A stretch of 64,000 bases of DNA from an uncultured Paenibacillaceae bacterium. GTDB lineage: Bacteria > Bacillota > Bacilli > Paenibacillales > K13. The position numbers and the translations under genes were made by a program. The stretch covers positions 930,001-994,000 of the forward strand of contig CAJXLT010000001.1 of NCBI GenBank assembly GCA_913056365.1. The letters are read 5' to 3'. Shown here piece by piece: positions 1 through 64,000 of this stretch; the stretch's first letter is position 1; every line of letters starts with the position of its first letter. The notes below the pieces were generated by a model. The model was not told the origin of the DNA. It saw nothing but the letters and a program-made list of their open reading frames with translations, and ran no database searches.

Positions 1-89
1 AGGAGCTCGGTCCAGACAAGCGTATAGTGTGCATAGCGCCGGATACAGGAGAAAGGTATATGAGTCTACCGGGATTATTCGACGATTAG
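1..89 (+). CDS. PLP-dependent cysteine synthase-like protein, C-terminal end (partial)
   Basis: The first 89 bases hold the last 28 codons of a gene that starts before the window, read in the frame beginning at base 3 and ending at TAG 87-89. The tail contains IVCIAPDTGERYMS followed by LPGLF, which matches the C-terminal end of cysteine synthase / O-acetylserine sulfhydrylase-fold enzymes, where a PDxGERY motif closes the PLP domain. Such enzymes make cysteine from O-acetylserine and sulfide, or act as cystathionine or diaminopropionate synthases. With only the tail visible, the exact substrate cannot be told. No terminator is obvious before the next gene, 117 bases downstream. Confidence 0.7.
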   Translation, partial: ELGPDKRIVCIAPDTGERYMSLPGLFDD

Positions 90-205
90 TTTATGAGGAT
101 ATCAGCTGCAGCTGGAGAGCGATCGTTGGAGAAATTTAAGTGCATGACTCCTTTGTAAGGACTACGTAAGCAGTGAACTGGAGAACATAGGGAGGAGATG
201 CATCG

Positions 206-1036
206 ATGAAGCTGTCCTTTACGACACTAGCATGCCCGAGCTGGGATCTGGATACGATCGTCAAGCAAGCGGTGATCGCGGGATTCGACGGTGTAGATTT
301 TCGCGGATTGCAGCAGCAGATGCATGTATATGAATTACCGGCATTCACCTCATCATTGGAGCGAACGATTCGTACATTTCAAGAAGCGCAACTGGAGCTT
401 TCTTGCTTCTCCAGCTCTGTCCACTTGTTCCCGCATGAGAAGCAGGAGCAGAATGTGCGGGAGATACAGGCATATGCCGAGCTCTGCCAACGATTTCAGA
501 CGAAATATATTCGGGTATTCGGCGGTGATATAGAGGGAACTGAACGGAGTCGAGCGATTGAGGTAACGGCTCAACACTTGAAGGTACTGGCAGACATAGC
601 ATCTGGCTATGGGGTGAAGCTGCTACTCGAAACACATGACGATTGGACAGATTGTCGTGATGTTCGGTCCATATTAGAAGCAGCAAATCACGAAGCTGTT
701 GCTGTATTATGGGACGTTCATCACCCCTATCGCACGATCGGGGAAAATCCGGAACATACCTGGGATAAATTGGGACGATGGATCGCCTATACGCATTGGA
801 AGGATTCATACTTGGACGAGTCACAGAAGTTTGGCCATCGCTATTGTCTGATGGGTGAAGGGGACTTGCCGTTGCAATCGATCTACAACTTGTGTCAGGA
901 ACAGAAATATGACGGCTGGTATACGTTAGAATGGGAAAAAAGATGGCATCCTGATATCGAAGAGCCGGAGATCGCCTTGCCCCAATATGTAGCCTATATG
1001 AAGAAGCTTGCCAAGTCGAACCTGCATGAAGAATGA
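206..1036 (+). CDS. Sugar phosphate isomerase/epimerase-like TIM-barrel protein
   Basis: 276 residues. The protein has the AP-endonuclease-2 / xylose-isomerase-like TIM-barrel layout: an N-terminal FTTLACPSWDLD strand, GFDGVDFRG, a central LLLETHDDWT with metal-ligand-type Glu and His, VLWDVHHPY, and a late YTLEWEKRWHP strand. This family isomerises or epimerises sugars, inositols or hydroxypyruvate-type compounds using a divalent metal; the substrate here is unknown. The ATG is preceded by GGGAGGAG at good spacing. It stands between a cysteine-synthase-like gene and a nucleoside importer, so neighbours do not specify a role. Length is normal for the family. Confidence 0.82.
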   Translation: MKLSFTTLACPSWDLDTIVKQAVIAGFDGVDFRGLQQQMHVYELPAFTSSLERTIRTFQEAQLELSCFSSSVHLFPHEKQEQNVREIQAYAELCQRFQTKYIRVFGGDIEGTERSRAIEVTAQHLKVLADIASGYGVKLLLETHDDWTDCRDVRSILEAANHEAVAVLWDVHHPYRTIGENPEHTWDKLGRWIAYTHWKDSYLDESQKFGHRYCLMGEGDLPLQSIYNLCQEQKYDGWYTLEWEKRWHPDIEEPEIALPQYVAYMKKLAKSNLHEE

Positions 1037-1096
1037 CAGAATAATTGGCAAATCTAGCGATGCTGTAAGCGCAACTGCTGAGCGTGCAAAAATCTA

Positions 1097-1125
1097 TTGA
1101 AAATGACAAGTTTTGCGCATATAGT
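1097..1125 (+). promoter_or_regulatory. Sigma-A-type promoter of the nucleoside importer operon
   Basis: TTGAAA at 1097-1102 and TATAGT at 1120-1125 are separated by exactly 17 bases, a near-consensus vegetative promoter. The predicted start lies about 50 bases ahead of the lipoprotein ATG at 1182. I see no purine riboswitch in the leader. Confidence 0.6.
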
Positions 1126-1181
1126 AGATATAGGTTTTCGTAGATTTACAAGATGTTAATATGATGAAGGGGGCATGAGGA

Positions 1182-2300
1182 ATGAAGAAAACAATGATTT
1201 TGCTTGCACTTGTGGCTATGTTCGGCTCATTGCTGGCTGGCTGCGGCAGCGCCAATGACGGCGGTGCTAACGGAGGGAATGGAGGAAATACAGGAGGAGA
1301 AGCGGCTGGGTTCAAGGTAGGTATGGTAACCGATGCCGGCACGATTGACGACAAGTCCTTCAACCAAGGTACATGGGAAGGCATTAAGCAAGCTGCAGAA
1401 GAATTCAATCTGGATTCGAAGTACTTGAAGCCTGCTGGCACAACTGAGGCTGAGTATATGAAGGAAATCGGCAACTTGTATGATGCGGGCTTCAAGTTCA
1501 TCGTCACGCCGGGCTTCAAGTTCGAAACATCCATCTTCCAAGCACAGGACAAATATGAGGATGCCAAGTTCATTCTGATTGACGGGTTCCCGCACAACGG
1601 CGATTTCAATGCAGTGGTGAATGACAATACGGTATCGATCTTCTTCGCGGAGCATGAATCTGGATTCCTCGCTGGCGTAGCAACTGCAGTTGAACTGCAA
1701 GAAGGCGAGGCTGGATTTATCGGGGGAATGGAAATCCCAGCTGTACAGAAGTTCAATTGGGGCTTCCAGCAAGGACTTGCCTATGCGAATGACAACCTCG
1801 GTACGAATATTAGCTTGAAGCCAGAGAATGTAGTCTATGAAGGTAGCTTCGATAATTCGGCCGCAGGCGGTCAACTAGCTGCTCAGATGTATGATCGCGG
1901 CGTCAACGTAATCTTCTGCGCAGCAGGCGGTGTCGGCATCGGTGCGATCAGTGAAGCGAAGACTCGTGTTCAATCTGGAGAAGAAGTATGGATCGTCGGC
2001 GTTGACGTTGATCAATATACAGACGGGATTTATGATGAAGAATCGAATAGCTCTGTCGTACTTACTTCAGCAATGAAGAAAATTGATCAAGTCGCTTATG
2101 ACATGATCAAAGCTGAACTGGATGGCGAATTCCCAGGCGGCGAAATTCTGACGTTCGACGCGAAGAATGACGGCGTAGGCATTCCGACAGAAAACCCGAA
2201 TTTGAGTGATGCAACAGTCGTGCAGGTCGAAGACGTGTTCGCACAGATCAAATCGGGCGAAATTGTTGTTGCCGAAGAACAAGGAGATTTTATAAAGTAA
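1182..2300 (+). CDS. BMP-family nucleoside-binding lipoprotein (ABC importer)
   Basis: 372 residues. An N-terminal signal peptide ends in the lipobox LLAGC, with the lipidated Cys at residue 21, followed by a Gly/Asn-rich linker. The body is a Bmp/Med/PnrA-type periplasmic-binding fold: KVGMVTDAGTIDDKSFNQ at its start, GFIGGMEIPAVQKF in the middle and IVGVDVDQY later. The family captures purine and other nucleosides outside the membrane and feeds an ABC permease. The next three genes supply the ATPase and two permeases, so this is the receptor of a complete importer, comparable to B. subtilis NupN (YufN). A terminator follows directly, so expression of the receptor may exceed that of the downstream genes. 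Confidence 0.93.
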   Translation: MKKTMILLALVAMFGSLLAGCGSANDGGANGGNGGNTGGEAAGFKVGMVTDAGTIDDKSFNQGTWEGIKQAAEEFNLDSKYLKPAGTTEAEYMKEIGNLYDAGFKFIVTPGFKFETSIFQAQDKYEDAKFILIDGFPHNGDFNAVVNDNTVSIFFAEHESGFLAGVATAVELQEGEAGFIGGMEIPAVQKFNWGFQQGLAYANDNLGTNISLKPENVVYEGSFDNSAAGGQLAAQMYDRGVNVIFCAAGGVGIGAISEAKTRVQSGEEVWIVGVDVDQYTDGIYDEESNSSVVLTSAMKKIDQVAYDMIKAELDGEFPGGEILTFDAKNDGVGIPTENPNLSDATVVQVEDVFAQIKSGEIVVAEEQGDFIK

Positions 2301-2307
2301 GTCGAAT

Positions 2308-2336
2308 AAAAAAAGACGGGAATACCGTCTTTTTTT
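2308..2336 (+). terminator. Intrinsic terminator, possibly partial, inside the importer operon
   Basis: AAAAGACGG and CCGTCTTTT form a 9-bp stem with a 5-base loop, followed by a T run. It lies 8 bases after the lipoprotein stop and before the ATPase gene. Binding-protein operons often carry such a leaky terminator to give excess receptor. Confidence 0.8.
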
Positions 2337-2415
2337 ATGTGCGTTCATGCAGAGTGTTCAACAAGCTGTGCATGCAATCGACATCAACTTACATGGCAAA
2401 AGGAGTCGCACCCCT

Positions 2416-3942
2416 ATGGATTATGTCGTTGAAATGCTCAATATCCGGAAGGAATTTCCGGGCGTCGTCGCTAATGACGATATTACGCTCTGCTTGCGAA
2501 GAGGAGAAATTCATGCGCTGCTTGGCGAGAATGGTGCGGGCAAGTCTACATTGATGGGCATGCTGTTCGGGATGTATGAGCCTGACCGCGGCATCATCAA
2601 AGTTCGCGGGAAGGAGACGATAATCTCCAATCCGAACGTGGCCAACCGGCTTGGGATCGGCATGGTTCATCAGCATTTCAAGCTAGTGAGCAACTTCACC
2701 GTCACGGAAAACATTATTCTCGGCAATGAATCGAGGAAAGGACTCGTGATTGACACCGAAACGGCCAGCAAACGCATTCGCAGCATCTCGGAGCAATATG
2801 GCCTGAACGTAGATCCCCATGCCAAGATTGAGGATATTTCTGTCGGCATGCAGCAGCGTGTAGAAATTCTTAAGATGCTGTATCGCGATGCGGAGGTACT
2901 CATTCTGGACGAGCCGACAGCAGTCTTGACACCGCAAGAGATTGAAGAGCTTGGCAAGGTGATGAAGAACTTGATCGACGAGGGCAAATCGATCATTCTC
3001 ATTACACATAAGCTGAAGGAAATTAAAGCGGTCGCAGATCGCTGTACGGTCATTCGCCGCGGCAAGACGATCGGTACGGTAGAGGTAAGCACGACGTCTG
3101 AAGCGGATATGGCGGAGATGATGGTCGGTCGGCAGGTCACCTTCAAAGTATCCAAGCAAGCGGCCAAGCCTGCTGATTCTGTGCTGCGCATCGATTCGCT
3201 TACCGTCAAGAACAGCAAGAAGGTGCTCGGTCTGAAGGATTTCAACCTGGACGTGCGTGCAGGTGAGATTGTCGGCATTGCGGGTGTAGAGGGCAACGGT
3301 CAAACAGAGCTTGTTGAAGCGATTACAGGACTGCGCAAGGCAGAATCGGGAAGCATCCTGTACGACGGACAGAATATAGTGAATTGGCCTATACGGACGC
3401 GTATTGAGAAGGGCATCGGGCATATCCCGGAGGATCGGCAAAAACGAGGGCTCGTGCTTGAATATTCGATAGAAGAGAATATGATTCTGGAAGTGTATCA
3501 GAAGCGACCGTTCTCGAAGCACGGTCTGTTGAATAAAGCTGCGATTCGGGCTTATGCCAAGCGCATCATCGAAAGCTTCGATGTGCGGTCTGGGCAAGGC
3601 GCCACATCTGTGACGAGGTCATTGTCTGGAGGGAATCAGCAAAAAGCGATTATTGGGCGTGAGATCGAGCAGGACCCTATGTTGCTTATTGCAGTACAAC
3701 CAACCAGGGGCCTAGATGTTGGATCGATCGAATATATTCATAAGCGATTAATTGAACAGCGGGACAAAGGCAAGGCAGTCTTGCTCGTATCGTTGGAGCT
3801 GGATGAGATTATGAATATCTCAGACAGGATCGCGGTAGTGAACAACGGCGAGCTGATCGGCATTGTGCAAGCGTCTGAGACGAGCGAGCATGAGCTCGGG
3901 CTGATGATGGCCGGCTTAAGAGGAGGGGAAGTGGCACAATGA
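2416..3942 (+). CDS. Nucleoside ABC transporter, duplicated ATP-binding protein
   Basis: 508 residues from the ATG at 2416, which follows AAAAGGAG at good spacing; an in-frame ATG at 2347 has no ribosome site and would add 23 unlikely residues. Two ABC ATPase domains are in tandem. The first has Walker A GENGAGKST, signature SVGMQQR and Walker B VLILDEPTAVL. The second has a degenerate Walker A GVEGNGQTE, signature LSGGNQQK and LLIAVQPTRGLD in place of a normal Walker B. This asymmetric arrangement is usual for the sugar/nucleoside importer class (RbsA, NupO). It energises the two permeases that follow, and its stop overlaps the next start by four bases (ATGA). Confidence 0.93.
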   Translation: MDYVVEMLNIRKEFPGVVANDDITLCLRRGEIHALLGENGAGKSTLMGMLFGMYEPDRGIIKVRGKETIISNPNVANRLGIGMVHQHFKLVSNFTVTENIILGNESRKGLVIDTETASKRIRSISEQYGLNVDPHAKIEDISVGMQQRVEILKMLYRDAEVLILDEPTAVLTPQEIEELGKVMKNLIDEGKSIILITHKLKEIKAVADRCTVIRRGKTIGTVEVSTTSEADMAEMMVGRQVTFKVSKQAAKPADSVLRIDSLTVKNSKKVLGLKDFNLDVRAGEIVGIAGVEGNGQTELVEAITGLRKAESGSILYDGQNIVNWPIRTRIEKGIGHIPEDRQKRGLVLEYSIEENMILEVYQKRPFSKHGLLNKAAIRAYAKRIIESFDVRSGQGATSVTRSLSGGNQQKAIIGREIEQDPMLLIAVQPTRGLDVGSIEYIHKRLIEQRDKGKAVLLVSLELDEIMNISDRIAVVNNGELIGIVQASETSEHELGLMMAGLRGGEVAQ

Positions 3943-5012
3943 GGAATACGATCGTATCGTTGCTTGCCGTTCTCTTCGGCTTGTTGGCTGGCGCTCTCCT
4001 GATGGCGGTAACCGGACATAATCCGTTCGAAGGATACCGGTATTTGTTCGAGGGCGGGATGAGGGATATATCGCGCTTCGGTGATACGTTGGCTACCGCG
4101 ACTCCATTAATATTCACCGGTCTGTCGGTCGCGTTCGCCTTCCGGACGGGACTGTTTAATATCGGGGCAGCCGGACAGATGCTGTTCGGCGGGTTTTGTG
4201 CTACGGCTGTCGGACTGACGCTTGATCTGTCCAAGCCGCTTATGCTCGTATGCACGGTGCTAGCAGGCTTTCTTGGCGGTGCGTTATGGGCATTCATCCC
4301 TGGCTTGCTCAAGGCGAAGTTCAACGTGCATGAGGTCGTATCGACGATTATGATGAATTGGATCGCTTACTGGACCATCTATTACATGGTCCCTGCGTAT
4401 TTCAAAGGAGAGTATCTAGAGACGGAATCTAGACAATTGCCTGATTTCGCTTCGCTGAAATCGCCGTTTCTGTCAGAGGCCTTCGGCGGTTCGTATATTA
4501 ACTTAGGTATATTTCTAGCTGTACTTGCTGTGATTGTGATCGCCTTTATCATTAACAAGACGACTCTCGGCTATGAACTGAAGGCAGTCGGCTTCAACCG
4601 GCATGCTGCGGAATATGCTGGAATCGGTGTTAATCGCGGCATTATCGTCTCAATGCTGATCGCAGGCGGATTAGCAGGCTTGGGCGGTGTAGCCGAATTT
4701 ACGGGCAATGCTTCGAACATTCAGATCGGCAAGCTGCCGACGCAAGGCTTCGACGGCATAGCTGTGGCGCTGCTTGCCAATAATGCGCCGCTTGGCGTTC
4801 TGTTCGCTGCTGTCTTCTTCGGCCTCTTATATTCTGGACGAGGATTTATGAATGCGATGACAGACGTTCCGCCGGAAATTGCGGATTCGATCATTGCGAT
4901 TATTATTTATTTCGCAGCGACGAGCATTCTTATTGAACGTCTCGTTCGCAAATTGCTGCGTATACGAGCGGATAAGCGAGAACAAAGCGCAGAGAAGGGG
5001 AGGGAGTCATAG
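3939..5012 (+). CDS. Nucleoside ABC transporter permease 1
   Basis: 357 residues, strongly hydrophobic, in the branched-chain/ribose/BMP permease family (BPD_transp_2). Visible marks are an N-terminal membrane segment, FRTGLFNIGAAGQM, which is typical of the first permease of BMP systems, the GYELKAVGFNRHAAEYAGI coupling loop and a basic C-terminus. It should pair with the second permease as the membrane channel for nucleosides. The start overlaps the ATPase stop, and three bases separate its stop from the next ATG, so translation is probably coupled. Comparable to B. subtilis NupP. Confidence 0.92.
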   Translation: MRNTIVSLLAVLFGLLAGALLMAVTGHNPFEGYRYLFEGGMRDISRFGDTLATATPLIFTGLSVAFAFRTGLFNIGAAGQMLFGGFCATAVGLTLDLSKPLMLVCTVLAGFLGGALWAFIPGLLKAKFNVHEVVSTIMMNWIAYWTIYYMVPAYFKGEYLETESRQLPDFASLKSPFLSEAFGGSYINLGIFLAVLAVIVIAFIINKTTLGYELKAVGFNRHAAEYAGIGVNRGIIVSMLIAGGLAGLGGVAEFTGNASNIQIGKLPTQGFDGIAVALLANNAPLGVLFAAVFFGLLYSGRGFMNAMTDVPPEIADSIIAIIIYFAATSILIERLVRKLLRIRADKREQSAEKGRES

Positions 5013-5015
5013 ACG

Positions 5016-5969
5016 ATGTGGGATCTCATTGTAGATATTTTTCCGTACGCAGTAATTTACACGATTCCTCTTCTCATTACAGCGTTAGGCGGCTTGTTCA
5101 GTGAACGAAGCGGTGTGGTGAACATCGGTCTGGAAGGCTTGATGGTTGTCGGAGCTTTCACCGGAGCGTTAGTCATATTCCAGCTGCATGACGCTTGGAC
5201 GAATCATCCGATCGTGCTGTGGATTGGATTGCTTGCAGCGGCGCTGTTCGGTGCGGTGTTCTCGCTATTACACGCATTCGCCAGTATACACTTGAGCGCC
5301 AATCAAATTATTAGCGGTACTGCGATTAATATGATTGCGGGCGCACTTACCGTATTTCTGGCAAGAAATATGACGGGAAGCGGCAATATTCGTATCGTTA
5401 GCGGCTTCCAACCGTTCGATGTCCCATTGTTATCGTCGATTCCGGTAGTCGGTGAATTGCTGTTCACGAAGACATATGCTACGACGTATGTAATCCTGCT
5501 CATTCTCGTTGTATGTGTATTTGTCCTATACAAGACGAAATTCGGTCTGCGGCTGCGGGCATGCGGGGAGAACCCGCAAGCGGCAGAGGCTGCCGGTATT
5601 AACGTCTATAAGATCCGGTACATGGGTGTGCTTATTTCCGGCGCTTTCGCCGGATTAGGCGGCGCTATCATGATGGTGACGTTCGCCGGAGAATTCACCG
5701 GTTCTGTTGCAGGCTTAGGATTTTTGGCACTCGCATCGCTCATATTCGGCCAGTGGCGACCGCTCGGGATATTGGGGGCGACTTTGTTCTTTGGCTTTGC
5801 CAGTACGGTCGCGAATGTGTCTCAGGTCAATCCGGCTCTGCAAGTAATCCCGCCGATCTTGTTGAAGGTATTCCCTTATGTAGTGACATTGATCGCATTA
5901 GTGTTGTTCTCGAAGTCATCACAAGCGCCGAAGGCGATTGGCGAACCATTCGATTCGGCTAAGCGATAA
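5016..5969 (+). CDS. Nucleoside ABC transporter permease 2
   Basis: 317 residues with many membrane segments, in the same permease family as its upstream neighbour. FSERSGVVNIGLEGLM near residue 30 and GLRLRACGENPQAAEAAGI near residue 180 are the characteristic second-permease motifs (NupQ/YufQ type); the latter is the loop that touches the ATPase. It completes the importer. The gene ends 87 bases before thymidine kinase, with no clear terminator between, so read-through into the kinase is possible. Confidence 0.92.
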   Translation: MWDLIVDIFPYAVIYTIPLLITALGGLFSERSGVVNIGLEGLMVVGAFTGALVIFQLHDAWTNHPIVLWIGLLAAALFGAVFSLLHAFASIHLSANQIISGTAINMIAGALTVFLARNMTGSGNIRIVSGFQPFDVPLLSSIPVVGELLFTKTYATTYVILLILVVCVFVLYKTKFGLRLRACGENPQAAEAAGINVYKIRYMGVLISGAFAGLGGAIMMVTFAGEFTGSVAGLGFLALASLIFGQWRPLGILGATLFFGFASTVANVSQVNPALQVIPPILLKVFPYVVTLIALVLFSKSSQAPKAIGEPFDSAKR

Positions 5970-6056
5970 GAGACAGATAGCTTGATCGAAACTATGTGAA
6001 CGCATATGCTGAAAAAGTAGCAAGTACGAGCTAGAGTAAGGCATGGAGGGTATATT

Positions 6057-6641
6057 GTGGCACAGTTGTATTACAAGTATGGAACGATGAACAGCGGCAA
6101 GTCATTCGAGATTATTAAGGTTGCGCATAACTATGAAGAGCAGGACAAACCAGTCATGATATTCTCGCCAGCGATTGATAATCGCAGCGGTGCAGATTTG
6201 ATTGGCTCCAGAGTAGGGTTCAGCCGTCCGGCGATTTCGGTGGATGCGAATACGAGCTTATACGAAGCGGTCAAGCAACGGTTGTCTGATGCGACATTGA
6301 AGCGCGTCTATTGCGTACTGGTAGATGAGGCACAGTTTCTAAGCAAGGCGCATGTGCTGCAGCTTACTCACATTGTAGATGAACTCGGTGTGCCAGTGAT
6401 GGCATTCGGACTGAAGAATGATTTCCAGAATAAGCTGTTCGAGGGAAGCTATCACTTATTGGTATATGCGGACAAGATCGAAGAGATCAAGACGATATGC
6501 TGGTATTGCGACCGCAAGGCGACGATGGTCATTCGTTTGCGGGACGGTGTACCTGTGAATGAAGGCGAACAGATACAGATCGGCGGCAACGAGGACTACA
6601 AGCCGGTATGCCGCCGTTGCTATCAAGCGTCCTTTCAATAA
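6057..6641 (+). CDS. tdk: Thymidine kinase
   Basis: 194 residues from a GTG start preceded by ATGGAGGG. The enzyme phosphorylates thymidine to dTMP with ATP. It shows the P-loop GTMNSGKS, the Walker [11 protein letters not shown], the lasso-region FGLKNDF and two zinc Cys pairs, CWYC and CRRC. All are hallmarks of type II thymidine kinases, and the length is typical. It directly follows the nucleoside importer, so imported thymidine could be trapped by phosphorylation; this link is inferred from position. Confidence 0.95.
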
Positions 6642-6651
6642 CAACAATCAG

Positions 6652-6688
6652 GGAGCCAAGCTTGCTGGAAGTCAGCAGGTTTGGTTCC
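6652..6688 (+). terminator. Long hairpin after thymidine kinase, probable terminator
   Basis: A stem of about 16 bp with a few mismatches pairs GGAGCCAAGCTTGCTG with CAGCAGGTTTGGTTCC, with a 5-base loop. A pyrimidine-rich TTCCTTCCTTAT stretch follows. It separates the salvage block from sbcD. Confidence 0.55.
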
Positions 6689-6749
6689 TTCCTTATATGA
6701 ACACAAGCATGGTACGCGAATTACGGGTTCGAAAGGGAGAGTATGAGCT

Positions 6750-7913
6750 ATGAAGTGGATACATACAGCGGATTGGCATTTGGGAAAGCTTGTGCAAGGT
6801 GTCTATATGACCGAGGATCAGCGATTTGTATTAGAACAGCTCTTGCAGACGATTGAGGAGGAACGGCCGGATGCCGTGCTCATTGCAGGGGATCTGTATG
6901 ATAGAGCGGTGCCGCCGACAGAAGCAGTGGAGCTGCTCAGCGATACCTTGCATCGCATCATCATCGACTTGGATACGCCTGTCCTTGCGATTGCAGGCAA
7001 TCATGACAGTCCAGATCGGCTAGATTTCGCAGCGCGCATTATGCAGCATCGCGGCTTGCACCTTGCGGGACGCTTGCGGAAGGAGATGGAGCCTGTCGTT
7101 CTGCACGACGAAGCAGGTGAAGTGCACTTCCACCTCGTCCCTTATGCGGACCCGGCTCAGGCGCGACATCTGCTTGAAGATGAGTCGATTCGTACGCACG
7201 ATGATATGATGTGCGCCATTACAGCCCGGATTAAGGAGAGGATGCATCCGAACGCCCGTCACGTGCTGATCGGGCACGCATTCGTGACACCGCACGGAGA
7301 ACCGAGAGACAATACGAGCGATTCTGAGCGTCCGCTTGCGATTGGCGGTGCAGAGCATGTGCGTGCAGAATGGCTGCGAGCGTTTCACTACACAGCGCTT
7401 GGTCACTTGCATCAGGCGCATCATGTAGGACATGAATCGATACGCTACGCTGGATCACCGTTGAAATATTCGATCTCTGAGGAGAATCATCGCAAAGGGT
7501 TTTACATAGTTGAATTGGCTGCGAGCGGTGAAGTGCATATCGAGAAGAGACTGCTAACACCGTTGCGCGATCTGCGCAGGGTAACGGCGAAGTTGGAGGA
7601 GCTGCTGACGCATCCAGTGAATGAGGATTATGTGTTCGTCACCTTATTGGATGAGCATCCCGTGCTGCAGCCGATGGAGAAGGTTCGGACAGTATATCCG
7701 AACGCCCTGCATGTAGAACGGAGACCGCAATCGGCTGGTTCTGCGAAATCGCTTGAGACCGGTGCAACGCAGGCGAGAAGAGAAGCAGATCCGATCGAAT
7801 TATTCGCTGCATTCTATGAGGAAGTACAGGGACGCCAGATAACGAAATCTCAGCAAGACCTGCTTGCTGACACATGGAATGAGCTGCTGCGTACGGAAGG
7901 AGACGGTGTATGA
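6750..7913 (+). CDS. sbcD: Exonuclease SbcCD subunit D (Mre11-like nuclease)
   Basis: 387 residues. The calcineurin-like phosphoesterase motifs are complete: HTADWHLG (Asp8 and His10), IAGDLYD, GNHDSPDR, GHAFVTPHG and LGHLHQAH. These bind two Mn ions and cut DNA ends and hairpins. SbcD works with the SbcC ATPase in clearing palindromes and repairing double-strand breaks. A C-terminal capping region ends in an SbcD-type helical segment. The stop overlaps the sbcC start (ATGA), so the two subunits are co-translated. Confidence 0.95.
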   Translation: MKWIHTADWHLGKLVQGVYMTEDQRFVLEQLLQTIEEERPDAVLIAGDLYDRAVPPTEAVELLSDTLHRIIIDLDTPVLAIAGNHDSPDRLDFAARIMQHRGLHLAGRLRKEMEPVVLHDEAGEVHFHLVPYADPAQARHLLEDESIRTHDDMMCAITARIKERMHPNARHVLIGHAFVTPHGEPRDNTSDSERPLAIGGAEHVRAEWLRAFHYTALGHLHQAHHVGHESIRYAGSPLKYSISEENHRKGFYIVELAASGEVHIEKRLLTPLRDLRRVTAKLEELLTHPVNEDYVFVTLLDEHPVLQPMEKVRTVYPNALHVERRPQSAGSAKSLETGATQARREADPIELFAAFYEEVQGRQITKSQQDLLADTWNELLRTEGDGV

Positions 7914-10900
7914 GACCGATACAATTGACGCTTACTGCCTTCGGACCATATCGGAATGGCGAACATATTGATTTTGGCCAGCTCGGTCATCATCGTTTGT
8001 TCGTCATTAGCGGCAATACTGGTGCCGGCAAAACAACGATATTCGATGCGATCAGCTTCGCTCTTTACGGAGCGGCGAGCGGTGAGGATCGTGCAGATGT
8101 GCGTATGCTGCGCAGTGATTTTGCTCACGAAGACATTCATACTTCGGTGGATTTCACATTTGCAATCGGTAATAGGAGTTATCGGGTGTTTCGCCAGCTT
8201 GGACATCGCAAGGGGAACAACAAGAGCGAGACAGGTAGCAAGATTGAGCTGTATGAAGTATTCGGAGAGAAGGAATCACCTTGCGTCGATCGCTTTACGA
8301 TCAGTGATGTGAATGCGAAGCTGGAGACGATAATAGGGTTGACGAAGGAGCAATTTAGTCAGATTGTTATGCTGCCGCAAGGTGAATTTCGCAAGCTGCT
8401 TACGTCAGATACTGAGAACAAGGAAGAGATTTTGCGCCGCATCTTCCAGACGACCCTCTATCGCAGGCTGGAGGATCGCTTCCAGCACATGGTGCGCGAG
8501 CGGAAGGAGAAGATGAAGGAAGAGCAGGTTGCCTTGCAGCTGCAGATGGCGCAAGCTGGAGAGGTGCTGCCGCTGCGCGAGGGGAGCAAGCTCGCTCTTA
8601 TCTGGCAGCAATCGGACAGCAATGTGCATCAGGTGATGGAGGGATTGGAGGAAGAATCAGCGTACTATACGGATTTGCTAGAGAAGGCTCATAAGAAGAA
8701 GGAAGTGCTAGCTTCGCAGCTGCAACAGCAGGAGCACAAGCTGCGAGACGGCCTCCTCTTGAACAAGCGCTTGCAAGAGCTGGATACATTGCGGGGCAAG
8801 CTCGCTCAACTGCATGAGCAGAAGGCCGATATGGAAGCTTCAGAGCATGTATGGCGGCTGGCAGAGCAAGCGGCCAGATTGACGCCTTATGAGGAGCAGG
8901 CCGATCGGGCGGAACAGTTCCGTGAAGCGAAGCAGCAGGATCTAGTGAAGCATGAAGAGCAGCTTATAAGCTTGAATGGGCAGCTTGAGGAAGCACGTGC
9001 CCGCTATCGTCAGGAGGAAGCCCGCGAGCAAGAGCGCAGAGCAGCAGACAGCAAGCTCCAGCAACTGCAAGACTTGCTTCCAGCCGTGCAAGCGCTCGCT
9101 GCCAAGAGGATGGAAGTGCTTGAGCTGGAGCAGCAGCTGAAGCAGCAGACGAATCAGCTGGAGCTTTCCGAGAAGGAAGCGGCACAATTGCGTCTCCAGA
9201 AGCAAGCTGTGAATGAACAGCTGCAAGCACTTGAGCAAGTTGCCGCTGTACTGCCTGAGAAGCTTACAGCCTTGGAACGGATGCGCCACAAGGCACGATT
9301 GTTGAAGGAGCTGATTCAACTAGACGAGCAGCTGCGACAATTTCAAGCAGAGGATACAAATCTGCAGCAGCAGTTGACTGCGAGGAAAGAAAAGGTTGCA
9401 CGGATGGAGACCACTTGGATGGAAGGCCAGGCAAGCTTGCTGGCTGCCCACTTGCATGATGGCGGACCTTGTCCAGTGTGTGGAAGCGAAGTTCATCCGA
9501 AGAAAGCGCATGCCCAGCAGACTGTCCCGTCACGTGAGGAGTTGCAGCAGGCGAAGGAGGAGCTTGCCGCGATTGAGCAAGTATTCGCGACGGCGCAGGC
9601 GCAGGCTGCAGCTGCACAGTCTGGATGGGACAGCAAAGAAATGGATATGCTGGAATATGGGATCATGCCACACAACCTGTCACAGCAAATGAGCCAGCTA
9701 GAGACGGAAGGGCGGCAGCTGCGAGCGGAGACAGAGAAGCTGCAACAGCAGGCTACAACGTGGGAAGCACAGAAGACGAGAGCAGCGGAGCTGGAAGCTG
9801 GCTTGGACAAGCTACAGCAGCAGAAGGAACAGCTGCAGCAGCAGGTTCATCAGCTGCAGCTGGAGCTGAGCGCCAAGCAGTCGCTGCTGCAAGGCGAGCT
9901 GGAGCGTATACCCGAAGCGGTACGCACACCTGAACAGCTGCAGGCGGAAGTGCAGGAGCAGACACGTCTCCATGAGCAGCTGCAGCAAGCGTGGAAGCTG
10001 GCTGGGCAAGCTCGCGAGCAGTTGGAGACGAAGCATGCTGCTGAAGCCGCAAGTGCAGCTCAGCTGCGCAAGCAAGCAGTTGATGCAGACACTGCGGTTC
10101 AAGAAGCTGCGGAGCGGTTTCGTACGGAGCTGTCTAAGGCAGGATTTGCCGATTATGCCACCTATGCGGATGTCAAATTACCCGAGGATGAGCGCAAGCA
10201 GCTGCGCGAACGGCTGGATCAATATGCCGAAGCCTATACTTCGCTTCGCAAGCAGTGTGAGGCGATGCAGCAGGAGCTGGCTGACAAGCAGCCAGTTGAT
10301 CTGTCCAGCTTGCAGCAGGCGATGGAACAGGTGAAGATCGAATTAGAAGACGCGACGACCGATATGCAGAACGCTTCACGATACAAGCAGGATGCAGAGC
10401 GTATACGCGCATCGATCGTGAAGAAGCAGCGCTCCCTTCATCACGTCGAATCTGATCTGGAGCAAGTGATGGATATACACAATATGCTCAGAGGCGACAA
10501 TGCATTGAAAATGTCGTTCGAGCGGTATATCCTGATTGAGTATTTGGAGCAGATTCTGCACGCGGCCAACTTAAGGCTGCAGCAGCTATCTAATGGGCAA
10601 TTTATGCTGCAGCGCAGCAGCAGACTTGAGGCAAGAGGCAGACAGAGCGGACTCGGTCTCGATGTGTGGGACGCTTACACAGGGCAGAATCGGGATGTGA
10701 AGACATTATCAGGCGGAGAGAAATTTCATGCTTCCCTTAGTCTTGCCTTAGGCATGACCGACGTCATTCAGGCGAATCAAGGCGGCGTATCGATCGAGAT
10801 GATGCTTATTGATGAAGGGTTCGGCTCGTTGGATGAGGAGTCGTTGAACAAAGCGATTATTGCCCTTGCAGATTTGCAGCGCTCAGGCCGTATGATCGGA

Positions 10901-11002
10901 GTGATCTCTCATGTGACAGAGTTAAAGCAGGCATTCCCCGCAGTGCTTGAAGTGACGAAGACGCGAGAGGGTTACAGCCGTACGACATTTTTACTCAAAT
11001 AA
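7910..11002 (+). CDS. sbcC: Exonuclease SbcCD subunit C (Rad50-like SMC ATPase)
   Basis: 1030 residues. Walker A GNTGAGKTT lies near residue 37, and two long Gln/Glu/Lys/Leu-rich coiled coils (about 190-500 and 550-850) flank the zinc hook CPVC at residues 521-524. The C-terminal lobe has signature LSGGEKF and Walker B MMLIDEGFGSLDEESL. The ATPase heads gate the SbcD nuclease, and the hook dimerises two coils. The coding DNA of the coils is very rich in CAG/GAG-type triplets, which produces many spurious long frames on both strands. Length is typical. Confidence 0.95.
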   Translation: MRPIQLTLTAFGPYRNGEHIDFGQLGHHRLFVISGNTGAGKTTIFDAISFALYGAASGEDRADVRMLRSDFAHEDIHTSVDFTFAIGNRSYRVFRQLGHRKGNNKSETGSKIELYEVFGEKESPCVDRFTISDVNAKLETIIGLTKEQFSQIVMLPQGEFRKLLTSDTENKEEILRRIFQTTLYRRLEDRFQHMVRERKEKMKEEQVALQLQMAQAGEVLPLREGSKLALIWQQSDSNVHQVMEGLEEESAYYTDLLEKAHKKKEVLASQLQQQEHKLRDGLLLNKRLQELDTLRGKLAQLHEQKADMEASEHVWRLAEQAARLTPYEEQADRAEQFREAKQQDLVKHEEQLISLNGQLEEARARYRQEEAREQERRAADSKLQQLQDLLPAVQALAAKRMEVLELEQQLKQQTNQLELSEKEAAQLRLQKQAVNEQLQALEQVAAVLPEKLTALERMRHKARLLKELIQLDEQLRQFQAEDTNLQQQLTARKEKVARMETTWMEGQASLLAAHLHDGGPCPVCGSEVHPKKAHAQQTVPSREELQQAKEELAAIEQVFATAQAQAAAAQSGWDSKEMDMLEYGIMPHNLSQQMSQLETEGRQLRAETEKLQQQATTWEAQKTRAAELEAGLDKLQQQKEQLQQQVHQLQLELSAKQSLLQGELERIPEAVRTPEQLQAEVQEQTRLHEQLQQAWKLAGQAREQLETKHAAEAASAAQLRKQAVDADTAVQEAAERFRTELSKAGFADYATYADVKLPEDERKQLRERLDQYAEAYTSLRKQCEAMQQELADKQPVDLSSLQQAMEQVKIELEDATTDMQNASRYKQDAERIRASIVKKQRSLHHVESDLEQVMDIHNMLRGDNALKMSFERYILIEYLEQILHAANLRLQQLSNGQFMLQRSSRLEARGRQSGLGLDVWDAYTGQNRDVKTLSGGEKFHASLSLALGMTDVIQANQGGVSIEMMLIDEGFGSLDEESLNKAIIALADLQRSGRMIGVISHVTELKQAFPAVLEVTKTREGYSRTTFLLK

Positions 11003-11016
11003 GCCGGATTCATTGA

Positions 11017-11080
11017 TTGCCTGTCTTATTTCTAGTAGTATAGTTTTAGGTAAATAAACCCTGTTCATTATACTGAACAG
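11017..11080 (+). promoter_or_regulatory. Promoter with palindromic operator ahead of the dehydrogenase
   Basis: TTGCCT at 11017-11022 and TATAGT at 11039-11044 with a 16-base spacer form a plausible promoter. Just downstream, 11061-11080 is a perfect inverted repeat: CTGTTCA, six bases (TTATAC), TGAACAG. Its place near the predicted transcript start suits a repressor site. The binding protein is unknown. Confidence 0.4.
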
Positions 11081-11113
11081 AGAAAAACCAATTTTGGATT
11101 AGGAGGCCGATGG

Positions 11114-11995
11114 ATGATGAAAGTCGGATTTGTCGGATTAGGGAACATGGGACTGCCGATGGCGTTGAACCTTCATAAGGCAGGATTCGAGACGTATGGC
11201 AAAAACCGCAGCGAGGGCAAGGAGAAGAAGTTTGCAGAGCAGGGCGGCAAGATTGGGCTATCTCTGTCTGAGCTGGCTGCGCAGATGGATGTTGTCATCA
11301 CTTGTCTGCCGATGCCAGCCGATGTGGAAGCTGTGTATACAGATGCAGACGGACTGCTTCCTAATGCGAAGAAAGGTCTTGTACTGATCGACTGCAGCAC
11401 GGTTGCTCCCGGACTGAACCAGCAATTGTTCGAGCAAGCCGAGCAAGCTGGTGTGCAATTTCTAGATGCGCCAGTCAGCGGCGGTACAACAGGTGCTGAA
11501 GCAGGAACCTTGAGCATTATGGTCGGCGGCAAGGAAGAGGTGTTCAACAAAGTGAAGCCTGTTCTGGACGCAATGGGCAAGAACATTACTTTCGTCGGTC
11601 CATCCGGAAGCGGCTCCGCAGCGAAGCTGATTAACCAGCTGATGGTTGGCATTCATACACAAGCTGTCAGTGAAGCGTATGCACTGAGCAAGAGCTTCGG
11701 TCTAGATTCCGACATGCTGTTCAGCATACTGACGAACAGCTTTGCGCAAAGCCGTATTATGGATCGTCACTATCCGGACTTCATTGCGAAGGATGCCTTC
11801 GAGCCCGGCTTCGCCTTGAAGCTTCTGACGAAGGATATGAATCTGGTTGCAGGCATGGCTGAGGAATGCAACGTGAATTTGACAGCGGGACGTCACGTCC
11901 GTGAGCTGCTTAACCGTGCGGTTGAAGACGGATACGGTGATCTGGATATGTCCGGCGCTTATAAGTACCAATTGGCGAACGACGATAAGAAGTAA
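11114..11995 (+). CDS. NAD(P)-dependent beta-hydroxyacid dehydrogenase (3-hydroxyisobutyrate dehydrogenase family)
   Basis: 293 residues, the usual length. An N-terminal Rossmann motif VGFVGLGNMGLPMALNL binds the dinucleotide. The family substrate signature DAPVSGGTTGAEAGTL lies near residue 118, and the catalytic Lys lies in GSAAKLINQL near residue 170. The family oxidises 3-hydroxyisobutyrate or reduces tartronate/succinate semialdehydes; the substrate here is not decided. AGGAGG precedes the ATG. The next gene, a GHL6-like glycosyl hydrolase, begins 34 bases later, so the two are probably one transcription unit and the enzyme may act on a sugar-acid product. That last point is inference. 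Confidence 0.88.
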   Translation: MMKVGFVGLGNMGLPMALNLHKAGFETYGKNRSEGKEKKFAEQGGKIGLSLSELAAQMDVVITCLPMPADVEAVYTDADGLLPNAKKGLVLIDCSTVAPGLNQQLFEQAEQAGVQFLDAPVSGGTTGAEAGTLSIMVGGKEEVFNKVKPVLDAMGKNITFVGPSGSGSAAKLINQLMVGIHTQAVSEAYALSKSFGLDSDMLFSILTNSFAQSRIMDRHYPDFIAKDAFEPGFALKLLTKDMNLVAGMAEECNVNLTAGRHVRELLNRAVEDGYGDLDMSGAYKYQLANDDKK

Positions 11996-12029
11996 TGATT
12001 ATTCCCCATCGAATAGCGGAGGCGATAGC

Positions 12030-14042
12030 ATGACATGGTGGCAGCGCAACAACCTGCGTATGATACAGAACAATCTGCGCGAAGCCGACGCCAATTTGGA
12101 CGTAGATGCTTTAATCGAGCAGCTGAAGGCAATGTCCGTCAATGTGTTGATGATGAATGCCGGCGGGATTGTCGCCTTCTATCCGACCGAGCTAGCATAT
12201 ACGTATCGGGCTGCAGGACAACAGAAGGATTTGCTGAAGGAAGCGATTGAGAAAGCGCATGCTAACGGCATGAAGTTCATCGCACGCTTCGACTTTAGCA
12301 AGGCGCATGAATCGGTATTCGCGAAGCGGCCTGAATGGTTTTACCGGACTCGGGACGGAGAGGCAGTCAATTATCACGGTATTGTTCACACTTGTGTGAA
12401 CAGTGAATATCAACGGGAATATTCGCTGCGCATGATTGACGAGGTGATTTCCCACTATGATGTGGACGGCATCTTCTTCAACATGTTCGGCTATCAGACT
12501 CGCGATTACAGCGGCAAGGAATACGGTATCTGCTGCTGCGACAATTGCAAATCGCGGTTTAAGGAGATGTACGGGCATGAGCTTCCGACATCGGAGAGTC
12601 TGGATGATCCCGTCTATCGGAAGTATAAGGAATTCCAGCAAGTTACGACCCGTATGATGCTTGACAGCATTCATGATTTCGTGAAGAGCAAGCGGCCGGA
12701 TATCGCGATTTCCACGTACAACGAGCATAAGGTTGATATTGTACGCAAGGAATCCAATACAGAGATCAAGCGTCCTCATCCCGTGTGGCAATATTCCGCA
12801 TCCGAGAATGTGAAGTCGCTCGAGGATTCGTGGGACGACAAGCTGGTCAGCAACTGCAGCATTAATGCAATCGGTCTCGTTCATCGCTTTACCGGTGTTT
12901 CGAAGCATGAGGTGAACATTAGGCTGTTGGAAAGCTTGGCCAGCGGCTCCGGACTGGATTTCTGCATTATTGGTGTATTTGAGGATTATCCAGATCGGGC
13001 GAACCTGCAAACTGTCGCGGATATATTCCGTTACCATCAGGAGAATGAACACTATTACGGCAAGTTCCTCTCTATGGCGGATGTAGCGCTGCTCAAGCCC
13101 GGCATGCCGTCGCAGAAGGATACGAAGGAATACTTGGGCATGTTTAAGATGCTGAAGGAAGAGCATATTCAGTTTGATGTCATTCATCAGCATACACTGG
13201 TGACGAATGCGGACAAGCTCGCTTCCTACAAGGCTGTTCTAATACCGGATATTGCACAGTTTACAGAGGAGGAGCTAACCGTGCTGGAGAAGTTGCCTGC
13301 ACGAGGCGTAGGCTTGCTCAGCACCGGAATGTCATTCACATTCAATGAAGCGAATCGCGGCTTTGTTACGCGCGTATTCGGCGGTACGTTAGAACATCTC
13401 CACGAAGTGAAGCAGGAGGCCTCTTACTTCAGTACGACGGACAAATCTGTGTTCAAGCACTTTCCTGATCGCGATTGGATCATCGTCGATGGACCGTTCT
13501 ATCAGGTACGCTTCGATGACCAGACGACAGGCACGCTGCCATGGATAGAACCGTCTACATTCGGCCCGCCTGAACGGGCATTCGGTCATCGGGTATCGCA
13601 GAACATATTCGGTGCAGGACTGAGCAATAACGCGCAAGCTGGCCGCACTGTCTATATGCCGTGGAAGCCTGCCGCATTGTACTATCACCACGGTTATAGT
13701 GATCATAAATTTGCTGTGCTGGATCTGTTGGATACGTTAATCGGTAACAACTGGACGCTCGAGACGAATGCGCCGCAGCAGGTGGAGCTGTTCTTCAATA
13801 AGCTGGACGAGCATACTTACATCGTCCATCTTCTGAACATGTCCGGCTTCAACGGCGTTAGTTATGTAGAGCCGATTCCGATCCGAGACTTGACGATAAA
13901 GCTGAACGGAATTGGCAAGATAACAGACGGTAGAGAATTGATGCGCGCTTCACAATCGGAATCCGGTGTATCGATTGAACAGAACTCGACCGTGAACGTT
14001 CCAGTGTTGCAGGACTTCGCAGCAATTGTGTTGAAAGTTTAA
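12030..14042 (+). CDS. GHL6-like putative glycosyl hydrolase, paralogue 1
   Basis: 670 residues from the ATG at 12030 (GGAGG nine bases upstream); an upstream in-frame ATG at 11901 lies inside the dehydrogenase gene and is rejected. The N-terminus, WWQRNNLRMIQNNLREAD, leads into a TIM-barrel-like domain with ARFDFSKAH, DGIFFNMFGY and a CxCxxC-type group, CCCDNCKSRF. A middle Rossmann-like domain resembles the beta-galactosidase trimerisation fold, and a beta-rich tail follows. This fits the hypothetical glycosyl hydrolase 6 family (GHL6, Pfam PF14871, from memory). No signal peptide is seen, so it should act in the cytoplasm on imported sugars. Two paralogues occur at 17313 and 33142. Substrate unknown. 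Confidence 0.72.
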   Translation: MTWWQRNNLRMIQNNLREADANLDVDALIEQLKAMSVNVLMMNAGGIVAFYPTELAYTYRAAGQQKDLLKEAIEKAHANGMKFIARFDFSKAHESVFAKRPEWFYRTRDGEAVNYHGIVHTCVNSEYQREYSLRMIDEVISHYDVDGIFFNMFGYQTRDYSGKEYGICCCDNCKSRFKEMYGHELPTSESLDDPVYRKYKEFQQVTTRMMLDSIHDFVKSKRPDIAISTYNEHKVDIVRKESNTEIKRPHPVWQYSASENVKSLEDSWDDKLVSNCSINAIGLVHRFTGVSKHEVNIRLLESLASGSGLDFCIIGVFEDYPDRANLQTVADIFRYHQENEHYYGKFLSMADVALLKPGMPSQKDTKEYLGMFKMLKEEHIQFDVIHQHTLVTNADKLASYKAVLIPDIAQFTEEELTVLEKLPARGVGLLSTGMSFTFNEANRGFVTRVFGGTLEHLHEVKQEASYFSTTDKSVFKHFPDRDWIIVDGPFYQVRFDDQTTGTLPWIEPSTFGPPERAFGHRVSQNIFGAGLSNNAQAGRTVYMPWKPAALYYHHGYSDHKFAVLDLLDTLIGNNWTLETNAPQQVELFFNKLDEHTYIVHLLNMSGFNGVSYVEPIPIRDLTIKLNGIGKITDGRELMRASQSESGVSIEQNSTVNVPVLQDFAAIVLKV

Positions 14043-14055
14043 GAAATACGGTCAT

Positions 14056-14088
14056 AAACTCCCTAGGTCTACGGATCTGGGGAGTTTT
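14056..14088 (+). terminator. Terminator after GHL6 paralogue 1
   Basis: AAACTCCC at 14056-14063 pairs with GGGAGTTT at 14080-14087, closing a 16-base loop, with further T residues after it. It lies 14 bases after the stop. Confidence 0.65.
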
Positions 14089-14201
14089 GATTTCTCATAG
14101 CGAATATTGTGCGCAGCAATATATCGTACCAGAAGTGTTCGAAATATGGTATTTTAATTGTATAGTCGAGCAATGCAAGTACGAACAAGGAGGTTGAATG
14201 C

Positions 14202-15026
14202 ATGGCACTCAAATGGGATGGACATACGCATACACGTTACTGCTATCACGGCAGTGACGATGAATCAGAGCTATATATAGATCGGGCGGTGGAACTTGGA
14301 TTTGAGCGCTATACGCTGAGTGAGCATCCGCCGCTTCCGATTGGCTGGGTGGAGGAGGAGAGCTTGTTCAAGGAGCTGGCCATGCCGGAGGAGGAGCTTG
14401 CTCATTATATGCAATATGCGGAGCGCATGAAGCAGAAGTACGAAGGCCAAATCGAAATAACTGCAGGACTGGAGCTGGATTATTTGCCAGGCCGTGCAGA
14501 TTATACAGAACGCATCTTCCATGAATGGCAGCATAGGCTAGAGGATGTCGTCTATTCCGTTCATTATTTGCCAGGCAAGGGCGGGGGGATGCAATGTGTG
14601 GATTTCACCCCCGAATATTTCCGAGAGCATATATTGACCTACTACGGTACGATGGAGAAGGTTGTACATACTTATTACGATCATGTGGAGGCCGCTGTTG
14701 AGCATGCAGCGCAATTGCCTGTCCGCAAGCGAATCGGCCATATCAATCTCATTGAGAAATTCGCAACAGCACTGCCGCCGATAGACGGGGATTTGGTCAG
14801 GAGCAGGCTGGAGCGACTCATTCCGTTGCTTGCTCGAACAGGCGTAGGGGTGGATGTGAATACGGCAGGCATGCGTGTGCCGACATGCGGGAAGCCCTAT
14901 GTCCCTGAATGGATGATTGCCGCTTGCAGGAAGGAAGGAATTCCATGTATATACGGGTCGGATGCACACAAGCCTGAGCATGTAGGAACAGGCTGGGAAT
15001 GGTTCGAGCAGCTCGATTCTCGATAA
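14202..15026 (+). CDS. PHP-family histidinol-phosphatase-like phosphoesterase (HisJ type)
   Basis: 274 residues. The PHP metal site is visible: WDGHTHTRYCYHG near residue 5, LSEHPPLP near 45, ITAGLELDYL near 90, SVHYLPG and the final YGSDAHKPEHVG. This matches the Bacillus HisJ/YtvP type, which removes phosphate from histidinol phosphate in histidine synthesis. No other histidine genes are nearby, so the substrate is assigned by family only. AAGGAGG precedes the ATG. The gene converges on the MFS gene, sharing a terminator. Confidence 0.85.
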   Translation: MALKWDGHTHTRYCYHGSDDESELYIDRAVELGFERYTLSEHPPLPIGWVEEESLFKELAMPEEELAHYMQYAERMKQKYEGQIEITAGLELDYLPGRADYTERIFHEWQHRLEDVVYSVHYLPGKGGGMQCVDFTPEYFREHILTYYGTMEKVVHTYYDHVEAAVEHAAQLPVRKRIGHINLIEKFATALPPIDGDLVRSRLERLIPLLARTGVGVDVNTAGMRVPTCGKPYVPEWMIAACRKEGIPCIYGSDAHKPEHVGTGWEWFEQLDSR

Positions 15027-15036
15027 GCGATCATGA

Positions 15037-15081
15037 GCACCTTGCGGGATGACACACCTGAGTGAAGTCATCCCGAAGTGC
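15037..15081. terminator. Bidirectional terminator between convergent genes
   Basis: GCACCTTGCGGGATGAC pairs with GTCATCCCGAAGTGC with two small bulges. The right arm overlaps the stop codon of the minus-strand MFS gene (15068-15070), so the hairpin can serve both converging genes. Confidence 0.65.
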
Positions 15082-16273
15082 CTGGTTCCGCCTCTGGTTC
15101 CTGCGGTTTGTTGCGAAAATGTCTCCAGATCATGAAGAAGCCAGTCGTACCTATAGCTGCCATAATCGCTGAAATCACATACATCCGCTCAGCACCTAGC
15201 TGATCATACATCCAACCGCCGAGTAGTCCGCTCACGATGCCGGACACCCCCATCCAGCATAAGCCGTAAATCGCTTGACCGGTATTCCGCACCGAACGCG
15301 GTACTAGGAAATTACATATCTGCGTGCCGGTATAGAAGGTAATGCCGAAGGTAAAGCCATGCAGCAGCTGAATGAAGATCACGTGATAAGGGGATATCGC
15401 CATCCCCATCAGTATCCAGCGAACGGTGTATAAGGCGCAGACGGCTGCCATTAAGCCGAACATGGCTCGTTCTGTCAGCTTCAAATACTTGTCTAGAATA
15501 AGGAACAACGGCACCTCAAGTGCTGCTGCGATAAACCAAGACCATCCTACCATCACCTCATTACCGCCCATTCCGCTAATATAGACGGAGATGAATATAG
15601 AATTCATGCGATTCGGTGTATTGATAATAATAGACAGCACCAGGAAGAAGACGAACAGACCGCTAGTCATCAGCTTGTTGAATTCGTCTCTAGGAAATGA
15701 CGTTCGCTTCCCTTGCTTAGCCTGATTGGGCAGACCGAAGCTGAGGAATAATGTCAATATGACGAAGCTGCCGTACAGAAATCCGAGGTTCTCAATACCG
15801 AAGAAGGCAATGACCGGACTGGATACGAGCGCCATCACAGCGAAGCCGACCGAGCCCCACAGACGAAACGTGCCGAATGAATATGGGGTACGCTCGATCG
15901 CATATAGCGTCAAACCGTTCGATATCGGATTCAATGCCGTCTGGAAGAAGTAGAACAGCAGCATTAAGGAGAAGACAGTGGCAAAGTGATTCGATTGAAA
16001 ATACATTTGACTAGTGGCAATGTTACAAATCAGCATAATGATCAAAATTAACCGCGGATTTTGTGTGCGATCGCTCCAATATCCCCAGAACGGATTGGCA
16101 ATCAAGGAGATGAGCGGTCCTACAGACATCAAGATGCCGATTTGCATGCTCTGAAAGCCTGCATTCTGAAAGTACAGAGGCAAATAGGGGTTCAACATCG
16201 ACCAAGAACCGTACATAAAGAAGTTAAAGTATTTCAGTTGGGTCAACGGGTCTAATCTAGTTAGTCGCCACAT
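15068..16273 (-). CDS. MFS transporter, paralogue A (MFS_1-like)
   Basis: 401 residues with about twelve membrane segments. It carries PFWGYWSDRTQNPR in loop 2-3, the family form of the MFS GxxSDR motif, and starts MWRLTRLDPLTQLKYFN. It is a very close paralogue of the carrier at 37084-38274; both have GYWSDRTQNP, SQ(M/I)YFQSN, FYFFQTALNP and a GLCWMG(V/L)SGIVSGLLGGW segment. Family members resemble LacY/nucleoside-type sugar carriers. Its neighbours (AraC regulator, GHL6 protein) suggest carbohydrate uptake or efflux, but direction and substrate are unknown. Confidence 0.82.
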   Translation of the reverse strand: MWRLTRLDPLTQLKYFNFFMYGSWSMLNPYLPLYFQNAGFQSMQIGILMSVGPLISLIANPFWGYWSDRTQNPRLILIIMLICNIATSQMYFQSNHFATVFSLMLLFYFFQTALNPISNGLTLYAIERTPYSFGTFRLWGSVGFAVMALVSSPVIAFFGIENLGFLYGSFVILTLFLSFGLPNQAKQGKRTSFPRDEFNKLMTSGLFVFFLVLSIIINTPNRMNSIFISVYISGMGGNEVMVGWSWFIAAALEVPLFLILDKYLKLTERAMFGLMAAVCALYTVRWILMGMAISPYHVIFIQLLHGFTFGITFYTGTQICNFLVPRSVRNTGQAIYGLCWMGVSGIVSGLLGGWMYDQLGAERMYVISAIMAAIGTTGFFMIWRHFRNKPQEPEAEPGTSG

Positions 16274-16399
16274 GAATTTACAATCCCTTTACATGATGAA
16301 ATATCATCATTGTAACATAGCCGCACATGGCGAACGATTCATTCCCCGAAGTTCTTAAAAATTCAAACCTCTACATGACGCTCGTAATATCTCCGTTCG

Positions 16400-17170
16400 T
16401 TAGGTTTGGTACTCCTTGGCGAAATCAGTCGGTGACATGCCTGTCAGCTTCTTGAACACTCTGTGGAAGTAAAAAGGATCATGATACCCTAAATATTCGG
16501 CGATATCCCCAACACTGCGCTCCGTATTGAGCAGCATTTCTCTCGCTTCCCCGATGCGCACAGCTTGCTGGAATGCAATCGGTGACTGTCCGGTTATATG
16601 CTTGAACACCGTGCTAATATAGTTCGGCGTACGTCCGGTTAAGGCAGATAAATCGGACATGCGTATCGTCGAGCGGTAATGCTTGAGAATATATTCCCGC
16701 ACTTGTTCAGCTATGGAGAGCTGCTTGGAAGACACCCAATCTGTATCCGCTTCGCGGTTATACATACTGAGCATCTCCATGAGAATGCCGTGGCATGCAG
16801 CTTCATAATACGGAAGCTTGCTCATCCATTGCTGATTGAGCTGGGCGAACCGCTGTTTCAAGTAAGCGGCATGATGGACGCGAATTTTACGATGCTTCTT
16901 CTGTTGCAACAGTGGGATTACTTCGTCCGCTGCCTCATAACGGAAATGTGCGACATAGCGGTGATGATAGTCAATCGCTTTGCCATTGCGCTGAGCGCCT
17001 TGGGGGATGAATAGCACATCATCTTTCTGCAAGAGTACCTCTTCGCCATCCACCCAGTAGACAAGCTCGCCTGAAGATAAAAATAAGAAAATGTTATACT
17101 GGGTCGGTGCCTCTTGCATCTGCCAAGAAATATCGTAGTCATCGGAATAGGCAGAATGGAGCATAATCAT
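16400..17170 (-). CDS. AraC-family transcriptional regulator
   Basis: 256 residues from the ATG at 17170, which has GAGGTG at good spacing; an in-frame ATG at 17191 has no ribosome site. The N-terminal half is a cupin-like sensing domain (GELVYWVDGEEVLLQKDDVL, LFIPQGAQR). The C-terminal 100 residues hold two helix-turn-helix motifs, ending in YLGYHDPFYFHRVFKKLTG and SPTDFAKEY. Such regulators activate sugar genes on ligand binding. The gene is divergent from GHL6 paralogue 2 and lies downstream of no operon partner, so the shared 140-base intergenic region is a likely target. A matching box also precedes the YciI/GHL6-3 unit. Confidence 0.88.
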   Translation of the reverse strand: MIMLHSAYSDDYDISWQMQEAPTQYNIFLFLSSGELVYWVDGEEVLLQKDDVLFIPQGAQRNGKAIDYHHRYVAHFRYEAADEVIPLLQQKKHRKIRVHHAAYLKQRFAQLNQQWMSKLPYYEAACHGILMEMLSMYNREADTDWVSSKQLSIAEQVREYILKHYRSTIRMSDLSALTGRTPNYISTVFKHITGQSPIAFQQAVRIGEAREMLLNTERSVGDIAEYLGYHDPFYFHRVFKKLTGMSPTDFAKEYQT

Positions 17171-17231
17171 AAGGAACTCACCTCGTGTCATTCTTGTATA
17201 GCAATAGTATATCGTAGAATGATACAGGTGT

Positions 17232-17274
17232 CATAGGTTTATCTATGGTACTTGAAGCGGAATGAAGATATGCT
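17232..17274 (+). promoter_or_regulatory. Candidate activator box and -10 ahead of GHL6 paralogue 2
   Basis: The stretch ATAGGTTTATCTATGGTA at 17233-17250, with a following GAAGCGG, closely matches a box at 32703-32732 ahead of the YciI/GHL6-3 unit. In both, the CGG end is 9 bases before a -10-like hexamer (TATGCT here, 17269-17274). No good -35 is present, as expected for an activator-dependent promoter. The AraC gene divergent from here is the obvious candidate regulator; that is inference. Confidence 0.45.
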
Positions 17275-17312
17275 AATTAAGAATAATCCATATGCTGCTA
17301 GGAGGAATAACT

Positions 17313-19376
17313 GTGACCATTCAACAACAATTGGCCTTTTGGAAGCGGCCGTTTCGTTTATTTCAGCCCAACTTACGTAAGATTGATGCCAAGAACTTGA
17401 ACGTAGAGGAATTAGTCGATCAAGCGCAGTCGTTCGGCGCCAACGTGATGTTAGTGAACGGCGGCGGCATTGTGGCTTGGTATCCGACCGATCATCCTTA
17501 TCAGACAATGAATGAATACATGGACTTCGATTATTTGGGTGAAGTATTACAGGCTGCGCATGCACGCGGAATGAAAGTATTAGTCCGGATGGACGTAAGC
17601 AAGAGCTTTCCGCGCGTTTTGGAGGAACATCCGGACTGGTTCAGACGAACACAAGACGGGGAAGTACCTACCCACTGGGATATGCTGCAAACTTGTCCGA
17701 GCGGGCCCTATTGGGAAGAGTACAATTTCAACGTAGTTGGAGAGCTGCTTAGCCGCTATAAGATTGACGGCATCTTCTACAACGCCTATAACTACAATCG
17801 CTGTTACTGCAAGCGTTGTGAGCAGAAGTTCGCTAAGGCAACAGGCTATGCGATACCAGCGAATGAAAATTGGGACGATCCTGCATGGCGTGCCTATGTA
17901 CAATATCGCTATGAGCAGTTGTCTGACTATACCGGCCGATTAAGTGCATTCATTGCAGAGAAATCGCCTGGAACCATACTAACAATCGATACACGCATAA
18001 CGGATGATGAGCATAAGGGAATCCGAGAAGCAGGCTGGCATGAGGCAGAGATGTCCAAGCATACGGCATGCATAACGGCTGAAGCTTTCAATTTCCTGGA
18101 TCGACCGTTTCCGAAATGGATCTATTGGGCTGGGGAAGAGGTGAAGCTGGGTAGTCACTTCAGCCATACGGCTATCATTCTCAGTCATTCCAAGACGATC
18201 TTTCACCGCAGAGCCGCACAACCGCCTGCACAGATCGGCTATGATTTGATCCAAATAGCAGCGAATGGCGGATCGCCGGCAATTGCCTTCAGCGGTGATT
18301 CGAATCAGCATGACCGGAAAGCGATCGCAACGATTCGCAACGTGATGACATATATGGCCGACCATGCACAAGAGTATGAACAGATGACACCAGCAGCGCA
18401 GGTTGCCGTTGTGTATTCCAAGAGAACGATGGATTATTACGGACGAGAGAGCTCCAGTGAGCGTTGGCAGCACAGTTACCGCGGCATGTATGAAATGATG
18501 GTCGAGAATCATACGCCGTTTACCGTCTTGCATGAAGCGAAATTGACCGAAGAAGACTTGTTACAGTACGGATGCATCGCGCTTCCGAATATCGCCATTC
18601 TAAGCGATGAAGCGGCAGCGGCGCTTGACAGCTATGTTGCGAATGGCGGACAGCTAATTGTAACAGGTGAAACAGGATTCTATGATCAATATGGACAGCC
18701 TAGTGACGGAGGGAATAGCTTGCAGTGCCTGTCAACGTTCAACTTGGCCAATCCAGCTGTGAAGGGAACGTACTTCACCATTGAGAATGCTGAGCAGTTC
18801 ACGGAGCTGCAGGATACGGATTTGATCATGGCATATGGTGATATAGTGGCAGTACCTCAAGCGGTAAGTAGTAAGTCGCGCACTGATTTGAGCGTCGTGC
18901 CGCCGTTAACGAATACGACACCGGAATTCTCCTATTGGGAATCAACTTCAGATGTGAAGGGACTGCACCTGTTCGAGTATGGAAAAGGCGCGGTTGCCTA
19001 TATGCCATGGGCGATCGATACAGGCTATCACGAAATGGGCATCGACGAATACCGGTCGATTATAGACGGACTGGTGCGCTATGCGATAGGGGAAACCTTG
19101 ATCGAAACAGACGCACCGCGATCAGTCGAAGTGACCGTGGCACATCGGGAGAAGGGCGGGTACTTGCTCCATCTGCTGAATGCCACAGGACGAACCGGAG
19201 GTAAGCCGTTGACCGATTCGATCCCGCTTCACCACATTCGATTGCGTGTGAGAGGGTCATGGAAGCAAGCAGACGCCTTACACAGCCAACAGTCCATTGA
19301 ATTGACACAACAGGGTGATTATACTGAGCTTGTTATCCCGAAGCTTGCGTTGTTTGAAGCGATAGTGCTGCAATAA
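17313..19376 (+). CDS. GHL6-like putative glycosyl hydrolase, paralogue 2
   Basis: 687 residues from the GTG at 17313, seven bases after AGGAGG; the in-frame ATG at 17292 lies upstream of that site and is rejected. Same architecture as the paralogues at 12030 and 33142: FWKRPFRLFQPNLRKID start, NGGGIVAWYPTDHPYQT, VRMDVSKSF, DGIFYNAYNYNRCYCKRC with the Cys pair, then the trimerisation-like Rossmann domain and a beta-rich tail with GGYLLHLLNATG. No signal peptide. It is divergent from the AraC regulator, which probably controls it. Sequence similarity to paralogues 1 and 3 is clear but not close, so the three may handle different glycans. Confidence 0.72.
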   Translation: MTIQQQLAFWKRPFRLFQPNLRKIDAKNLNVEELVDQAQSFGANVMLVNGGGIVAWYPTDHPYQTMNEYMDFDYLGEVLQAAHARGMKVLVRMDVSKSFPRVLEEHPDWFRRTQDGEVPTHWDMLQTCPSGPYWEEYNFNVVGELLSRYKIDGIFYNAYNYNRCYCKRCEQKFAKATGYAIPANENWDDPAWRAYVQYRYEQLSDYTGRLSAFIAEKSPGTILTIDTRITDDEHKGIREAGWHEAEMSKHTACITAEAFNFLDRPFPKWIYWAGEEVKLGSHFSHTAIILSHSKTIFHRRAAQPPAQIGYDLIQIAANGGSPAIAFSGDSNQHDRKAIATIRNVMTYMADHAQEYEQMTPAAQVAVVYSKRTMDYYGRESSSERWQHSYRGMYEMMVENHTPFTVLHEAKLTEEDLLQYGCIALPNIAILSDEAAAALDSYVANGGQLIVTGETGFYDQYGQPSDGGNSLQCLSTFNLANPAVKGTYFTIENAEQFTELQDTDLIMAYGDIVAVPQAVSSKSRTDLSVVPPLTNTTPEFSYWESTSDVKGLHLFEYGKGAVAYMPWAIDTGYHEMGIDEYRSIIDGLVRYAIGETLIETDAPRSVEVTVAHREKGGYLLHLLNATGRTGGKPLTDSIPLHHIRLRVRGSWKQADALHSQQSIELTQQGDYTELVIPKLALFEAIVLQ

Positions 19377-19423
19377 CGATAGTAGAGCTAGCGTGTGTGC
19401 TGGATAACTGGTCTATGTTTTCA

Positions 19424-19451
19424 CCTTTTGTTCGATATCCCCTTTACTCAG
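19424..19451 (-). repeat. Dispersed 28-bp repeat, copy A (reversed)
   Basis: Minus-strand sequence begins CTGAGTAAAGGGG and ends ATCGAACAAAAGG. On the plus strand the copy is followed by AACGTTAT, also present after copy E. It is the left member of a divergent pair with copy B. Confidence 0.7.
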
Positions 19452-19700
19452 AACGTTATTTTGTATTCGTGGCAACGCAAACGGCGAGGTAGTTAAATCT
19501 GTCGCTATAGTCGCATGTAATGCGCTTTTCGTTCATATAGCAAACAATGCGGTGTATGAATTGGACAGCATTAGTTGATTAGCCTAGATCGTTTTGATCG
19601 ATTTGTTCAGAAAATGAGTATCGTCCATATGTGAAACTCACCTAGCTGAACTTCATGATTAGGTTATATGGCATGGTGATTGATATACTGCTATGCTTTG

Positions 19701-19728
19701 CTGAGGGAAGGGGATACCGAAGCAAAGG
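19701..19728 (+). repeat. Dispersed 28-bp repeat, copy B
   Basis: Begins CTGAG and contains the shared core GGGGATACCGAAGCAAAGG. A CTTTGCT just upstream can pair with its AGCAAAG end, making a local hairpin. Confidence 0.75.
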
Positions 19729-19828
19729 GCTGCAAACCACTTGCAGTCCCGCGCTTCTGCATCAAATGCTGTCGAATATGCGGTGATTTGGTATAATGGT
19801 ATTCAAAAAAAGGTGGAAATAAAGAGTT

Positions 19829-20131
19829 ATGGCATTCGGAGTTAGCAGACAAGAGCTCGAAGTGTGGAAGCGAACCGTGCTCGCAGGCGAAATCGCATTT
19901 ATGACGCATTACTGGTACGAATCACGGTTTCCAGATTGCCGCACGATTACGAAGGTAGGATGCGCGAATGTGCAGAAGCTGAAGGCATGGTGTGTACGCC
20001 ATCAATTAAATCCGCATTATATTCATTATCGGGAGCGGTATCCGCATTTTGATTTGATTGGGAACAGGCAGCGGGAAATCTTGCTGTTAGAAGGGCTAAG
20101 CGAACAGATCGAACGCTTTCAGCTACAGTAG
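19829..20131 (+). CDS. Conserved small protein, YneQ-like
   Basis: 100 residues, no signal peptide or membrane segment. Motifs seen are GVSRQELEVWKR, GEIAFMTHYWYESRFPD, HYIHYRERYPHFDLIG and a C-terminal LLEGLSEQIERFQLQ. From memory this pattern matches the Bacillus YneQ family, whose function is not known. AAAGGTGG lies upstream of the ATG. It stands alone, followed by a CYTH-domain gene 123 bases later. Cysteines 39? to 60 are few and do not form an evident metal site. Confidence 0.7.
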   Translation: MAFGVSRQELEVWKRTVLAGEIAFMTHYWYESRFPDCRTITKVGCANVQKLKAWCVRHQLNPHYIHYRERYPHFDLIGNRQREILLLEGLSEQIERFQLQ

Positions 20132-20254
20132 CCGCTGCAACTTCAGCAAATTTCGATACGATTTGCAATTGTCAGATAATATTTTTGTGATATGATAAGA
20201 ACATAACGAAATATGTTTAGTGCGCTGCACGCCTGATGGAAGGGGCGATGTTAC

Positions 20255-20854
20255 TTGCTGGAACGAGAGCTAAAATCTTTAGTAACGAAGGAGGAATATG
20301 ATAACCTAATTCGCCATCCGTTGCTGGCAGTATTGCAGACTAGCAATCAGACACATCTCAATTATTATTATGATACGGAAGATCTAACTCTCACATCATT
20401 GGATGTTACTGTCCGCGTTCGGCAAGTCCAGGAGCAATTAATGCTGGAAATTAAGAAACCGTTAGAGGTGAAGGATGCTTATAAGGTGAAGCAGGAGGTT
20501 TCTTACTCTCTTGATTGCTTACCTTCTTATGTTGAACTGGGGCAATATTTCCCGGCATTAGCAGGTCAACGAGCGTTGATTACCTTTCCATTGCTCACGG
20601 AGAGAAGTAGCTACCTAGTTAGCGATCAGATTCGTATAGATGTAGACAGAAGCAGTTATTTGGGGAATGTTGATTACGAAATGGAAATCGAGTTTCATGA
20701 AGGGGTGGAACGGGAGGCAGAAGAGTGGTTTCATCAATTGCTGCCTAGTAAGCGCTTACAGCGGACTGCTGGCAAGAAAACAAGATTCTTCCGCGCCTAT
20801 CAACGTATGATGCAAGAAGGAAGGGGCTTGTTGCTCGATGAATGTGAACGCTGA
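20255..20854 (+). CDS. CYTH-domain protein, putative inorganic/organic triphosphatase
   Basis: 199 residues from a TTG start preceded by GGAAGGGG. The N-terminal ELKSLVTKEEYDNL carries the ExExK-like opening strand of the CYTH triphosphate-tunnel fold, in the YjbK-type variant (E-x-K). Later strands show YYYDTEDLTL, VRVRQVQEQLMLEIKKP and DYEMEIEFHEG, with alternating charged residues lining the tunnel, and a C-terminal KKTRFFRAY. Such proteins hydrolyse tripolyphosphate or nucleoside triphosphates with Mg or Mn. No partner gene indicates a substrate. Confidence 0.85.
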   Translation: MLERELKSLVTKEEYDNLIRHPLLAVLQTSNQTHLNYYYDTEDLTLTSLDVTVRVRQVQEQLMLEIKKPLEVKDAYKVKQEVSYSLDCLPSYVELGQYFPALAGQRALITFPLLTERSSYLVSDQIRIDVDRSSYLGNVDYEMEIEFHEGVEREAEEWFHQLLPSKRLQRTAGKKTRFFRAYQRMMQEGRGLLLDECER

Positions 20855-20939
20855 ATACGATTAGAGGGAGAGTGAATACGAAGCGTTGATTGATTACATG
20901 TGATTCGGACGAACAAATCGAAGTAGAATGGAGGTACGC

Positions 20940-21602
20940 ATGATAAACGTATTATTAGCGGATCAACAGCGAATCGTTTGCGAGGGTATCCGTCATATCT
21001 TGGAAAGCGACAAGCAGATCCAGGTCGCGGGATATGCCAAAGACGCCGATGAAGTGCTTCGCATGTGTGAACGCGTAAAACCAGACATTGTGATTATGGA
21101 TAACAATTTGCCGGGTATGCATGAATTGGATTGCGTATCGGGTATTCGCAGCGCTTACTCCGGCATTCGCATCGTCATCTTGACGGACAGTAAATCGCAA
21201 AACCATGTATTGACCGCGTTGAAGAATGGGACGGACGGTTACATTCTGAAGGATGTGCAATCGGAAGAATTAATTCTCGCTGTCAAGATTGCAGCGAAAG
21301 GTCTCACTGTTATTCATAAGGACGTATTATCGAGCATTACGGATCAAGTTCAGCAGTTGCATGCTATGGCTCGTCAGCCTGAATTGGACATAGCTTTGAC
21401 TGAGAGAGAAATGAAGGTCATACAATTAATTGTCGAAGGCAAGGAAAACCGTGAAATTGCCAAAAGCTTGTACATGTCCGAAGGCACAGTCAAGAACACA
21501 GTGACGGGAATCCTGAGAAAACTAAACCTGCGTTCACGTATACAGCTTGTTGTATTTGCTGTGCAGCATCAGCTAGTCAAAATTCCGCAACCCAGTTTCT
21601 AA
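20940..21602 (+). CDS. NarL/FixJ-family response regulator
   Basis: 220 residues from the ATG at 20940, with GGAGG six bases before; an upstream in-frame ATG at 20928 overlaps that site. The receiver domain has VLLADQQRIVC, the phospho-acceptor Asp in IVIMDNNLPGM, and the conserved Lys in GYILKDV. The output domain is a LuxR-type HTH: LTEREMKVIQLIVEGKENRE followed by VKNTVTGILRKL. No histidine kinase gene is next to it, so it is an orphan here. It lies 250 bases before the ACP gene and could govern the Btr-like cluster; that is inference from position. Confidence 0.9.
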   Translation: MINVLLADQQRIVCEGIRHILESDKQIQVAGYAKDADEVLRMCERVKPDIVIMDNNLPGMHELDCVSGIRSAYSGIRIVILTDSKSQNHVLTALKNGTDGYILKDVQSEELILAVKIAAKGLTVIHKDVLSSITDQVQQLHAMARQPELDIALTEREMKVIQLIVEGKENREIAKSLYMSEGTVKNTVTGILRKLNLRSRIQLVVFAVQHQLVKIPQPSF

Positions 21603-21852
21603 TAGACTATGGTTTTAGTGACTTATGGACAATAAAATTAACCAAATTTCCTAATATACCGCACACCGTTTGGCTATTAGGTACAATAAAACGTGACGAA
21701 TGACATCTAGTCCAGCAAGAGTTCCATCGTGTACGCTATGTGTACGTTTCAAGAAAGATGTCGAATAATTAGGTTAATTCGGTAAGATTCGACATAGACG
21801 TATGGATTAGCGCTAGTTTAAGTTTATTAACAACAGTTTGGGGAGGTGAAGG

Positions 21853-22119
21853 GTGTCGATGGAAGATATTCGAAAGCAAATTTCTGAAATCATCGCAACT
21901 GTTTTTCGCTTGGAGACAGATCAGGTGCTTGCGATGCCAGGAGACGACTCGCTTGCGAAGGTAGGTATGGATTCCATTAGTTGTATGGATGTGGTCGTAC
22001 AGATCGAGGAAGCATTTGACGTTAATTTTTTCGACGAGGAGTTGCTTTTGGACAATTTGAACACGGTAGACAAGCTGTGTGACATTGTTAAGAGCAAGCT
22101 GGAACCTTCTATGGCGTAA
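21853..22119 (+). CDS. Acyl carrier protein (BtrI-like candidate)
   Basis: 88 residues from the GTG at 21853, which sits six bases after GGAGG; the ATG two codons later is an alternative. It is an acidic helical carrier protein with the phosphopantetheine attachment serine in GMDSISCMD (Ser41), then a helix VVVQIEEAFDV. It differs from the housekeeping AcpP (DSLDTVE). The following genes encode an ATP-grasp ligase, a PLP decarboxylase and a BtrH-like transferase, so this ACP probably carries an amino acid rather than a fatty acid, as BtrI does in butirosin synthesis. That role is inference. No phosphopantetheinyl transferase gene is in the window. Confidence 0.85.
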   Translation: MSMEDIRKQISEIIATVFRLETDQVLAMPGDDSLAKVGMDSISCMDVVVQIEEAFDVNFFDEELLLDNLNTVDKLCDIVKSKLEPSMA

Positions 22120-22530
22120 GCCTATAAGGCGAAGTATTGGAGGGAAATCATAAAAGGTGAGTCAATTTCATAATACGCTCTAAGCTTTTATTGAAATTAG
22201 CTCCGTTGCCAGCAGACAAGTGCTTCTGCGGTACGTTGATGTCGATGATAATTGAACGGTGTATGGTCTGCAGAGCAATCGGTCCCTTCTATTCAGGGGC
22301 TGGTTCATGCTGCCATTCCGTGGAATCGATTTCAGGTTCAGAAATAACAGACAATTTTTAATATTTTATGTTCTTATCGTGTGCGAATTACGCGCTTAAC
22401 CTCATATCGATAACGACTACAGATTTCCGTCTGGGGCCAATCCCGCTTGGTTATGATTAAGCTGCTTAAGCAGGCTAGAGCAGTGAGGGATTGGCTTGAC
22501 TAGCTTTACCCAAAGAAGGGATGGTGTTGA
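22120..22530 (+). other. 410-base gap between ACP and BtrH-like genes, with a structured leader
   Basis: No gene is supported. A plus-strand open frame of roughly 65 codons ending near 22361 has a Cys-rich segment (KCFCG, CMVC, SCC) but lacks a start codon at a good ribosome site. From 22436 to 22495 an outer stem, GCCAATCCC with GGGATTGGC, encloses a 12-base palindrome, CTGCTTAAGCAG, about 22462-22473. The structure lies just ahead of the BtrH-like gene and has no T tract, so it is more likely a processing or regulatory element than a terminator. Confidence 0.45.
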
Positions 22531-23667
22531 ATGGGCAGTCAAATTGTGAATGGCGTTCCCCGCTATTATCAGCCATACGATAATGATTGTTTTGCTACTG
22601 CGTACGGCGCTTTGCTTCAACATATGGGACAAAATCCGAATTTGATTTTAGCAGATTATATGAGCTTCATGTTTGACGAGCAAAGCGGTTTTATCGGCGT
22701 TAATTTTTTGTTTCGTTATTCTTCGTCAGTTATATTCTCTGAGGTGGAATTGAATTCTTCATTAGCTGCAGTTCATTTTCCTGCAACTGCTGTGTATAAC
22801 AGCGAACATGCTGCAGAGTCATCGGCGAAGCATACGAACAAGCTTGTTTTCCGCATGTTGATTCACGATGAAGCTGAAGTTGCGGAACAACGTGTTCGGG
22901 AATTAATAGATGCAGGCAGACCGGTCATTGTATTCGTTGATCTGAATCACATGCATTATCATCCTGCGTACCAGAAAGATCATGGCCTGCATTCTATCGT
23001 CATTACGGGATATGATGATGAGGCTCAGCAGTATCATATGTTTGATAAGTATATTATGGCGAACTCCGATTTTGATGGATCTATTGCAATGGATGACATC
23101 AGGAAAGGACGTGTATCCAATTGTCCTATTACGAATCCGATCATCGGTCGTTTTAACAGGCATATTCGACACTTGTGGATTGAGATTACAGGCGGTGAAT
23201 CCTTCGAGATGACTACGGATATGATGGCGTCTGTCTTACAAGAAAGCAGCAGGCGAATGTCCGGACATGTCAGGGTACATGATCAGATAACTGGATTTGC
23301 AGCGATGAGAGCGTTTCGTGAATATCTGAAGAAGCTGGATCTTACGAATATGGACGAGCGCATGATTTACATGTTCCGCGGGTATTATTGTTCTGCGCTG
23401 AAACAGCTTGCCAGACAAAGAAGACGGTTTGCTGTATTCATATCAGAAATGCCAGAAAGCCTGTTGAGCGATTCGAACGAGAGTATCTCCGAAGCGTTAA
23501 ACGAGGCGTCGAAGCATTGGGACATTGTAGCCAATACCGCTCTAAAGTTAGGAATTTCGAAACGGCCGACACTCATCGACAATATTGTCCAGCAGCTGAT
23601 CCAGCTTGAAGAGATGGAGAAGAAAATCCTTGATAAAATCGGTCATTCAGTAAGCGCTATCACGTAG
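22531..23667 (+). CDS. BtrH-like papain-fold protein, putative ACP-to-acceptor acyltransferase
   Basis: 378 residues. The N-terminal half has PYDNDCFATAYGALLQHMG, with candidate nucleophile Cys20, and DHGLHSIVITGYDD near residue 152, with a candidate catalytic His and Asp. This Cys-His papain-like pattern fits the BtrH N-terminal domain, whose founding member moves an aminoacyl group from an ACP to an aminoglycoside. The C-terminal half is helical (DUF4872-like position), with RMIYMFRGYYCSALKQLAR. GAAGGGATG-type ribosome site is weak but present. The match is from motif recognition, so an ordinary C39-like peptidase is the main alternative. It lies between the ACP and a P-loop kinase gene. 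Confidence 0.65.
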   Translation: MGSQIVNGVPRYYQPYDNDCFATAYGALLQHMGQNPNLILADYMSFMFDEQSGFIGVNFLFRYSSSVIFSEVELNSSLAAVHFPATAVYNSEHAAESSAKHTNKLVFRMLIHDEAEVAEQRVRELIDAGRPVIVFVDLNHMHYHPAYQKDHGLHSIVITGYDDEAQQYHMFDKYIMANSDFDGSIAMDDIRKGRVSNCPITNPIIGRFNRHIRHLWIEITGGESFEMTTDMMASVLQESSRRMSGHVRVHDQITGFAAMRAFREYLKKLDLTNMDERMIYMFRGYYCSALKQLARQRRRFAVFISEMPESLLSDSNESISEALNEASKHWDIVANTALKLGISKRPTLIDNIVQQLIQLEEMEKKILDKIGHSVSAIT

Positions 23668-23745
23668 AAAGGGACTATTTCCAAGCTTGACAGAGGGTGA
23701 ATGATGTTGGGTGAAGGTGCTTGAAATAGCGAAAAGGTGAGGTTG

Positions 23746-24561
23746 ATGAAAAATAATGAATTCTTCATAAACCAACAGAACGGCGTACTGATTGTCGTAG
23801 AAGGAATTAGCGGTTCGGGAAAGAGCGTCGGAATTCGTGATCTGATGCATGATTTGCAGCTTGCTGGTATTGAAATTGTATCCTACGAATGGAATGCAAT
23901 CCCTATTATGCGAAGATGGACAGAGCGCTTCGACCGTCTCGGTCTGTTGAATGCCAATCTGTTCAGTATGCTGCAATGGATCGGATTTCTCTATGATTAT
24001 TTCACGAATATTAGACCTCTTCTCAAGAAGCAGTATGTTATTGTTGCCGATCGATATTATTACACTGGCTTGACTCGCGATGCAGCTAACGGCGCATGGA
24101 GATGGCCGGGACGATTACTGTGCCGCTTGTTTCGAATGCCGGACTGGTTATTTTATTGCGAGACAGAAGCGGCCATATGTCATCAACGCATTGTACAACG
24201 CGGTAAACCGCTGTTCCACAAGAACAAGAAGATTCTCCGCGATTCTAGTGAGCGGAATAAAGATCTTATGTACCTAGAGCTGATGCATAGTGAATATGCC
24301 AAGCTTATGATGAACATATCTGAACGCACAGTGAATGTAGTGACGATGGGTAAGCTACCACCCTCCCTGACTGACTCCTTGATTCAATATATTCATGTGA
24401 AGCAAGGTAAACCTTATGTATTGCAAACTGACGTTGACGTATCCAGAAAGGGGGACGATCATGAATTGGCTGAAGCATCTCGACAAGTTGATGAAGACAA
24501 CTATCACTCCGATCGTCATGTCAGGGGAGGAGCCCAGAACATTAAATCGATGGTTGATTAA
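23746..24561 (+). CDS. Thymidylate kinase-like P-loop protein
   Basis: 271 residues from the ATG at 23746; an in-frame GTG nine bases upstream is possible. The P-loop GISGSGKS is at residues 20-27, and a DRYYYTGL motif, the DRY/DRF acceptor-site signature of dTMP kinases, is near residue 105. The lid region has basic RIVQRGKP. It is too divergent and too isolated to be the housekeeping thymidylate kinase, so it may phosphorylate a small molecule made by the cluster; the substrate is unknown. Its last 34 codons overlap the next gene by 101 bases in another frame and show no domain features, so the functional end may be earlier. Confidence 0.72.
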   Translation: MKNNEFFINQQNGVLIVVEGISGSGKSVGIRDLMHDLQLAGIEIVSYEWNAIPIMRRWTERFDRLGLLNANLFSMLQWIGFLYDYFTNIRPLLKKQYVIVADRYYYTGLTRDAANGAWRWPGRLLCRLFRMPDWLFYCETEAAICHQRIVQRGKPLFHKNKKILRDSSERNKDLMYLELMHSEYAKLMMNISERTVNVVTMGKLPPSLTDSLIQYIHVKQGKPYVLQTDVDVSRKGDDHELAEASRQVDEDNYHSDRHVRGGAQNIKSMVD

Positions 24562-27145
24562 GAAGGTACAAGGACACCGTATTGATTCTCTGCGTGCAGA
24601 GCCAGCAATCGATCCGCAAGCACGCGTATTGTTCCCATGGGAGATTCCGACGGCTACACAGAATGAGCTGGAATCGAATTGGCGCAGCTATATTTCCGAA
24701 CGCGCTGACCGGTATATCGAAATCAATGAGCCGTTCGGGTTGTTCTCTCAAGTTGACGAAGGCTCATATATGTACGCTTGCAGCGCCGTTCATTGTACAG
24801 AGGATCGCGAGATGTACGTGAATTTGATCAGTTATTTCCCTTCCCCGGTTCGGGTATGGATCAATGGACAACTGGTCATTACAGGTCATTCAGCATATAT
24901 CAACAGGGAGCTCTATCTGCGTGTACCGTTTCGTGAAGGGTTCAATATTATACTCGTAGAATCGCCTCTTCACTTGGATCGGCAAATGAATGAAAGAGAG
25001 TTCATAATCAAGATCAGTCCGCTTGAACGGTTGACGAAGAAGCAGAAGCAAACAGAGCTTATTGATCCTGAGTGGCTGGAGCAGCTTAAGTATCATTATC
25101 ATCTTGTTGTCGACACCTATGCTGTCAGTAGGAATGAAGCAGGGATTCCTCTGTTAGAAGGAATGGTCCAGCCGCAATGCTTCCTGCCTGAGTCAGTGAA
25201 TCAGACACTTGTACTGCAAGTGCTGGATCGATACGGCGTCTGCATAGCAGAGCAGATAGTTGAACCGACACAGCCCTTTCACTTGCTGTTTCCGAACGAA
25301 GCGCAAGGATTCTATCGGATTAAGGTGACGGACAAGCACGACGATCGCACTGTAGTGATAACACATTGCTGCGTTGGCAGTATTGAAGAAGAGGCAGCTC
25401 GCTTGTCCGAGCAAATTAGCCAGCGCACGGACAGCAACTCTGCTGTGCTGGATATATTGCACAGATTCGCTGAAGTTCCTGCTGTCATGCGAAGCTTGAA
25501 TCAATTCGTTCCGGCAGATTGGATGCAGCAAAACCTGAAGGCGTTCTATGAGGCGAGCATATATGCCGCTTCTGCAATGAAGGACGAGCCTGTAGACTTG
25601 ACGGATGTATTTCCTGAACGGTATTCGGTTGTGTTGCCGAAATCAGTCGATACGGAGGAAGTCATCTATACGGTACACCTGCCAGAGTCATTCGATCGCA
25701 ACCGGAACTATCCGATTCTGTTCTATTTCCATGATGCACAGGGTCGCAAGTTTCCGACTCCGTTGCCATGGATGCAATGGTCGCGAACGAGTGAGGCGAT
25801 CGTCGTCGACTTGGTCGGCATAAGCCGCAATCATTACGCGGATGATATTCAGGTCGTCCGCACGATCAACCAGATTGTGGAGTCGCTGCCTGCTGACCGT
25901 GATCGGCTATATGGTGTCGGATTTTGCACGGGGGCTCCCAAGACGTATCGGATTGCCTTCCTAGTGCCGCATCTGTTCGCTGGCTTCGCCTCTATTATCG
26001 GCGATGCTAGAATAGACGCACATCAACCGGAGTATGCATACTTCGACAATTTGCAGCATACAGCCGTATTCGCTGTTTGCGGTGTGGAAAATTGGTTTTT
26101 CAATAGCATGCGCAAATCAGACTTTATCGGTCGGCTTCCGCTAGGCGAGACGTGGATGATTCACGGCTTCATTCACAATGAGAGCAATACGTTGTTTAAT
26201 TCGAAGAAGTTGTTGGAGAAGATGCTGAAGGTGAAGCGCAATCCATTGCCTGCATCGGTGAACTATACGCTAATCGATCCTTCTTTGAATCATTCGTATT
26301 GGGTAGATGCGATACAATCGGCTAAGCATGCGGAGAAGAGGACACAGCTGCATACCGAGATTCGCTCGAGTCAAGAAATTACCGTGCATAGTGAGAATGT
26401 CAGTCACTTTCGATTATTATTAGCTGAGCAAGAAATGGAGCTCGATCAGAAGATCACGCTTGTTCTTAACGGTGTACCTTATCCGCTACGCTTGTCCGAT
26501 CCTTATATAGCAGTATCTTGTACGTGTGAAGGGGTAGATGATTCTGCCAAGGAACACTGGGATATAACGCTGCAGGGACTGCAGCAAGCAGCATTCACGG
26601 ATGCGTTGAATCGTATTGGGGACGATGATGAACAATTAGGCATCAAGAAGGTTTATGTGAACAATCCAATCATTGTAAAGCCCAATCGGAAAAATGACCC
26701 GAGACGGTCGTTCCATATGAGGCTGTCGTTCTTGCTACAAAATCCGATCCGCGACCGATATATCGCCTATAAGCTGGATGCATGCACCGCACAGCAGTGG
26801 GCGGACAGGCATGTCCGGAGTCGGGCGTTCATTCATCTGCTTGATGTGAGTCATCTACACGAAGATCATAAGCAATTGTTGAAGCAACTAGATATATCAG
26901 TCTCAGCGGATGCTCTAACGTATGGCAATGAGACGTATAGGGGAGAGTATGCAGCCGTCATATATAAGCAGCTCGACTCAACAGATCACTTGCTCGTTGC
27001 CTATCAGGGTGATTCTGCCGGTGAAGCGCTGCTTGCCTTGTGGAACACATTCGATGATAATCCAATGTTCTATGAACAGGCTATTGTGTGGCATGATGGT
27101 AAGCTAATTGTACCGAAGCGATTGGAATCGTCTATGGTCGTTTAA
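24461..27145 (+). CDS. Large alpha/beta-hydrolase-like protein with a Cys nucleophile motif
   Basis: 894 residues from the ATG at 24461 (AAAGGGGG upstream). Residues 1-200 look like a beta-sandwich (VRVWINGQLVI). The middle holds an alpha/beta-hydrolase domain, about 385-600: YPILFYFHDAQGRK, a nucleophile elbow GFCTG at 487-491, and candidate His in HGFIHNE (568 or 572). Cys489 replaces the usual Ser of GxSxG, as in PHA synthases and some acyltransferases. The C-terminal 300 residues are unrecognised but contain an oligopeptidase-like tail. No signal peptide. Placed among ACP-pathway genes, it may transfer or release a thioester-bound acyl group; this is inference. An esterase-like pseudoenzyme is the alternative. 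Confidence 0.65.
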   Translation: MNWLKHLDKLMKTTITPIVMSGEEPRTLNRWLIKKVQGHRIDSLRAEPAIDPQARVLFPWEIPTATQNELESNWRSYISERADRYIEINEPFGLFSQVDEGSYMYACSAVHCTEDREMYVNLISYFPSPVRVWINGQLVITGHSAYINRELYLRVPFREGFNIILVESPLHLDRQMNEREFIIKISPLERLTKKQKQTELIDPEWLEQLKYHYHLVVDTYAVSRNEAGIPLLEGMVQPQCFLPESVNQTLVLQVLDRYGVCIAEQIVEPTQPFHLLFPNEAQGFYRIKVTDKHDDRTVVITHCCVGSIEEEAARLSEQISQRTDSNSAVLDILHRFAEVPAVMRSLNQFVPADWMQQNLKAFYEASIYAASAMKDEPVDLTDVFPERYSVVLPKSVDTEEVIYTVHLPESFDRNRNYPILFYFHDAQGRKFPTPLPWMQWSRTSEAIVVDLVGISRNHYADDIQVVRTINQIVESLPADRDRLYGVGFCTGAPKTYRIAFLVPHLFAGFASIIGDARIDAHQPEYAYFDNLQHTAVFAVCGVENWFFNSMRKSDFIGRLPLGETWMIHGFIHNESNTLFNSKKLLEKMLKVKRNPLPASVNYTLIDPSLNHSYWVDAIQSAKHAEKRTQLHTEIRSSQEITVHSENVSHFRLLLAEQEMELDQKITLVLNGVPYPLRLSDPYIAVSCTCEGVDDSAKEHWDITLQGLQQAAFTDALNRIGDDDEQLGIKKVYVNNPIIVKPNRKNDPRRSFHMRLSFLLQNPIRDRYIAYKLDACTAQQWADRHVRSRAFIHLLDVSHLHEDHKQLLKQLDISVSADALTYGNETYRGEYAAVIYKQLDSTDHLLVAYQGDSAGEALLALWNTFDDNPMFYEQAIVWHDGKLIVPKRLESSMVV

Positions 27146-27167
27146 TTTATTTATTGGGAGGATTACT

Positions 27168-28433
27168 ATGAAGGATGAAATGCTGCAATCGCTAGTTAAG
27201 CAGTACGGCACCCCGTTGTACGTGTATGACGGAGACGTCATGCAGCGGCAATATGCCCAATTGAAAGACAGTTTGCCTGAACCTTTTGAAATTTTTTATT
27301 CCGCTAAGTCCAATCCGGCGTTAGGTGTATGCGAGATGTTCCGCCAATGGGGAAGCAATATTGAAGTTGCCTCTTTGGGAGAATTGCATGTTGCGAAGGC
27401 TGCTGGATATGATCCCCGACAAATTATTTTCACAAGTCCAGGCAAGACAATGGCGGAGCTTGAGGCATCTATAGATTGTGATATGTATAGCTTGAATGTA
27501 GAGTCTGTTGAAGAAGCTAGACGTGTGCATCAGCTGGCTCAGGCGCGCGGCAAGGTCGTTCCGATCGCCATTCGGATTAATCCAAACTTCAATCTGTCTA
27601 TGGCTGGTATACGTATGTCTGGTGTGCCTACACAATTCGGAATTGATCAGGATGCACTGGATGAAGCTATCCGTGAGATCTTAACGCTATCCAATGTAAG
27701 GCTTATCGGCATTCATGTCTTCACTGGCACGCAGATGCTCGATGCAGGGCATCTAACCGACAACATGCGAGAGATTATCAAGCTAGCTATTGCGTTATCG
27801 CAAGCGCACGGGTTCCCATTGGAGTTCCTCGATCTCGGCGGCGGCTTCGGCATCCCATACTTCAAGGGTGAGGAACCGCTAGATATGCAGCAGATGAAGC
27901 AAGGCTTGGCAGAAATATGGTCAACGTACCAGCACGAGCTGGCGAATACGCGAATCGGGGTAGAAAGCGGCCGGTACTTGATGGCAGAATCAGGAGAGTT
28001 CGTCGGTGAAGTGTTGTATGTGAAGGAATGCAAGGGTGTAAAGTATCTTGTCTGTGACGGCGGCTCTCATCAGCATGCTTCTTCTGCATTCTTGGGCCGG
28101 TATGTTCGCAACAACTTCCCGATGCGTATTGCCGGCAAATCTTCGCTGCCCACAGAAGAGGTGAGTGTGGCAGGGCCGCTGTGTACCCCGACAGATATGC
28201 TAGGACAGCGCGTTCAGCTTCCAGCAGCGGAGGAAGGGGATCTGCTCGTTATCGAAAAGTCCGGCGCTTACGGGTTAAGCCATAGTCCGGTGCTGTTCTT
28301 GAGCCATACGCTGCCTGCGGAAGTTATGGTGTATCAAGGTACGACTCATGTGCTTCGAGAAAGGGGGAAGGTGGAGGATTTTCTGCTGAGGCAGCAATCG
28401 ATGTTCAAGGCAGAAACTCTTTCGCACATATAA
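27168..28433 (+). CDS. Type III PLP-dependent decarboxylase, BtrK-like
   Basis: 421 residues from the ATG at 27168, with GGGAGG seven bases before; a longer frame beginning at 27108 overlaps the upstream gene and is rejected. The alanine-racemase-like barrel has the PLP lysine in YSAKSNP (Lys47), the phosphate-binding DLGGGFGIPY near residue 224 and GVESGRYL. The C-terminal sheet carries GPLCTPTD, the Cys/Asp motif of diaminopimelate, ornithine and arginine decarboxylases. Together with the ACP and ATP-grasp genes, it best resembles BtrK, which decarboxylates glutamyl-ACP to a gamma-aminobutyryl-ACP. A free diaminopimelate decarboxylase is less likely in this setting. The stop overlaps the next start. 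Confidence 0.8.
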   Translation: MKDEMLQSLVKQYGTPLYVYDGDVMQRQYAQLKDSLPEPFEIFYSAKSNPALGVCEMFRQWGSNIEVASLGELHVAKAAGYDPRQIIFTSPGKTMAELEASIDCDMYSLNVESVEEARRVHQLAQARGKVVPIAIRINPNFNLSMAGIRMSGVPTQFGIDQDALDEAIREILTLSNVRLIGIHVFTGTQMLDAGHLTDNMREIIKLAIALSQAHGFPLEFLDLGGGFGIPYFKGEEPLDMQQMKQGLAEIWSTYQHELANTRIGVESGRYLMAESGEFVGEVLYVKECKGVKYLVCDGGSHQHASSAFLGRYVRNNFPMRIAGKSSLPTEEVSVAGPLCTPTDMLGQRVQLPAAEEGDLLVIEKSGAYGLSHSPVLFLSHTLPAEVMVYQGTTHVLRERGKVEDFLLRQQSMFKAETLSHI

Positions 28434-29830
28434 TGCAACAGAACAACGCGTTCCATCTGGTTCGATGGATTACAGACAATCGCGAGCAAGGGAGAATTGT
28501 GTGGCTGTTCAACATTGGCGCAGAGAAATATTGGAATCCGGTGCAAGCTGGTATCATTGACCGCAGTGAGGACCGCATCGTCAATCGTATCGAAGATATG
28601 AATCTATTGCTGTGCCGCAAGCAAGATGTACTCATCATGAGAGCATATCCAGACGCAGACTTCCTGACCCAACTGCAGCAATGGGGGATGGAAATTCCGA
28701 ACATTGAAGTTCCTGCCGGTGCGGCACAAGATCCTTATACGCCAATAGCGGAGCTCGTGCTGCAGGATTCTGTGCTGTTGGACAAGCTTGCCGGATACGC
28801 AGCTTCCGAGACGGATACGTACTTTGTCCCTTATGCCGTCACGCGTATCGAAGAAGAGATCGCTGACAAATGCGGACTTACGATTCCGCATGCGAATGCT
28901 GCCGTATGTGCGGAAATCAATGACAAGGTAGCTAACCGCCTGCTTGCGGAACAATTGAACTTGCCTGTGTGCAAGGGGAAGGTCTGCCGTTCTGTAGAGG
29001 AAATTCAACAAGCGTACGATGAGCTGGTGCATCAACCGCCGCATTTCGACAAAGTGATTATCAAAGATCCATTCGGCGCATCGGGCAAAGGCTTATATAT
29101 TGTCGAGGATGAGACACGACTTAAGCCGTTGCTGGCCAGGTTAGGCCGTACAGCGCGCAATCGACCTGACATACAGTGGCTTGTCGAAGGCTGGTACAAG
29201 AAGGAAGCTGATATTAACTTTCAGGTATATATTTCACCTGATGGGGAAGCAGACGTATTCTCGATCAAAAATCAAGTGCTGCGCGATACCGTCTATATCG
29301 GATCACAGATGCCGCCTGATTTCGAGCATTCGACGATTGAAGTACTTCAAAGCTACGGCAAACAAATTGGAACGAAGCTGTATGAGCAAGGCTACAGCGG
29401 AGTTGCCGGTATCGATTCGATCATTACAGATGAGAATGTACTCGTGCCGATTATTGAAATTAATGGCCGCTTCACATTGTCTACGTATATTTCCTTTATT
29501 GCGGAGCGTATGGGAATTGCGAAGATGCTGACGAGGTACTTCCGTCTGCAGACGGAGCAACCGATTAGCTACCGGACGATGTGTGACGCGCTGAGCAAGA
29601 ATAACTTGCTCTATAATGATGCGAGCAAGAGCGGTGTACTTCTCTACACATCCGGAACACTGCCTCACGTCCGCGATGAGACAAGTGGACGCTGCGTTGG
29701 GCGCTTGTTCGCCTTAATTGCAGCGCCGACCTGGGAAGAGGCGAATCACTTGCAGCAGCGTCTGGAGCAATTCGTCGACGAACTGCCTAACCAATCCTAC
29801 GCGAGAGCAGATATGCAGACGCTAGGATGA
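28433..29830 (+). CDS. ATP-grasp ligase, BtrJ-like (candidate aminoacyl-ACP ligase)
   Basis: 465 residues; TAATG overlap with the decarboxylase stop, so the two are translationally coupled. The N-terminal 200 residues are a Rossmann-like preATP-grasp domain. The ATP-grasp core has VIIKDPFGASGKGLYIV (Lys211 and the Gly-rich loop), WLVEGWYKKEADINFQ and the Mg-binding IIEINGRFTLST near residue 340. ATP-grasp enzymes join a carboxylate to an amine or thiol through an acyl phosphate. In the butirosin system BtrJ loads glutamate on the ACP BtrI; the matching neighbours (ACP, BtrK-like, BtrH-like) suggest the same here. The amino acid used is unknown. Confidence 0.78.
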   Translation: MQQNNAFHLVRWITDNREQGRIVWLFNIGAEKYWNPVQAGIIDRSEDRIVNRIEDMNLLLCRKQDVLIMRAYPDADFLTQLQQWGMEIPNIEVPAGAAQDPYTPIAELVLQDSVLLDKLAGYAASETDTYFVPYAVTRIEEEIADKCGLTIPHANAAVCAEINDKVANRLLAEQLNLPVCKGKVCRSVEEIQQAYDELVHQPPHFDKVIIKDPFGASGKGLYIVEDETRLKPLLARLGRTARNRPDIQWLVEGWYKKEADINFQVYISPDGEADVFSIKNQVLRDTVYIGSQMPPDFEHSTIEVLQSYGKQIGTKLYEQGYSGVAGIDSIITDENVLVPIIEINGRFTLSTYISFIAERMGIAKMLTRYFRLQTEQPISYRTMCDALSKNNLLYNDASKSGVLLYTSGTLPHVRDETSGRCVGRLFALIAAPTWEEANHLQQRLEQFVDELPNQSYARADMQTLG

Positions 29831-29832
29831 AT

Positions 29833-29886
29833 AAGAGGAGCTGTCAACGAAGTCGTTTATGACTTCTTCCATGACAGCTCCTCTTT
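29833..29886. terminator. Strong bidirectional terminator closing the Btr-like cluster
   Basis: A perfect 14-bp stem, AAGAGGAGCTGTCA with TGACAGCTCCTCTT, encloses a smaller GAAGTC/GACTTC stem. Flanking A and T runs let it work for the ATP-grasp gene and for the converging MFS gene. Confidence 0.85.
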
Positions 29887-29891
29887 CAACA

Positions 29892-31049
29892 TTAATGTGC
29901 GGGTTCTGGATTTGCATGCTTGGCTGTTTGGAGATAGGGACGCATGATATAAATAGCTATACCTCCGATTAGACTCAGGATGGCTCCTGCCAAGTAGAGC
30001 ACCTGCGGGCCGAACGCATCCATCACCCATCCGCCAATGGAGCTTCCCATAATCCCACCGAAGCCGAAAAAAATTGCCGTAAACACAGTTTGACCGGTGG
30101 CAATCAATTCCCTCGGCACGATTTTGTGAATGAAATGCACAGAGGACACAAGCATAACGGGGAATGTCAGCATATGCATCGCTTGGGCAATCGTAATAAT
30201 CATCGGATCACCGGTGAAGCTGTAGATGATCCAACGAAGGGTGTAGCACAACGCTGCTAGCGTAATGAAGAATAGCTCACTGCGCTTGCGAAGCAAGATG
30301 CCGATGAACGCCATCGTCGGCACTGAGCTGAGCGTTGCGACAAGCCAGGCTATGCCGACATCGGACTCTTGTGCGCCAAGCTCCTTCAGATATAGCGGCA
30401 GGAACGTATCGTTCATGCGGTGCGGTGTGCCGATGAATAAGATAATGCCAAGGAAGAGTAAGAACGTACGGTTCGTGAACAGCTTCTTCAAGCTTTCCTT
30501 CGTAACCGGCACGGCGTTCGGCTTCGCATCGGACAGCCAGAACATGGAGATCAAGCTGAGGATGACGACACCGCCGAACAACCAGCCTAATATGCCGATG
30601 CCGGCTTCTTCGATCGTAAATCCCATCCACAGTGCGGCGGTGCCGACACCGACTTCCCCCCATAGTCGAATCGATCCGTAGTTTCGCTTATGCTCAAAGC
30701 TGAAATTGACAATCAAGCTTTCTGTGAGCGGACCAATAGCCGAGAAGAAGAACATGAAGCCGATCATAAGCAGCATCGCTTGGGCGAATGTCGTCGATAA
30801 GTAGAGCGGGATGCTGATAAGTGCTGCTGCGATCATAATCGTTGCAAGCACCCTTTTAACGGTTTTCAGCCGATCACTAACGTAGCCCCAGAACGGCTGA
30901 GCGAAAATCGCAATAAAAGAGCCAAGTCCCATCACGATGCCGATTTCGCCATTTCCTAATCCTTTATGCTGAAAGTAAAGCGGAAAGTAGAAGGCCATGA
31001 CAGCAAAAGAAGAAAACGTCAGGTACGTGTACAAGGATATTCGTAACAA
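29892..31049 (-). CDS. MFS transporter (MFS_1-like, 3-phenylpropionate-permease-like)
   Basis: 385 residues from a TTG at 31049, eight bases after GGAGG; a longer frame from an ATG at 31094 would begin with atypical residues. The carrier has about twelve membrane segments and the motif PFWGYVSDRLKTVKR between segments 2 and 3. It shares the fold of the carriers at 15068 and 37084 but is clearly more distant. It converges on the Btr-like cluster, so export of the cluster product is one possibility, sugar transport another. Nothing in the sequence decides this. Confidence 0.78.
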   Translation of the reverse strand: MLRISLYTYLTFSSFAVMAFYFPLYFQHKGLGNGEIGIVMGLGSFIAIFAQPFWGYVSDRLKTVKRVLATIMIAAALISIPLYLSTTFAQAMLLMIGFMFFFSAIGPLTESLIVNFSFEHKRNYGSIRLWGEVGVGTAALWMGFTIEEAGIGILGWLFGGVVILSLISMFWLSDAKPNAVPVTKESLKKLFTNRTFLLFLGIILFIGTPHRMNDTFLPLYLKELGAQESDVGIAWLVATLSSVPTMAFIGILLRKRSELFFITLAALCYTLRWIIYSFTGDPMIITIAQAMHMLTFPVMLVSSVHFIHKIVPRELIATGQTVFTAIFFGFGGIMGSSIGGWVMDAFGPQVLYLAGAILSLIGGIAIYIMRPYLQTAKHANPEPAH

Positions 31050-31241
31050 GCTGCATACCTCCAAATGTATAATCGCGTGTAGACCAACCTCCATTATAAC
31101 GGCATTCCACTGGATTAGCAGGGGGAGGAATTTACGCGATATTTCCCAGGCGAGCGCAAGAATCGACCGGATATGAGGTGGCTAAATGCCGTGTATTGTT
31201 ATGAATCGACGAATTCTGCAAGTGGCTGACCGGACATAACA

Positions 31242-31283
31242 AACAGCTGCCTGTTATGTGTTGCAGTCGCACAGGCAGCTGTT
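31242..31283 (-). terminator. Terminator of the aminopeptidase gene
   Basis: AACAGCTGCCTG at 31242-31253 pairs perfectly with CAGGCAGCTGTT at 31272-31283, a 12-bp stem with an 18-base loop. It lies 26 bases after the minus-strand stop. The T run on the minus strand is short. Confidence 0.65.
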
Positions 31284-31308
31284 CATCGTTCGATTCGGAC
31301 TTTTCGAT

Positions 31309-32544
31309 TTAGAAGGCCCAATTCCCTTGGCGGAAGACAGGCTCACGGGTGCCGTCTGAACGAATGCCGTCAATGTCCATTTCAGCCGATCCAATCATAA
31401 AATCGACATGGGTGAGGCTGTCGTTCAAGCCGTTCGCAATCTGTTCTTCCTTATCCATGGACTTGCCGCCGTCCAGACAGAAGGCGTAAGCCTTGCCTAT
31501 AGCCAGATGGTTGGATGCATTCTCATCGAATAGCGTGTTGTAGAAGATAAGATCAGTTTGTGAGATAGGAGACTGATGAGGCACGAGCGCAACTTCGCCT
31601 AGATAGCGGGAGCCGTCGTCTGTCTCAATCAAGTTCTTCAATGTGTCATAGCCATGCTCAGCCTTGAAGTCGACGATCTTCCCGTCCTGGAACGTCAAGG
31701 CGAAGTTCTCGATCAGGTTGCCGGCATAGCTAAGCGGCTTCGTGCTGCTGACCGTTCCGTTCACCCCATTCTTCAACGGTGCCGTGAACACTTCTTCTGT
31801 CGGCATATTCGCCACGAACGTCGTTCCCTCACGATTGACACTGCCGGCACTAACCCAGTGATGAAGCGGCGGAAGTTCGATAGTCAGGTCGGTTCCCGGC
31901 GCTTGGTAGTGCAACGCCTTATATTTGCGCTCGTTCAAGCGGTCTGCCTTCGTGTCCAATGTACGAGTATGATCGTTCCAAGCGCTTACGGGGTCCTGTT
32001 GATCGATGCGTGTCGCCTTGAAGATCGCATCCCATAGCGCGTTTATGCGAGCTTCGGCTGCGATATCCGGAAACACCTTGTCTGCCCATACTTGAGAAGG
32101 AATCGCGACGATGGACCAGCTAATCTTGTCGGCCATTGCGTAGGCGCGGTAATGTTGCAATGCGTTGCTTCTCGCAATGTTCGCTGCCTTCACCCGCTGA
32201 GGGTCGATGCCCTTCAGCAAATCCGGATTGGCGGAAATCACACTTAGAAAGGCGGTGTTGTTCTCCGCCATCTCCTCCCAGCCCTTGGCCCGCCACATGA
32301 TCGGATATTCAGAGAAGGAATCCTCAGGCGCAAGCTCGAAGCGCGTTCTTGTAATTTCATCATCCGCCCATTCGACATGTACATAACGGGCGCCGACTTC
32401 ATAGGCGCGCTTGACGATCTTGCGCACGTAGTCCGCAGCTTCAAGCGGAGCTGCTACGACGAGCATCTGTCCAGGCTGAACGTTAACACCGACCTCGACG
32501 GCGAGTGCAGCATATTTATCTAAATTGTGTTGAAATGCTTCCAT
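31309..32544 (-). CDS. M29-family metallo-aminopeptidase (AmpS/PepS-like)
   Basis: 411 residues, the family length. It matches the thermophilic aminopeptidase M29 family: LAVEVGVNVQPGQMLVV at the start, EVGARYVHVEWADDE, and C-terminal metal-site motifs GEVALVPHQSPIS, FDENASNHLAIGKAY and LTHVDFMIGS, with Glu, His and Asp ligands. The family cuts N-terminal residues from peptides in the cytoplasm using two metal ions. GGAGGGATC precedes the ATG. It is transcribed alone from a promoter that contains a perfect inverted repeat, suggesting specific control. Confidence 0.92.
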   Translation of the reverse strand: MEAFQHNLDKYAALAVEVGVNVQPGQMLVVAAPLEAADYVRKIVKRAYEVGARYVHVEWADDEITRTRFELAPEDSFSEYPIMWRAKGWEEMAENNTAFLSVISANPDLLKGIDPQRVKAANIARSNALQHYRAYAMADKISWSIVAIPSQVWADKVFPDIAAEARINALWDAIFKATRIDQQDPVSAWNDHTRTLDTKADRLNERKYKALHYQAPGTDLTIELPPLHHWVSAGSVNREGTTFVANMPTEEVFTAPLKNGVNGTVSSTKPLSYAGNLIENFALTFQDGKIVDFKAEHGYDTLKNLIETDDGSRYLGEVALVPHQSPISQTDLIFYNTLFDENASNHLAIGKAYAFCLDGGKSMDKEEQIANGLNDSLTHVDFMIGSAEMDIDGIRSDGTREPVFRQGNWAF

Positions 32545-32573
32545 ATGATCCCTCCAAAATAGTCTATGTACGC

Positions 32574-32600
32574 ATTATAGCATAGTCGGCACTCGACTAT
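32574..32600 (-). promoter_or_regulatory. Aminopeptidase promoter with inverted-repeat operator
   Basis: On the minus strand TATAAT (32579-32574) is a perfect -10. Two bases upstream, 32582-32600 is a perfect inverted repeat with 7-base arms, ATAGTCG and CGACTAT, and a 5-base centre. It fills the -13 to -31 region, and the -35 position is poor, so it probably binds a regulator. Confidence 0.5.
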
Positions 32601-32702
32601 TCATCTTCTACATCATTTGCGTTCCTCTTCAGTTGTTGTTGCTTAATTGTGGGGCCAGCGAAGCTGAGTATAGCCAATTGAAAATTGTAGAATCATACAT
32701 GC

Positions 32703-32747
32703 AGTAGAGGTTTATCCATGGTAACGAATCGGGCAAACCGGTAAAAT
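32703..32747 (+). promoter_or_regulatory. Candidate activator box and -10 ahead of YciI/GHL6 paralogue 3
   Basis: TAGAGGTTTATCCATGGTAA at 32705-32724 and the following GAATCGG match the box at 17232-17260. The CGG is again 9 bases before a -10-like TAAAAT (32742-32747). It lies 76 bases before the YciI start. Confidence 0.45.
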
Positions 32748-32807
32748 ATTTCTATGTGACCATACTCAACGTATGGAAATGTCTATCTATCTGAGGAGGC
32801 GAATAGA

Positions 32808-33071
32808 TTGAAATATTATGCAGCTTTTCTGAAGATGAAGGATGCAGAGCTCAGCCAGAAATTCAGACCCGAGCATCTTGCTTATTTGGACAAGCGTCGA
32901 GCAGAGGGCGCGATCTTCGCGAACGGACGCTTCGTTGACGGAGCAGGCGGCTTGGTCATCTATAAAGCTGAGAATGAACAGCAAGTAGAGGAAATGGTGA
33001 AGCAAGACCCCTATATTATTGAAGGGGCCAGAAGCTACGAAATCCACGAATGGGAAATTGTTCTTGCCTAA
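32808..33071 (+). CDS. YciI-family protein
   Basis: 87 residues from a TTG start with GAGGAGG upstream. The dimeric ferredoxin-like YCII fold is recognisable from RPEHLAYLDKRRAEGAIFANG, with the conserved His23 and, later, DPYIIEGARSYEIHEWEIV with an Asp. Family members include a dehalogenase-like enzyme and proteins of unknown role. It shares a promoter region with GHL6 paralogue 3 but is separated from it by a strong hairpin, so the second gene may depend on read-through or on its own promoter. Confidence 0.88.
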   Translation: MKYYAAFLKMKDAELSQKFRPEHLAYLDKRRAEGAIFANGRFVDGAGGLVIYKAENEQQVEEMVKQDPYIIEGARSYEIHEWEIVLA

Positions 33072-33084
33072 CAGCACGGTGTGG

Positions 33085-33112
33085 AGCCGGGATCACTGCG
33101 ATCCCGGCTTTT
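33085..33112 (+). terminator. Terminator or attenuator between YciI and GHL6 paralogue 3
   Basis: AGCCGGGATC pairs perfectly with GATCCCGGCT around a 5-base loop, followed by TTTT. It is a strong intrinsic terminator 14 bases after the YciI stop and only 30 bases before the next ATG. Confidence 0.85.
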
Positions 33113-33141
33113 CACGATCAGCATAGAAGAGGAGTGAGGTC

Positions 33142-35151
33142 ATGAAGGATTGGTGGAAGCAGCCAATGCGTATTATTCAGCCTAATCTGCAAGTCTTAGA
33201 TACAGACAAGATTGATCCGGACAAGCTGGCAGAGCAGCTAGAGAAGATGGGAGCGAATACAGTAGTATTCAATGTTGGCGGTATTTATGCCTGGTATCCG
33301 ACACAGGTTCCGTATCACAAGCAGAATGAATACTTGCCGAGGGACCGGGATTTGTTGGGTGACGTCATTGACGCTAGTCATAAGCGCAACATCCGCTTCA
33401 TCGCGCGCTTCGACTTCAGCAAGGCGGAGGATATCGTCTATCAGCAGAAGCCGCAATGGTTCGTACGTGATGCGGACGGAGAACCGCAAGTACTAGGCGC
33501 CCGGCGTCCGGGACCCTGGTCGCTGCTTATGTCTACTTGCACGAATGGCGATTACCGCAGAGATGAGGTTGCGGTCCCTGTACTCAAGGAAGTGATTGCA
33601 CGGTATCCGATTGACGGGATTTTCTTCAACAACCCGAATTTCCTGCCATGCTTCTGTGATCGGTGTAAGCGTAAGTATGACAGCTTCTATGGAGAAGCGC
33701 TGCCAGCCGCTGCTAGCGAATTCCGGGCAGATTGGGCAACGCGCTGTCTGAAGGACAATATTGAATACTTGCACGAGGTCATTCAGCAGGAAGCACCGCA
33801 CATTCCGCTAATCCTCTACTATAACTTGTACAAGGACAACTTGGATGATCGAGCTGCAACGGCAGAAATGCTGTGTACAGAACCGCAGGATGTGCTGTCG
33901 CTCGGTCATCAGCACATACCGGAGTTTTGGAAGCCGGCACTTAGCATTAAGCTTGGTCGAACGTTGCCGGATTATCCGAGTCCGTTCGGCATCGTACACA
34001 GCTGTCCGGGCATGGATTGGCGGCATACCGGATTGCCTCCGGCAGAATATCGCTTCTGGCTCTGTCAGGTGACAGCGAACGGCGGTCAAATCTGGCATTC
34101 GTTGACTGGCGTGCCGGACACGATTACGGATAAGCGTATCCTTGATGTGGTGAGCGAGCACAATGCGATGGTGAAGAAGGTCGAGCCGTATGTAGAAGGC
34201 GCTGAACCGAGTAACCAAACTGCATTGATCTGGAATGCGGCGTCATCAGCTGAAGGCTGGGCAGAGGCATTCCTTGAGCAGCAGGTGCCGTTCGATGTAG
34301 TACTGCCTGAACAGGTGGAAGCAGGACGCTTGAAAGCATATCAGGTTGCTGTCGTACCGGAATCGCTCGTATGGAGTGATATGTTCACAGAAGCTGTCGA
34401 GCAATTCGTCAAGCAAGGTGGACGGTTGCTAGTAGAAGGCGTGCCGGAGCGTGAAGGCTTGTCGGAATTACTCGGTATCAAGCCAGAAACGTATACGAGC
34501 GAATCACTGATCGCTTCTTACATGCGATTCAGCTTGACGAACCATCCGTTGCAGCGCAATCTGGAGCAGACAGAGCTGATTCCGCACCGTGGCAAGGTCA
34601 CATACTGCCAGCCGCTGCCTGACACGGAAGTACCGATTACGCTAGTTCCGCCATTCTCTCCTCTGGAGAGCGTAGGCGCACCGCCGGAGCGTGCATCGAT
34701 GGCAGTAAGAGAGACAGATATTCCGCTCGTCCTGCACAATCGCTATGCGCAAGGTCAAGTTGTGCTATTGCCATTCGCTCTTAGCCAGCTCGTTCAGGAA
34801 TTCAAGCTGAGCGATCATTATCAGCTCGTTCGCAATCTTATTCATTATATGACTGACGGAAATCTTGCTGTTGAAGTAGCTCATGCGGCAGGGGTTCAAG
34901 TAACCGTATTCCGTAAGGAACAAGGTGTGTTAATTCATCTCGTGAATGGGGCGGGACGCAGGCCGTTGACATCGAACATTACCCATAACGATGTGACTGT
35001 ATCTGTCTCTAGCCAGTGGCTCAAGTCCACGCCGCGACAGGCGACTGCTGTCATGACTGGTGAAGCACTGGAGCTAACAGAGCAGGGGGATAGATGGCAG
35101 CTTACGTTGCCTAAGCTTGGTGTATGGGAAGCAATTTGGATTGAGCAGTAG
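33142..35151 (+). CDS. GHL6-like putative glycosyl hydrolase, paralogue 3
   Basis: 669 residues, with GAGGAGTGAGG upstream of the ATG. It opens WWKQPMRIIQPNLQVLDTD and keeps the family landmarks NVGGIYAWYPTQVPYH, ARFDFSKAED, DGIFFNNPNFLPCFCDRC with the Cys group, a mid-protein Rossmann domain (QVAVVPESLVW) and a beta tail with GVLIHLVNGAG. No signal peptide is present. The start of this protein pairs better with paralogue 2 than with paralogue 1 by eye. An upstream YciI gene and shared promoter box tie it to paralogue 2. Substrate unknown. Confidence 0.72.
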   Translation: MKDWWKQPMRIIQPNLQVLDTDKIDPDKLAEQLEKMGANTVVFNVGGIYAWYPTQVPYHKQNEYLPRDRDLLGDVIDASHKRNIRFIARFDFSKAEDIVYQQKPQWFVRDADGEPQVLGARRPGPWSLLMSTCTNGDYRRDEVAVPVLKEVIARYPIDGIFFNNPNFLPCFCDRCKRKYDSFYGEALPAAASEFRADWATRCLKDNIEYLHEVIQQEAPHIPLILYYNLYKDNLDDRAATAEMLCTEPQDVLSLGHQHIPEFWKPALSIKLGRTLPDYPSPFGIVHSCPGMDWRHTGLPPAEYRFWLCQVTANGGQIWHSLTGVPDTITDKRILDVVSEHNAMVKKVEPYVEGAEPSNQTALIWNAASSAEGWAEAFLEQQVPFDVVLPEQVEAGRLKAYQVAVVPESLVWSDMFTEAVEQFVKQGGRLLVEGVPEREGLSELLGIKPETYTSESLIASYMRFSLTNHPLQRNLEQTELIPHRGKVTYCQPLPDTEVPITLVPPFSPLESVGAPPERASMAVRETDIPLVLHNRYAQGQVVLLPFALSQLVQEFKLSDHYQLVRNLIHYMTDGNLAVEVAHAAGVQVTVFRKEQGVLIHLVNGAGRRPLTSNITHNDVTVSVSSQWLKSTPRQATAVMTGEALELTEQGDRWQLTLPKLGVWEAIWIEQ

Positions 35152-35226
35152 GTTCGTTTCATGATTTGGTGTCAGAGATGCTGACATGATACAATATAGC
35201 CAAATCAGTGAAACGAGGTGTCGGGA

Positions 35227-36150
35227 GTGGAAGAGCGTGCTGTAATCGAGGAGCTGCTGCTGCAATCGCGGGAGCGAAGCGCCGAAGGACAGGTAGCCGA
35301 CTATATTCCTGAGCTTGCGAAGCGAACGCCTGACAGGTTAGGGATTACGATTCATCGTATCGGTCAAGATTCAATGTCAGCTGGCGATTGCGATACGCAG
35401 TTTACTTTGCAAAGCATATCCAAAGTATTCTCACTCATTCTAGCCTTGATGGATCAAGGAGAGGATCGGATATTCGACAAGGTAGGCATGGAGCCGACTG
35501 GCGACAATTTCAACTCCATGGTGAAGCTCGAGCTCGTCAATCCCGGCAAGCCGTTCAATCCGATGATTAATGCTGGGGCTATCGTCATCAGTTCTATGAT
35601 TGCGGGTAGTTCGCCAGAAGAGCGGTTCGTAAGACTGCTCGCATTCGTCCGTAAGCTGGCCGGAGACAGTACGATTGCGATCAATACGGATGTGTACGAA
35701 TCCGAAGCTGCTACGGCGGATCGAAATCGATCGTTGGCGTACTTTCTCAAGCATAATCAAGTGCTAGAAGGCCGTGTGGAACATCATCTAGAAGTATACT
35801 TCAAGCATTGCTCCATCGAAGTGACCTGCTCGCACGTCGCACGTATGGCGATGATATTAGCGAATGACGGCGTCGATCCCGATAGCGGTGAAGAGCTTAT
35901 TCCGCGCAGGTACGTACAGATCGCTAAGGTATTTATGATTACATGCGGGATGTACAATGCATCTGGTGAATTCGCCATTCAGGTCGGACTTCCGGCCAAG
36001 AGCGGTGTCTCTGGAGGAATTCTCGCCGTCGTTCCCGGACAGATGGGCATTGGTGTAATCGGTCCGGCATTGAACCAGAAGGGCAACAGCGTAGCAGGCG
36101 TGCACTTGCTGCGAAGCCTGTCCGCAAGATGGGATTTAAGTATGTTCTAA
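35227..36150 (+). CDS. glsA: Glutaminase
   Basis: 307 residues from the GTG at 35227, six bases after GAGGTG; an earlier in-frame GTG at 35218 overlaps that site. The serine-hydrolase, beta-lactamase-like fold is clear: FTLQSISKVFSL with the SxxK catalytic pair, GKPFNPMINAGAI, and late GVSGGILAVVPGQMGIGV. The enzyme converts glutamine to glutamate and ammonia in the cytoplasm. Length is standard. It may follow the GHL6 transcript, 75 bases away, but has no clear functional link to it. Confidence 0.95.
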   Translation: MEERAVIEELLLQSRERSAEGQVADYIPELAKRTPDRLGITIHRIGQDSMSAGDCDTQFTLQSISKVFSLILALMDQGEDRIFDKVGMEPTGDNFNSMVKLELVNPGKPFNPMINAGAIVISSMIAGSSPEERFVRLLAFVRKLAGDSTIAINTDVYESEAATADRNRSLAYFLKHNQVLEGRVEHHLEVYFKHCSIEVTCSHVARMAMILANDGVDPDSGEELIPRRYVQIAKVFMITCGMYNASGEFAIQVGLPAKSGVSGGILAVVPGQMGIGVIGPALNQKGNSVAGVHLLRSLSARWDLSMF

Positions 36151-36197
36151 TAGGAAGTCATTCATAAGCAGTTCACATACAGGAGGTTGTTGAAATC

Positions 36198-37022
36198 ATG
36201 AAGCATCTGCAAGATTGCACAACGTTGAACAATGGTGTCAAGATGCCTTGGCTCGGGCTAGGTGTATATCAAGTGAACGACGGCGAAGAGGTTATATCGT
36301 CTGTCAAAGCCGCCTTGGAAACGGGATATCGCCATGTGGACACAGCAGCCTTATATGCGAATGAGGAGGGTGTCGGTCAAGCGATTCGAGAAAGCGGCAT
36401 TGCGCGTGAGGAGATCTTCGTCACTAGCAAGGTGTGGAACTCGGAGCAAGGCTATGACAGTACACTGCGGGCATTCGAAGCTAGCCAGAAGCGGCTCGGT
36501 CTGGAAGTGCTGGATCTGTACTTAATTCACTGGCCGGTCAAGGGCAAGTACCTCGATACGTGGAAAGCGCTAGTGAAGCTCTACAAGGAAGGGCACATTC
36601 GGGCAATCGGTGTTAGTAACTTCCAGATTCATCATCTACAGGACGTGATGGATGCCAGTGATATCGTACCTGCGGTGAATCAAGTGGAATGTCACCCGCT
36701 CCTGACGCAGAAGCCGCTGTTGCAGTTCTGTCGCGACAATCGCATTCAACTCGAAGCTTGGAGTCCGCTCATGCAGGGAAACCTAGATGTCCCGCTGCTT
36801 GAGGAGCTTGCTGGCAAATACGGCAAGAGCAAAGCCCAAATTATTATCCGTTGGGATTTGCAGAATGAAATTGTCACAATTCCGAAATCGGTCAAAGCAC
36901 ATCGTATCGCAGAGAATGCGCAAGTGTTCGACTTCGAGCTGTCAGATGAAGATATGAAACGAATTGATGCTTTGCATACGAATAAGCGCTACGGCGCTGA
37001 TCCGGATAACTTTAATTTCTAA
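36198..37022 (+). CDS. Aldo/keto reductase
   Basis: 274 residues. NADPH-dependent carbonyl reductase of the AKR5-like bacterial group. The catalytic tetrad is visible: Asp in RHVDTAALYANE, Tyr in the same segment, Lys in VTSKVWNSE and His in YLIHWPVKGKY. The cofactor-binding C-terminus has IPKSVKAHRIAENAQVF. AGGAGG precedes the ATG. Such enzymes reduce glyoxals and other small aldehydes; the substrate is not indicated by neighbours. It converges on an MFS gene, with a shared terminator. Confidence 0.92.
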   Translation: MKHLQDCTTLNNGVKMPWLGLGVYQVNDGEEVISSVKAALETGYRHVDTAALYANEEGVGQAIRESGIAREEIFVTSKVWNSEQGYDSTLRAFEASQKRLGLEVLDLYLIHWPVKGKYLDTWKALVKLYKEGHIRAIGVSNFQIHHLQDVMDASDIVPAVNQVECHPLLTQKPLLQFCRDNRIQLEAWSPLMQGNLDVPLLEELAGKYGKSKAQIIIRWDLQNEIVTIPKSVKAHRIAENAQVFDFELSDEDMKRIDALHTNKRYGADPDNFNF

Positions 37023-37063
37023 GTGATGGGTTACAGTGAACATCCATAATGCCAATTAGTAAC

Positions 37064-37102
37064 AAAAGGAGCGTCCATGCGTATTACATGGATGCTCCTT
37101 TT
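37064..37102. terminator. Bidirectional terminator between aldo/keto reductase and MFS genes
   Basis: AAAAGGAGCGTCCATG pairs with CATGGATGCTCCTTTT with one mismatch and a 7-base loop. The stop codon and last residues of the minus-strand MFS gene are encoded inside the stem. Confidence 0.8.
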
Positions 37103-38274
37103 GCTCGTTGTTGGATGAACGTACGCCAGATGAGCATGAACCCGATCGTACCCGTGCAAGCCATCACCGTACTAGTGTAATACATGCCATCTGCACCTAG
37201 CTGTCCATACACCCATCCGCCTAGCAGACCACTGACAATACCAGACAAGCCCATCCAACATAGCCCGTAAATCGCTTGTCCGGTTGAGCGTAATTCCTTC
37301 GGCACCAACAGATCACAAATTTGTGTTCCGACATAATACGATACCCCGAACGTGAAGCTGTGCAGCAGTTGAATGAGAACGACGTGAATCGGTTCGGTGG
37401 CAAAGCCCATAAGGAACCAACGAAGCGTATACAGGCCGCAGACCAATGCCATGAGACCGAACAGCCTCCGTTCCGTAATTCTCAAATATTTGTCAAGCAG
37501 GAGGAACAACGGCACTTCGAAGATCGCAGCGACAAACCACGACCAGCCGACTAGCACCTCGCTGCCGCCCATATCACCGATATAGACAGAGACGAATATA
37601 AAGTTCATCCGATTTGGAATATTGATGACGATCGACAATAATAGGAAAAACACGAACAAGCCGCTGCCCATAAGCTTTTTGAATTGGTCCCGCGGAAATC
37701 CCTTCCTCTCCTTGCGCTTTGCCTGGTTTGGCAATCCGAAGCTAAGCAATAAGGTGAAGACGATGAAGCCGCCGTATAGATAACCTAAGTTTTGAATACC
37801 GACGACGTCGATGAACGGGCTAGAGATGAGAACCATAACAGCGAATCCAAGCGAGCCCCACAGCCGAAATGTGCCAAATTGATATTGTGTATTCTCGATC
37901 GCATAGAACGTAAGGCTATTCGTCAGCGGATTGAGTGCAGTTTGGAAAAAATAAAAGATCAGCATCAAAGAGAACACGAGCATAAATTGATTCGACTGAA
38001 AATAAATTTGACTAGTTGCCACATTACCGATGAGCATCAGAATGATGATCAGCTTAGGATTTTGCGTACGATCGCTCCAGTAACCCCAGAACGGATTGGC
38101 CAGCAATGATATCATCGGACCAACGGACATGAGCACTCCGATCTGAATACTGTTGAATCCAGTATGGCCAAAGTAGAGCGGCAGGAAGGGATTCAACAGC
38201 GACCAAGAGCCGTACATAAAAAAGTTGAAATATTTCAATTGAATCAAAGGGTCCATCTTGGTAAGTATTCCCAT
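37084..38274 (-). CDS. MFS transporter, paralogue B (MFS_1-like)
   Basis: 396 residues from the ATG at 38274; AAAGGA lies about ten bases before it, and its N-terminus MGILTKMDPLIQLKYFN then lines up with paralogue A (15068). Twelve membrane segments with PFWGYWSDRTQNPK as the loop 2-3 motif. The two carriers share long identical stretches along their whole length, so they arose by a fairly recent duplication. One lies near GHL6 paralogue 2 and one near paralogue 3, which suggests but does not prove transport of the same class of sugar. Confidence 0.82.
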   Translation of the reverse strand: MGILTKMDPLIQLKYFNFFMYGSWSLLNPFLPLYFGHTGFNSIQIGVLMSVGPMISLLANPFWGYWSDRTQNPKLIIILMLIGNVATSQIYFQSNQFMLVFSLMLIFYFFQTALNPLTNSLTFYAIENTQYQFGTFRLWGSLGFAVMVLISSPFIDVVGIQNLGYLYGGFIVFTLLLSFGLPNQAKRKERKGFPRDQFKKLMGSGLFVFFLLLSIVINIPNRMNFIFVSVYIGDMGGSEVLVGWSWFVAAIFEVPLFLLLDKYLRITERRLFGLMALVCGLYTLRWFLMGFATEPIHVVLIQLLHSFTFGVSYYVGTQICDLLVPKELRSTGQAIYGLCWMGLSGIVSGLLGGWVYGQLGADGMYYTSTVMACTGTIGFMLIWRTFIQQRAKGASM

Positions 38275-38375
38275 GAGTGTCCATTCCTTTGGTGACAAAT
38301 TGTTGATTTCTCCTATTATATCATGGGTGAATTATATGAATGGGCGGTAAAATTATTAGGAATGAGCGGGGATTT

Positions 38376-38402
38376 TTGCACAGATTCAATTCGTGATACA
38401 AT
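38376..38402 (+). promoter_or_regulatory. Candidate promoter of the dGTPase gene
   Basis: TTGCAC (38376-38381) and TACAAT (38397-38402) are separated by 15 bases, shorter than ideal. The predicted transcript start near 38409 falls after an in-frame ATG at 38405, favouring the GTG at 38438 as the true start. Confidence 0.4.
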
Positions 38403-38437
38403 GTATGAACGATGCTGAAGAAAGCAGGGGGAGACTA

Positions 38438-39754
38438 GTGAATGTAAGGAAATTCAGATTGCTAGATATGGATAATATGCAATCAAGCGAAGAACGCGAT
38501 GAATATGAGAAGGATTATGCGCGATTGATTCAGACACCGGCATTCCGAAGATTGCAGGGCAAATCTCAAGTATTCGGCGCCGGTACTGGAGATTATTATC
38601 GCACGCGATTGACACATTCGCTGGAAGTGTCACAGATCGCCAGAGAAGTGGCACGCCGCTTGGGCAAGACTTACACGTTCTTGTCCGCTAATCAGCACCC
38701 CGGTCTAGTATTGCAACCGGAAGTTGTGGAGATCGCTGCGCTGGCTCACGATCTCGGACATCCTCCATTCGGACACAAGGGAGAGGAAGTGCTCAATAGC
38801 CTATTGATGGAGGAGCACAATATACCCTATGAAGGTAATGCGCAGAATTATCGGATTCTGATGTTTCTAGAGAAGCGAGCAGGGAGCGAGAGCGGACTGG
38901 ACCTCACTGCGGCTACATTGCTTGCGATTAACAAATATCCATTCTCATTAGGCGAGGCAGGACGTTTGAAGGGTGTATATACAAGCGAGTGGGGAGCTAT
39001 CGATTCGCTACGACGGGCTTGGGAGATGCCGATCGGCTGTGCTACACTCGAAGCGCAATTAATGGATCTATGCGACGATATCGCCTATTCTACACACGAT
39101 ATTGAAGATGGCATTCGGGCAGGCAAGATCCAGATGACTTCCGTCTTCTTCGAGGATGAACGACTAATCCGTGCAGTCGTACAGGAGATTGAGAATGACG
39201 AAGGCAATGCTGCAATGGACTGGGGCAGCATTGATATCCGCAACAAAGTTATCAAGGTGCTGGAGCATTACTTGTCGCAATGGCAAGCAGTGTATACGCA
39301 ATGTGACCGCGAAGCATCGCGAGCACGCAGAGAGATGAAAGCTCGTTGGGTGAGCCGCTTTGCCAACCATGTTGGCATTATCGATGATCCCGCGAATGGA
39401 TGGAAGAAAATCACGTTCGTTCGGGATGGAACGCATGACCTGGATTTGCATCGTACGATGGAAGTGCTGAAGAAGCTTGCTTGGGTTACCATGATCCAAG
39501 ATTTCCGTGTACAAAGGCTGCAAAAGGGGAGTGAGATCATCATCCGTCGATTATGGGAGAGCTTCAAGGAGCATGCAACAGGAAGATACATTCTACCCCC
39601 TGATTGGATTGAGAGCTATGAGCGCCATCGTGAGAAGTGGCCATGGGAACGACTTGTTGCCGATTATATCGCTGGAATGACAGATTCATACGCAGAGAAG
39701 CTGTATGCGGAGCTCTATGCCGGCAAGTCCGGTACTATTTATGAACGCGATTAG
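38438..39754 (+). CDS. dgt: Deoxyguanosinetriphosphate triphosphohydrolase-like protein
   Basis: 438 residues from the GTG at 38438, five bases after AGGGGGA. The HD-domain phosphohydrolase motifs are RTRLTHSLEVSQIAREV near residue 65, AHDLGHPPFGHKGE with the metal-binding HD pair, and DLCDDIAYSTHDIEDG. The N-terminal ARLIQTPAFRRLQGKSQV is typical of dGTPases. The enzyme splits dGTP or other dNTPs to the nucleoside and tripolyphosphate, adjusting nucleotide pools. Length agrees with Gram-positive members. It is divergent from the MFS gene. Confidence 0.92.
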   Translation: MNVRKFRLLDMDNMQSSEERDEYEKDYARLIQTPAFRRLQGKSQVFGAGTGDYYRTRLTHSLEVSQIAREVARRLGKTYTFLSANQHPGLVLQPEVVEIAALAHDLGHPPFGHKGEEVLNSLLMEEHNIPYEGNAQNYRILMFLEKRAGSESGLDLTAATLLAINKYPFSLGEAGRLKGVYTSEWGAIDSLRRAWEMPIGCATLEAQLMDLCDDIAYSTHDIEDGIRAGKIQMTSVFFEDERLIRAVVQEIENDEGNAAMDWGSIDIRNKVIKVLEHYLSQWQAVYTQCDREASRARREMKARWVSRFANHVGIIDDPANGWKKITFVRDGTHDLDLHRTMEVLKKLAWVTMIQDFRVQRLQKGSEIIIRRLWESFKEHATGRYILPPDWIESYERHREKWPWERLVADYIAGMTDSYAEKLYAELYAGKSGTIYERD

Positions 39755-39765
39755 TTAGAATATGT

Positions 39766-39806
39766 CCAGAGTTCCAAGCTAGCTGCACCTACTATTGGAA
39801 CTCTGG
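39766..39806 (+). terminator. Hairpin after dGTPase
   Basis: CCAGAGTTCCAA pairs perfectly with TTGGAACTCTGG, a 12-bp stem with a 17-base loop. No T run follows, so termination efficiency is uncertain. Confidence 0.5.
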
Positions 39807-39953
39807 CTACATATGAAGCAGTCATAACGACTAGTGAAAATAGTCATACGTTGACGGGTATCCTTAACACAATTTGTGACGTCAGACACTATGAGCGCAG
39901 AATGAATTTCGATATAGTGAAGATGTTGTCATTGCTGGGAAGGAGTGCTCGCA

Positions 39954-40217
39954 TTGCAAGCAAACATGAATAAAATAAGCGCATTACGCAAATACGAAAC
40001 ATACTGCTATCAAGTTTCCTATTATATGCTTGAAGATGAGGAAATGGCCGTAGAGGCAGTCTCACAAGCGTTCATTCATCTCTATCAGCAAGAAACATTC
40101 TTCTCCTTGAATGAGGAAGAACAACGCAGCTATTTGAAACATAATACGATTCAACAATCCTTAGATATATATAAGAAGCATATGCTGCAACAACGCCACA
40201 ATCAGCACGTCTCCTAA
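39954..40217 (+). CDS. Small sigma-region-2-like protein
   Basis: 87 residues from the TTG at 39954, eight bases after AAGGAG; an ATG four codons later is an alternative. The sequence YCYQVSYYMLEDEEMAVEAV followed by SQAFIHLYQQ resembles sigma-70 region 2 (a D-A-V-Q-E-A-F-x-x-L-Y pattern), but there is no region 4, and the acidic residues that melt DNA are not evident. It may be a degenerate sigma factor, a sigma-like adaptor, or an unrelated helical protein. I do not recognise a named family. Confidence 0.5.
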   Translation: MQANMNKISALRKYETYCYQVSYYMLEDEEMAVEAVSQAFIHLYQQETFFSLNEEEQRSYLKHNTIQQSLDIYKKHMLQQRHNQHVS

Positions 40218-40238
40218 TTGTAGTCGAAGGAGAATTTT

Positions 40239-40349
40239 CTACTGTTTTTTACTCTTCGCCATTTGATGCTCTTCTTTTATTTTCTCCAAAATTTGCAAAA
40301 ATTCAGTTTTGTCCGGAATAACTCTTCTTCTGATTGCGACAATTTTCAT
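40239..40349 (-). CDS. 36-residue basic small protein
   Basis: A 111-base frame on the minus strand starts ATG at 40349, eight bases after a perfect GGAGG, and ends TAG at 40239. It encodes MKIVAIRRRVIP at the N-terminus, then an amphipathic helix (EFLQILEKIKEEHQMAK) and a Lys-rich end. The basic N-terminus and helix are common in small regulatory proteins. No family is recognised. It is convergent with the sigma-like gene, with 21 bases between stops. Confidence 0.5.
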   Translation of the reverse strand: MKIVAIRRRVIPDKTEFLQILEKIKEEHQMAKSKKQ

Positions 40350-40557
40350 CTGCATAACCTCCAATCACTATGTAAGTTGACTGCCTTCCTTGCTTGTCCC
40401 TAAGTATACAAGAGAAAAGCCGTGCTATGGGAACAAAAATAATGGTAATTCGAAGTGGGATATTTTATGATCTTCATACTGGTGGCTATGTAGATGATGA
40501 ATGGCGTAGTATAATTTCCCCATAATAGAAACAGCGAATGTGCAAGAGGGGGACAGC

Positions 40558-41868
40558 ATGAAATCATCTACAGTGAAGTCGAATAACACTACAAGTGCGA
40601 AACTTCCATTTGAGTCCGGATTTTTCTACGGCTGGATGATGGTCGTAATAGGCGGTATGGGAATGTTCTTCTCAGGTCCAGGACAGACATATTCCAACTC
40701 TGTCTTCGTCGAATCCTATATTAGCAATCTTGGGATGGAACGAACCACCGTTTCAACCTTGTACTCCGCAGCAACACTAACCTCCGGTTGTCTGCTATTC
40801 TTCGTTGGCAAGCTTGTCGATCGAATAGGTCGCAGAATCATGTTAACGTTGGCAGCTCTACTGCTAGGGATAGCTTGCTTATTCAACAGCTTTGTCATGG
40901 GACCCATTATGCTGTTTATCGGTTTCTTCATGCTTCGCTACTTCGGTCAAGGCTCCATGACGTTAATACCGAATACACTTGTCTCACAGTGGTTCTTCAA
41001 GTATAGGGGGCGTGCGTTAAGCTTCGCCAGTCTAGGCGGCTTATTAGGTGCTGCCAGCTTCCCGCCTCTTATTAATTGGCTGCTGGACATGTACGGCTTC
41101 GAGAATACGTGGCGAATATTAGGTGCTATCTTAATAATTATATTTGCACCGATCTCCTATTACTTCGTACGCAACAGACCGGAAGATGTAGGGCTTCTGC
41201 CAGATGGAGCAGTTCAACATTCAGGAGAGCATGGTGAAGAGTCCAAAGTGCTGAAGGAAGACTCCTGGACGCTTTCGGAAGCCATGCGCACGAAGGCGTT
41301 CTGGTTTGTCATGATCTGCGCTGCGATTCCTGCGATGATCTACACTGGAATAACGTTCCAAATATTCTCCATACTTGGCGAACAGGGCATTGATCGGATG
41401 CGGACAGCATTCGTATTGAGTCTTGTTCCGCTCATTAGCTTTGGGTTCTCATTAATCTCTGGCTTCATCGTCGAACGTGTGAAGGTGAATCGTATGCTAG
41501 CTGCGACTTTCCTGCTTAATATGGCAGCGCCAATTATCTTGCTATTTGCTGAAACGTATGCAATCGTAATCTTATTCGCCGTAGCTTGGGGAGTTGCGCA
41601 AGGGTTTATGAACATCCCGATGAACGTCATATGGCCGACTTACTATGGTCGGCAGCATCTGGGAAGCATACAGAGCATAACTACGATGGCAGGTGTTATC
41701 GGATCGGCGCTTGGTCCTATCCCATTCGGGCTAGCATACGATCAATTCGGCAGCTATAGCAGCATCCTGATCGTATCAGCAGCGATATGGGCTGTCGGCG
41801 CCTTGCTCGCATTGATGGCAAAGCAACCCCGGCGGGTGAATAATAGTATGAACGACTCCATCATTTAA
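40558..41868 (+). CDS. MFS transporter, OFA-like (oxalate/formate antiporter type)
   Basis: 436 residues from the ATG at 40558 (AGAGGGGGA upstream); an in-frame start at 40540 lacks a site. Twelve membrane segments in two halves, split by a soluble loop around residues 215-245. Marks of the OFA-type branch include FFYGWMMVVIGGMGMFFSGPGQ at the N-terminus, GKLVDRIGRRIML as motif A and GQGSMTLIPNTLVSQWF. Such carriers move monocarboxylates or similar anions. The following VOC gene is 57 bases downstream and may be cotranscribed. Substrate unknown. Confidence 0.85.
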   Translation: MKSSTVKSNNTTSAKLPFESGFFYGWMMVVIGGMGMFFSGPGQTYSNSVFVESYISNLGMERTTVSTLYSAATLTSGCLLFFVGKLVDRIGRRIMLTLAALLLGIACLFNSFVMGPIMLFIGFFMLRYFGQGSMTLIPNTLVSQWFFKYRGRALSFASLGGLLGAASFPPLINWLLDMYGFENTWRILGAILIIIFAPISYYFVRNRPEDVGLLPDGAVQHSGEHGEESKVLKEDSWTLSEAMRTKAFWFVMICAAIPAMIYTGITFQIFSILGEQGIDRMRTAFVLSLVPLISFGFSLISGFIVERVKVNRMLAATFLLNMAAPIILLFAETYAIVILFAVAWGVAQGFMNIPMNVIWPTYYGRQHLGSIQSITTMAGVIGSALGPIPFGLAYDQFGSYSSILIVSAAIWAVGALLALMAKQPRRVNNSMNDSII

Positions 41869-41925
41869 TTCATGACGATAATGTTTAATGTTATTAAATA
41901 ATTAAAAAGAAAGGAAGGGGCACAT

Positions 41926-42288
41926 ATGTACGAACGTATCCATCATGTAGCATTAGTAGTTCGCGAGTTGGAGAAAGTAAGGTCTTTTTATGAAGCAGTG
42001 TTGGGCTTTCCGATTAGTCCGAATCGCCCAGCCTTTGATTTCGATGGAATATGGTATGATATCGGCAACACGGAACTCCATCTAATCGTACCGAAGGAAG
42101 GAATTGCAGAAGATGCCAAAACTGGACACTTTGCCATAAGGGTAACGAATATGAGCGGAATGTTGGAGCGGCTTGATCGATTTGGAATTAGCTATAGGAG
42201 TGATCCGGACAGTATTACAGGTTGGCATCAGGTGTTTGTAACAGATCCGGAAGGAAACCTGATCGAATTGAATGCGTTGACGGAATAG
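41926..42288 (+). CDS. VOC-family (glyoxalase/bleomycin-resistance-like) protein
   Basis: 120 residues, two beta-alpha-beta-beta-beta units. Metal-ligand-type residues are His5/His6 in YERIHHVALVV, Glu/His in NTELHLIVPKEG, His in TGHFAIRV and Glu in DPEGNLIELNAL. AAGGAAGGGG precedes the ATG. The family covers lactoylglutathione-lyase-like, dioxygenase and thiol-transferase enzymes, so the reaction is not assigned. It sits behind an MFS gene. Confidence 0.85.
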   Translation: MYERIHHVALVVRELEKVRSFYEAVLGFPISPNRPAFDFDGIWYDIGNTELHLIVPKEGIAEDAKTGHFAIRVTNMSGMLERLDRFGISYRSDPDSITGWHQVFVTDPEGNLIELNALTE

Positions 42289-42648
42289 CCCTTGTTCGGA
42301 TAGGGAAGCTGGGGATCTCGCTTGGATAGCGGAAGTGGAAGGGGAAGTGATGAGGGTGAGTGGAATGAGAGGATGATGTGTCTCACAGCCCTTTTCTTCG
42401 GTATCCCCTTCGCTCAGCTAAGTAAGACTGATTAACTTAAATCGACGCGTTGAATAGTCATAAATGTTGCTTCGAGCGAAGAGCCTGAAGCCTGAATTTT
42501 ATAAATCAACTTATACTAACTGGTACATATTATATCTGAAACATATTAATCATGGAACATGACAACAATATTAAGCTTTATCAACTCGTCGTGCGAAACC
42601 ATTCGAAGGATGATATTGTCATACATATACAATTCAGGAAGATCGTTT
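42289..42648. other. Non-coding stretch with one repeat copy
   Basis: 360 bases without a supported gene. It contains repeat copy C (42390-42417, reversed). The right half is AT-rich and leads into the convergent end of the IS1595-like gene. No terminal inverted repeats or target duplications of a standard insertion sequence were recognised. Confidence 0.55.
42390..42417 (-). repeat. Dispersed 28-bp repeat, copy C (reversed)
   Basis: On the minus strand it begins CTGAGCGAAGGGG and contains ATACCGAAGAAAAGG, one base from the core. It is the left flank of the IS1595-like gene; the right flank is copy D in opposite orientation. Confidence 0.75.
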
Positions 42649-43533
42649 TTATGCGCTTATAACACGTACGGTTTGCGTTGCCTCACTAGTGACGGCTATG
42701 GTTGGACAGCCCATACAAAGAGATGTCAATAAAGTAGAGAGCGGTACAGCAAAATGCTCAAAATTTAATCGAAAGCAGAATTCATCCCAGTATGCTTGTT
42801 GATACTTACCGCTAATTCCCCTAAAGGTTGAATTCAACCAATGTTTGGCTTGCATAAATAGCGGATAAAGCAGAGGATCACGGCGAAATTCCCCTCGATT
42901 TAAGGTCGCAGGTAATGCTTGCTGCTCTAAATTCTCTTCGAAGATACGCATTTCTCCACTAGAAGATAGTTTTTGATCGGATAAATCGCGTTTTGTTAAT
43001 AATTTAATTTTGACATATAATCCTTCGTTTCTCTCAAGGCTGCTGTCTCGCCGAACTTCTTGTTCTTGTGCACAACAAACCCAAACCGGGTACTCGCGAT
43101 CAGTGGGAAAATAGACGAAAGGGGGACGTGCGTAAAAAGCTACACTGTTTGTTACTAGTCCGGTCACCCGTCTCGACTTGTCCAATTTGCTAATCGAACG
43201 TCGGATCTTGTGGAGGATGCTCCATGCTGTTTTGTAAGTCACACGAATGATTGTAGCAAGCTGAACAGCATTCACACTGTTTTTGGTTGAAACCAGTTCT
43301 ATTACTGTTCTCCATTTCGTTAGTGACGTGCGGCTTCCTTCCATAATAGTGCCAGCGGTGAGAGTAGTTTGATGGCGACATAGCTTACATTGATAGAGAG
43401 GTAGAGTGCGAGCAGTGGACTGTATCGTGTAAGCTTGATGATGCTCGCAGCGCGGACAACGGAACCCGTTCGGCCACTTCTGCTCGTACAAAAACTGATA
43501 GGTTTCATATAAACCGGACTTATTCGATCGCAT
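42649..43533 (-). CDS. IS1595/ISXO2-like transposase relative, probably without the full DDE triad
   Basis: 294 residues. The N-terminal zinc ribbon is intact (GFRCPRCEHH, then YQCKLCRHQT), followed by TAGTIMEGSRT and an HTH-like KTAWSILHKIRRSI, as in IS1595-type transposases. The C-terminus keeps the family-like WLNSTFRGISGKYQQAYWDEF and CFRLN. At the place of the first catalytic Asp (usually VEVDETYFGG) there is GLVTNSVAFYA, so the Asp appears lost. I recall close relatives being common in Paenibacillus genomes. It could be a dying or domesticated transposase. No terminal inverted repeats are seen directly next to the gene, but 28-bp repeats flank it at a distance. Confidence 0.72.
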   Translation of the reverse strand: MRSNKSGLYETYQFLYEQKWPNGFRCPRCEHHQAYTIQSTARTLPLYQCKLCRHQTTLTAGTIMEGSRTSLTKWRTVIELVSTKNSVNAVQLATIIRVTYKTAWSILHKIRRSISKLDKSRRVTGLVTNSVAFYARPPFVYFPTDREYPVWVCCAQEQEVRRDSSLERNEGLYVKIKLLTKRDLSDQKLSSSGEMRIFEENLEQQALPATLNRGEFRRDPLLYPLFMQAKHWLNSTFRGISGKYQQAYWDEFCFRLNFEHFAVPLSTLLTSLCMGCPTIAVTSEATQTVRVISA

Positions 43534-43872
43534 GAACCATCACTTCCTAGCAGCAAATGATACTCAGAACGTATGTTCTTATTTTATTATATAGGAATGT
43601 ACGTTCGTTTTCAAGTGTTTTTTGTTAACATGCTTTTGTTATCTTGAAAGCCATTAGGGAAACAGTACTTGATGTTTTCTGAGCGAAAGGGATACCGAAG
43701 CAAAGGACACAGAACTATACCATCTCCCCCCCGCCATACCAACTTCCAAATAAGCGAATTGCCTTGACAGTCGGCCAATTTAACAAGACATCGGTCCAAT
43801 TCAGACATCTTCCCCAGTGAATCTGACATATCATATATAAGAACAGACTGTTCGAAAAAGGGAGAGTGTCTC
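43534..43872. other. Non-coding stretch with one repeat copy
   Basis: 340 bases with no gene. It holds the upstream region of the transposase-like gene, an AT-rich segment around 43560-43660 and repeat copy D (43679-43706). The SGNH hydrolase ribosome site AGGGAGAG closes it. Confidence 0.55.
43679..43706 (+). repeat. Dispersed 28-bp repeat, copy D
   Basis: Begins CTGAGCGAAAGGG and continues ATACCGAAGCAAAGG. Opposite orientation to copy C on the other side of the transposase-like gene, 1,261 bases away. Confidence 0.75.
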
Positions 43873-44520
43873 ATGGGAGATGTGATTCATTACTTAGCCT
43901 TGGGCGATTCTCTGACAGCAGGATATGGTGCGCCTCCTGCACTTGGTTTTGCAGATCAATTGCGGTCCATAGCAGAAGCTCACTTATCGCGACCAGTTAA
44001 GTTAGATAATCATGGTGTGAATGGGCTTAGAGCAGCCGAGATTCTAAATGCCTTGAAGACGGAGAGGACGATTCAGGACTCTCTTGAAGCAGCAGATCTA
44101 ATTACGATTACTGCCGGCGGGAATGATATGCTCCAAGCAGCAGATCAATTTGTAATGAAGGGTGACAGGCAGATATTAAAGCAAGCTGTAAAATCATGCA
44201 AATCTGCGTATAAGGAGATGTTCACCTTTATTCAAGCATACAAGCATTCATCATCATCGAACCATCCATATCTTATACGCGTGGCTGATTTATATAATCC
44301 TGTACCTGCATTTTCTGAGTCTGTCTTTTGGGTGCACATGTTCAACAAAATGCTGCGTCATTATAGTAGTCTGCCTCATTTAGTGATCGTCGATATGTAT
44401 GCTGCTTTTTTGCATGAGGAACAAAGACTTTTGTCAGACGATTTCATTCATCCTAATGAAGAAGGGTATCGTGTCATGGCTGAACAGATTGCTGCATGTG
44501 GCTTTGATGATCTGGTATAA
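43873..44520 (+). CDS. SGNH/GDSL-type esterase
   Basis: 215 residues. All four blocks of the SGNH fold are present: block I ALGDSLTAGYGAP with the catalytic Ser, block II with Gly in NHGVNGLRA, block III TAGGNDML and block V DDFIHPNEEGYRVMA with the Asp and His. These enzymes hydrolyse esters of lipids, sugars or small acids. No signal peptide is visible, so it probably acts inside the cell. It appears to be a single-gene unit. Confidence 0.92.
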   Translation: MGDVIHYLALGDSLTAGYGAPPALGFADQLRSIAEAHLSRPVKLDNHGVNGLRAAEILNALKTERTIQDSLEAADLITITAGGNDMLQAADQFVMKGDRQILKQAVKSCKSAYKEMFTFIQAYKHSSSSNHPYLIRVADLYNPVPAFSESVFWVHMFNKMLRHYSSLPHLVIVDMYAAFLHEEQRLLSDDFIHPNEEGYRVMAEQIAACGFDDLV

Positions 44521-44762
44521 TAGTCGATATTGTCGAAGTGTGTGTAATCTCCCACCGTTTGTGCATCGAGGGGGGATTAGGCTATGTTTGTATAGTGGAG
44601 TAGGTAAAGATTGGCATGAGCGGGGGAGAAATTTATGTTTTTTTATTCGCAAAGAGGGTTATGATTCGGTAGTATCGAACAAGCAATGTTGATGTTAATC
44701 TCGATACGGGTTATGGACCCCGATTAGATGGACAGGCATATTAGAAACTGAGGTGAACAACT

Positions 44763-45608
44763 ATGAAAATCGGCATAACCGGAGCAGAGGGTCGTGTAGG
44801 ACAATATGTTGTCAACGAGCTTCTCGATTACGAATATGAGGTAGTCGCGATTACAATGGAGCCGTGGGCAGATTCGCCTGCGGAAAATCGCGTGGCTGAT
44901 ATTACTGAATATGATCAGCTATTGCAAGCGTTCCAAGGATGTGATGCAATCATTCATCTGGCAGGAATTCCTCATCCGTTGCGTGACGATGAAACACGTG
45001 TATTCCAGACGAACACATCAGGGGTTTTCAATGCAGCACTAGCTGCCGGCAACTTACAAATTCCGAAGCTTGTGATTGCGTCTAGCGACTGTGCTCTCGG
45101 CATTACCTTCAGTCACCAGCTGACAAGCCCTGCTTATTTGCCACTAGATGAGGAGCATCCGACTGCACCTGACAATTGCTACGGCATGTCCAAACTTGCC
45201 GGCGAACAGATTGCAGAAGGGATGGCAAAGCGATTCGACATGTCGATTGTCTCGTTGCGGATCAGCGCAGTGCTGAACACGGAGATTTACAAGGCAGATT
45301 GGTTCATCCATGATCTGCACAATCCAGAACGCGGCGTAACGGATAACTTGTGGACATACATTGATGTCCGGGATTGCGCAAGAGCTTTCCGACTCGCCGT
45401 GGAAGCCGACATACCAGGTCATGAAATAATTACGATCGCTTCTCATGAGACACGTGCCATCGTTCGATCTGAGGAGTTGATTGCCCGCTACTTCCCTGAT
45501 ACAGAACTTAGAAAGCCGATTCAAGGCTTCGAGAGCTTCCAGGATTGCAGTAAGGCCAAGCAGTTGTTGAACTTTGAAGCGAAGTACAGCTGGCGTGAGG
45601 AAGAATAA
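44763..45608 (+). CDS. NAD(P)-dependent epimerase/dehydratase-like SDR
   Basis: 281 residues. An extended SDR: GITGAEGRVGQYVVNEL at the N-terminus is the Rossmann motif, DAIIHLAGIPHP is the family strand 4, and YGMSKLAGEQ is the catalytic YxxxK near residue 140. Family members act on nucleotide sugars or uronates. GAGGTGA precedes the ATG. A terminator follows between it and the convergent bioY. The substrate cannot be set from its neighbours. Confidence 0.88.
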   Translation: MKIGITGAEGRVGQYVVNELLDYEYEVVAITMEPWADSPAENRVADITEYDQLLQAFQGCDAIIHLAGIPHPLRDDETRVFQTNTSGVFNAALAAGNLQIPKLVIASSDCALGITFSHQLTSPAYLPLDEEHPTAPDNCYGMSKLAGEQIAEGMAKRFDMSIVSLRISAVLNTEIYKADWFIHDLHNPERGVTDNLWTYIDVRDCARAFRLAVEADIPGHEIITIASHETRAIVRSEELIARYFPDTELRKPIQGFESFQDCSKAKQLLNFEAKYSWREEE

Positions 45609-45635
45609 GCGATAAGCATTACGCAGGTTGAGTGA

Positions 45636-45680
45636 ACTGTTCCCCCTTATCACATCGTTGTGACGGAGGAACAGTTTTTA
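45636..45680 (+). terminator. Terminator after the epimerase gene
   Basis: AACTGTTCC pairs with GGAACAGTT and is followed by TTT; a smaller TCACA/TGTGA stem sits inside. It may also serve the converging bioY, whose stop is at 45713. Confidence 0.75.
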
Positions 45681-45712
45681 TTGAATTAATGGGAACGGAT
45701 TATCTTCACAAC

Positions 45713-46312
45713 CTATTGAAGCGCTCGAGCGCGCGTCCGCTTCGATACTTCGATGCCGGTCAACCGCTGTATCGGGTATTGCCGGCGAACAGATACGGTG
45801 ATGATTGTGGCCGCTACAGCCTTGACTGTATCTCCAAGCAAATAAGGATAGCATCCGCCTACCATAGCTTCGCTGAATGACAAGTTGGCTACATATGCGA
45901 GCCAAGGAACCCCGGTGACATAGAGGAGCAGGGAGCCGAACACTTCCATTGATAGGAAGATTACGAGAATGGACACAACGCCATTCGTGCGCAAGCGTTG
46001 GATACACAAGCCAATCAGCCATGCAGCGATCGGCCACATCCACACGTATCCAGCTGTTGGACCGAGCAGTACACTGATGCCGCCTTCCCCATGCAGCAGC
46101 GGGAAGCCGACTGCTGTCAATACGACAACCATGAACATGCTGAAAAATCCATATGTAGCCCCTAATAATCCTCCTGCCAGCATAACGGCCAATGTTTGCA
46201 ACGTTATAGGCACCGGTGTAAAGCCAAGTGGAATACTAATAAACCCGAATACAACAACGAGTGCAGCGAATAGGGCACTGAATGCAACCCCTCGGACGGT
46301 AAGCTTAAACAT
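45713..46312 (-). CDS. bioY: Biotin transporter substrate-binding subunit BioY
   Basis: 199 residues, six membrane segments. The BioY signature is recognisable in GFTPVPITLQTLAVMLAG near residue 30, GPTAGYVWMWPIAAW near 88 and FSEAMVGGCYPYLLGD near 148. BioY is the S component that binds biotin and docks on an ECF energy module. That module is encoded divergently next door, and both directions flank a BirA box. The C-terminal tail is longer and more basic than in many BioY proteins. Confidence 0.93.
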   Translation of the reverse strand: MFKLTVRGVAFSALFAALVVVFGFISIPLGFTPVPITLQTLAVMLAGGLLGATYGFFSMFMVVVLTAVGFPLLHGEGGISVLLGPTAGYVWMWPIAAWLIGLCIQRLRTNGVVSILVIFLSMEVFGSLLLYVTGVPWLAYVANLSFSEAMVGGCYPYLLGDTVKAVAATIITVSVRRQYPIQRLTGIEVSKRTRARALQ

Positions 46313-46349
46313 TGATTTCTCTCCTTATTATTTGATATAGTGGCTTTAT

Positions 46350-46386
46350 AATTGTCAACCTATTATTCGAAATGCGGTTGACAATT
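46350..46386. promoter_or_regulatory. BirA operator shared by bioY and the ECF module
   Basis: A perfect inverted repeat: AATTGTCAACC at 46350-46360, 15 bases, GGTTGACAATT at 46376-46386. It closely resembles the Bacillus BirA box (TTGTTAACC with a 14-16 base spacer). Each arm holds TTGACA reading outward, so the repressor could cover the -35 of both divergent promoters. When biotin is plentiful, BirA-biotinoyl-AMP would shut both operons. Confidence 0.85.
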
Positions 46387-46426
46387 GGCATTGTAGCATA
46401 ATTTTATAGAAATGGGTAGAGTGAAT

Positions 46427-47254
46427 ATGATCAATGAATCGATATTGTCTGTTACAGATTTATCTGTATCTTATTGGGATGGTCCTGTTGAGAGTATAGT
46501 AGTTGAAAGTATGCGCCTCGCTTTTGCTAAGGGATCGTGGACTGCCGTTGTAGGTGCTAATGGCAGCGGGAAGAGCACGCTGGCTCGAGCGATGGCTGGA
46601 TTAATCGGAATACGTACCGGCAGTATGGAAATAGCGACTGGAAATCGTATACATATCGTATTGCAAAATCCGGAAACCCAGTTGTTAGGCGATACGATCA
46701 GGGAGGAATTCGAGCTGTCTCTGAAGCATCGCCATGCAGCGGCCCATGTAACAACTCACGATTCGCAGCTGCTGAATATTCTGAAGGAAGCAGGCTTGCA
46801 GATGCCTCTGGATACACCGATACACCAGCTTTCAGGAGGGCAGAAGCAGCTGCTTAATATCGCCTGTTGTCTCATATTGGAAGCTGATGTACTGATACTA
46901 GACGAGGCTACTTCGATGCTTGATCCCGCTTCACGCGAGCTCGTCTTATCGCTCATCCGCAGGTTGCATCGCAACGGTAAGACGGTCATATGGATTACAC
47001 ATCGGACAGAGGAACTTGTGTATGCAGACCGGGTGCTTCTTCTCGAGCAAGGGAAGATTGCTTTCGACGATTCGGTCAGACAGTTCTGTTATGGGAATAC
47101 AGACGATACCGTTAGTCCATGTGAACAACATGGGATGACACTTCCTTATGTCGTTCAGGTGGTTCGGCAATTGGAGAGGAGAGGCTTGCAATTTGGGCAG
47201 CAACCGCTGCATCCTGAAGAGCTGGGGCAAGCTGTAGCAGTGCTATGCCGTTAA
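46427..47254 (+). CDS. ECF transporter ATPase for biotin (EcfA/BioM-like)
   Basis: 275 residues if the ATG at 46427 is used; an ATG at 46412 is possible, and neither ribosome site is strong. ABC ATPase with Walker A GANGSGKST near residue 45, Q-loop VLQNPETQLLGD typical of ECF ATPases, signature QLSGGQKQLL, Walker B VLILDEATSMLD and switch WITHR. It energises BioY-mediated biotin uptake with its fused partner. The stop lies 10 bases inside the next gene. Confidence 0.9.
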   Translation: MINESILSVTDLSVSYWDGPVESIVVESMRLAFAKGSWTAVVGANGSGKSTLARAMAGLIGIRTGSMEIATGNRIHIVLQNPETQLLGDTIREEFELSLKHRHAAAHVTTHDSQLLNILKEAGLQMPLDTPIHQLSGGQKQLLNIACCLILEADVLILDEATSMLDPASRELVLSLIRRLHRNGKTVIWITHRTEELVYADRVLLLEQGKIAFDDSVRQFCYGNTDDTVSPCEQHGMTLPYVVQVVRQLERRGLQFGQQPLHPEELGQAVAVLCR

Positions 47255-48867
47255 CTGTTGAAGGGCTGCGTGTTGTGCAAGAAGCTTCTGCTGACAAGCC
47301 TATCGTGGATGGAGTTAGCTTTCACTTACAAGATCGCTCACTTACACTGCTCATTGGCGCGACTGGATCCGGGAAGACGACGTTGCTGCGTGCGATATCA
47401 GGTCTTGTCGAGCTAGCGGAAGGAAAGGTCTGCTATGACGATAAGCCGCTCTGGATCAAGCCGGGCAAGGCAGACCGCACGCAGTTGCTTCGTCAAGCGA
47501 TTTCGTTCCAGTTCCCAGAGCATCAGCTGTTCGCTAATTCAATAGCCAAAGAATTCGCCTATTCACTCAAACCATACCGTCTTGATCGGAAAGAACGATT
47601 GCTACGCAGCGAAGCAGCAATGTGCGATGTGAATTTATCGAATGTATCGTTGAATGGTTCACCTTTCGCACTGAGCGGCGGCCAGAAGCGGCGGCTCGCA
47701 GTCGCCACCGCACTATCTACACGTACGCCTTGGTTGCTGCTGGATGAACCATCTGCTGGTATGGACGGGCGATCGCTCCACCAGCTGAAGGAGCACATGT
47801 GCCAATGGAAGCAAGCGCACAGCATCGTTATGGCTACGCATGATTGGGAGACGTTCCTGCCAATTGCGGATCGTGTATTGCTTATCGCGAATGGAAGACT
47901 GCTTGCAGATTTGCAGCCAGACGCCTTGCTGGAGCAGCCTGAGCTATTGCAGCAAGCAGGTGTCGGCTGTCCGGCTTCGTTGCGTGTAACACACGCATTG
48001 CAGCAAGTGGGCATCGTCTCATCGAGCAAGCTGTATGCTCCTGAGGAGCTAGCAGAGTCGATTCTACACGCACACGCCAATGCCGGAAGTGGATTATCAG
48101 CTGCTTCCGCAACAGATGCCAGCTGGAGCAGTGGAGAGTGCGCCGACTTGCACACATATCACTCTGATGAAACGTCGTCTGAACCAAGCGACAATTCATC
48201 AGATAATCAGGTGCAACGCAAATGGGTATACCGTCAGCTCGCCGGATTAAAATGGCTGATGTATACAACGTTGTCCTTTGTTATCTTGTTCATGAATGGA
48301 TGGTGGGGAGCTGGGATTGCGATGTTGCTTGCATGCGGTTCATTCATGCTACTGACGAAGCAAGATGTGCGGCAAGGAATAAGATTAAGCCGACCACTCT
48401 TATACTTTATTCTTATTGCCGGCACGATATCGGGCTTGCGATGGACATCAGGTGATTGGACGTCGATATTTGACTTGCAGGAAGCCATGCTGACTGTGCG
48501 CCGAATGTCTCGCTTCTTCGCGATTACACTGATCGGATTCGTATTCACGTTGTCCACAAGTACGGCGGAGATGAAACGCGGATTAGAACGAGCGTTGAGA
48601 TGGGGCGAACGTGTGCTGCCGATTGAAATGATTTCTTTGGCTGCAGCACTCATTCTCCGCTTTGTTCCGCTCATTGTGAATGAAGCACAGCGGTTCTCTG
48701 TCATTACAGCTGCACGAGGCAAGAAGCTAGTCAAACAAGGGAAGGTCCGTCTGCGGGATGTACATGTATTCGTCATACCGTTGCTGCTGTCATTGTTCCA
48801 GATGGTTGAGGATTTCATTACAGCAATGGAAATAAAGGGGCACCGACCGAAAGGAGAAAGGAAATGA
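47245..48867 (+). CDS. Fused ECF ATPase and transmembrane (EcfA-EcfT) protein
   Basis: 540 residues. Residues 1-260 are an ABC ATPase: Walker A GATGSGKTT at 38-46, FQFPEHQLFA as Q-loop, signature LSGGQKRRLAV and Walker B WLLLDEPSAGMDG. A low-complexity Ser/Glu-rich linker follows, about 285-325. Residues 335-540 are an EcfT membrane subunit with five or so segments and the two coupling motifs, TAARGKKL and AMEIKGHRP (Lys in place of the usual Arg in the second). A-T fusion in one chain is less common than separate genes. It completes the module for BioY. The stop overlaps the next gene by 4 bases. Confidence 0.88.
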   Translation: MPLTVEGLRVVQEASADKPIVDGVSFHLQDRSLTLLIGATGSGKTTLLRAISGLVELAEGKVCYDDKPLWIKPGKADRTQLLRQAISFQFPEHQLFANSIAKEFAYSLKPYRLDRKERLLRSEAAMCDVNLSNVSLNGSPFALSGGQKRRLAVATALSTRTPWLLLDEPSAGMDGRSLHQLKEHMCQWKQAHSIVMATHDWETFLPIADRVLLIANGRLLADLQPDALLEQPELLQQAGVGCPASLRVTHALQQVGIVSSSKLYAPEELAESILHAHANAGSGLSAASATDASWSSGECADLHTYHSDETSSEPSDNSSDNQVQRKWVYRQLAGLKWLMYTTLSFVILFMNGWWGAGIAMLLACGSFMLLTKQDVRQGIRLSRPLLYFILIAGTISGLRWTSGDWTSIFDLQEAMLTVRRMSRFFAITLIGFVFTLSTSTAEMKRGLERALRWGERVLPIEMISLAAALILRFVPLIVNEAQRFSVITAARGKKLVKQGKVRLRDVHVFVIPLLLSLFQMVEDFITAMEIKGHRPKGERK

Positions 48868-49298
48868 GCGTTGTGCGACTGCGAGGCCATCACTTGATCT
48901 GCATGTTAGGCTTTCGCGGAATGGGCTATTCGGAACGATTCACCCAGAATATGAATGAAGTTTATGAACGATTGCGCAGATCACCTGGCACTTCGGTCGA
49001 AATCGTAGAAGGGGCAGACGATTTATGTGCGAAGTTTCCTTGTAATCAAGAGTATCATTGTGACAAGAGAAGCGTACATGAGCATGATGAAAGGATTACT
49101 CAACATTTAGGTATCCAAACTGGTGAACGGCTGACTTGGAGTGAATTGCTGCAGCTTGTGCGTGATCGAGTTCAGCCAGAGCATATACCAGTATGGTGTG
49201 CATCATGCCGATGGGTAAGCTACGGAGTATGTAAAGCGGGCGTTGAGCGGGTGCAGAATGGGATGCCGCTTCCGCCGATAACAGATTGGCACAGTTAA
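48864..49298 (+). CDS. DUF1284-family Cys-rich protein
   Basis: 144 residues. The conserved start VRLRGHHLICMLGFRGMGYS and the later CAKFPCNQEYHC and VWCASCRWVSYGVCKAG match the DUF1284 family as I recall it. The Cys groups (C-x5-C-x5-C and C-x2-C-x7-C) suggest an iron-sulfur cluster or zinc site. The function is unknown. Its start overlaps the ECF fusion gene stop (ATGA), so it is expressed with the biotin transporter and perhaps under BirA control; a functional link is inference. Confidence 0.8.
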   Translation: MSVVRLRGHHLICMLGFRGMGYSERFTQNMNEVYERLRRSPGTSVEIVEGADDLCAKFPCNQEYHCDKRSVHEHDERITQHLGIQTGERLTWSELLQLVRDRVQPEHIPVWCASCRWVSYGVCKAGVERVQNGMPLPPITDWHS

Positions 49299-49348
49299 CA
49301 TGCACACGCTGAAAGATTTATGCGGTTTTTATTTTGTCTGACGTGCTC

Positions 49349-49354
49349 TATAAT
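49349..49354 (+). promoter_or_regulatory. -10 element of the selD-mnmH unit
   Basis: A perfect TATAAT at 49349-49354 predicts a transcript start near 49361. The -35 is poor. An in-frame ATG at 49366 would be almost leaderless, favouring the start at 49402. Confidence 0.4.
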
Positions 49355-49401
49355 AGGAATGATGAATGGAGCATACTGGGGAGATAAAGGAGATGCAGTG
49401 T

Positions 49402-50454
49402 ATGAGTCAGGACGGAACAATTAAGCTAACTTCCTATTCGAGTAAGGGCGGCTGCGGCTGCAAGATTGGACCAGCAGATTTGCAGCAGGTGCTGCGTTCA
49501 TTGCCTGAGGCTGTGCCGAATCCGAGCTTGCTTGTCGGCTTAGATACGAGTGATGATGCAGGGGTCTACCAATTGAATGATGATCTTGCACTTGTGCAAA
49601 CAGTCGATTTCTTCACTCCGATTGTGGACAATCCGTATGACTTCGGGCAGATTGCTGCGGCCAATGCCATTAGCGATATATATGCGATGGGTGGAAAGCC
49701 ATTAACGGCATTGAATATAGTAGCTTTTCCTATTCATACGTTGGACAAGCAAGTGCTTGCGGACATTCTCCGTGGTGCAGGAGAGAAGATGAAGGAAGCC
49801 GGTGTAACATTGGTAGGCGGTCATTCGATTGATGACAAGGAGCCGAAGTTCGGACTTGCCGTAACCGGTCTCGTACATCCGAAGCGAGTTAGGGCGAATG
49901 CAGGAGCTCGTGCTGGCGACAAACTAATACTGACGAAGCCGATCGGTGTGGGTATCTTAACGACATCGATTAAGAAAGATCAGCTGAAGCAAGAGGAGAT
50001 CGCCAACGTAACGCGAGTTATGGCGACGTTGAATAAGACGGCAGCCGAAGTGATGGAGCCGTTCGATGTGCATGCCTGCACAGATGTGACCGGCTTCGGC
50101 TTGCTTGGTCACGCTTCGGAGATGGCCAAAGCGAGCGGTGTAGGCATCCGATTGTTCCAGAATCAGGTGCCCTTCCTGCCCCGTGTCAGAGAGCTTGCTG
50201 AGCAAGGCTTCGTTCCTGGCGGAACGAAGAATAATTTCGCACACTTGGAAGGCGTTGTGCGCTTCGATGCATCGCTCGATCAGATCGATCAGTGGATGCT
50301 GTGTGATGCGGTCACTTCTGGCGGATTGTTGATTTCAGTTGAAGCAAGCGAAGCTGATAAGCTCTTAGGCGAACTCCGAACGAACGATGTGAATGCCAGC
50401 CTTATAGGCGAAGTCGTATCCGATCATCCAACACAAATTGATGTACTAGCATAA
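49402..50454 (+). CDS. selD: Selenide, water dikinase
   Basis: 350 residues from the ATG at 49402, nine bases after AAAGGAG. The enzyme makes selenophosphate from selenide and ATP. The N-terminal catalytic segment is KGGCGCK (Cys18 and Lys21), so this is the Cys rather than the selenocysteine form. Further marks are VGLDTSDDAGVYQL, VQTVDFFTPIVDNPYDFGQI, ANAISDIYAMGG and HACTDVTGFGLLGH. Selenophosphate feeds selenocysteine or tRNA selenouridine; the next gene encodes the latter enzyme. Confidence 0.95.
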   Translation: MSQDGTIKLTSYSSKGGCGCKIGPADLQQVLRSLPEAVPNPSLLVGLDTSDDAGVYQLNDDLALVQTVDFFTPIVDNPYDFGQIAAANAISDIYAMGGKPLTALNIVAFPIHTLDKQVLADILRGAGEKMKEAGVTLVGGHSIDDKEPKFGLAVTGLVHPKRVRANAGARAGDKLILTKPIGVGILTTSIKKDQLKQEEIANVTRVMATLNKTAAEVMEPFDVHACTDVTGFGLLGHASEMAKASGVGIRLFQNQVPFLPRVRELAEQGFVPGGTKNNFAHLEGVVRFDASLDQIDQWMLCDAVTSGGLLISVEASEADKLLGELRTNDVNASLIGEVVSDHPTQIDVLA

Positions 50455-50469
50455 AGGGGTGATTAGGTC

Positions 50470-51519
50470 GTGTCGAAAGAGATTACCGTTGAACAGCTGC
50501 TAGAGCTGCAGCACACACAAGACATCGTACCAATCGACGTGCGGTCACCTTCTGAATTTGCAGAAGGCACTATTCCGGGAAGTTTGAACTTCCCTTTGTT
50601 CAACGACGCTGAACGTGCAGAGATCGGCACCTTATATAAGCAAGAGAGCAGACAGGCTGCGATGGACCGCGGTCTGGAGATTGTCTCGGCCAAGCTGCCT
50701 GAGCTAGTCCGATCGATCGCACAAGTCGATGGTCGCAAGGCTGTGTTCTGCTGGCGCGGTGGCATGCGCAGCAAAACTACGGCAACCTTGCTCTCGCTTA
50801 TGGGCATTGAAGCCTTGCGGCTGACTGGCGGTATTCGAGAATATCGCCGCTGGGTAGTGGATACGCTGGAGCACTTTCAGCTTAAGCCGCGAATGATTGT
50901 TTTGAATGGACATACCGGAACTGGCAAAACAGACATTTTACTGGAATTGAAAAAACACGGATACCCTGTGCTTGATCTGGAAGGAATGGCCGGACATAGA
51001 GGTTCTATATTCGGGCAAATCGGATTGATCGCGCGGAATCAAAAGCAATTTGATGTGGCCTTAGTACATGAGCTGCAAGCTCTGAATGAACAGCCCTATA
51101 TAATCATCGAGGGTGAGAGCCGGCGCATCGGGAAGGTCGTTCTTCCGCAATTTCTAATGGACAAGAAGCAAAACGGTATCCATCTTCTGCTTGAAATGGC
51201 GATGGAGGAGCGTGTGCGCTCCATTCTGGAGGAATACAGACCTTGGGAGCATCGCGAGGAGATTCATGAAGCATTTCGCCGTATCAAATCACGGATCCAT
51301 ACACCGGTTGCCAAGGAAATCGAGACGTGCTTGCTAGAAGACAATTTCGCTCGTGCAGTAGAATTACTGCTGATCTACTATTATGATCCGCGGTATCAAC
51401 ATGCTGCTGATCAGTATATAGAAGCGCCTACGTATTTGAAAGCGGCGAACAAGGAGCAAGCGTTGGAACAGATGAGAGCACAGTTAGAGAAGTTGAACGT
51501 AGGCAGTAATGACGGTTAA
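50470..51519 (+). CDS. mnmH: tRNA 2-selenouridine synthase
   Basis: 349 residues from a GTG start. The N-terminal rhodanese domain has PIDVRSPSEFAEGTIPGS and the active Cys94 in VFCWRGGMRS. The C-terminal P-loop domain has NGHTGTGKTDIL near residue 147. MnmH (YbbB/SelU) swaps sulfur for selenium in 2-thiouridine at the wobble base of Lys, Glu and Gln tRNAs, using selenophosphate from SelD. The genes are 15 bases apart, so they form one operon. No selA, selB or tRNA-Sec is in the window. Confidence 0.94.
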   Translation: MSKEITVEQLLELQHTQDIVPIDVRSPSEFAEGTIPGSLNFPLFNDAERAEIGTLYKQESRQAAMDRGLEIVSAKLPELVRSIAQVDGRKAVFCWRGGMRSKTTATLLSLMGIEALRLTGGIREYRRWVVDTLEHFQLKPRMIVLNGHTGTGKTDILLELKKHGYPVLDLEGMAGHRGSIFGQIGLIARNQKQFDVALVHELQALNEQPYIIIEGESRRIGKVVLPQFLMDKKQNGIHLLLEMAMEERVRSILEEYRPWEHREEIHEAFRRIKSRIHTPVAKEIETCLLEDNFARAVELLLIYYYDPRYQHAADQYIEAPTYLKAANKEQALEQMRAQLEKLNVGSNDG

Positions 51520-51576
51520 GCATAAGAGCGCTGTGTAACTTCTGATGGTTGTCTATTAACGGAATAACGGGTTCAT

Positions 51577-51640
51577 AACACTGGCTGACGAGTAAGGCAT
51601 CCGGGGGACAAAATCGGCTTATTCGCAGCTAGTGTTTTCT
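51577..51640 (+). terminator. Long hairpin with T-rich end after mnmH
   Basis: About 18 paired bases: AACACTGGCTG and CGAGTAAG on the left, CTTATTCG and CAGCTAGTGTT on the right, with one bulged A and two G-T pairs. A 21-base loop contains CCGGGGGACAAAATCGG. TTTTCTATT follows. Terminator is the simplest reading; the size also allows a regulatory leader for cysJ. Confidence 0.65.
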
Positions 51641-51783
51641 ATTATCAATAAATCTGATAAAACCCATAAGAATTATCGAATTGACCGGAATTGAACGCTA
51701 TGATAGTTTCTATAGAGTATTAAAAATTGATCGAACGCGCATTTATATCTTATAACATGCATGTTACGCGAGGTGGATATTAG

Positions 51784-53604
51784 TTGGAACTACAAGTAAC
51801 GAATAGTCCTTTTAATCAAGAGCAGGCGGAGCTGCTCAATCGCCTGATTCCGACACTGACTGAGACACAACGTCTATGGTTGAGCGGTTATATGTCAGCC
51901 ATGTCCGGAACAGCTACGGCTGTACCTGCATCGTGTGGAGCACCTGCTGCTCAGGTAAGTGTAGCAGCACCGGTTTCTAAGGAAGTAACCGTGCTGTTCG
52001 GCTCCCAGACAGGGAATTGCCAGAATGTAGCGAAACAAACAGCGCAAAAGTTAGAATCTCAAGGCTACCAAGTGACGGTATCCTCCATGTCAGATTTTAA
52101 GCCGAACACATTGAAGAAAGTGAACAACCTGCTCATCATTGTGAGCACACATGGCGAAGGAGACCCGCCAGACAATGCTTTGGCATTTTACGAATTCTTA
52201 CACAGCAAGAGAGCACCGAAGCTGGAAGAGCTGCAATACTCCGTATTGGCACTAGGTGATACCTCGTATGAGTTTTTCTGCCAGACTGGGAAGGACTTCG
52301 ATAAGCGCTTAGAAGAGCTTGGTGCCAAGCAGCTGGCTCAACGTGTTGATTGTGATGTGGATTTCGATGACGCAGCAGCTGAATGGATGGACCAAGTCGC
52401 TGCGTCCTTGAACGAAGCAACTGCCGGACCTGCTCCTTCTGCAGCTGTCGCGGGCACTACAGTTTCGCAGATCGCAGCATCTGATTATTCCAGGTCGAAT
52501 CCGTTCCCGGCTGAAGTACTGGACAATCTTAACTTGAACGGACGTGGTTCAGCCCGGGAAACAAGACACTTAGAGCTCTCACTAGAAGGCTCTAATCTGC
52601 AATATGAAGCTGGAGACAGTCTTGGCATCTATCCGCAAAATCATCCTCGGCTCGTAGATGAACTGATCGAAGCGATGGGCTGGAATGGCGAGGATACAGT
52701 GAAGGTGAAGGAAGGGGACAGATCGCTTAAGGAAGCGTTGCTGCGCCACGTAGAGATTACAGTATTGACTAAGCCATTAATCGAACAGGTTGCCAAACTA
52801 ACAGCGAATCGTGACTTGCAACAGCTGCTCGAGACAGGCAAAGAACAAGAGCTGAAAGCATACATCCAAGGAAGAGATCTGCTGGACTTGGTGCAAGATT
52901 ATAGTCTGAAAGGCGTGCCTGCTTCAGAATTTATCAGTATTCTACGCAAGCTGCCTGCACGCTTATACTCTATTGCCAGCAGTCCGAATGCATTCCCCGA
53001 TGAAGTCCATGTTACAGCACGTGCTGTACGCTACGAAGCTCACGGACGTAATCGGTATGGCGTATGCTCGACGTATTTGGCTGAACGTGTGGAAGCAGGC
53101 GACAACTTACCGGTATTCATACAGCACAACCCGAACTTCAAGCTTCCGCAGAACCCGGATGCTCCGATCATTATGATCGGACCTGGCACTGGCGTAGCAC
53201 CGTTCCGCGCATTCTTGGGCGAGCGGGAAGAAGCCGGAGCAACCGGCAAGTCTTGGCTCTTCTACGGCGATCAGCATTTCTCTATCGATTTCTTGTATCA
53301 GGTAGAATGGCAACGCTGGCTGAAGGATGGCGTGCTGAGCCGGATGGATGTTGCGTTCTCACGAGACACAGCGGAGAAGGTCTATGTGCAGCATCGTATG
53401 CTGGAACAAAGTCGTGATCTGTATCAATGGCTTGAAGACGGCGCATACATCTATGTTTGTGGTGATGAGAAGCATATGGCCCACGATGTGCACGCTGCAC
53501 TTATCAGCATAATTGAACAGGAAGGCGGCAAATCTGCCGAGCAGGCCGCACAGTATATGACCGACCTGCAACAACAATCACGCTATCAGCGGGATGTATA
53601 TTAA
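51784..53604 (+). CDS. cysJ: NADPH sulfite reductase flavoprotein subunit
   Basis: 606 residues from a TTG preceded by CGAGGTGG. Domains in order: flavodoxin with FMN-binding VLFGSQTGNCQNVAKQ (about 65-210) and LALGDTSYEFFC, a CYPOR-type FAD domain with RLYSIASSPNAFP, then the NADPH domain with MIGPGTGVAPFRAFL and VYVCGDEKHMAHDV. Electrons pass from NADPH through FAD and FMN to the CysI hemoprotein encoded next. The N-terminal 60 residues and an Ala-rich linker are usual. The pair reduces sulfite to sulfide for cysteine synthesis. Confidence 0.95.
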   Translation: MELQVTNSPFNQEQAELLNRLIPTLTETQRLWLSGYMSAMSGTATAVPASCGAPAAQVSVAAPVSKEVTVLFGSQTGNCQNVAKQTAQKLESQGYQVTVSSMSDFKPNTLKKVNNLLIIVSTHGEGDPPDNALAFYEFLHSKRAPKLEELQYSVLALGDTSYEFFCQTGKDFDKRLEELGAKQLAQRVDCDVDFDDAAAEWMDQVAASLNEATAGPAPSAAVAGTTVSQIAASDYSRSNPFPAEVLDNLNLNGRGSARETRHLELSLEGSNLQYEAGDSLGIYPQNHPRLVDELIEAMGWNGEDTVKVKEGDRSLKEALLRHVEITVLTKPLIEQVAKLTANRDLQQLLETGKEQELKAYIQGRDLLDLVQDYSLKGVPASEFISILRKLPARLYSIASSPNAFPDEVHVTARAVRYEAHGRNRYGVCSTYLAERVEAGDNLPVFIQHNPNFKLPQNPDAPIIMIGPGTGVAPFRAFLGEREEAGATGKSWLFYGDQHFSIDFLYQVEWQRWLKDGVLSRMDVAFSRDTAEKVYVQHRMLEQSRDLYQWLEDGAYIYVCGDEKHMAHDVHAALISIIEQEGGKSAEQAAQYMTDLQQQSRYQRDVY

Positions 53605-53640
53605 GAGCAAGCCCAAAGATTGTGAGGGGAGTAAAGCCTA

Positions 53641-55365
53641 ATGTCTGACAATAATTTACTATCACCGAATAGTGCGCCACATAGCGATGTGGAGGATATA
53701 AAACGCCGCAGTGATTACTTGCGAGGAAGTTTGGCAGAGACATTGCTGGACAGAATCACTGGCTCCATACCAGAAGACGATAACCGTCTGATGAAGTTTC
53801 ACGGAAGCTATATGCAGGATGATCGTGATCTGCGTAATGAACGTGCGAAGCAGAAACTGGAAGCCGCTTATCAGTTCATGCTGCGGGTTCGCGCTGCAGG
53901 CGGTGTAGTTACACCGAAGCAGTGGCTTATGATGGATGATATTGCGCACAAATACGCCAACGGCAGCATCCGATTGACCACTCGTCAATCGTTCCAGCTG
54001 CACGGGATTATTAAGTGGAACATGAAGAAGACGATTCAAGAAATCAATGCGCACATGCTAAGCACATTAGCGGCATGCGGTGACGTGAATCGGAACGTCA
54101 TGTGCAACCCGAATCCTTTTCAATCTGATGTACACGAGCAAGTTTATGAATGGTCATGTAAGATTAGTAATCATCTAGACCCGCGCACGCGCGCTTACTA
54201 CGAGATTTGGTTAGACGGTGAGAAAGTTGTAGACAGTCAAACCAATGAGGATGAACAGGAACCAATTTACGGCCCGGTCTATTTGCCGCGCAAATTCAAG
54301 ATTGGTGTAGCTGTACCTCCGAACAATGATGTAGATGTATTCTCCCAAGATCTTGGCCTCATCGCCATTGTTGAGGACGGCAAGCTGCAAGGATTCAATA
54401 TTGCTGTTGGCGGTGGCATGGGTATGACGCACGGGGATCCGAACACCTATCCGCAAGTAGGCCAAGTGATTGGCTTCTGTACGCCGGAGCAAATCATTGA
54501 CGTTGCGGAGAAGACCGTGATGATTCAGCGTGATTACGGAGATCGTTCCGTGCGTAAGCATGCGCGCTTCAAGTATACGATCGATGATCGCGGTATCGAT
54601 TGGTTCATTGGCGAACTGCATCAGCGACTAGGTTGGGAGCTTGAAGAAGCGAAGGCTTATTCGTTCGACCTTAACGGAGATCGTTACGGTTGGGTGAAGG
54701 GCTCTAACAACAGATGGCATTATACACTGTTCATTCAGAACGGGCGTGTCAAGGATGAAGAAGGTTACTTGTTGAAGACAGCATTGCGCGAGATTGCTAA
54801 GATCCACACCGGTGATTTCCGTCTGACACCGAACCAGAATTTGCTTATCGGCAATGTAACGAGCCAGAAGAAGAAAAAGATTGATCAGCTTATCCAGGAG
54901 TACGGGCTGACTGACGGGGCAGCATATTCTGCATTACGCAGAAATTCTATGGCTTGTGTAGCATTGCCTACATGCGGCCTTGCCATGGCAGAGTCTGAGC
55001 GTTACATGCCAACGCTGCTCGACAAGCTCGAATTGATTCTTGACGATGCTGGCTTACGTGAAGAAGATATTGTGATTCGTATGACTGGCTGTCCGAACGG
55101 CTGTGCACGTCCTGCGTTGGCAGAAATAGCTTTTATCGGAAAGGCGCCTGGCAAGTATAATCTCTATCTCGGCGGCGGCTTCTCCGGGGAGCGCTTGAAC
55201 AAGCTCTACAAGGAAAATATCGGTGAAGCGGAAATATTGGATACGCTCAAGCCGATCTTCCATCAATATGCGAAGGAACGCAATGACGGCGAGCACTTCG
55301 GCGATTTCGTCATTCGCGCGGGTTATGTGAAGGAAGTTCGTTCTGGTCAAGACTTCCATGCCTAA
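53641..55365 (+). CDS. cysI: Sulfite reductase hemoprotein subunit
   Basis: 574 residues, standard length. Two ferredoxin-like/siroheme repeats are visible: [18 protein letters not shown] near residue 112 and [13 protein letters not shown] near 395. The [4Fe-4S]/siroheme cysteines lie in [14 protein letters not shown] and [11 protein letters not shown], the C-x5-C and C-x3-C pairs. The subunit takes six electrons from CysJ to reduce sulfite to sulfide. It lies 36 bases after cysJ in one operon and is followed by a strong terminator. Confidence 0.96.
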
Positions 55366-55396
55366 TTGTTGAGTCCCTGGTGAGTAATAACAGTAC

Positions 55397-55446
55397 AGCC
55401 AACCAACGAAACGATTGCTAGTTAGGCAGTCTATGTTGGTTGGCTT
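55397..55446 (+). terminator. Terminator of the cysJI operon
   Basis: AGCCAACCAAC pairs perfectly with GTTGGTTGGCT, an 11-bp stem with a 27-base loop, followed by TCTTGT. It begins 31 bases after the cysI stop. Confidence 0.7.
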
Positions 55447-55581
55447 CTTGTGTGAGACCTGCTGAAGAGAGGTAGGCTAAATGTTAGACGTTCATCACGG
55501 TGACTAATCTTGATGATGAGCTCGTTGAAACATTGGCGGTTATTGATATGTATGAATCTGAGAGTGGGGAAAGTTTTGAGG

Positions 55582-55609
55582 CCTTTGCTTCGGTATCCCC
55601 TTCACTCAG
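55582..55609 (-). repeat. Dispersed 28-bp repeat, copy E (reversed)
   Basis: On the minus strand it begins CTGAGTGAAGGGG and continues ATACCGAAGCAAAGG. The plus-strand right flank AACGTTGT matches the flank of copy A. Confidence 0.75.
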
Positions 55610-55749
55610 AACGTTGTCGTCCAGTTCATGCGGATATGTAGCATGTCATCTGCCATCTACATCTTTCATCAACAACAAGATTTCTGACTTTTGAGATGAA
55701 GGAATTGTTCTAATTGAGAGTATGCGCATGTGAGTATGGGCACCTCATG

Positions 55750-55777
55750 CTGAGCTAAGGGGATATCGAAGTAATGG
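55750..55777 (+). repeat. Dispersed 28-bp repeat, copy F
   Basis: Begins CTGAGCTAAGGGG and continues ATATCGAAGTAATGG, two changes from the core. First of three forward copies in a near-tandem array. Confidence 0.7.
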
Positions 55778-55797
55778 GTGGAGGAGAGACTTATTTG

Positions 55798-55825
55798 CTG
55801 AGCCAAAGGGATACTGTCGAAAAGG
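55798..55825 (+). repeat. Dispersed 28-bp repeat, copy G
   Basis: Begins CTGAGCCAAAGGG and ends GTCGAAAAGG; the most divergent copy. It starts 48 bases after copy F. Confidence 0.6.
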
Positions 55826-55843
55826 GTACAAAGTGACTCGTTG

Positions 55844-55871
55844 CTGAGCCAAGGGGATATCGAAGCAAAGG
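55844..55871 (+). repeat. Dispersed 28-bp repeat, copy H
   Basis: Begins CTGAGCCAAGGGG and continues ATATCGAAGCAAAGG. It starts 46 bases after copy G. Confidence 0.75.
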
Positions 55872-55994
55872 GGCGCAGACCTATTCCAGTACGGAGGGAC
55901 AATAGCGGACTTCACTCTTTAAGTGTTGGTCCGATAATTGTATAATATAGGCTAGAAGTACTTGTGATTAATAGCTGAAAGTGAGTGGAGTAAA

Positions 55995-56708
55995 ATGGGG
56001 CGAAAATGGAATAATATTAAGGAAAAGAAGGCATCGAAGGACGCCAATACGAGTCGCATATATGCCAAGTTCGGACGAGAGATTTATGTTGCGGCGAAGC
56101 AGGGTGAGCCTGATCCGGAGTCCAATCAATCTTTGAAGTTCGTGCTGGAACGAGCTAAGACGTACAATGTACCAAAAGCAATTATTGACCGTGCTATCGA
56201 GAAGGCGAAGGGTGGATCGGATGAAACTTACGATGAGCTTCGCTATGAAGGTTTCGGTCCGAGCGGGTCGATGGTCATTGTGGATGCGCTAACGAATAAT
56301 GTGAATCGGACGGCTGCGGAAGTTCGCTCAGCCTTTAACAAGAATGGTGGCAGTATGGGGGTTAACGGTTCTGTTGCTTATATGTTCGATGAAACTGCCG
56401 TTATCGGTTTGGAAGGTAAGAGTGAGGATGAGGTGCTCGAAATCTTACTGGAGGCAGATGTAGATGTGCGTGATGTCATGCAAGAAGAAGATACGATGAT
56501 TGTATATGCCGAACCGGATCAGTTCCACGCAGTACAGCAAGCTTTCCAGAATCAAGGTATCTCAGAATTTACGGTAGCCGAGATTACGATGCTTGCACAA
56601 AGCGATGTATCGCTGGATAGCGATGCGCAAGCACAATTTGAGAAGATGATCGATGTGTTAGAGGACTTAGAGGATGTGCAGCAGGTGTACCATAATGTGG
56701 ATGTATGA
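55995..56708 (+). CDS. YebC/PmpR-family DNA-binding or translation factor
   Basis: 237 residues. The family N-terminus [20 protein letters not shown] and the following [17 protein letters not shown] are clear, as are [33 protein letters not shown] and [11 protein letters not shown]. The shorter opening, with KWNNIKEKK, fits the YeeI-type second paralogue found in Bacillus. The family was described as transcriptional regulators, and some members help ribosomes at proline stretches. GTGGAGT-type ribosome site lies upstream. A terminator follows. Confidence 0.92.
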
Positions 56709-56716
56709 CGAATTAG

Positions 56717-56754
56717 AGACCGCTCTTGCTTCCAGACGAAGTGAGGGCGGTCTT
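56717..56754 (+). terminator. Terminator of the YebC-family gene
   Basis: AGACCGC pairs with GCGGTCT, with further CTTGCTTC/GAAGTGAG pairing inside, then TTCCCG. It lies 9 bases after the stop and just ahead of the convergent tRNA. Confidence 0.7.
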
Positions 56755-56762
56755 CCCGATTA

Positions 56763-56835
56763 TGCCGTTGAGAGGACTCGAACCTCCGACCTACGCATTA
56801 CGAGTGCGTTGCTCTACCAGCTGAGCTACAACGGC
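56763..56835 (-). tRNA. tRNA-Thr (anticodon CGT)
   Basis: On the minus strand the cloverleaf starts GCCGTTGTAGCTCAGCTGG and ends in the matching AACGGC acceptor arm with discriminator A. The anticodon stem ACGCA/TGCGT closes the loop CTCGTAA, giving anticodon CGT, which reads ACG threonine codons. The T arm GGAGGTTCGAGTCCTC is canonical. No CCA is encoded. It is an isolated tRNA gene, convergent with the YebC-family gene. Confidence 0.95.
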
Positions 56836-57061
56836 AAGATTGGTATGTGAGAATCACACAATAGTTTACCACATCTTCGCTATTTTTCAACTTTCCATTG
56901 AGCAGCGTGGATCGTTTCAATTTGATAGATATGTGGTCTTATTCTGCAGTCACTAGAGTTACTGTAAGCTGTATGATATAATAAACGCGCTTTCTTGATA
57001 CTATTTTTGTGGTGAATAGTCACATTAAGATTAGTTACTTACATGCAAAGGGGCGTATACG

Positions 57062-57814
57062 ATGGTACATGTAACTGGTAAATGGGCACTCATTACTGGC
57101 GCGAGCAGAGGGGTCGGATACCAAACAGCGATATTTATGGCGAAGCAAGGCTGTAATCTGATTTTGCACAGCAGAAATCTGGAACATACCGCTAAGGTGG
57201 AAGAAGAGGCGAAAGCGCTCGGCGTTGAGGTTATATGTGTACAAGCCGAGTTGGCTAATCACAATGAAGTTGTGGCCATGCTCGATGATATTGAAGCGAA
57301 AAATATTCCGGTAGATATCGTATTCAATAATGCCGCTGTACAAATTGCATACCGTACAGATTACTGGCAGACGCCTGTAGAAGATTTCGATCTAAGCTTC
57401 CGGATTAACTTTATTTCAATCGTCACGATCTGTAATCGATTAATCCCGAAGATGATCGAACGCGGCTTCGGTCGGGTTATTAATACGACAAGCGGTATTA
57501 TGAATGAACCGGAGCAAGCTGGATATGCGGCGAGTAAGGCTGCATTAGACAAGTTCACTAAGGACTTAGCTTCCCGCTTAGAAGGTACGGATGTGATGAT
57601 AAACTTAACAGATCCAGGCTGGTGTCGGACGGATCTCGGCGGACCGAAAGCGCCGAATGCGGTTGACAGTGTCATTCCAGGTATCGCTATCGGCGCCTTC
57701 GTCGATGACAAGAAGAGCGGACGCTTCTTGGGCGCTCAATCATTCGTCGGCATGACGCTGGAGGAAGCTGTTGCCAAGGCGGAAACGATGGAAGCGACAC
57801 CTTATAAAATTTAA
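57062..57814 (+). CDS. Short-chain dehydrogenase/reductase
   Basis: 250 residues, classical SDR. The dinucleotide motif is ALITGASRGVGYQTAIF near residue 10, NNAAVQIAY is the family NNAG strand, and catalytic residues are Ser in INTTSGIM and YAASKAALDKF. A late DPGWCRTDLGGPKAP is common in SDRs that reduce ketones or 3-oxoacyl groups. AAAGGGG lies upstream of the ATG. It is a single-gene unit with its own terminator; the substrate is unknown. Confidence 0.93.
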   Translation: MVHVTGKWALITGASRGVGYQTAIFMAKQGCNLILHSRNLEHTAKVEEEAKALGVEVICVQAELANHNEVVAMLDDIEAKNIPVDIVFNNAAVQIAYRTDYWQTPVEDFDLSFRINFISIVTICNRLIPKMIERGFGRVINTTSGIMNEPEQAGYAASKAALDKFTKDLASRLEGTDVMINLTDPGWCRTDLGGPKAPNAVDSVIPGIAIGAFVDDKKSGRFLGAQSFVGMTLEEAVAKAETMEATPYKI

Positions 57815-57840
57815 TGTGGGACATTTATTGATTCGAGAGC

Positions 57841-57880
57841 ATGCCCGTACAACACAGTCCGTGTTCGTACGGGCATTGTA
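57841..57880 (+). terminator. Terminator of the SDR gene
   Basis: ATGCCCGTAC pairs perfectly with GTACGGGCAT, and AACAC with GTGTT inside. TGTATT follows. It lies 27 bases after the stop. Confidence 0.8.
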
Positions 57881-57899
57881 TTCATTCATAGGGAGATCG

Positions 57900-57968
57900 A
57901 TGACGGATAAGATTGCGAAGGAGAGGGAATCCTTCCATAATAGCATGCATGAACTACATGAACTATAA
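57900..57968 (+). CDS. Possible 22-residue leader peptide
   Basis: An ATG at 57900, four bases after AGGGAG, opens a 22-codon frame, MTDKIAKERESFHNS then a His/Leu-rich end, stopping 17 bases before the next gene. It is hydrophilic and helical. The ribosome spacing is short and there is no family match, so it may be a translated leader or chance. Confidence 0.25.
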   Translation: MTDKIAKERESFHNSMHELHEL

Positions 57969-57985
57969 CCAGGAGGTACCTCACT

Positions 57986-58231
57986 TTGAGCCGATTAACC
58001 GACATCATCGAGAACCATCACAATCTTGACGAGCTTGTCGCTATTTTGAAGCATTACGGTCTGAATGCCGAGTATATCGCCGCCCTGATGATAGAACAGT
58101 TGGAGAATCAACTGGAGGAAGGTGTGAATGCGGAAGAGGAAGCAAATCATGCGGCGGCGGATGACGAAGGAGAACAGGATGGAAGTCAGCAGCTGCTTGA
58201 TGATCTGAAGCAATATTGTGCGAGGTTCTGA
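57986..58231 (+). CDS. Small acidic protein of unknown function
   Basis: 81 residues from a TTG start, with a perfect AGGAGGT upstream. The sequence opens MSRLTDIIENHHNLDELVAI and has a helical YIAALMIEQLENQLEEG, then a very acidic tail (EEEANHAAADDEGEQDG) and a C-terminal helix with one Cys. There is no membrane segment. I do not recognise the family. The strong ribosome site and good composition support it as a real gene. Confidence 0.6.
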   Translation: MSRLTDIIENHHNLDELVAILKHYGLNAEYIAALMIEQLENQLEEGVNAEEEANHAAADDEGEQDGSQQLLDDLKQYCARF

Positions 58232-58309
58232 ATGAATAGTCGTTGCAACTCGATAATTTCCTTAGTGGGTGAAAGCAGGGCTTAGCTATTTTCATATCGA
58301 TTGAGTATG

Positions 58310-58354
58310 AAGCTGTCTTAAAGTCACATCGATGACTATGGACAGCTTATTTTG
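58310..58354 (+). terminator. Terminator of the small acidic protein gene
   Basis: AAGCTGTC pairs with GACAGCTT, with AGTCA/TGACT nested inside, followed by ATTTTG. A second convergent use is not needed, as the next gene is also on the plus strand. Confidence 0.7.
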
Positions 58355-58501
58355 TTAGGATGGGGTGCAGGAACTTAGATTGAAGGTTTCAGAGCTAAGA
58401 TACTGATCAGAGGCGAATGGTTCAATATGTGGTACAATACTGGCAGAACGACTATCTGTATGCTTATAGACAAGCACAAATTGTGACTGAGGTGAATGAT
58501 A

Positions 58502-59014
58502 ATGGCTAAGAAGTTTCCTGTAGGTGAATTTCAACCGCAAGCGTCTGTGACACAAGAAGATATTCAGGCTTGGATTGAGGAGATTAGCACGACACCGAGC
58601 CGTATTAGCAGCTTGCTGCAAGGTCTCACACAAGCTAGGCAGGAGGTTCCGATTCGCGAAGATGCATGGTCTATTAAGCAGCTTGTCCATCATATTGCCG
58701 ATGCTGTGATGAATAGTTATATTCACTTCAAGCTTGCATTGACCGAAGACAACCCGTCGATTAAGCCTTATGATGAGGAGCGCTGGAATCTTCAAGCGGA
58801 TGAAGGCAGCCAAGATGCGGCGGATTCGCTGCTACTACTTGTGGCAATCTGCGGAAGATGGACGCGGCTTATGAAGAGCATGAATGCGGAACAATTCAAG
58901 CGTACGTTCGTTCATCCCGCGGCAGGGGAACGAGACTTGGCACAGTACTTGGCTTTTTGCATGTGGCATATTCGTCATCATTCCAGTCAAATCGAAGCCT
59001 CACTACAGGACTGA
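58502..59014 (+). CDS. DinB-family protein, YfiT/BstA-like putative bacillithiol transferase
   Basis: 170 residues from the ATG at 58502, seven bases after GAGGTG; an ATG two codons upstream overlaps that site. A four-helix-bundle metal enzyme with the DinB/YfiT triad: His in WSIKQLVHHIADAVMNSY near residue 60, and two His in MWHIRHHSSQIE near residue 160. The PYDEERWN and family spacing match YfiT/BstA. In Bacillus this group transfers bacillithiol to electrophiles such as antibiotics, for detoxification. The assignment is from motifs; a generic DinB hydrolase is the alternative. Confidence 0.82.
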   Translation: MAKKFPVGEFQPQASVTQEDIQAWIEEISTTPSRISSLLQGLTQARQEVPIREDAWSIKQLVHHIADAVMNSYIHFKLALTEDNPSIKPYDEERWNLQADEGSQDAADSLLLLVAICGRWTRLMKSMNAEQFKRTFVHPAAGERDLAQYLAFCMWHIRHHSSQIEASLQD

Positions 59015-59137
59015 CTCCTACTGATTAGCTGTTTCACAGGCGTATACTCGCTTGAACCTGCGATTGCACGATGTTACATTATTTAATAGATATAAATGGA
59101 ACGAAACCTATCATGATAGAAATGGAGAATTGCCATC

Positions 59138-60970
59138 ATGTATCCGAACTTTGAAGCTTGTGTAACAGATTTGGAGAAGCACGGTCACTTGATACGCATT
59201 ACAGAAGAGGTCGATCCTCATCTGGAAATGGCGGCGATTCACTTGAAGGTTCACAAGGCAGGCGGTCCTGCGCTATTGTTCGAACGTGTCAAAGGCTCCT
59301 CGTATCAAGCTGTCTCCAATCTGTTCGGCACTGTAGAGCGCAGCAAGTTTATCTTCCGCAAGACGTGGGCATCTACGCAAAGTGTCATTGCGCTGCGCAA
59401 CGACCCGATGGCTGCCCTGAAGCAGCCATTCAAGCATATGGGTGTCGGCTTGTCAGCCTCCAAGGCACTGCCGAAGAAGCTGGCAGCTGGTCTGCCGAGT
59501 CATATGCGGGAAATTCAACTGTCCGATCTGCCGCACATTCATCATTGGCCAATGGACGGCGGTGCGTTCATAACATTACCGCAAGTATATTCTGAGGACT
59601 TGGACAAGCCCGGCATTATGCATGCGAACCTTGGTATGTACCGTGTACAGATGAGCGGCAATGCGTTCGAGCCTGATCAGGAGGTCGGCTTGCATTATCA
59701 GATTCATCGCAGCATCGGCATACATCAGGCGAAGGCTACGAAACGCGGTGAACCGCTCAAGGTGAGTATATTCGTAGGAGGTCCGCCATCACATACGCTG
59801 GCTGCTGTTATGCCGCTTCCGGAAGGCTTGAGCGAGCTAACATTCGCCGGATTGCTAGCCGGACGCCGGTTCCGTTACAGCTACCATGACGGTTATTGTA
59901 TAAGCCATGATGCAGACTTCGTCATTACCGGCGACATCTATCCAGATGAGACGAAGCCGGAAGGACCGTTCGGTGACCACTTGGGCTATTACAGCTTAAC
60001 TCATCCTTTTCCACTCATGAAGGTGCGTCACGTCTATGCGAGGGAGAACGCGCTGTGGCCGTTCACGGTCGTAGGTCGCCCGCCACAGGAGGATACGGCG
60101 TTCGGTGCGCTGATTCACGAGCTGACAGGTGATGCGATCAAGCAGGAAATCCCTGGGGTGAAGGAAGTCCATGCGATTGATGCTGCTGGTGTGCATCCGT
60201 TGCTGCTTGCGATTGGCAGTGAACGCTATACACCATATGATCAGGTCAAGCAGCCGGCAGAGCTGCTTACGATTGCCAATCGAATTCTGGGCACGAATCA
60301 GCTTAGTCTTGCGAAATATCTGTTCATTACTGCGGAGAATGAACGTCCGTTGGACACACACCACATCGAGGATTTCTTCACATATATGCTGGAACGGATT
60401 GATCTGCGCAGAGATCTTCATTTCCACACGAATACGACGATCGATACGTTAGATTACTCCGGCACAGGCTTAAATCAAGGAAGCAAGGTAGTGTTCGCTG
60501 CCTATGGAGAGCCGAAGCGAAAGTTATGTAAGGAAGTGCCAGAAGCGTTGAGAGAGATGCAAGGAATCGAAGCTGCTCAGATGGTTATGCCGGGAGTAGT
60601 GGCTATTCAGACATCGCCATTTACGCATTATGCGCAAGTGAATCAAGAGATAACAGCTATGGCGAACGAGCTTCGTGCCCGCGGGACGCTACACGAATGT
60701 CCGATGTTGATCCTATGTGATGACAGCCAGTTTCTAAGTGAAGCCTTGAACAACTTTCTATGGGTAACCTTCACGCGAAGCAACCCTTCCCATGATATCT
60801 ATGGTATGAATAGCGGTTATGAGAACAAGCATTGGGGTTGTGACAATGTGATCCTCGATGCCCGCAGCAAGCCTCACCACGCACCTCCGTTGATCCCGGA
60901 TCAAGCTGTGGAGAAGCGAATAGAGCGTTTGTTCACGAAAGGTGCGAGCTTAAGCGGTCTGAGTGTGTAA
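59138..60970 (+). CDS. UbiD-family decarboxylase
   Basis: 610 residues. The prenylated-FMN decarboxylase family is clear from LEMAAIHLKVHKAGGPALLF near residue 25, the cofactor-binding MSGNAFEPDQEVGLHYQIHRSIG near 175, VFVGGPP-like IFVGGPPSHTLA and EGPFGDHLGYYS with the Glu. Members decarboxylate 4-hydroxybenzoate-type acids, including steps in quinone synthesis. The cofactor-making UbiX partner is not in the window. The length is longer than typical UbiD (about 490-500) and fits the menaquinone-associated branch. It lies alone, with a terminator after it. Confidence 0.88.
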   Translation: MYPNFEACVTDLEKHGHLIRITEEVDPHLEMAAIHLKVHKAGGPALLFERVKGSSYQAVSNLFGTVERSKFIFRKTWASTQSVIALRNDPMAALKQPFKHMGVGLSASKALPKKLAAGLPSHMREIQLSDLPHIHHWPMDGGAFITLPQVYSEDLDKPGIMHANLGMYRVQMSGNAFEPDQEVGLHYQIHRSIGIHQAKATKRGEPLKVSIFVGGPPSHTLAAVMPLPEGLSELTFAGLLAGRRFRYSYHDGYCISHDADFVITGDIYPDETKPEGPFGDHLGYYSLTHPFPLMKVRHVYARENALWPFTVVGRPPQEDTAFGALIHELTGDAIKQEIPGVKEVHAIDAAGVHPLLLAIGSERYTPYDQVKQPAELLTIANRILGTNQLSLAKYLFITAENERPLDTHHIEDFFTYMLERIDLRRDLHFHTNTTIDTLDYSGTGLNQGSKVVFAAYGEPKRKLCKEVPEALREMQGIEAAQMVMPGVVAIQTSPFTHYAQVNQEITAMANELRARGTLHECPMLILCDDSQFLSEALNNFLWVTFTRSNPSHDIYGMNSGYENKHWGCDNVILDARSKPHHAPPLIPDQAVEKRIERLFTKGASLSGLSV

Positions 60971-60994
60971 AATTTGAAGAGAGAGTAGGGGAGA

Positions 60995-61026
60995 GCTGCT
61001 TGTCGTCCATGACGGAAGCAGTTTTC
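60995..61026 (+). terminator. Terminator after the UbiD-family gene
   Basis: CTGCTT pairs with AAGCAG and GTC with GAC inside, followed by TTTTCTTG. It lies 25 bases after the stop. Confidence 0.6.
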
Positions 61027-61186
61027 TTGTGTTGGATGAATCAAGTTGACATATTTGATGCAAGATCGTGACATGATGTAGGGGAGGAATCTGAAGTAAA
61101 AATTCAAAAGTAAACCGTAATTATGTTATGTAAACTTATTGCTAATTTTTAAATGAAATCACCTAAGGAATAAGGAGAACCGCATA

Positions 61187-62608
61187 ATGCATACATGGAT
61201 GAAATCAATCTACGCAGTCATTATACTGACAATGTTGTTCAGTTACATACCATCTGCAGCCGCCAACATATCCACATGCGGGCCATGGTGCAGGCAGTAT
61301 GACGTCGTTATAATCGGGAGTGAAGTAGAAGGAATGCTGCTAGCCCGGTCTGCGCAAGCAGAAGGCTTGCAGGTGCTCGTGCTTGATCCGCGTGAGAAGC
61401 CAGGAGGTCAGTTAATCCAAGGAGAGATGATTGTCTTGGATGAACCTCGTGATCGCAATAAGAACAGTCTCGTACAAGGTCGGATCAAACAACTCTATGA
61501 TGGGTATAACGGACGAGAAATTCGGAGTTCGGACTCTTTTCGACAGTATTATGCGAGGTTGACGAACAATCTGCCTATTCGAAACGGCATTCGAATCAAG
61601 TCGATGGATACGGTTGACCATCTTGGTCGTGAGACTATTCAATCACTCACTTATGTGGCTAGAGACGGCTATTCCTACAAGGTCCAAGCTAAATATTGGG
61701 TGGAAAACACTGATTTCAACGCACTGACCTCGCGCTTGAAGGTGAAGCGTATCCCAGGTGTAGAAACAGTATTCGACAGCGATGAACCGGATTATATGGC
61801 AGCTACGATGATGTTGAAGTTCAAGAATGTGAACTGGGCCAAGCTGCATGCTGCTGTATTGGAAAATTATCCGCTTACCCGTGTCGCTGAGAAGTACGGT
61901 CCTAATACGTATGTTGACTGGAATTTCGGCACTGGTTTCAGTAATGTTACGGGGCAGTACAAGCCTCAGGATGAACAATTCATGCTTCGCGGGATTAACT
62001 CTACATATCAATTGAATGGGGAAGTTGTTATGAATGCGCTGCTCATCTTCGATGTCGATCCTTCTGACCCGCAATCGATCCAGACTGCTATGCAGAAGGC
62101 GAGGAAGGAAGCGCCGTATGTACTGGAATTTCTTCGCGAGCACATTCCGGGATATAGCACAGCAGAATTGAACGGATTTCCCGAATACTTGTATATTCGA
62201 GAGTTCAATCGCTTCGAGACCGATTATGTGATGCGCTACGATGACGTGATGAACGGCAAGATGCATTGGGATAACGTAAGTATCGGCGGATATCCGGTAG
62301 ACCTGCAAGGGACGAAGGCGAGTCCGTATGGCATTACGCTAGGTAAGCCAGATCGGTACGGTATTCCGCTGCGTTCCTTCCTCTTGAAGGGATACGATAA
62401 TGTTCTTGTAGCAGGCAAGAACGTCGGAGCTTCAGCTAAGGCATATGGCAGTGTTCGTATTATGCCGAACACCGCATTAGCCGGAGAGACGATCGGCATT
62501 ATTCTCGGAAGGGAACGGAAGAAGAGGCTCCGATCTTTGACTGCTTCGGACTTCGAGCGAATTCACCAGTACTTGAGCCAACGATATCAGATCAATATTC
62601 GAGAATAA
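61187..62608 (+). CDS. Secreted FAD-dependent oxidoreductase
   Basis: 473 residues. A signal peptide of about 29 residues (hydrophobic AVIILTMLFSYIPSAAA) is followed by the dinucleotide fold YDVVIIGSEVEGMLLARSA, a GxGxxG with Glu at the second Gly, and LDPREKPGGQLIQGE. The C-terminal FAD site is VLVAGKNVGASAKAYGSVRIMP. It resembles the FAD-dependent oxidoreductases of the PF12831 kind, which usually stay in the cell, so export is notable. CxxxC in TCGPWCRQ, just after the signal peptide, could form a disulfide. Substrate unknown. A c-di-GMP riboswitch follows, before the sortase. Confidence 0.8.
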   Translation: MHTWMKSIYAVIILTMLFSYIPSAAANISTCGPWCRQYDVVIIGSEVEGMLLARSAQAEGLQVLVLDPREKPGGQLIQGEMIVLDEPRDRNKNSLVQGRIKQLYDGYNGREIRSSDSFRQYYARLTNNLPIRNGIRIKSMDTVDHLGRETIQSLTYVARDGYSYKVQAKYWVENTDFNALTSRLKVKRIPGVETVFDSDEPDYMAATMMLKFKNVNWAKLHAAVLENYPLTRVAEKYGPNTYVDWNFGTGFSNVTGQYKPQDEQFMLRGINSTYQLNGEVVMNALLIFDVDPSDPQSIQTAMQKARKEAPYVLEFLREHIPGYSTAELNGFPEYLYIREFNRFETDYVMRYDDVMNGKMHWDNVSIGGYPVDLQGTKASPYGITLGKPDRYGIPLRSFLLKGYDNVLVAGKNVGASAKAYGSVRIMPNTALAGETIGIILGRERKKRLRSLTASDFERIHQYLSQRYQINIRE

Positions 62609-62674
62609 AATATAAATTTGGATTGCTAATTATCTGAACATTTGCTATGCTTCTATTAAATAGAGCAAGTTCAT

Positions 62675-62770
62675 CGATACGGCAAACTTGTCGAAAGACA
62701 AGGACGCAAAGCTACAGGGCCTTCCTTACTATCGTAGATTACGAGAATAAGATGGCAGCCAGCTGCCGAA
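62675..62770 (+). ncRNA. c-di-GMP-I (GEMM-I) riboswitch 1, ahead of class D sortase
   Basis: The conserved GEMM-I skeleton is present: GGCAAAC, a hairpin TTGTC-GAAA-GACAA with the GNRA tetraloop, GGACGCAAAGC, GGGCCTTCCTTA, a variable second stem and GATGGCAGCCAGCTGCCGAA. Stem P1 pairs CGGCA with TGCCG. Between its end and the ATG at 62816 is CTTTTTCTTTTTTTG; with the GGCAGC/GCTGCC alternative pairing, this suggests transcriptional control, though a clean terminator stem is not obvious. Confidence 0.9.
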
Positions 62771-62815
62771 GTGTACTGCTTTTTCTTTTTTTGTGTAACT
62801 TACGAGGCGGTGCAT

Positions 62816-63469
62816 ATGAAGATCAAGATTACATCCGGATTGTTGATTGCCGCAGGTATTTTGTTACTACTCTATCCTCGCGCAACTGCTTGGTATTATG
62901 ACAATCAGCAGCAGAAGTTAGTTGAAGAGTGGCAGGAGGCTTTTGCTACTGTACAAGTTTCTTATGAGCAAGCTGATGATGCTGCAGCTGCCGTTCAACC
63001 AGAGTCATTACAGACAGAGATTTCTATGGAAGAAGAACCTGAGCCGAATCGCGATGCTGTACAGCTGGATCTGAACATGGAAGGCATGCTCTACATTGAC
63101 AAGATTGAGTTGAAGCTTCCGATTCTGACTGGTGCTACAGAAGAGAACTTGAACACGTCTGCTGCTAGTATTGCAGATACAGGAATGCCGGGCGAGGCAG
63201 GCAATTATGCCATCGCCGGTCACCGCAATCGTGATTTCGGTCGGAACTTTAACCGCTTGGATGAGCTGGTGGAAGGCGACTTCATCGATGTCGATACTGG
63301 CGAACAGCTGTACCGCTATACGGTTACGGACAAGCTGTATGTCGAACCGCACGAAGTATGGGTGCTCGATGCAGAAGGGTCAGAGAAGGAGATCACGCTA
63401 GTCACGTGCCATCCGATTGATACCGGAACACATCGATTGATCGTGAAGGGCAAGCTCATAGATACGTAG
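62816..63469 (+). CDS. Class D sortase
   Basis: 217 residues from the ATG at 62816; an upstream in-frame ATG lies in the riboswitch leader. An N-terminal membrane anchor (GLLIAAGILLLLYP) precedes an acidic linker and the sortase barrel: MLYIDKIELKLPILTGA, the catalytic His in YAIAGHRNRDFGRNF, Cys in ITLVTCHPID and Arg in HRLIVKG. The length and TLVTC motif fit class D. Sortases link surface proteins with an LPxTG-type signal to the cell wall. The substrate is not seen in the window; the next gene encodes a secreted protein. Expression is probably set by c-di-GMP through the upstream riboswitch. Confidence 0.93.
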   Translation: MKIKITSGLLIAAGILLLLYPRATAWYYDNQQQKLVEEWQEAFATVQVSYEQADDAAAAVQPESLQTEISMEEEPEPNRDAVQLDLNMEGMLYIDKIELKLPILTGATEENLNTSAASIADTGMPGEAGNYAIAGHRNRDFGRNFNRLDELVEGDFIDVDTGEQLYRYTVTDKLYVEPHEVWVLDAEGSEKEITLVTCHPIDTGTHRLIVKGKLIDT

Positions 63470-63504
63470 TGTTCAAGTGATAATTGCATAGAAGATTTCT
63501 CAAC

Positions 63505-63590
63505 CGATAAAGGCAAATCTAATGAAAATTAGAGACGCAAAGCTATAGGGCCTTCCTTACCTAGTAAGATGGCAGCCAGTTTCCGAAAGG
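63505..63590 (+). ncRNA. c-di-GMP-I (GEMM-I) riboswitch 2, ahead of the final gene
   Basis: Same skeleton as riboswitch 1: AGGCAAAT, a stem TCTAAT-GAAA-ATTAGA, GACGCAAAGC, GGGCCTTCCTTA, a shorter second stem, and GATGGCAGCCAG then TTTCCGAA. The ribosome site GGAG begins right at the 3' end (CCGAAAGGAG), 11 bases before the ATG at 63601, which favours control of translation, unlike copy 1. Confidence 0.9.
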
Positions 63591-63600
63591 AGAATTCGTC

Positions 63601-64000
63601 ATGAGACAATGGAATAAGCTGTTAGTCAGTATGATGCTCTGTATTTGGCTAGTCCCCGCTGCTGTATTTGCTGAACAAGCGCAGCCTACAATCGACTATG
63701 ATGAGCAGGCGGAGGGTATCGTTACGATCCATCTGCCAACCGAAACTGTGGACAAGTATAAGATTCGGATTAGCAAGGATGAGGAGCATTATACGTATGA
63801 CGCTGCATCCTACAATGTATTTCCGTTGCAGATGGGCGATGGCGACTATATCATCCTAATGCTGGAACAAGTAGCAGGCAATAAGTATAAATTAATCGAA
63901 CAAGCGAAGATTTCATATACCGCACAATCAGCTGAAGACATCTACTTGCAGTCTGTGCAGAATGTGCAATGGAACGAAACGATGGAACTTGCTAACAAGG
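63601..64000 (+). CDS. Secreted protein with signal peptide, 5' part (partial; possibly transglutaminase-like)
   Basis: The first 133 codons are present and the frame stays open to the window end. A signal peptide (MRQWNKLLVSMMLCIWL then VPAAVFAEQA) is followed by a beta-rich domain with VTIHLPTETVDKYKIRI, YNVFPLQMGDGDYIIML and VQNVQWNETMELA. I recall this lead-in from Paenibacillus secreted transglutaminase-like proteins, where the catalytic domain comes after it, but that part is outside the window. Its AGGAGA site overlaps the end of riboswitch 2. Confidence 0.6.
   Translation, partial: MRQWNKLLVSMMLCIWLVPAAVFAEQAQPTIDYDEQAEGIVTIHLPTETVDKYKIRISKDEEHYTYDAASYNVFPLQMGDGDYIILMLEQVAGNKYKLIEQAKISYTAQSAEDIYLQSVQNVQWNETMELANK

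Follow-up and report, generated by a model that had tools for sequence, protein, structure and literature searches.

The locus examined here raises the question of what is made by a compact run of genes that sets a carrier protein beside enzymes of the butirosin type. An earlier note on the window, the whole 64,000-nucleotide stretch that was analysed, read it as an orphan butirosin-like cluster with two extra proteins, which puts a carrier-tethered amine on an acceptor. We lean, somewhat beyond even confidence, towards reading the operon as one half, for loading and decarboxylation, of a carrier-protein pathway that runs without an NRPS, is split over two loci and yields a specialised metabolite. 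The genes concerned are as follows.

20255..20854, plus strand: CYTH-domain (triphosphate tunnel) protein; PF01928, 62.7 bits; probable accessory member
20928..21602, plus strand: NarL-type response regulator; PF00072 and PF00196; probable cluster regulator
21853..22119, plus strand: acyl/aminoacyl carrier protein (ACP1); PF00550, 38.5 bits (cut-off 20.8); alternative ATG at 21859
22531..23667, plus strand: BtrH_N papain-like protein; PF14399, 62.4 bits (cut-off 29.7); predicted acyl/aminoacyl transferase
23746..24561, plus strand: TMP-kinase-like P-loop kinase (KIN); PF02223, 46.3 bits (cut-off 27); dTMP-kinase fold
24461..27145, plus strand: 894-aa beta-rich plus alpha/beta hydrolase (EST); predicted releasing or acyl-transfer enzyme
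27168..28433, plus strand: BtrK-like PLP decarboxylase (DEC), by BtrK match, shared GPLCTPxD and tree; predicted substrate an ACP-bound amino acid
28433..29830, plus strand: ATP-grasp ligase (GRASP); PF18604, PF18105 and PF02222; predicted ACP1 loader

The six genes named in the earlier note, from ACP1 to GRASP, are all present and intact, in the order described, as open frames of the plus strand; the decarboxylase and ATP-grasp genes do overlap, by one base (TAATG). Plausible ribosome sites were judged by eye for the ACP, BtrH-like, kinase, hydrolase and decarboxylase genes. The cluster also takes in the response regulator at 20928 and, probably, the CYTH gene at 20255. The regulator is 94% identical in the sister genome (G001, which with the window's own genome, G000, makes up both sampled genomes of the genus) and has a relative in 9 of the 21 clusters discussed below; a CYTH homologue adjoins the cluster in G001, G081, G135 and G064. 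The seven genes from regulator to ATP-grasp keep their order in G001 at 60-94% identity, with pN/pS of 0.04-0.34 between the two genomes and dS near saturation. With the order kept and the genes under purifying selection, the gene run is not a product of chance. The 411-bp gap between the ACP and BtrH-like genes held no ABC or nucleotidase remnants (best E 0.2, any reference protein), a promoter and terminator scan gave sites no commoner than in shuffles (10 versus 15.6 and 2 versus 7.7), and no account of this cluster was found in the open-licence PMC literature among the top matches listed.

The decarboxylase lies on the BtrK side, as had been proposed. It matches BtrK (2j66) with 340.8 bits at 40% identity, versus 178.5 bits for the best non-BtrK entry, a probable diaminopimelate (DAP) decarboxylase, and the motif GPLCTPxD is shared. 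In the tree, DEC does not group with DAP decarboxylase, LysA branching apart from it at 100/100; it falls inside its own 20-row clade (91/98), with the five rows closest to BtrK in another (100/99). DEC is not inside the BtrK clade itself, and the branching order of the two clades has no support in this tree. The lysA model scores DEC at 298.2 bits, barely above the cut-off of 297.9, and the genome's own LysA (G000:C1:507562) at 489.1 bits; on the tree and this true LysA elsewhere in the genome, we rejected DEC as LysA. DEC also reaches 382.7 bits, below the curated cut-off of 478.45, with TIGR03099 (exosortase A associated decarboxylase), a family of exopolysaccharide-type loci.

The ATP-grasp ligase was described as BtrJ-like. 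GRASP is 29% identical over 342 aa (134 bits) to BtrJ of L078, a butirosin-type locus in a relative, where the Btr names are based on a 95% BtrK match, gene order and Pfam rather than on each published protein. BtrJ is the nearest sampled clade, yet the BtrJ rows (100/100) and GRASP rows (93/88) form neighbouring separate clades in a tree with a midpoint root only and long branches flagged, and PF18604 and PF18105 match GRASP, not BtrJ of L078, at E 0.01.

ACP1 is a carrier protein as claimed, with PF00550 over its cut-off and the attachment serine in a GMDS motif. It shares 35% identity over 51 aa (45.1 bits) with BtrI of the butirosin-type locus, the GMDS serine being kept, a comparison between proteins too short and too alike to indicate orthology. 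A PPTase could be supplied by one of the three proteins in the genome that match PF01648. In the BtrH-like protein, Cys20, His151, His154 and Asp172 are invariant across 10 aligned rows, and the genome holds a second copy at 43%. PF14399 exceeds its cut-off both here and in BtrH of the butirosin-type locus (G052), but beyond that domain the two have little in common, their match spanning just 52 residues (32.3 bits), and a more specific tie to BtrH lacks support.

The P-loop kinase was correctly recognised: PF02223 exceeds its cut-off, GISGxGKS and DRY are invariant in 13 aligned rows, and the predicted model resembles dTMP kinase 2plr (E 7.2e-13). EST has no Pfam match at E 0.1, and its Cys-hydrolase-like identity stands on an alpha/beta-hydrolase domain at residues ~384-593 of the predicted model (pLDDT 76.9), which matches esterase 3doh (Z 19.1, rmsd 2.7, 203 aligned), and on a Cys that occupies the nucleophile position of 9/9 aligned rows, window included. 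Cys489 and His572 are invariant, and Cys489 is the likely nucleophile. Whole-chain Foldseek matches of EST, mostly GH2, had a TM by query of 0.11-0.19 among the best 50 and were not used.

By homology, the window operon is not an orphan: a conserved cluster is present here in reduced form, and its missing genes lie elsewhere in the genome. The cluster occurs in Paenibacillus, Cohnella, Chengkuizengella, Ruminiclostridium and Acetivibrio, and in many relatives window-type and missing genes stand together in one run; relatives such as L037, L042 and L043 unite an ATP-grasp, two ACPs, an AMP-ligase and a decarboxylase. Across 21 clusters, gathered by BtrH, GRASP or KIN bait with score cuts of our choice, a membrane-anchored 5'-nucleotidase is found in 21, a PF14907 nucleotidyltransferase in 20 and an ABC ATPase in 19, none of the three having served as bait for choosing clusters (the nucleotidase was used for extending existing records and for inspecting one further contig, which turned out to be that of G064). 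A hydrophobic N-terminal stretch was seen by eye in 12/12 of the 5'-nucleotidases read. KIN and ATP-grasp each occur in 20/21, counts that are partly by construction, four of the 20 KIN stretches (G046, G064, G067b and G134) having been fetched for their kinase match. The ACP is likewise present in 20/21, and synteny is thus not conserved without it. KIN is among the most constant genes of the family and no extra, and EST is found in 10/21; the label 'two extra proteins' is not supported. DEC occurs in 16/21. As 5/21 lack it and 6/21 lack BtrH (G067b, among those six, being a cut stretch), the constant part does not lie in the decarboxylated unit. Tailoring genes differ between clusters and include a BtrO type, an acyl-CoA dehydrogenase, a sulfotransferase and a carbamoyltransferase; one further protein, U375 (L051:3524), has no Pfam family and a weak PDB match (E 0.06).

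These counts omit L039 (a decayed copy), L040 (a lone BtrH), L045 (a paralogous GRASP-DEC locus with glycosyltransferases in the window's own genome), L054 (a 6-kb contig) and six divergent GRASP clusters (L055, L057-L061), in which no KIN, PF14907 or nucleotidase gene was seen in the stretch read. In R. sufflavum no PF14907 was seen, and in L053 and G067b an ABC ATPase would fall beyond the stretch. KIN was found in 14/392 genomes of the order, with GRASP 167-5328 bp away in 13 of those 14. With GRASP taken at 448 bits or more (37 genomes), a cut chosen so that frames broken into two parts were retained, the co-occurrence gave a Fisher p of 7e-14, relatedness ignored; at 720 bits or more, KIN accompanied GRASP in 10/10 genomes. 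A single-protein GRASP scan of genome contigs found no relative, and an alignment-based scan, from which two patterns only were used, gave 20 loci, a sample rather than a census.

The missing genes stand at a second locus (L034, at G000:C6), on a contig other than that of the window operon. In both G000 and G001 it holds ACP1', three ABC genes, a 5'-nucleotidase, PF14907, ACP2, an amino acid:carrier-protein-ligase-like gene and BtrH', and the same complementary split is seen in the two genomes. Among the 20 KIN-bearing clusters, only these two have KIN on a contig apart from ABC, nucleotidase and PF14907. Where relatives have the AMP-ligase, the second locus has a SerRS-like ligase beside ACP2. 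In the PDB it comes closest to amino acid--[acyl-carrier-protein] ligase 1 (E 2.3e-16), from the group of amino acid:[carrier protein] ligases that includes Bll0957 (PDB 3mey/4h2w), but it scores 87.6 bits against an NCBIfam equivalog cut-off of 357, and the SerRS model scores slightly higher (94.3, cut-off 611).

The nearest comparison is the butirosin AHBA module BtrI-BtrJ-BtrK-BtrO-BtrH, which shares the ACP with its serine, the decarboxylase type (40%), a BtrH_N transferase and an ATP-grasp from the clade nearest to GRASP among those sampled (29%). As the earlier note had observed, a BtrO-type monooxygenase is absent from the cluster; a homologue is also absent from the whole genome at 1e-5, and the same query matches in G067, G135 and G052. 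BtrO homologues (41% and 40% to BtrO) do occur in 2/21 clusters: in L042 the gene separates DEC from GRASP, and in L043 it follows GRASP. In contrast to butirosin, no 2-deoxystreptamine or other aminoglycoside genes were recognised among the annotated cluster genes, the transferase barely resembles BtrH, and the family adds a kinase, a nucleotidyltransferase, a second ACP with its loader, a 5'-nucleotidase and an ABC exporter. Closthioamide, from a Ruminiclostridium, is made by a thiotemplated, NRPS-independent pathway with, in roles partly proposed, the ATP-grasp CtaD, carriers CtaE/CtaH, decarboxylase CtaF, peptidyl transferase CtaG, acetyl-CoA-synthetase-type loader CtaI and transglutaminase CtaJ (PMC6772006). 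The logic looks the same as here, by description and not by Cta sequences. However, the kinase, nucleotidyltransferase and nucleotidase of the present family do not feature in that account (PMC6772006), no thioamide enzyme of the CtaC type was noticed here, and the AMP-ligase is replaced in the window's genus. In the lasso peptide pseudomycoidin, the kinase PsmK acts before the nucleotidyltransferase-like PsmN, which caps the phosphorylated product (PMC9266682). The pair resembles KIN and PF14907 by description, not by PsmN sequence. PsmK presumably belongs to a kinase family other than that of KIN.

The pathway that we infer, in its substrates, product, order of steps, masking role and cooperation between the two loci, would begin with GRASP activating an amino acid, most likely Glu and less likely Asp, and loading it onto ACP1, where DEC would convert it to an omega-aminoacyl thioester. 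In this genus ACP2 would be loaded by the SerRS-like ligase, and a BtrH_N-type protein may pass the omega-aminoacyl unit to the amino acid on ACP2, or join the two, giving an amine-bearing unit with an acyl or aminoacyl partner. The product would be released or transferred by EST; KIN, with the PF14907 nucleotidyltransferase of the second locus, would mask it by phosphoryl or nucleotidyl transfer, the ABC exporter of that locus would carry it out, and the membrane-anchored 5'-nucleotidase would unmask it outside the cell. What endures of the earlier interpretation is the BtrK-like chemistry, an ATP-grasp with BtrJ as its nearest sampled clade, the ACP and the lack of BtrO, and a gamma-aminobutyryl group put on an acceptor is possible.

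Because the two loci lie far apart (contig ends put at least ~300 kb between them in G000, and at least ~30 kb in the case of G001), separate pathways are conceivable: the window operon could make an omega-aminoacyl unit for its own acceptor, and C6 a different, exported product. This we regard as unlikely, although an ACP1 and a BtrH are retained at either locus (the BtrH tree pairs the two loci with SH-aLRT 87 only), the ligase-like loader is at C6 only, six places in the genome match a BtrH2-type protein, and the six divergent clusters have DEC and GRASP but show none of KIN, PF14907 and nucleotidase in the stretch read. KIN is parted from its partners only where another locus supplies them, and the complementary split recurs in both genomes. 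G134 counts against the single split pathway that we favour, since it lacks GRASP and DEC yet has ABC, nucleotidase, PF14907, kinase, EST-like and ACP genes. So do the clusters that lack DEC or BtrH, the six divergent clusters, and the two Pfam domains by which GRASP differs from BtrJ of L078.

That the genes serve to decorate a polymer or lipid of the cell surface rather than to make a secreted antibiotic-like compound, with the omega-aminoacyl unit placed on a glycan and the kinase, nucleotidyltransferase and nucleotidase handling nucleotide- or phosphate-linked carriers, seems more doubtful still. The sub-threshold TIGR03099 match, the glycosyltransferases at L045, GT2 genes (L051, L065), MatE transporters (L106, L107) and the likeness of EST to CE1 esterases point that way; against them stand tailoring genes that vary between clusters, the patchy occurrence of KIN, and the lack of a recognised polymerase among the annotated genes, which are a part of all. 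It is very improbable that DEC and the ATP-grasp have been misread and are housekeeping genes, of lysine or peptide-ligase type, with no carrier chemistry: the marginal lysA score would allow it, but the genuine LysA, its separation in the tree and the ACP in nearly every cluster argue otherwise.

The window operon looks like part of a previously unnamed small-molecule pathway in which an amine-bearing unit is built on a carrier protein. More tentatively, and short of even confidence, it may belong to an unnamed carrier-tethered family common to Paenibacillaceae-type aerobes and cellulolytic anaerobes, whose kinase/PF14907-masked product would be activated outside the cell by the nucleotidase, and which here would be split over two loci with the AMP-ligase replaced by a tRNA-synthetase-derived loader. 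If so, butirosin and closthioamide would be joined by a conserved cluster family in the small group of NRPS-free carrier-protein pathways, with the 5'-nucleotidase, PF14907 nucleotidyltransferase, TMP-kinase-like kinase and ABC exporter as a marker set for finding members. It would also be a natural case of a single pathway over two loci with its loading enzyme swapped, and because of that split and swap, what BtrH_N proteins and PF14907 enzymes do would become directly testable.

The window operon, which belongs to a conserved family of clusters, comprises the following genes:

20255-20854, plus strand, CYTH (probable member)
20928-21602, plus strand, response regulator
21853-22119, plus strand, acyl carrier protein (ACP1)
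22531-23667, plus strand, BtrH_N protein
23746-24561, plus strand, TMP-kinase-like kinase
24461-27145, plus strand, 894-aa hydrolase
27168-28433, plus strand, BtrK-like decarboxylase
28433-29830, plus strand, ATP-grasp ligase

The frames are free of signs of decay. From regulator to ATP-grasp, the order of seven genes is kept in the sister genome (G001) at 60-94% identity, with pN/pS of 0.04-0.34 for window against G001, ratios that are rough because synonymous sites are near saturation. The decarboxylase and ATP-grasp genes have one base in common (TAATG). The kinase ends in a long C-terminal tail, which among 13 aligned rows only those of the window and G001 have, and through it the gene runs 101 bases into that of the hydrolase (24461-24561). 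Two c-di-GMP-I class riboswitches also lie on the plus strand of the window (62672-62771 and 63502-63587), ~0.7 kb apart.

An earlier note described this cluster as an orphan, a view that searches with the BtrH, ATP-grasp and kinase proteins overturn: relatives occur in Paenibacillus, Cohnella, Chengkuizengella, Ruminiclostridium, Acetivibrio and metagenome-assembled genomes. The full form (e.g., L038) begins with a response regulator, ACP1, an ABC ATPase, two ABC2_membrane_6 proteins, a 5'-nucleotidase and BtrH, and continues with a second carrier protein (ACP2), an AMP-ligase, a PF14907 nucleotidyltransferase, kinase, hydrolase, decarboxylase and ATP-grasp. Chengkuizengella axinellae and Cohnella panacarvi are examples of culturable, non-pathogenic relatives with the cluster at one locus. 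The 5'-nucleotidase is present in all 21 clusters gathered; PF14907, kinase, ATP-grasp and ACP each in 20; and the ABC ATPase in 19, both stretches without it stopping inside the cluster. The decarboxylase is found in 16 (absent from five), BtrH in 15 (one of the six without it being a cut stretch), AMP-ligase in 15, hydrolase in 10, response regulator in nine, a further BtrH-type protein in seven, CYTH in five, and a BtrO type and a SerRS-like loader in two each. The kinase profile matches 14 of 392 genomes of the order, with a gene of the ATP-grasp clade 167-5328 bp away in 13. The exception, G134, has export and masking genes, a hydrolase relative, an ACP and a carbamoyltransferase (L109, contig C30); ATP-grasp and decarboxylase were not found in the stretch read. 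A decaying extra copy was seen in L039 (G083:C8:62500-82000), where ACP, BtrH and hydrolase seem whole and kinase and ATP-grasp are fragments. Several clusters, divergent ones included, share a conserved protein of ~375 aa that matches no Pfam family (e.g., L051:3524-4648). Six divergent ATP-grasp clusters (L055, L057-L061) have other partners, and five of them a second ATP-grasp; L055, with radical SAM/SPASM and Gfo/Idh/MocA oxidoreductase genes, is possibly an aminocyclitol-type pathway. No paper on this cluster appeared among the top-ranked matches in open-licence PMC.

The decarboxylase has as its top PDB matches two BtrK entries, 2j66 (340.8 bits) and 7ru7, the best non-BtrK entry being a probable diaminopimelate decarboxylase (178.5 bits), and it has a GPLCTPxD stretch in common with BtrK. 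PMC7857480 describes BtrK as converting glutamyl-BtrI to GABA-BtrI. A BtrK query, its letters taken from the PDB match, matched at 95% in G052 and at 90%, 75% and 73% in three further genomes of the order. Butirosin-type loci with one shared gene order, BtrO-K-J-I-H, were seen in G052 (L078), G085 (L080) and G065 (L081), whose BtrK proteins are those at 95%, 90% and 75% to the solved protein. Given the BtrK match and the gene order and domains of the G052 locus (PF00296, Orn/DAP decarboxylase, ATP-grasp, PF00550, PF14399), its proteins served as the butirosin yardstick. Against them, the decarboxylase scores 40%, the ATP-grasp 29% over 342 aa, the ACP 35% over 51 aa, and the BtrH-like protein aligns over 52 aa only (32.3 bits). 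In the butirosin pathway, as the earlier note also had it, BtrJ is the loading and BtrH the transferring enzyme. The window ATP-grasp has PF18604 and PF18105, whereas BtrJ of G052 lacks both at E 0.01, which counts against close kinship.

In a tree of 45 decarboxylase rows, 11 LysA rows separate at 100/100, the window protein falls within a 20-row clade (91/98) and the five BtrK-nearest rows form another (100/99), the order between these two clades being left unsettled. The source genome (G000) carries a separate LysA (489.1 bits). In a 37-row ATP-grasp tree, rooted at the midpoint only and with long branches flagged, seven BtrJ rows (100/100) neighbour a 23-row clade holding the window protein (93/88). 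The same genome has a second, distant ATP-grasp-decarboxylase pair (27% and 38%; L045, G000:C1:564001-584000), neighboured by glycosyltransferases, PhyH, a KAS III-like gene, an AMP-ligase and a methyltransferase.

The window operon lacks the ABC, 5'-nucleotidase, PF14907, ACP2 and ACP2 loader genes, which are grouped with another ACP1 and BtrH at a second locus (L034, G000:C6:61-70 kb), at least ~300 kb away judging by contig ends. G001 shows the same split over two contigs (L033 and L035), at least ~30 kb apart. The BtrH genes of both loci pair in a quick tree (SH-aLRT 87), which favours, but does not prove, duplication followed by complementary loss. Adjoining ACP2, in place of the AMP-ligase, is a 452-aa SerRS-like protein, encoded at L034:7415-8770, that in the PDB comes closest to amino acid--[acyl-carrier-protein] ligase 1 (E 2.3e-16) and scores under the NCBIfam cut-offs of both that ligase and SerRS. 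We infer that the two loci act jointly as one pathway.

The modelled fold of the kinase (pLDDT 80.4) resembles that of archaeal dTMP kinase 2plr (E 7.2e-13, TM by target 0.79), and its P-loop and DRY motif are unvaried over 13 aligned rows. The hydrolase model (pLDDT 76.9, built from seven sequences) contains an alpha/beta-hydrolase domain near CE1 esterases (3doh; Z 19.1, rmsd 2.7, 203 aligned), with Cys489, invariant across aligned rows, at the place that serine holds in such esterases. Directly upstream of the decarboxylase, two clusters from Ruminiclostridium have a PF00975 thioesterase, pointing to product release as a possible role of the hydrolase.

On sequence grounds, the ATP-grasp would load ACP1, the decarboxylase would act on the bound unit, a BtrH_N protein may join or transfer it, and the SerRS-like ligase would load ACP2. 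The intracellular kinase and PF14907 enzyme, together with the ABC exporter and a 5'-nucleotidase with a hydrophobic stretch at the N-terminus (judged by eye, in all 12 that were read), suggest phosphoryl or nucleotidyl masking inside the cell and unmasking outside. From pseudomycoidin it is known that a kinase and then a nucleotidyltransferase-like enzyme can act one after the other (PMC9266682). The closest published pathway logic is that of closthioamide, likened by description rather than by protein sequence (PMC6772006). The absence of BtrO reported earlier was borne out by a search of G000. BtrO homologues do occur in two relatives, between decarboxylase and ATP-grasp in L042 and after ATP-grasp in L043 (41% and 40% to BtrO), which hints at a tethered unit of the glutamate/GABA kind there. 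Tailoring genes vary among clusters (acyl-CoA dehydrogenase, sulfotransferase, carbamoyltransferase, glycosyltransferase and BtrO type), which would fit a specialised metabolite as the product.
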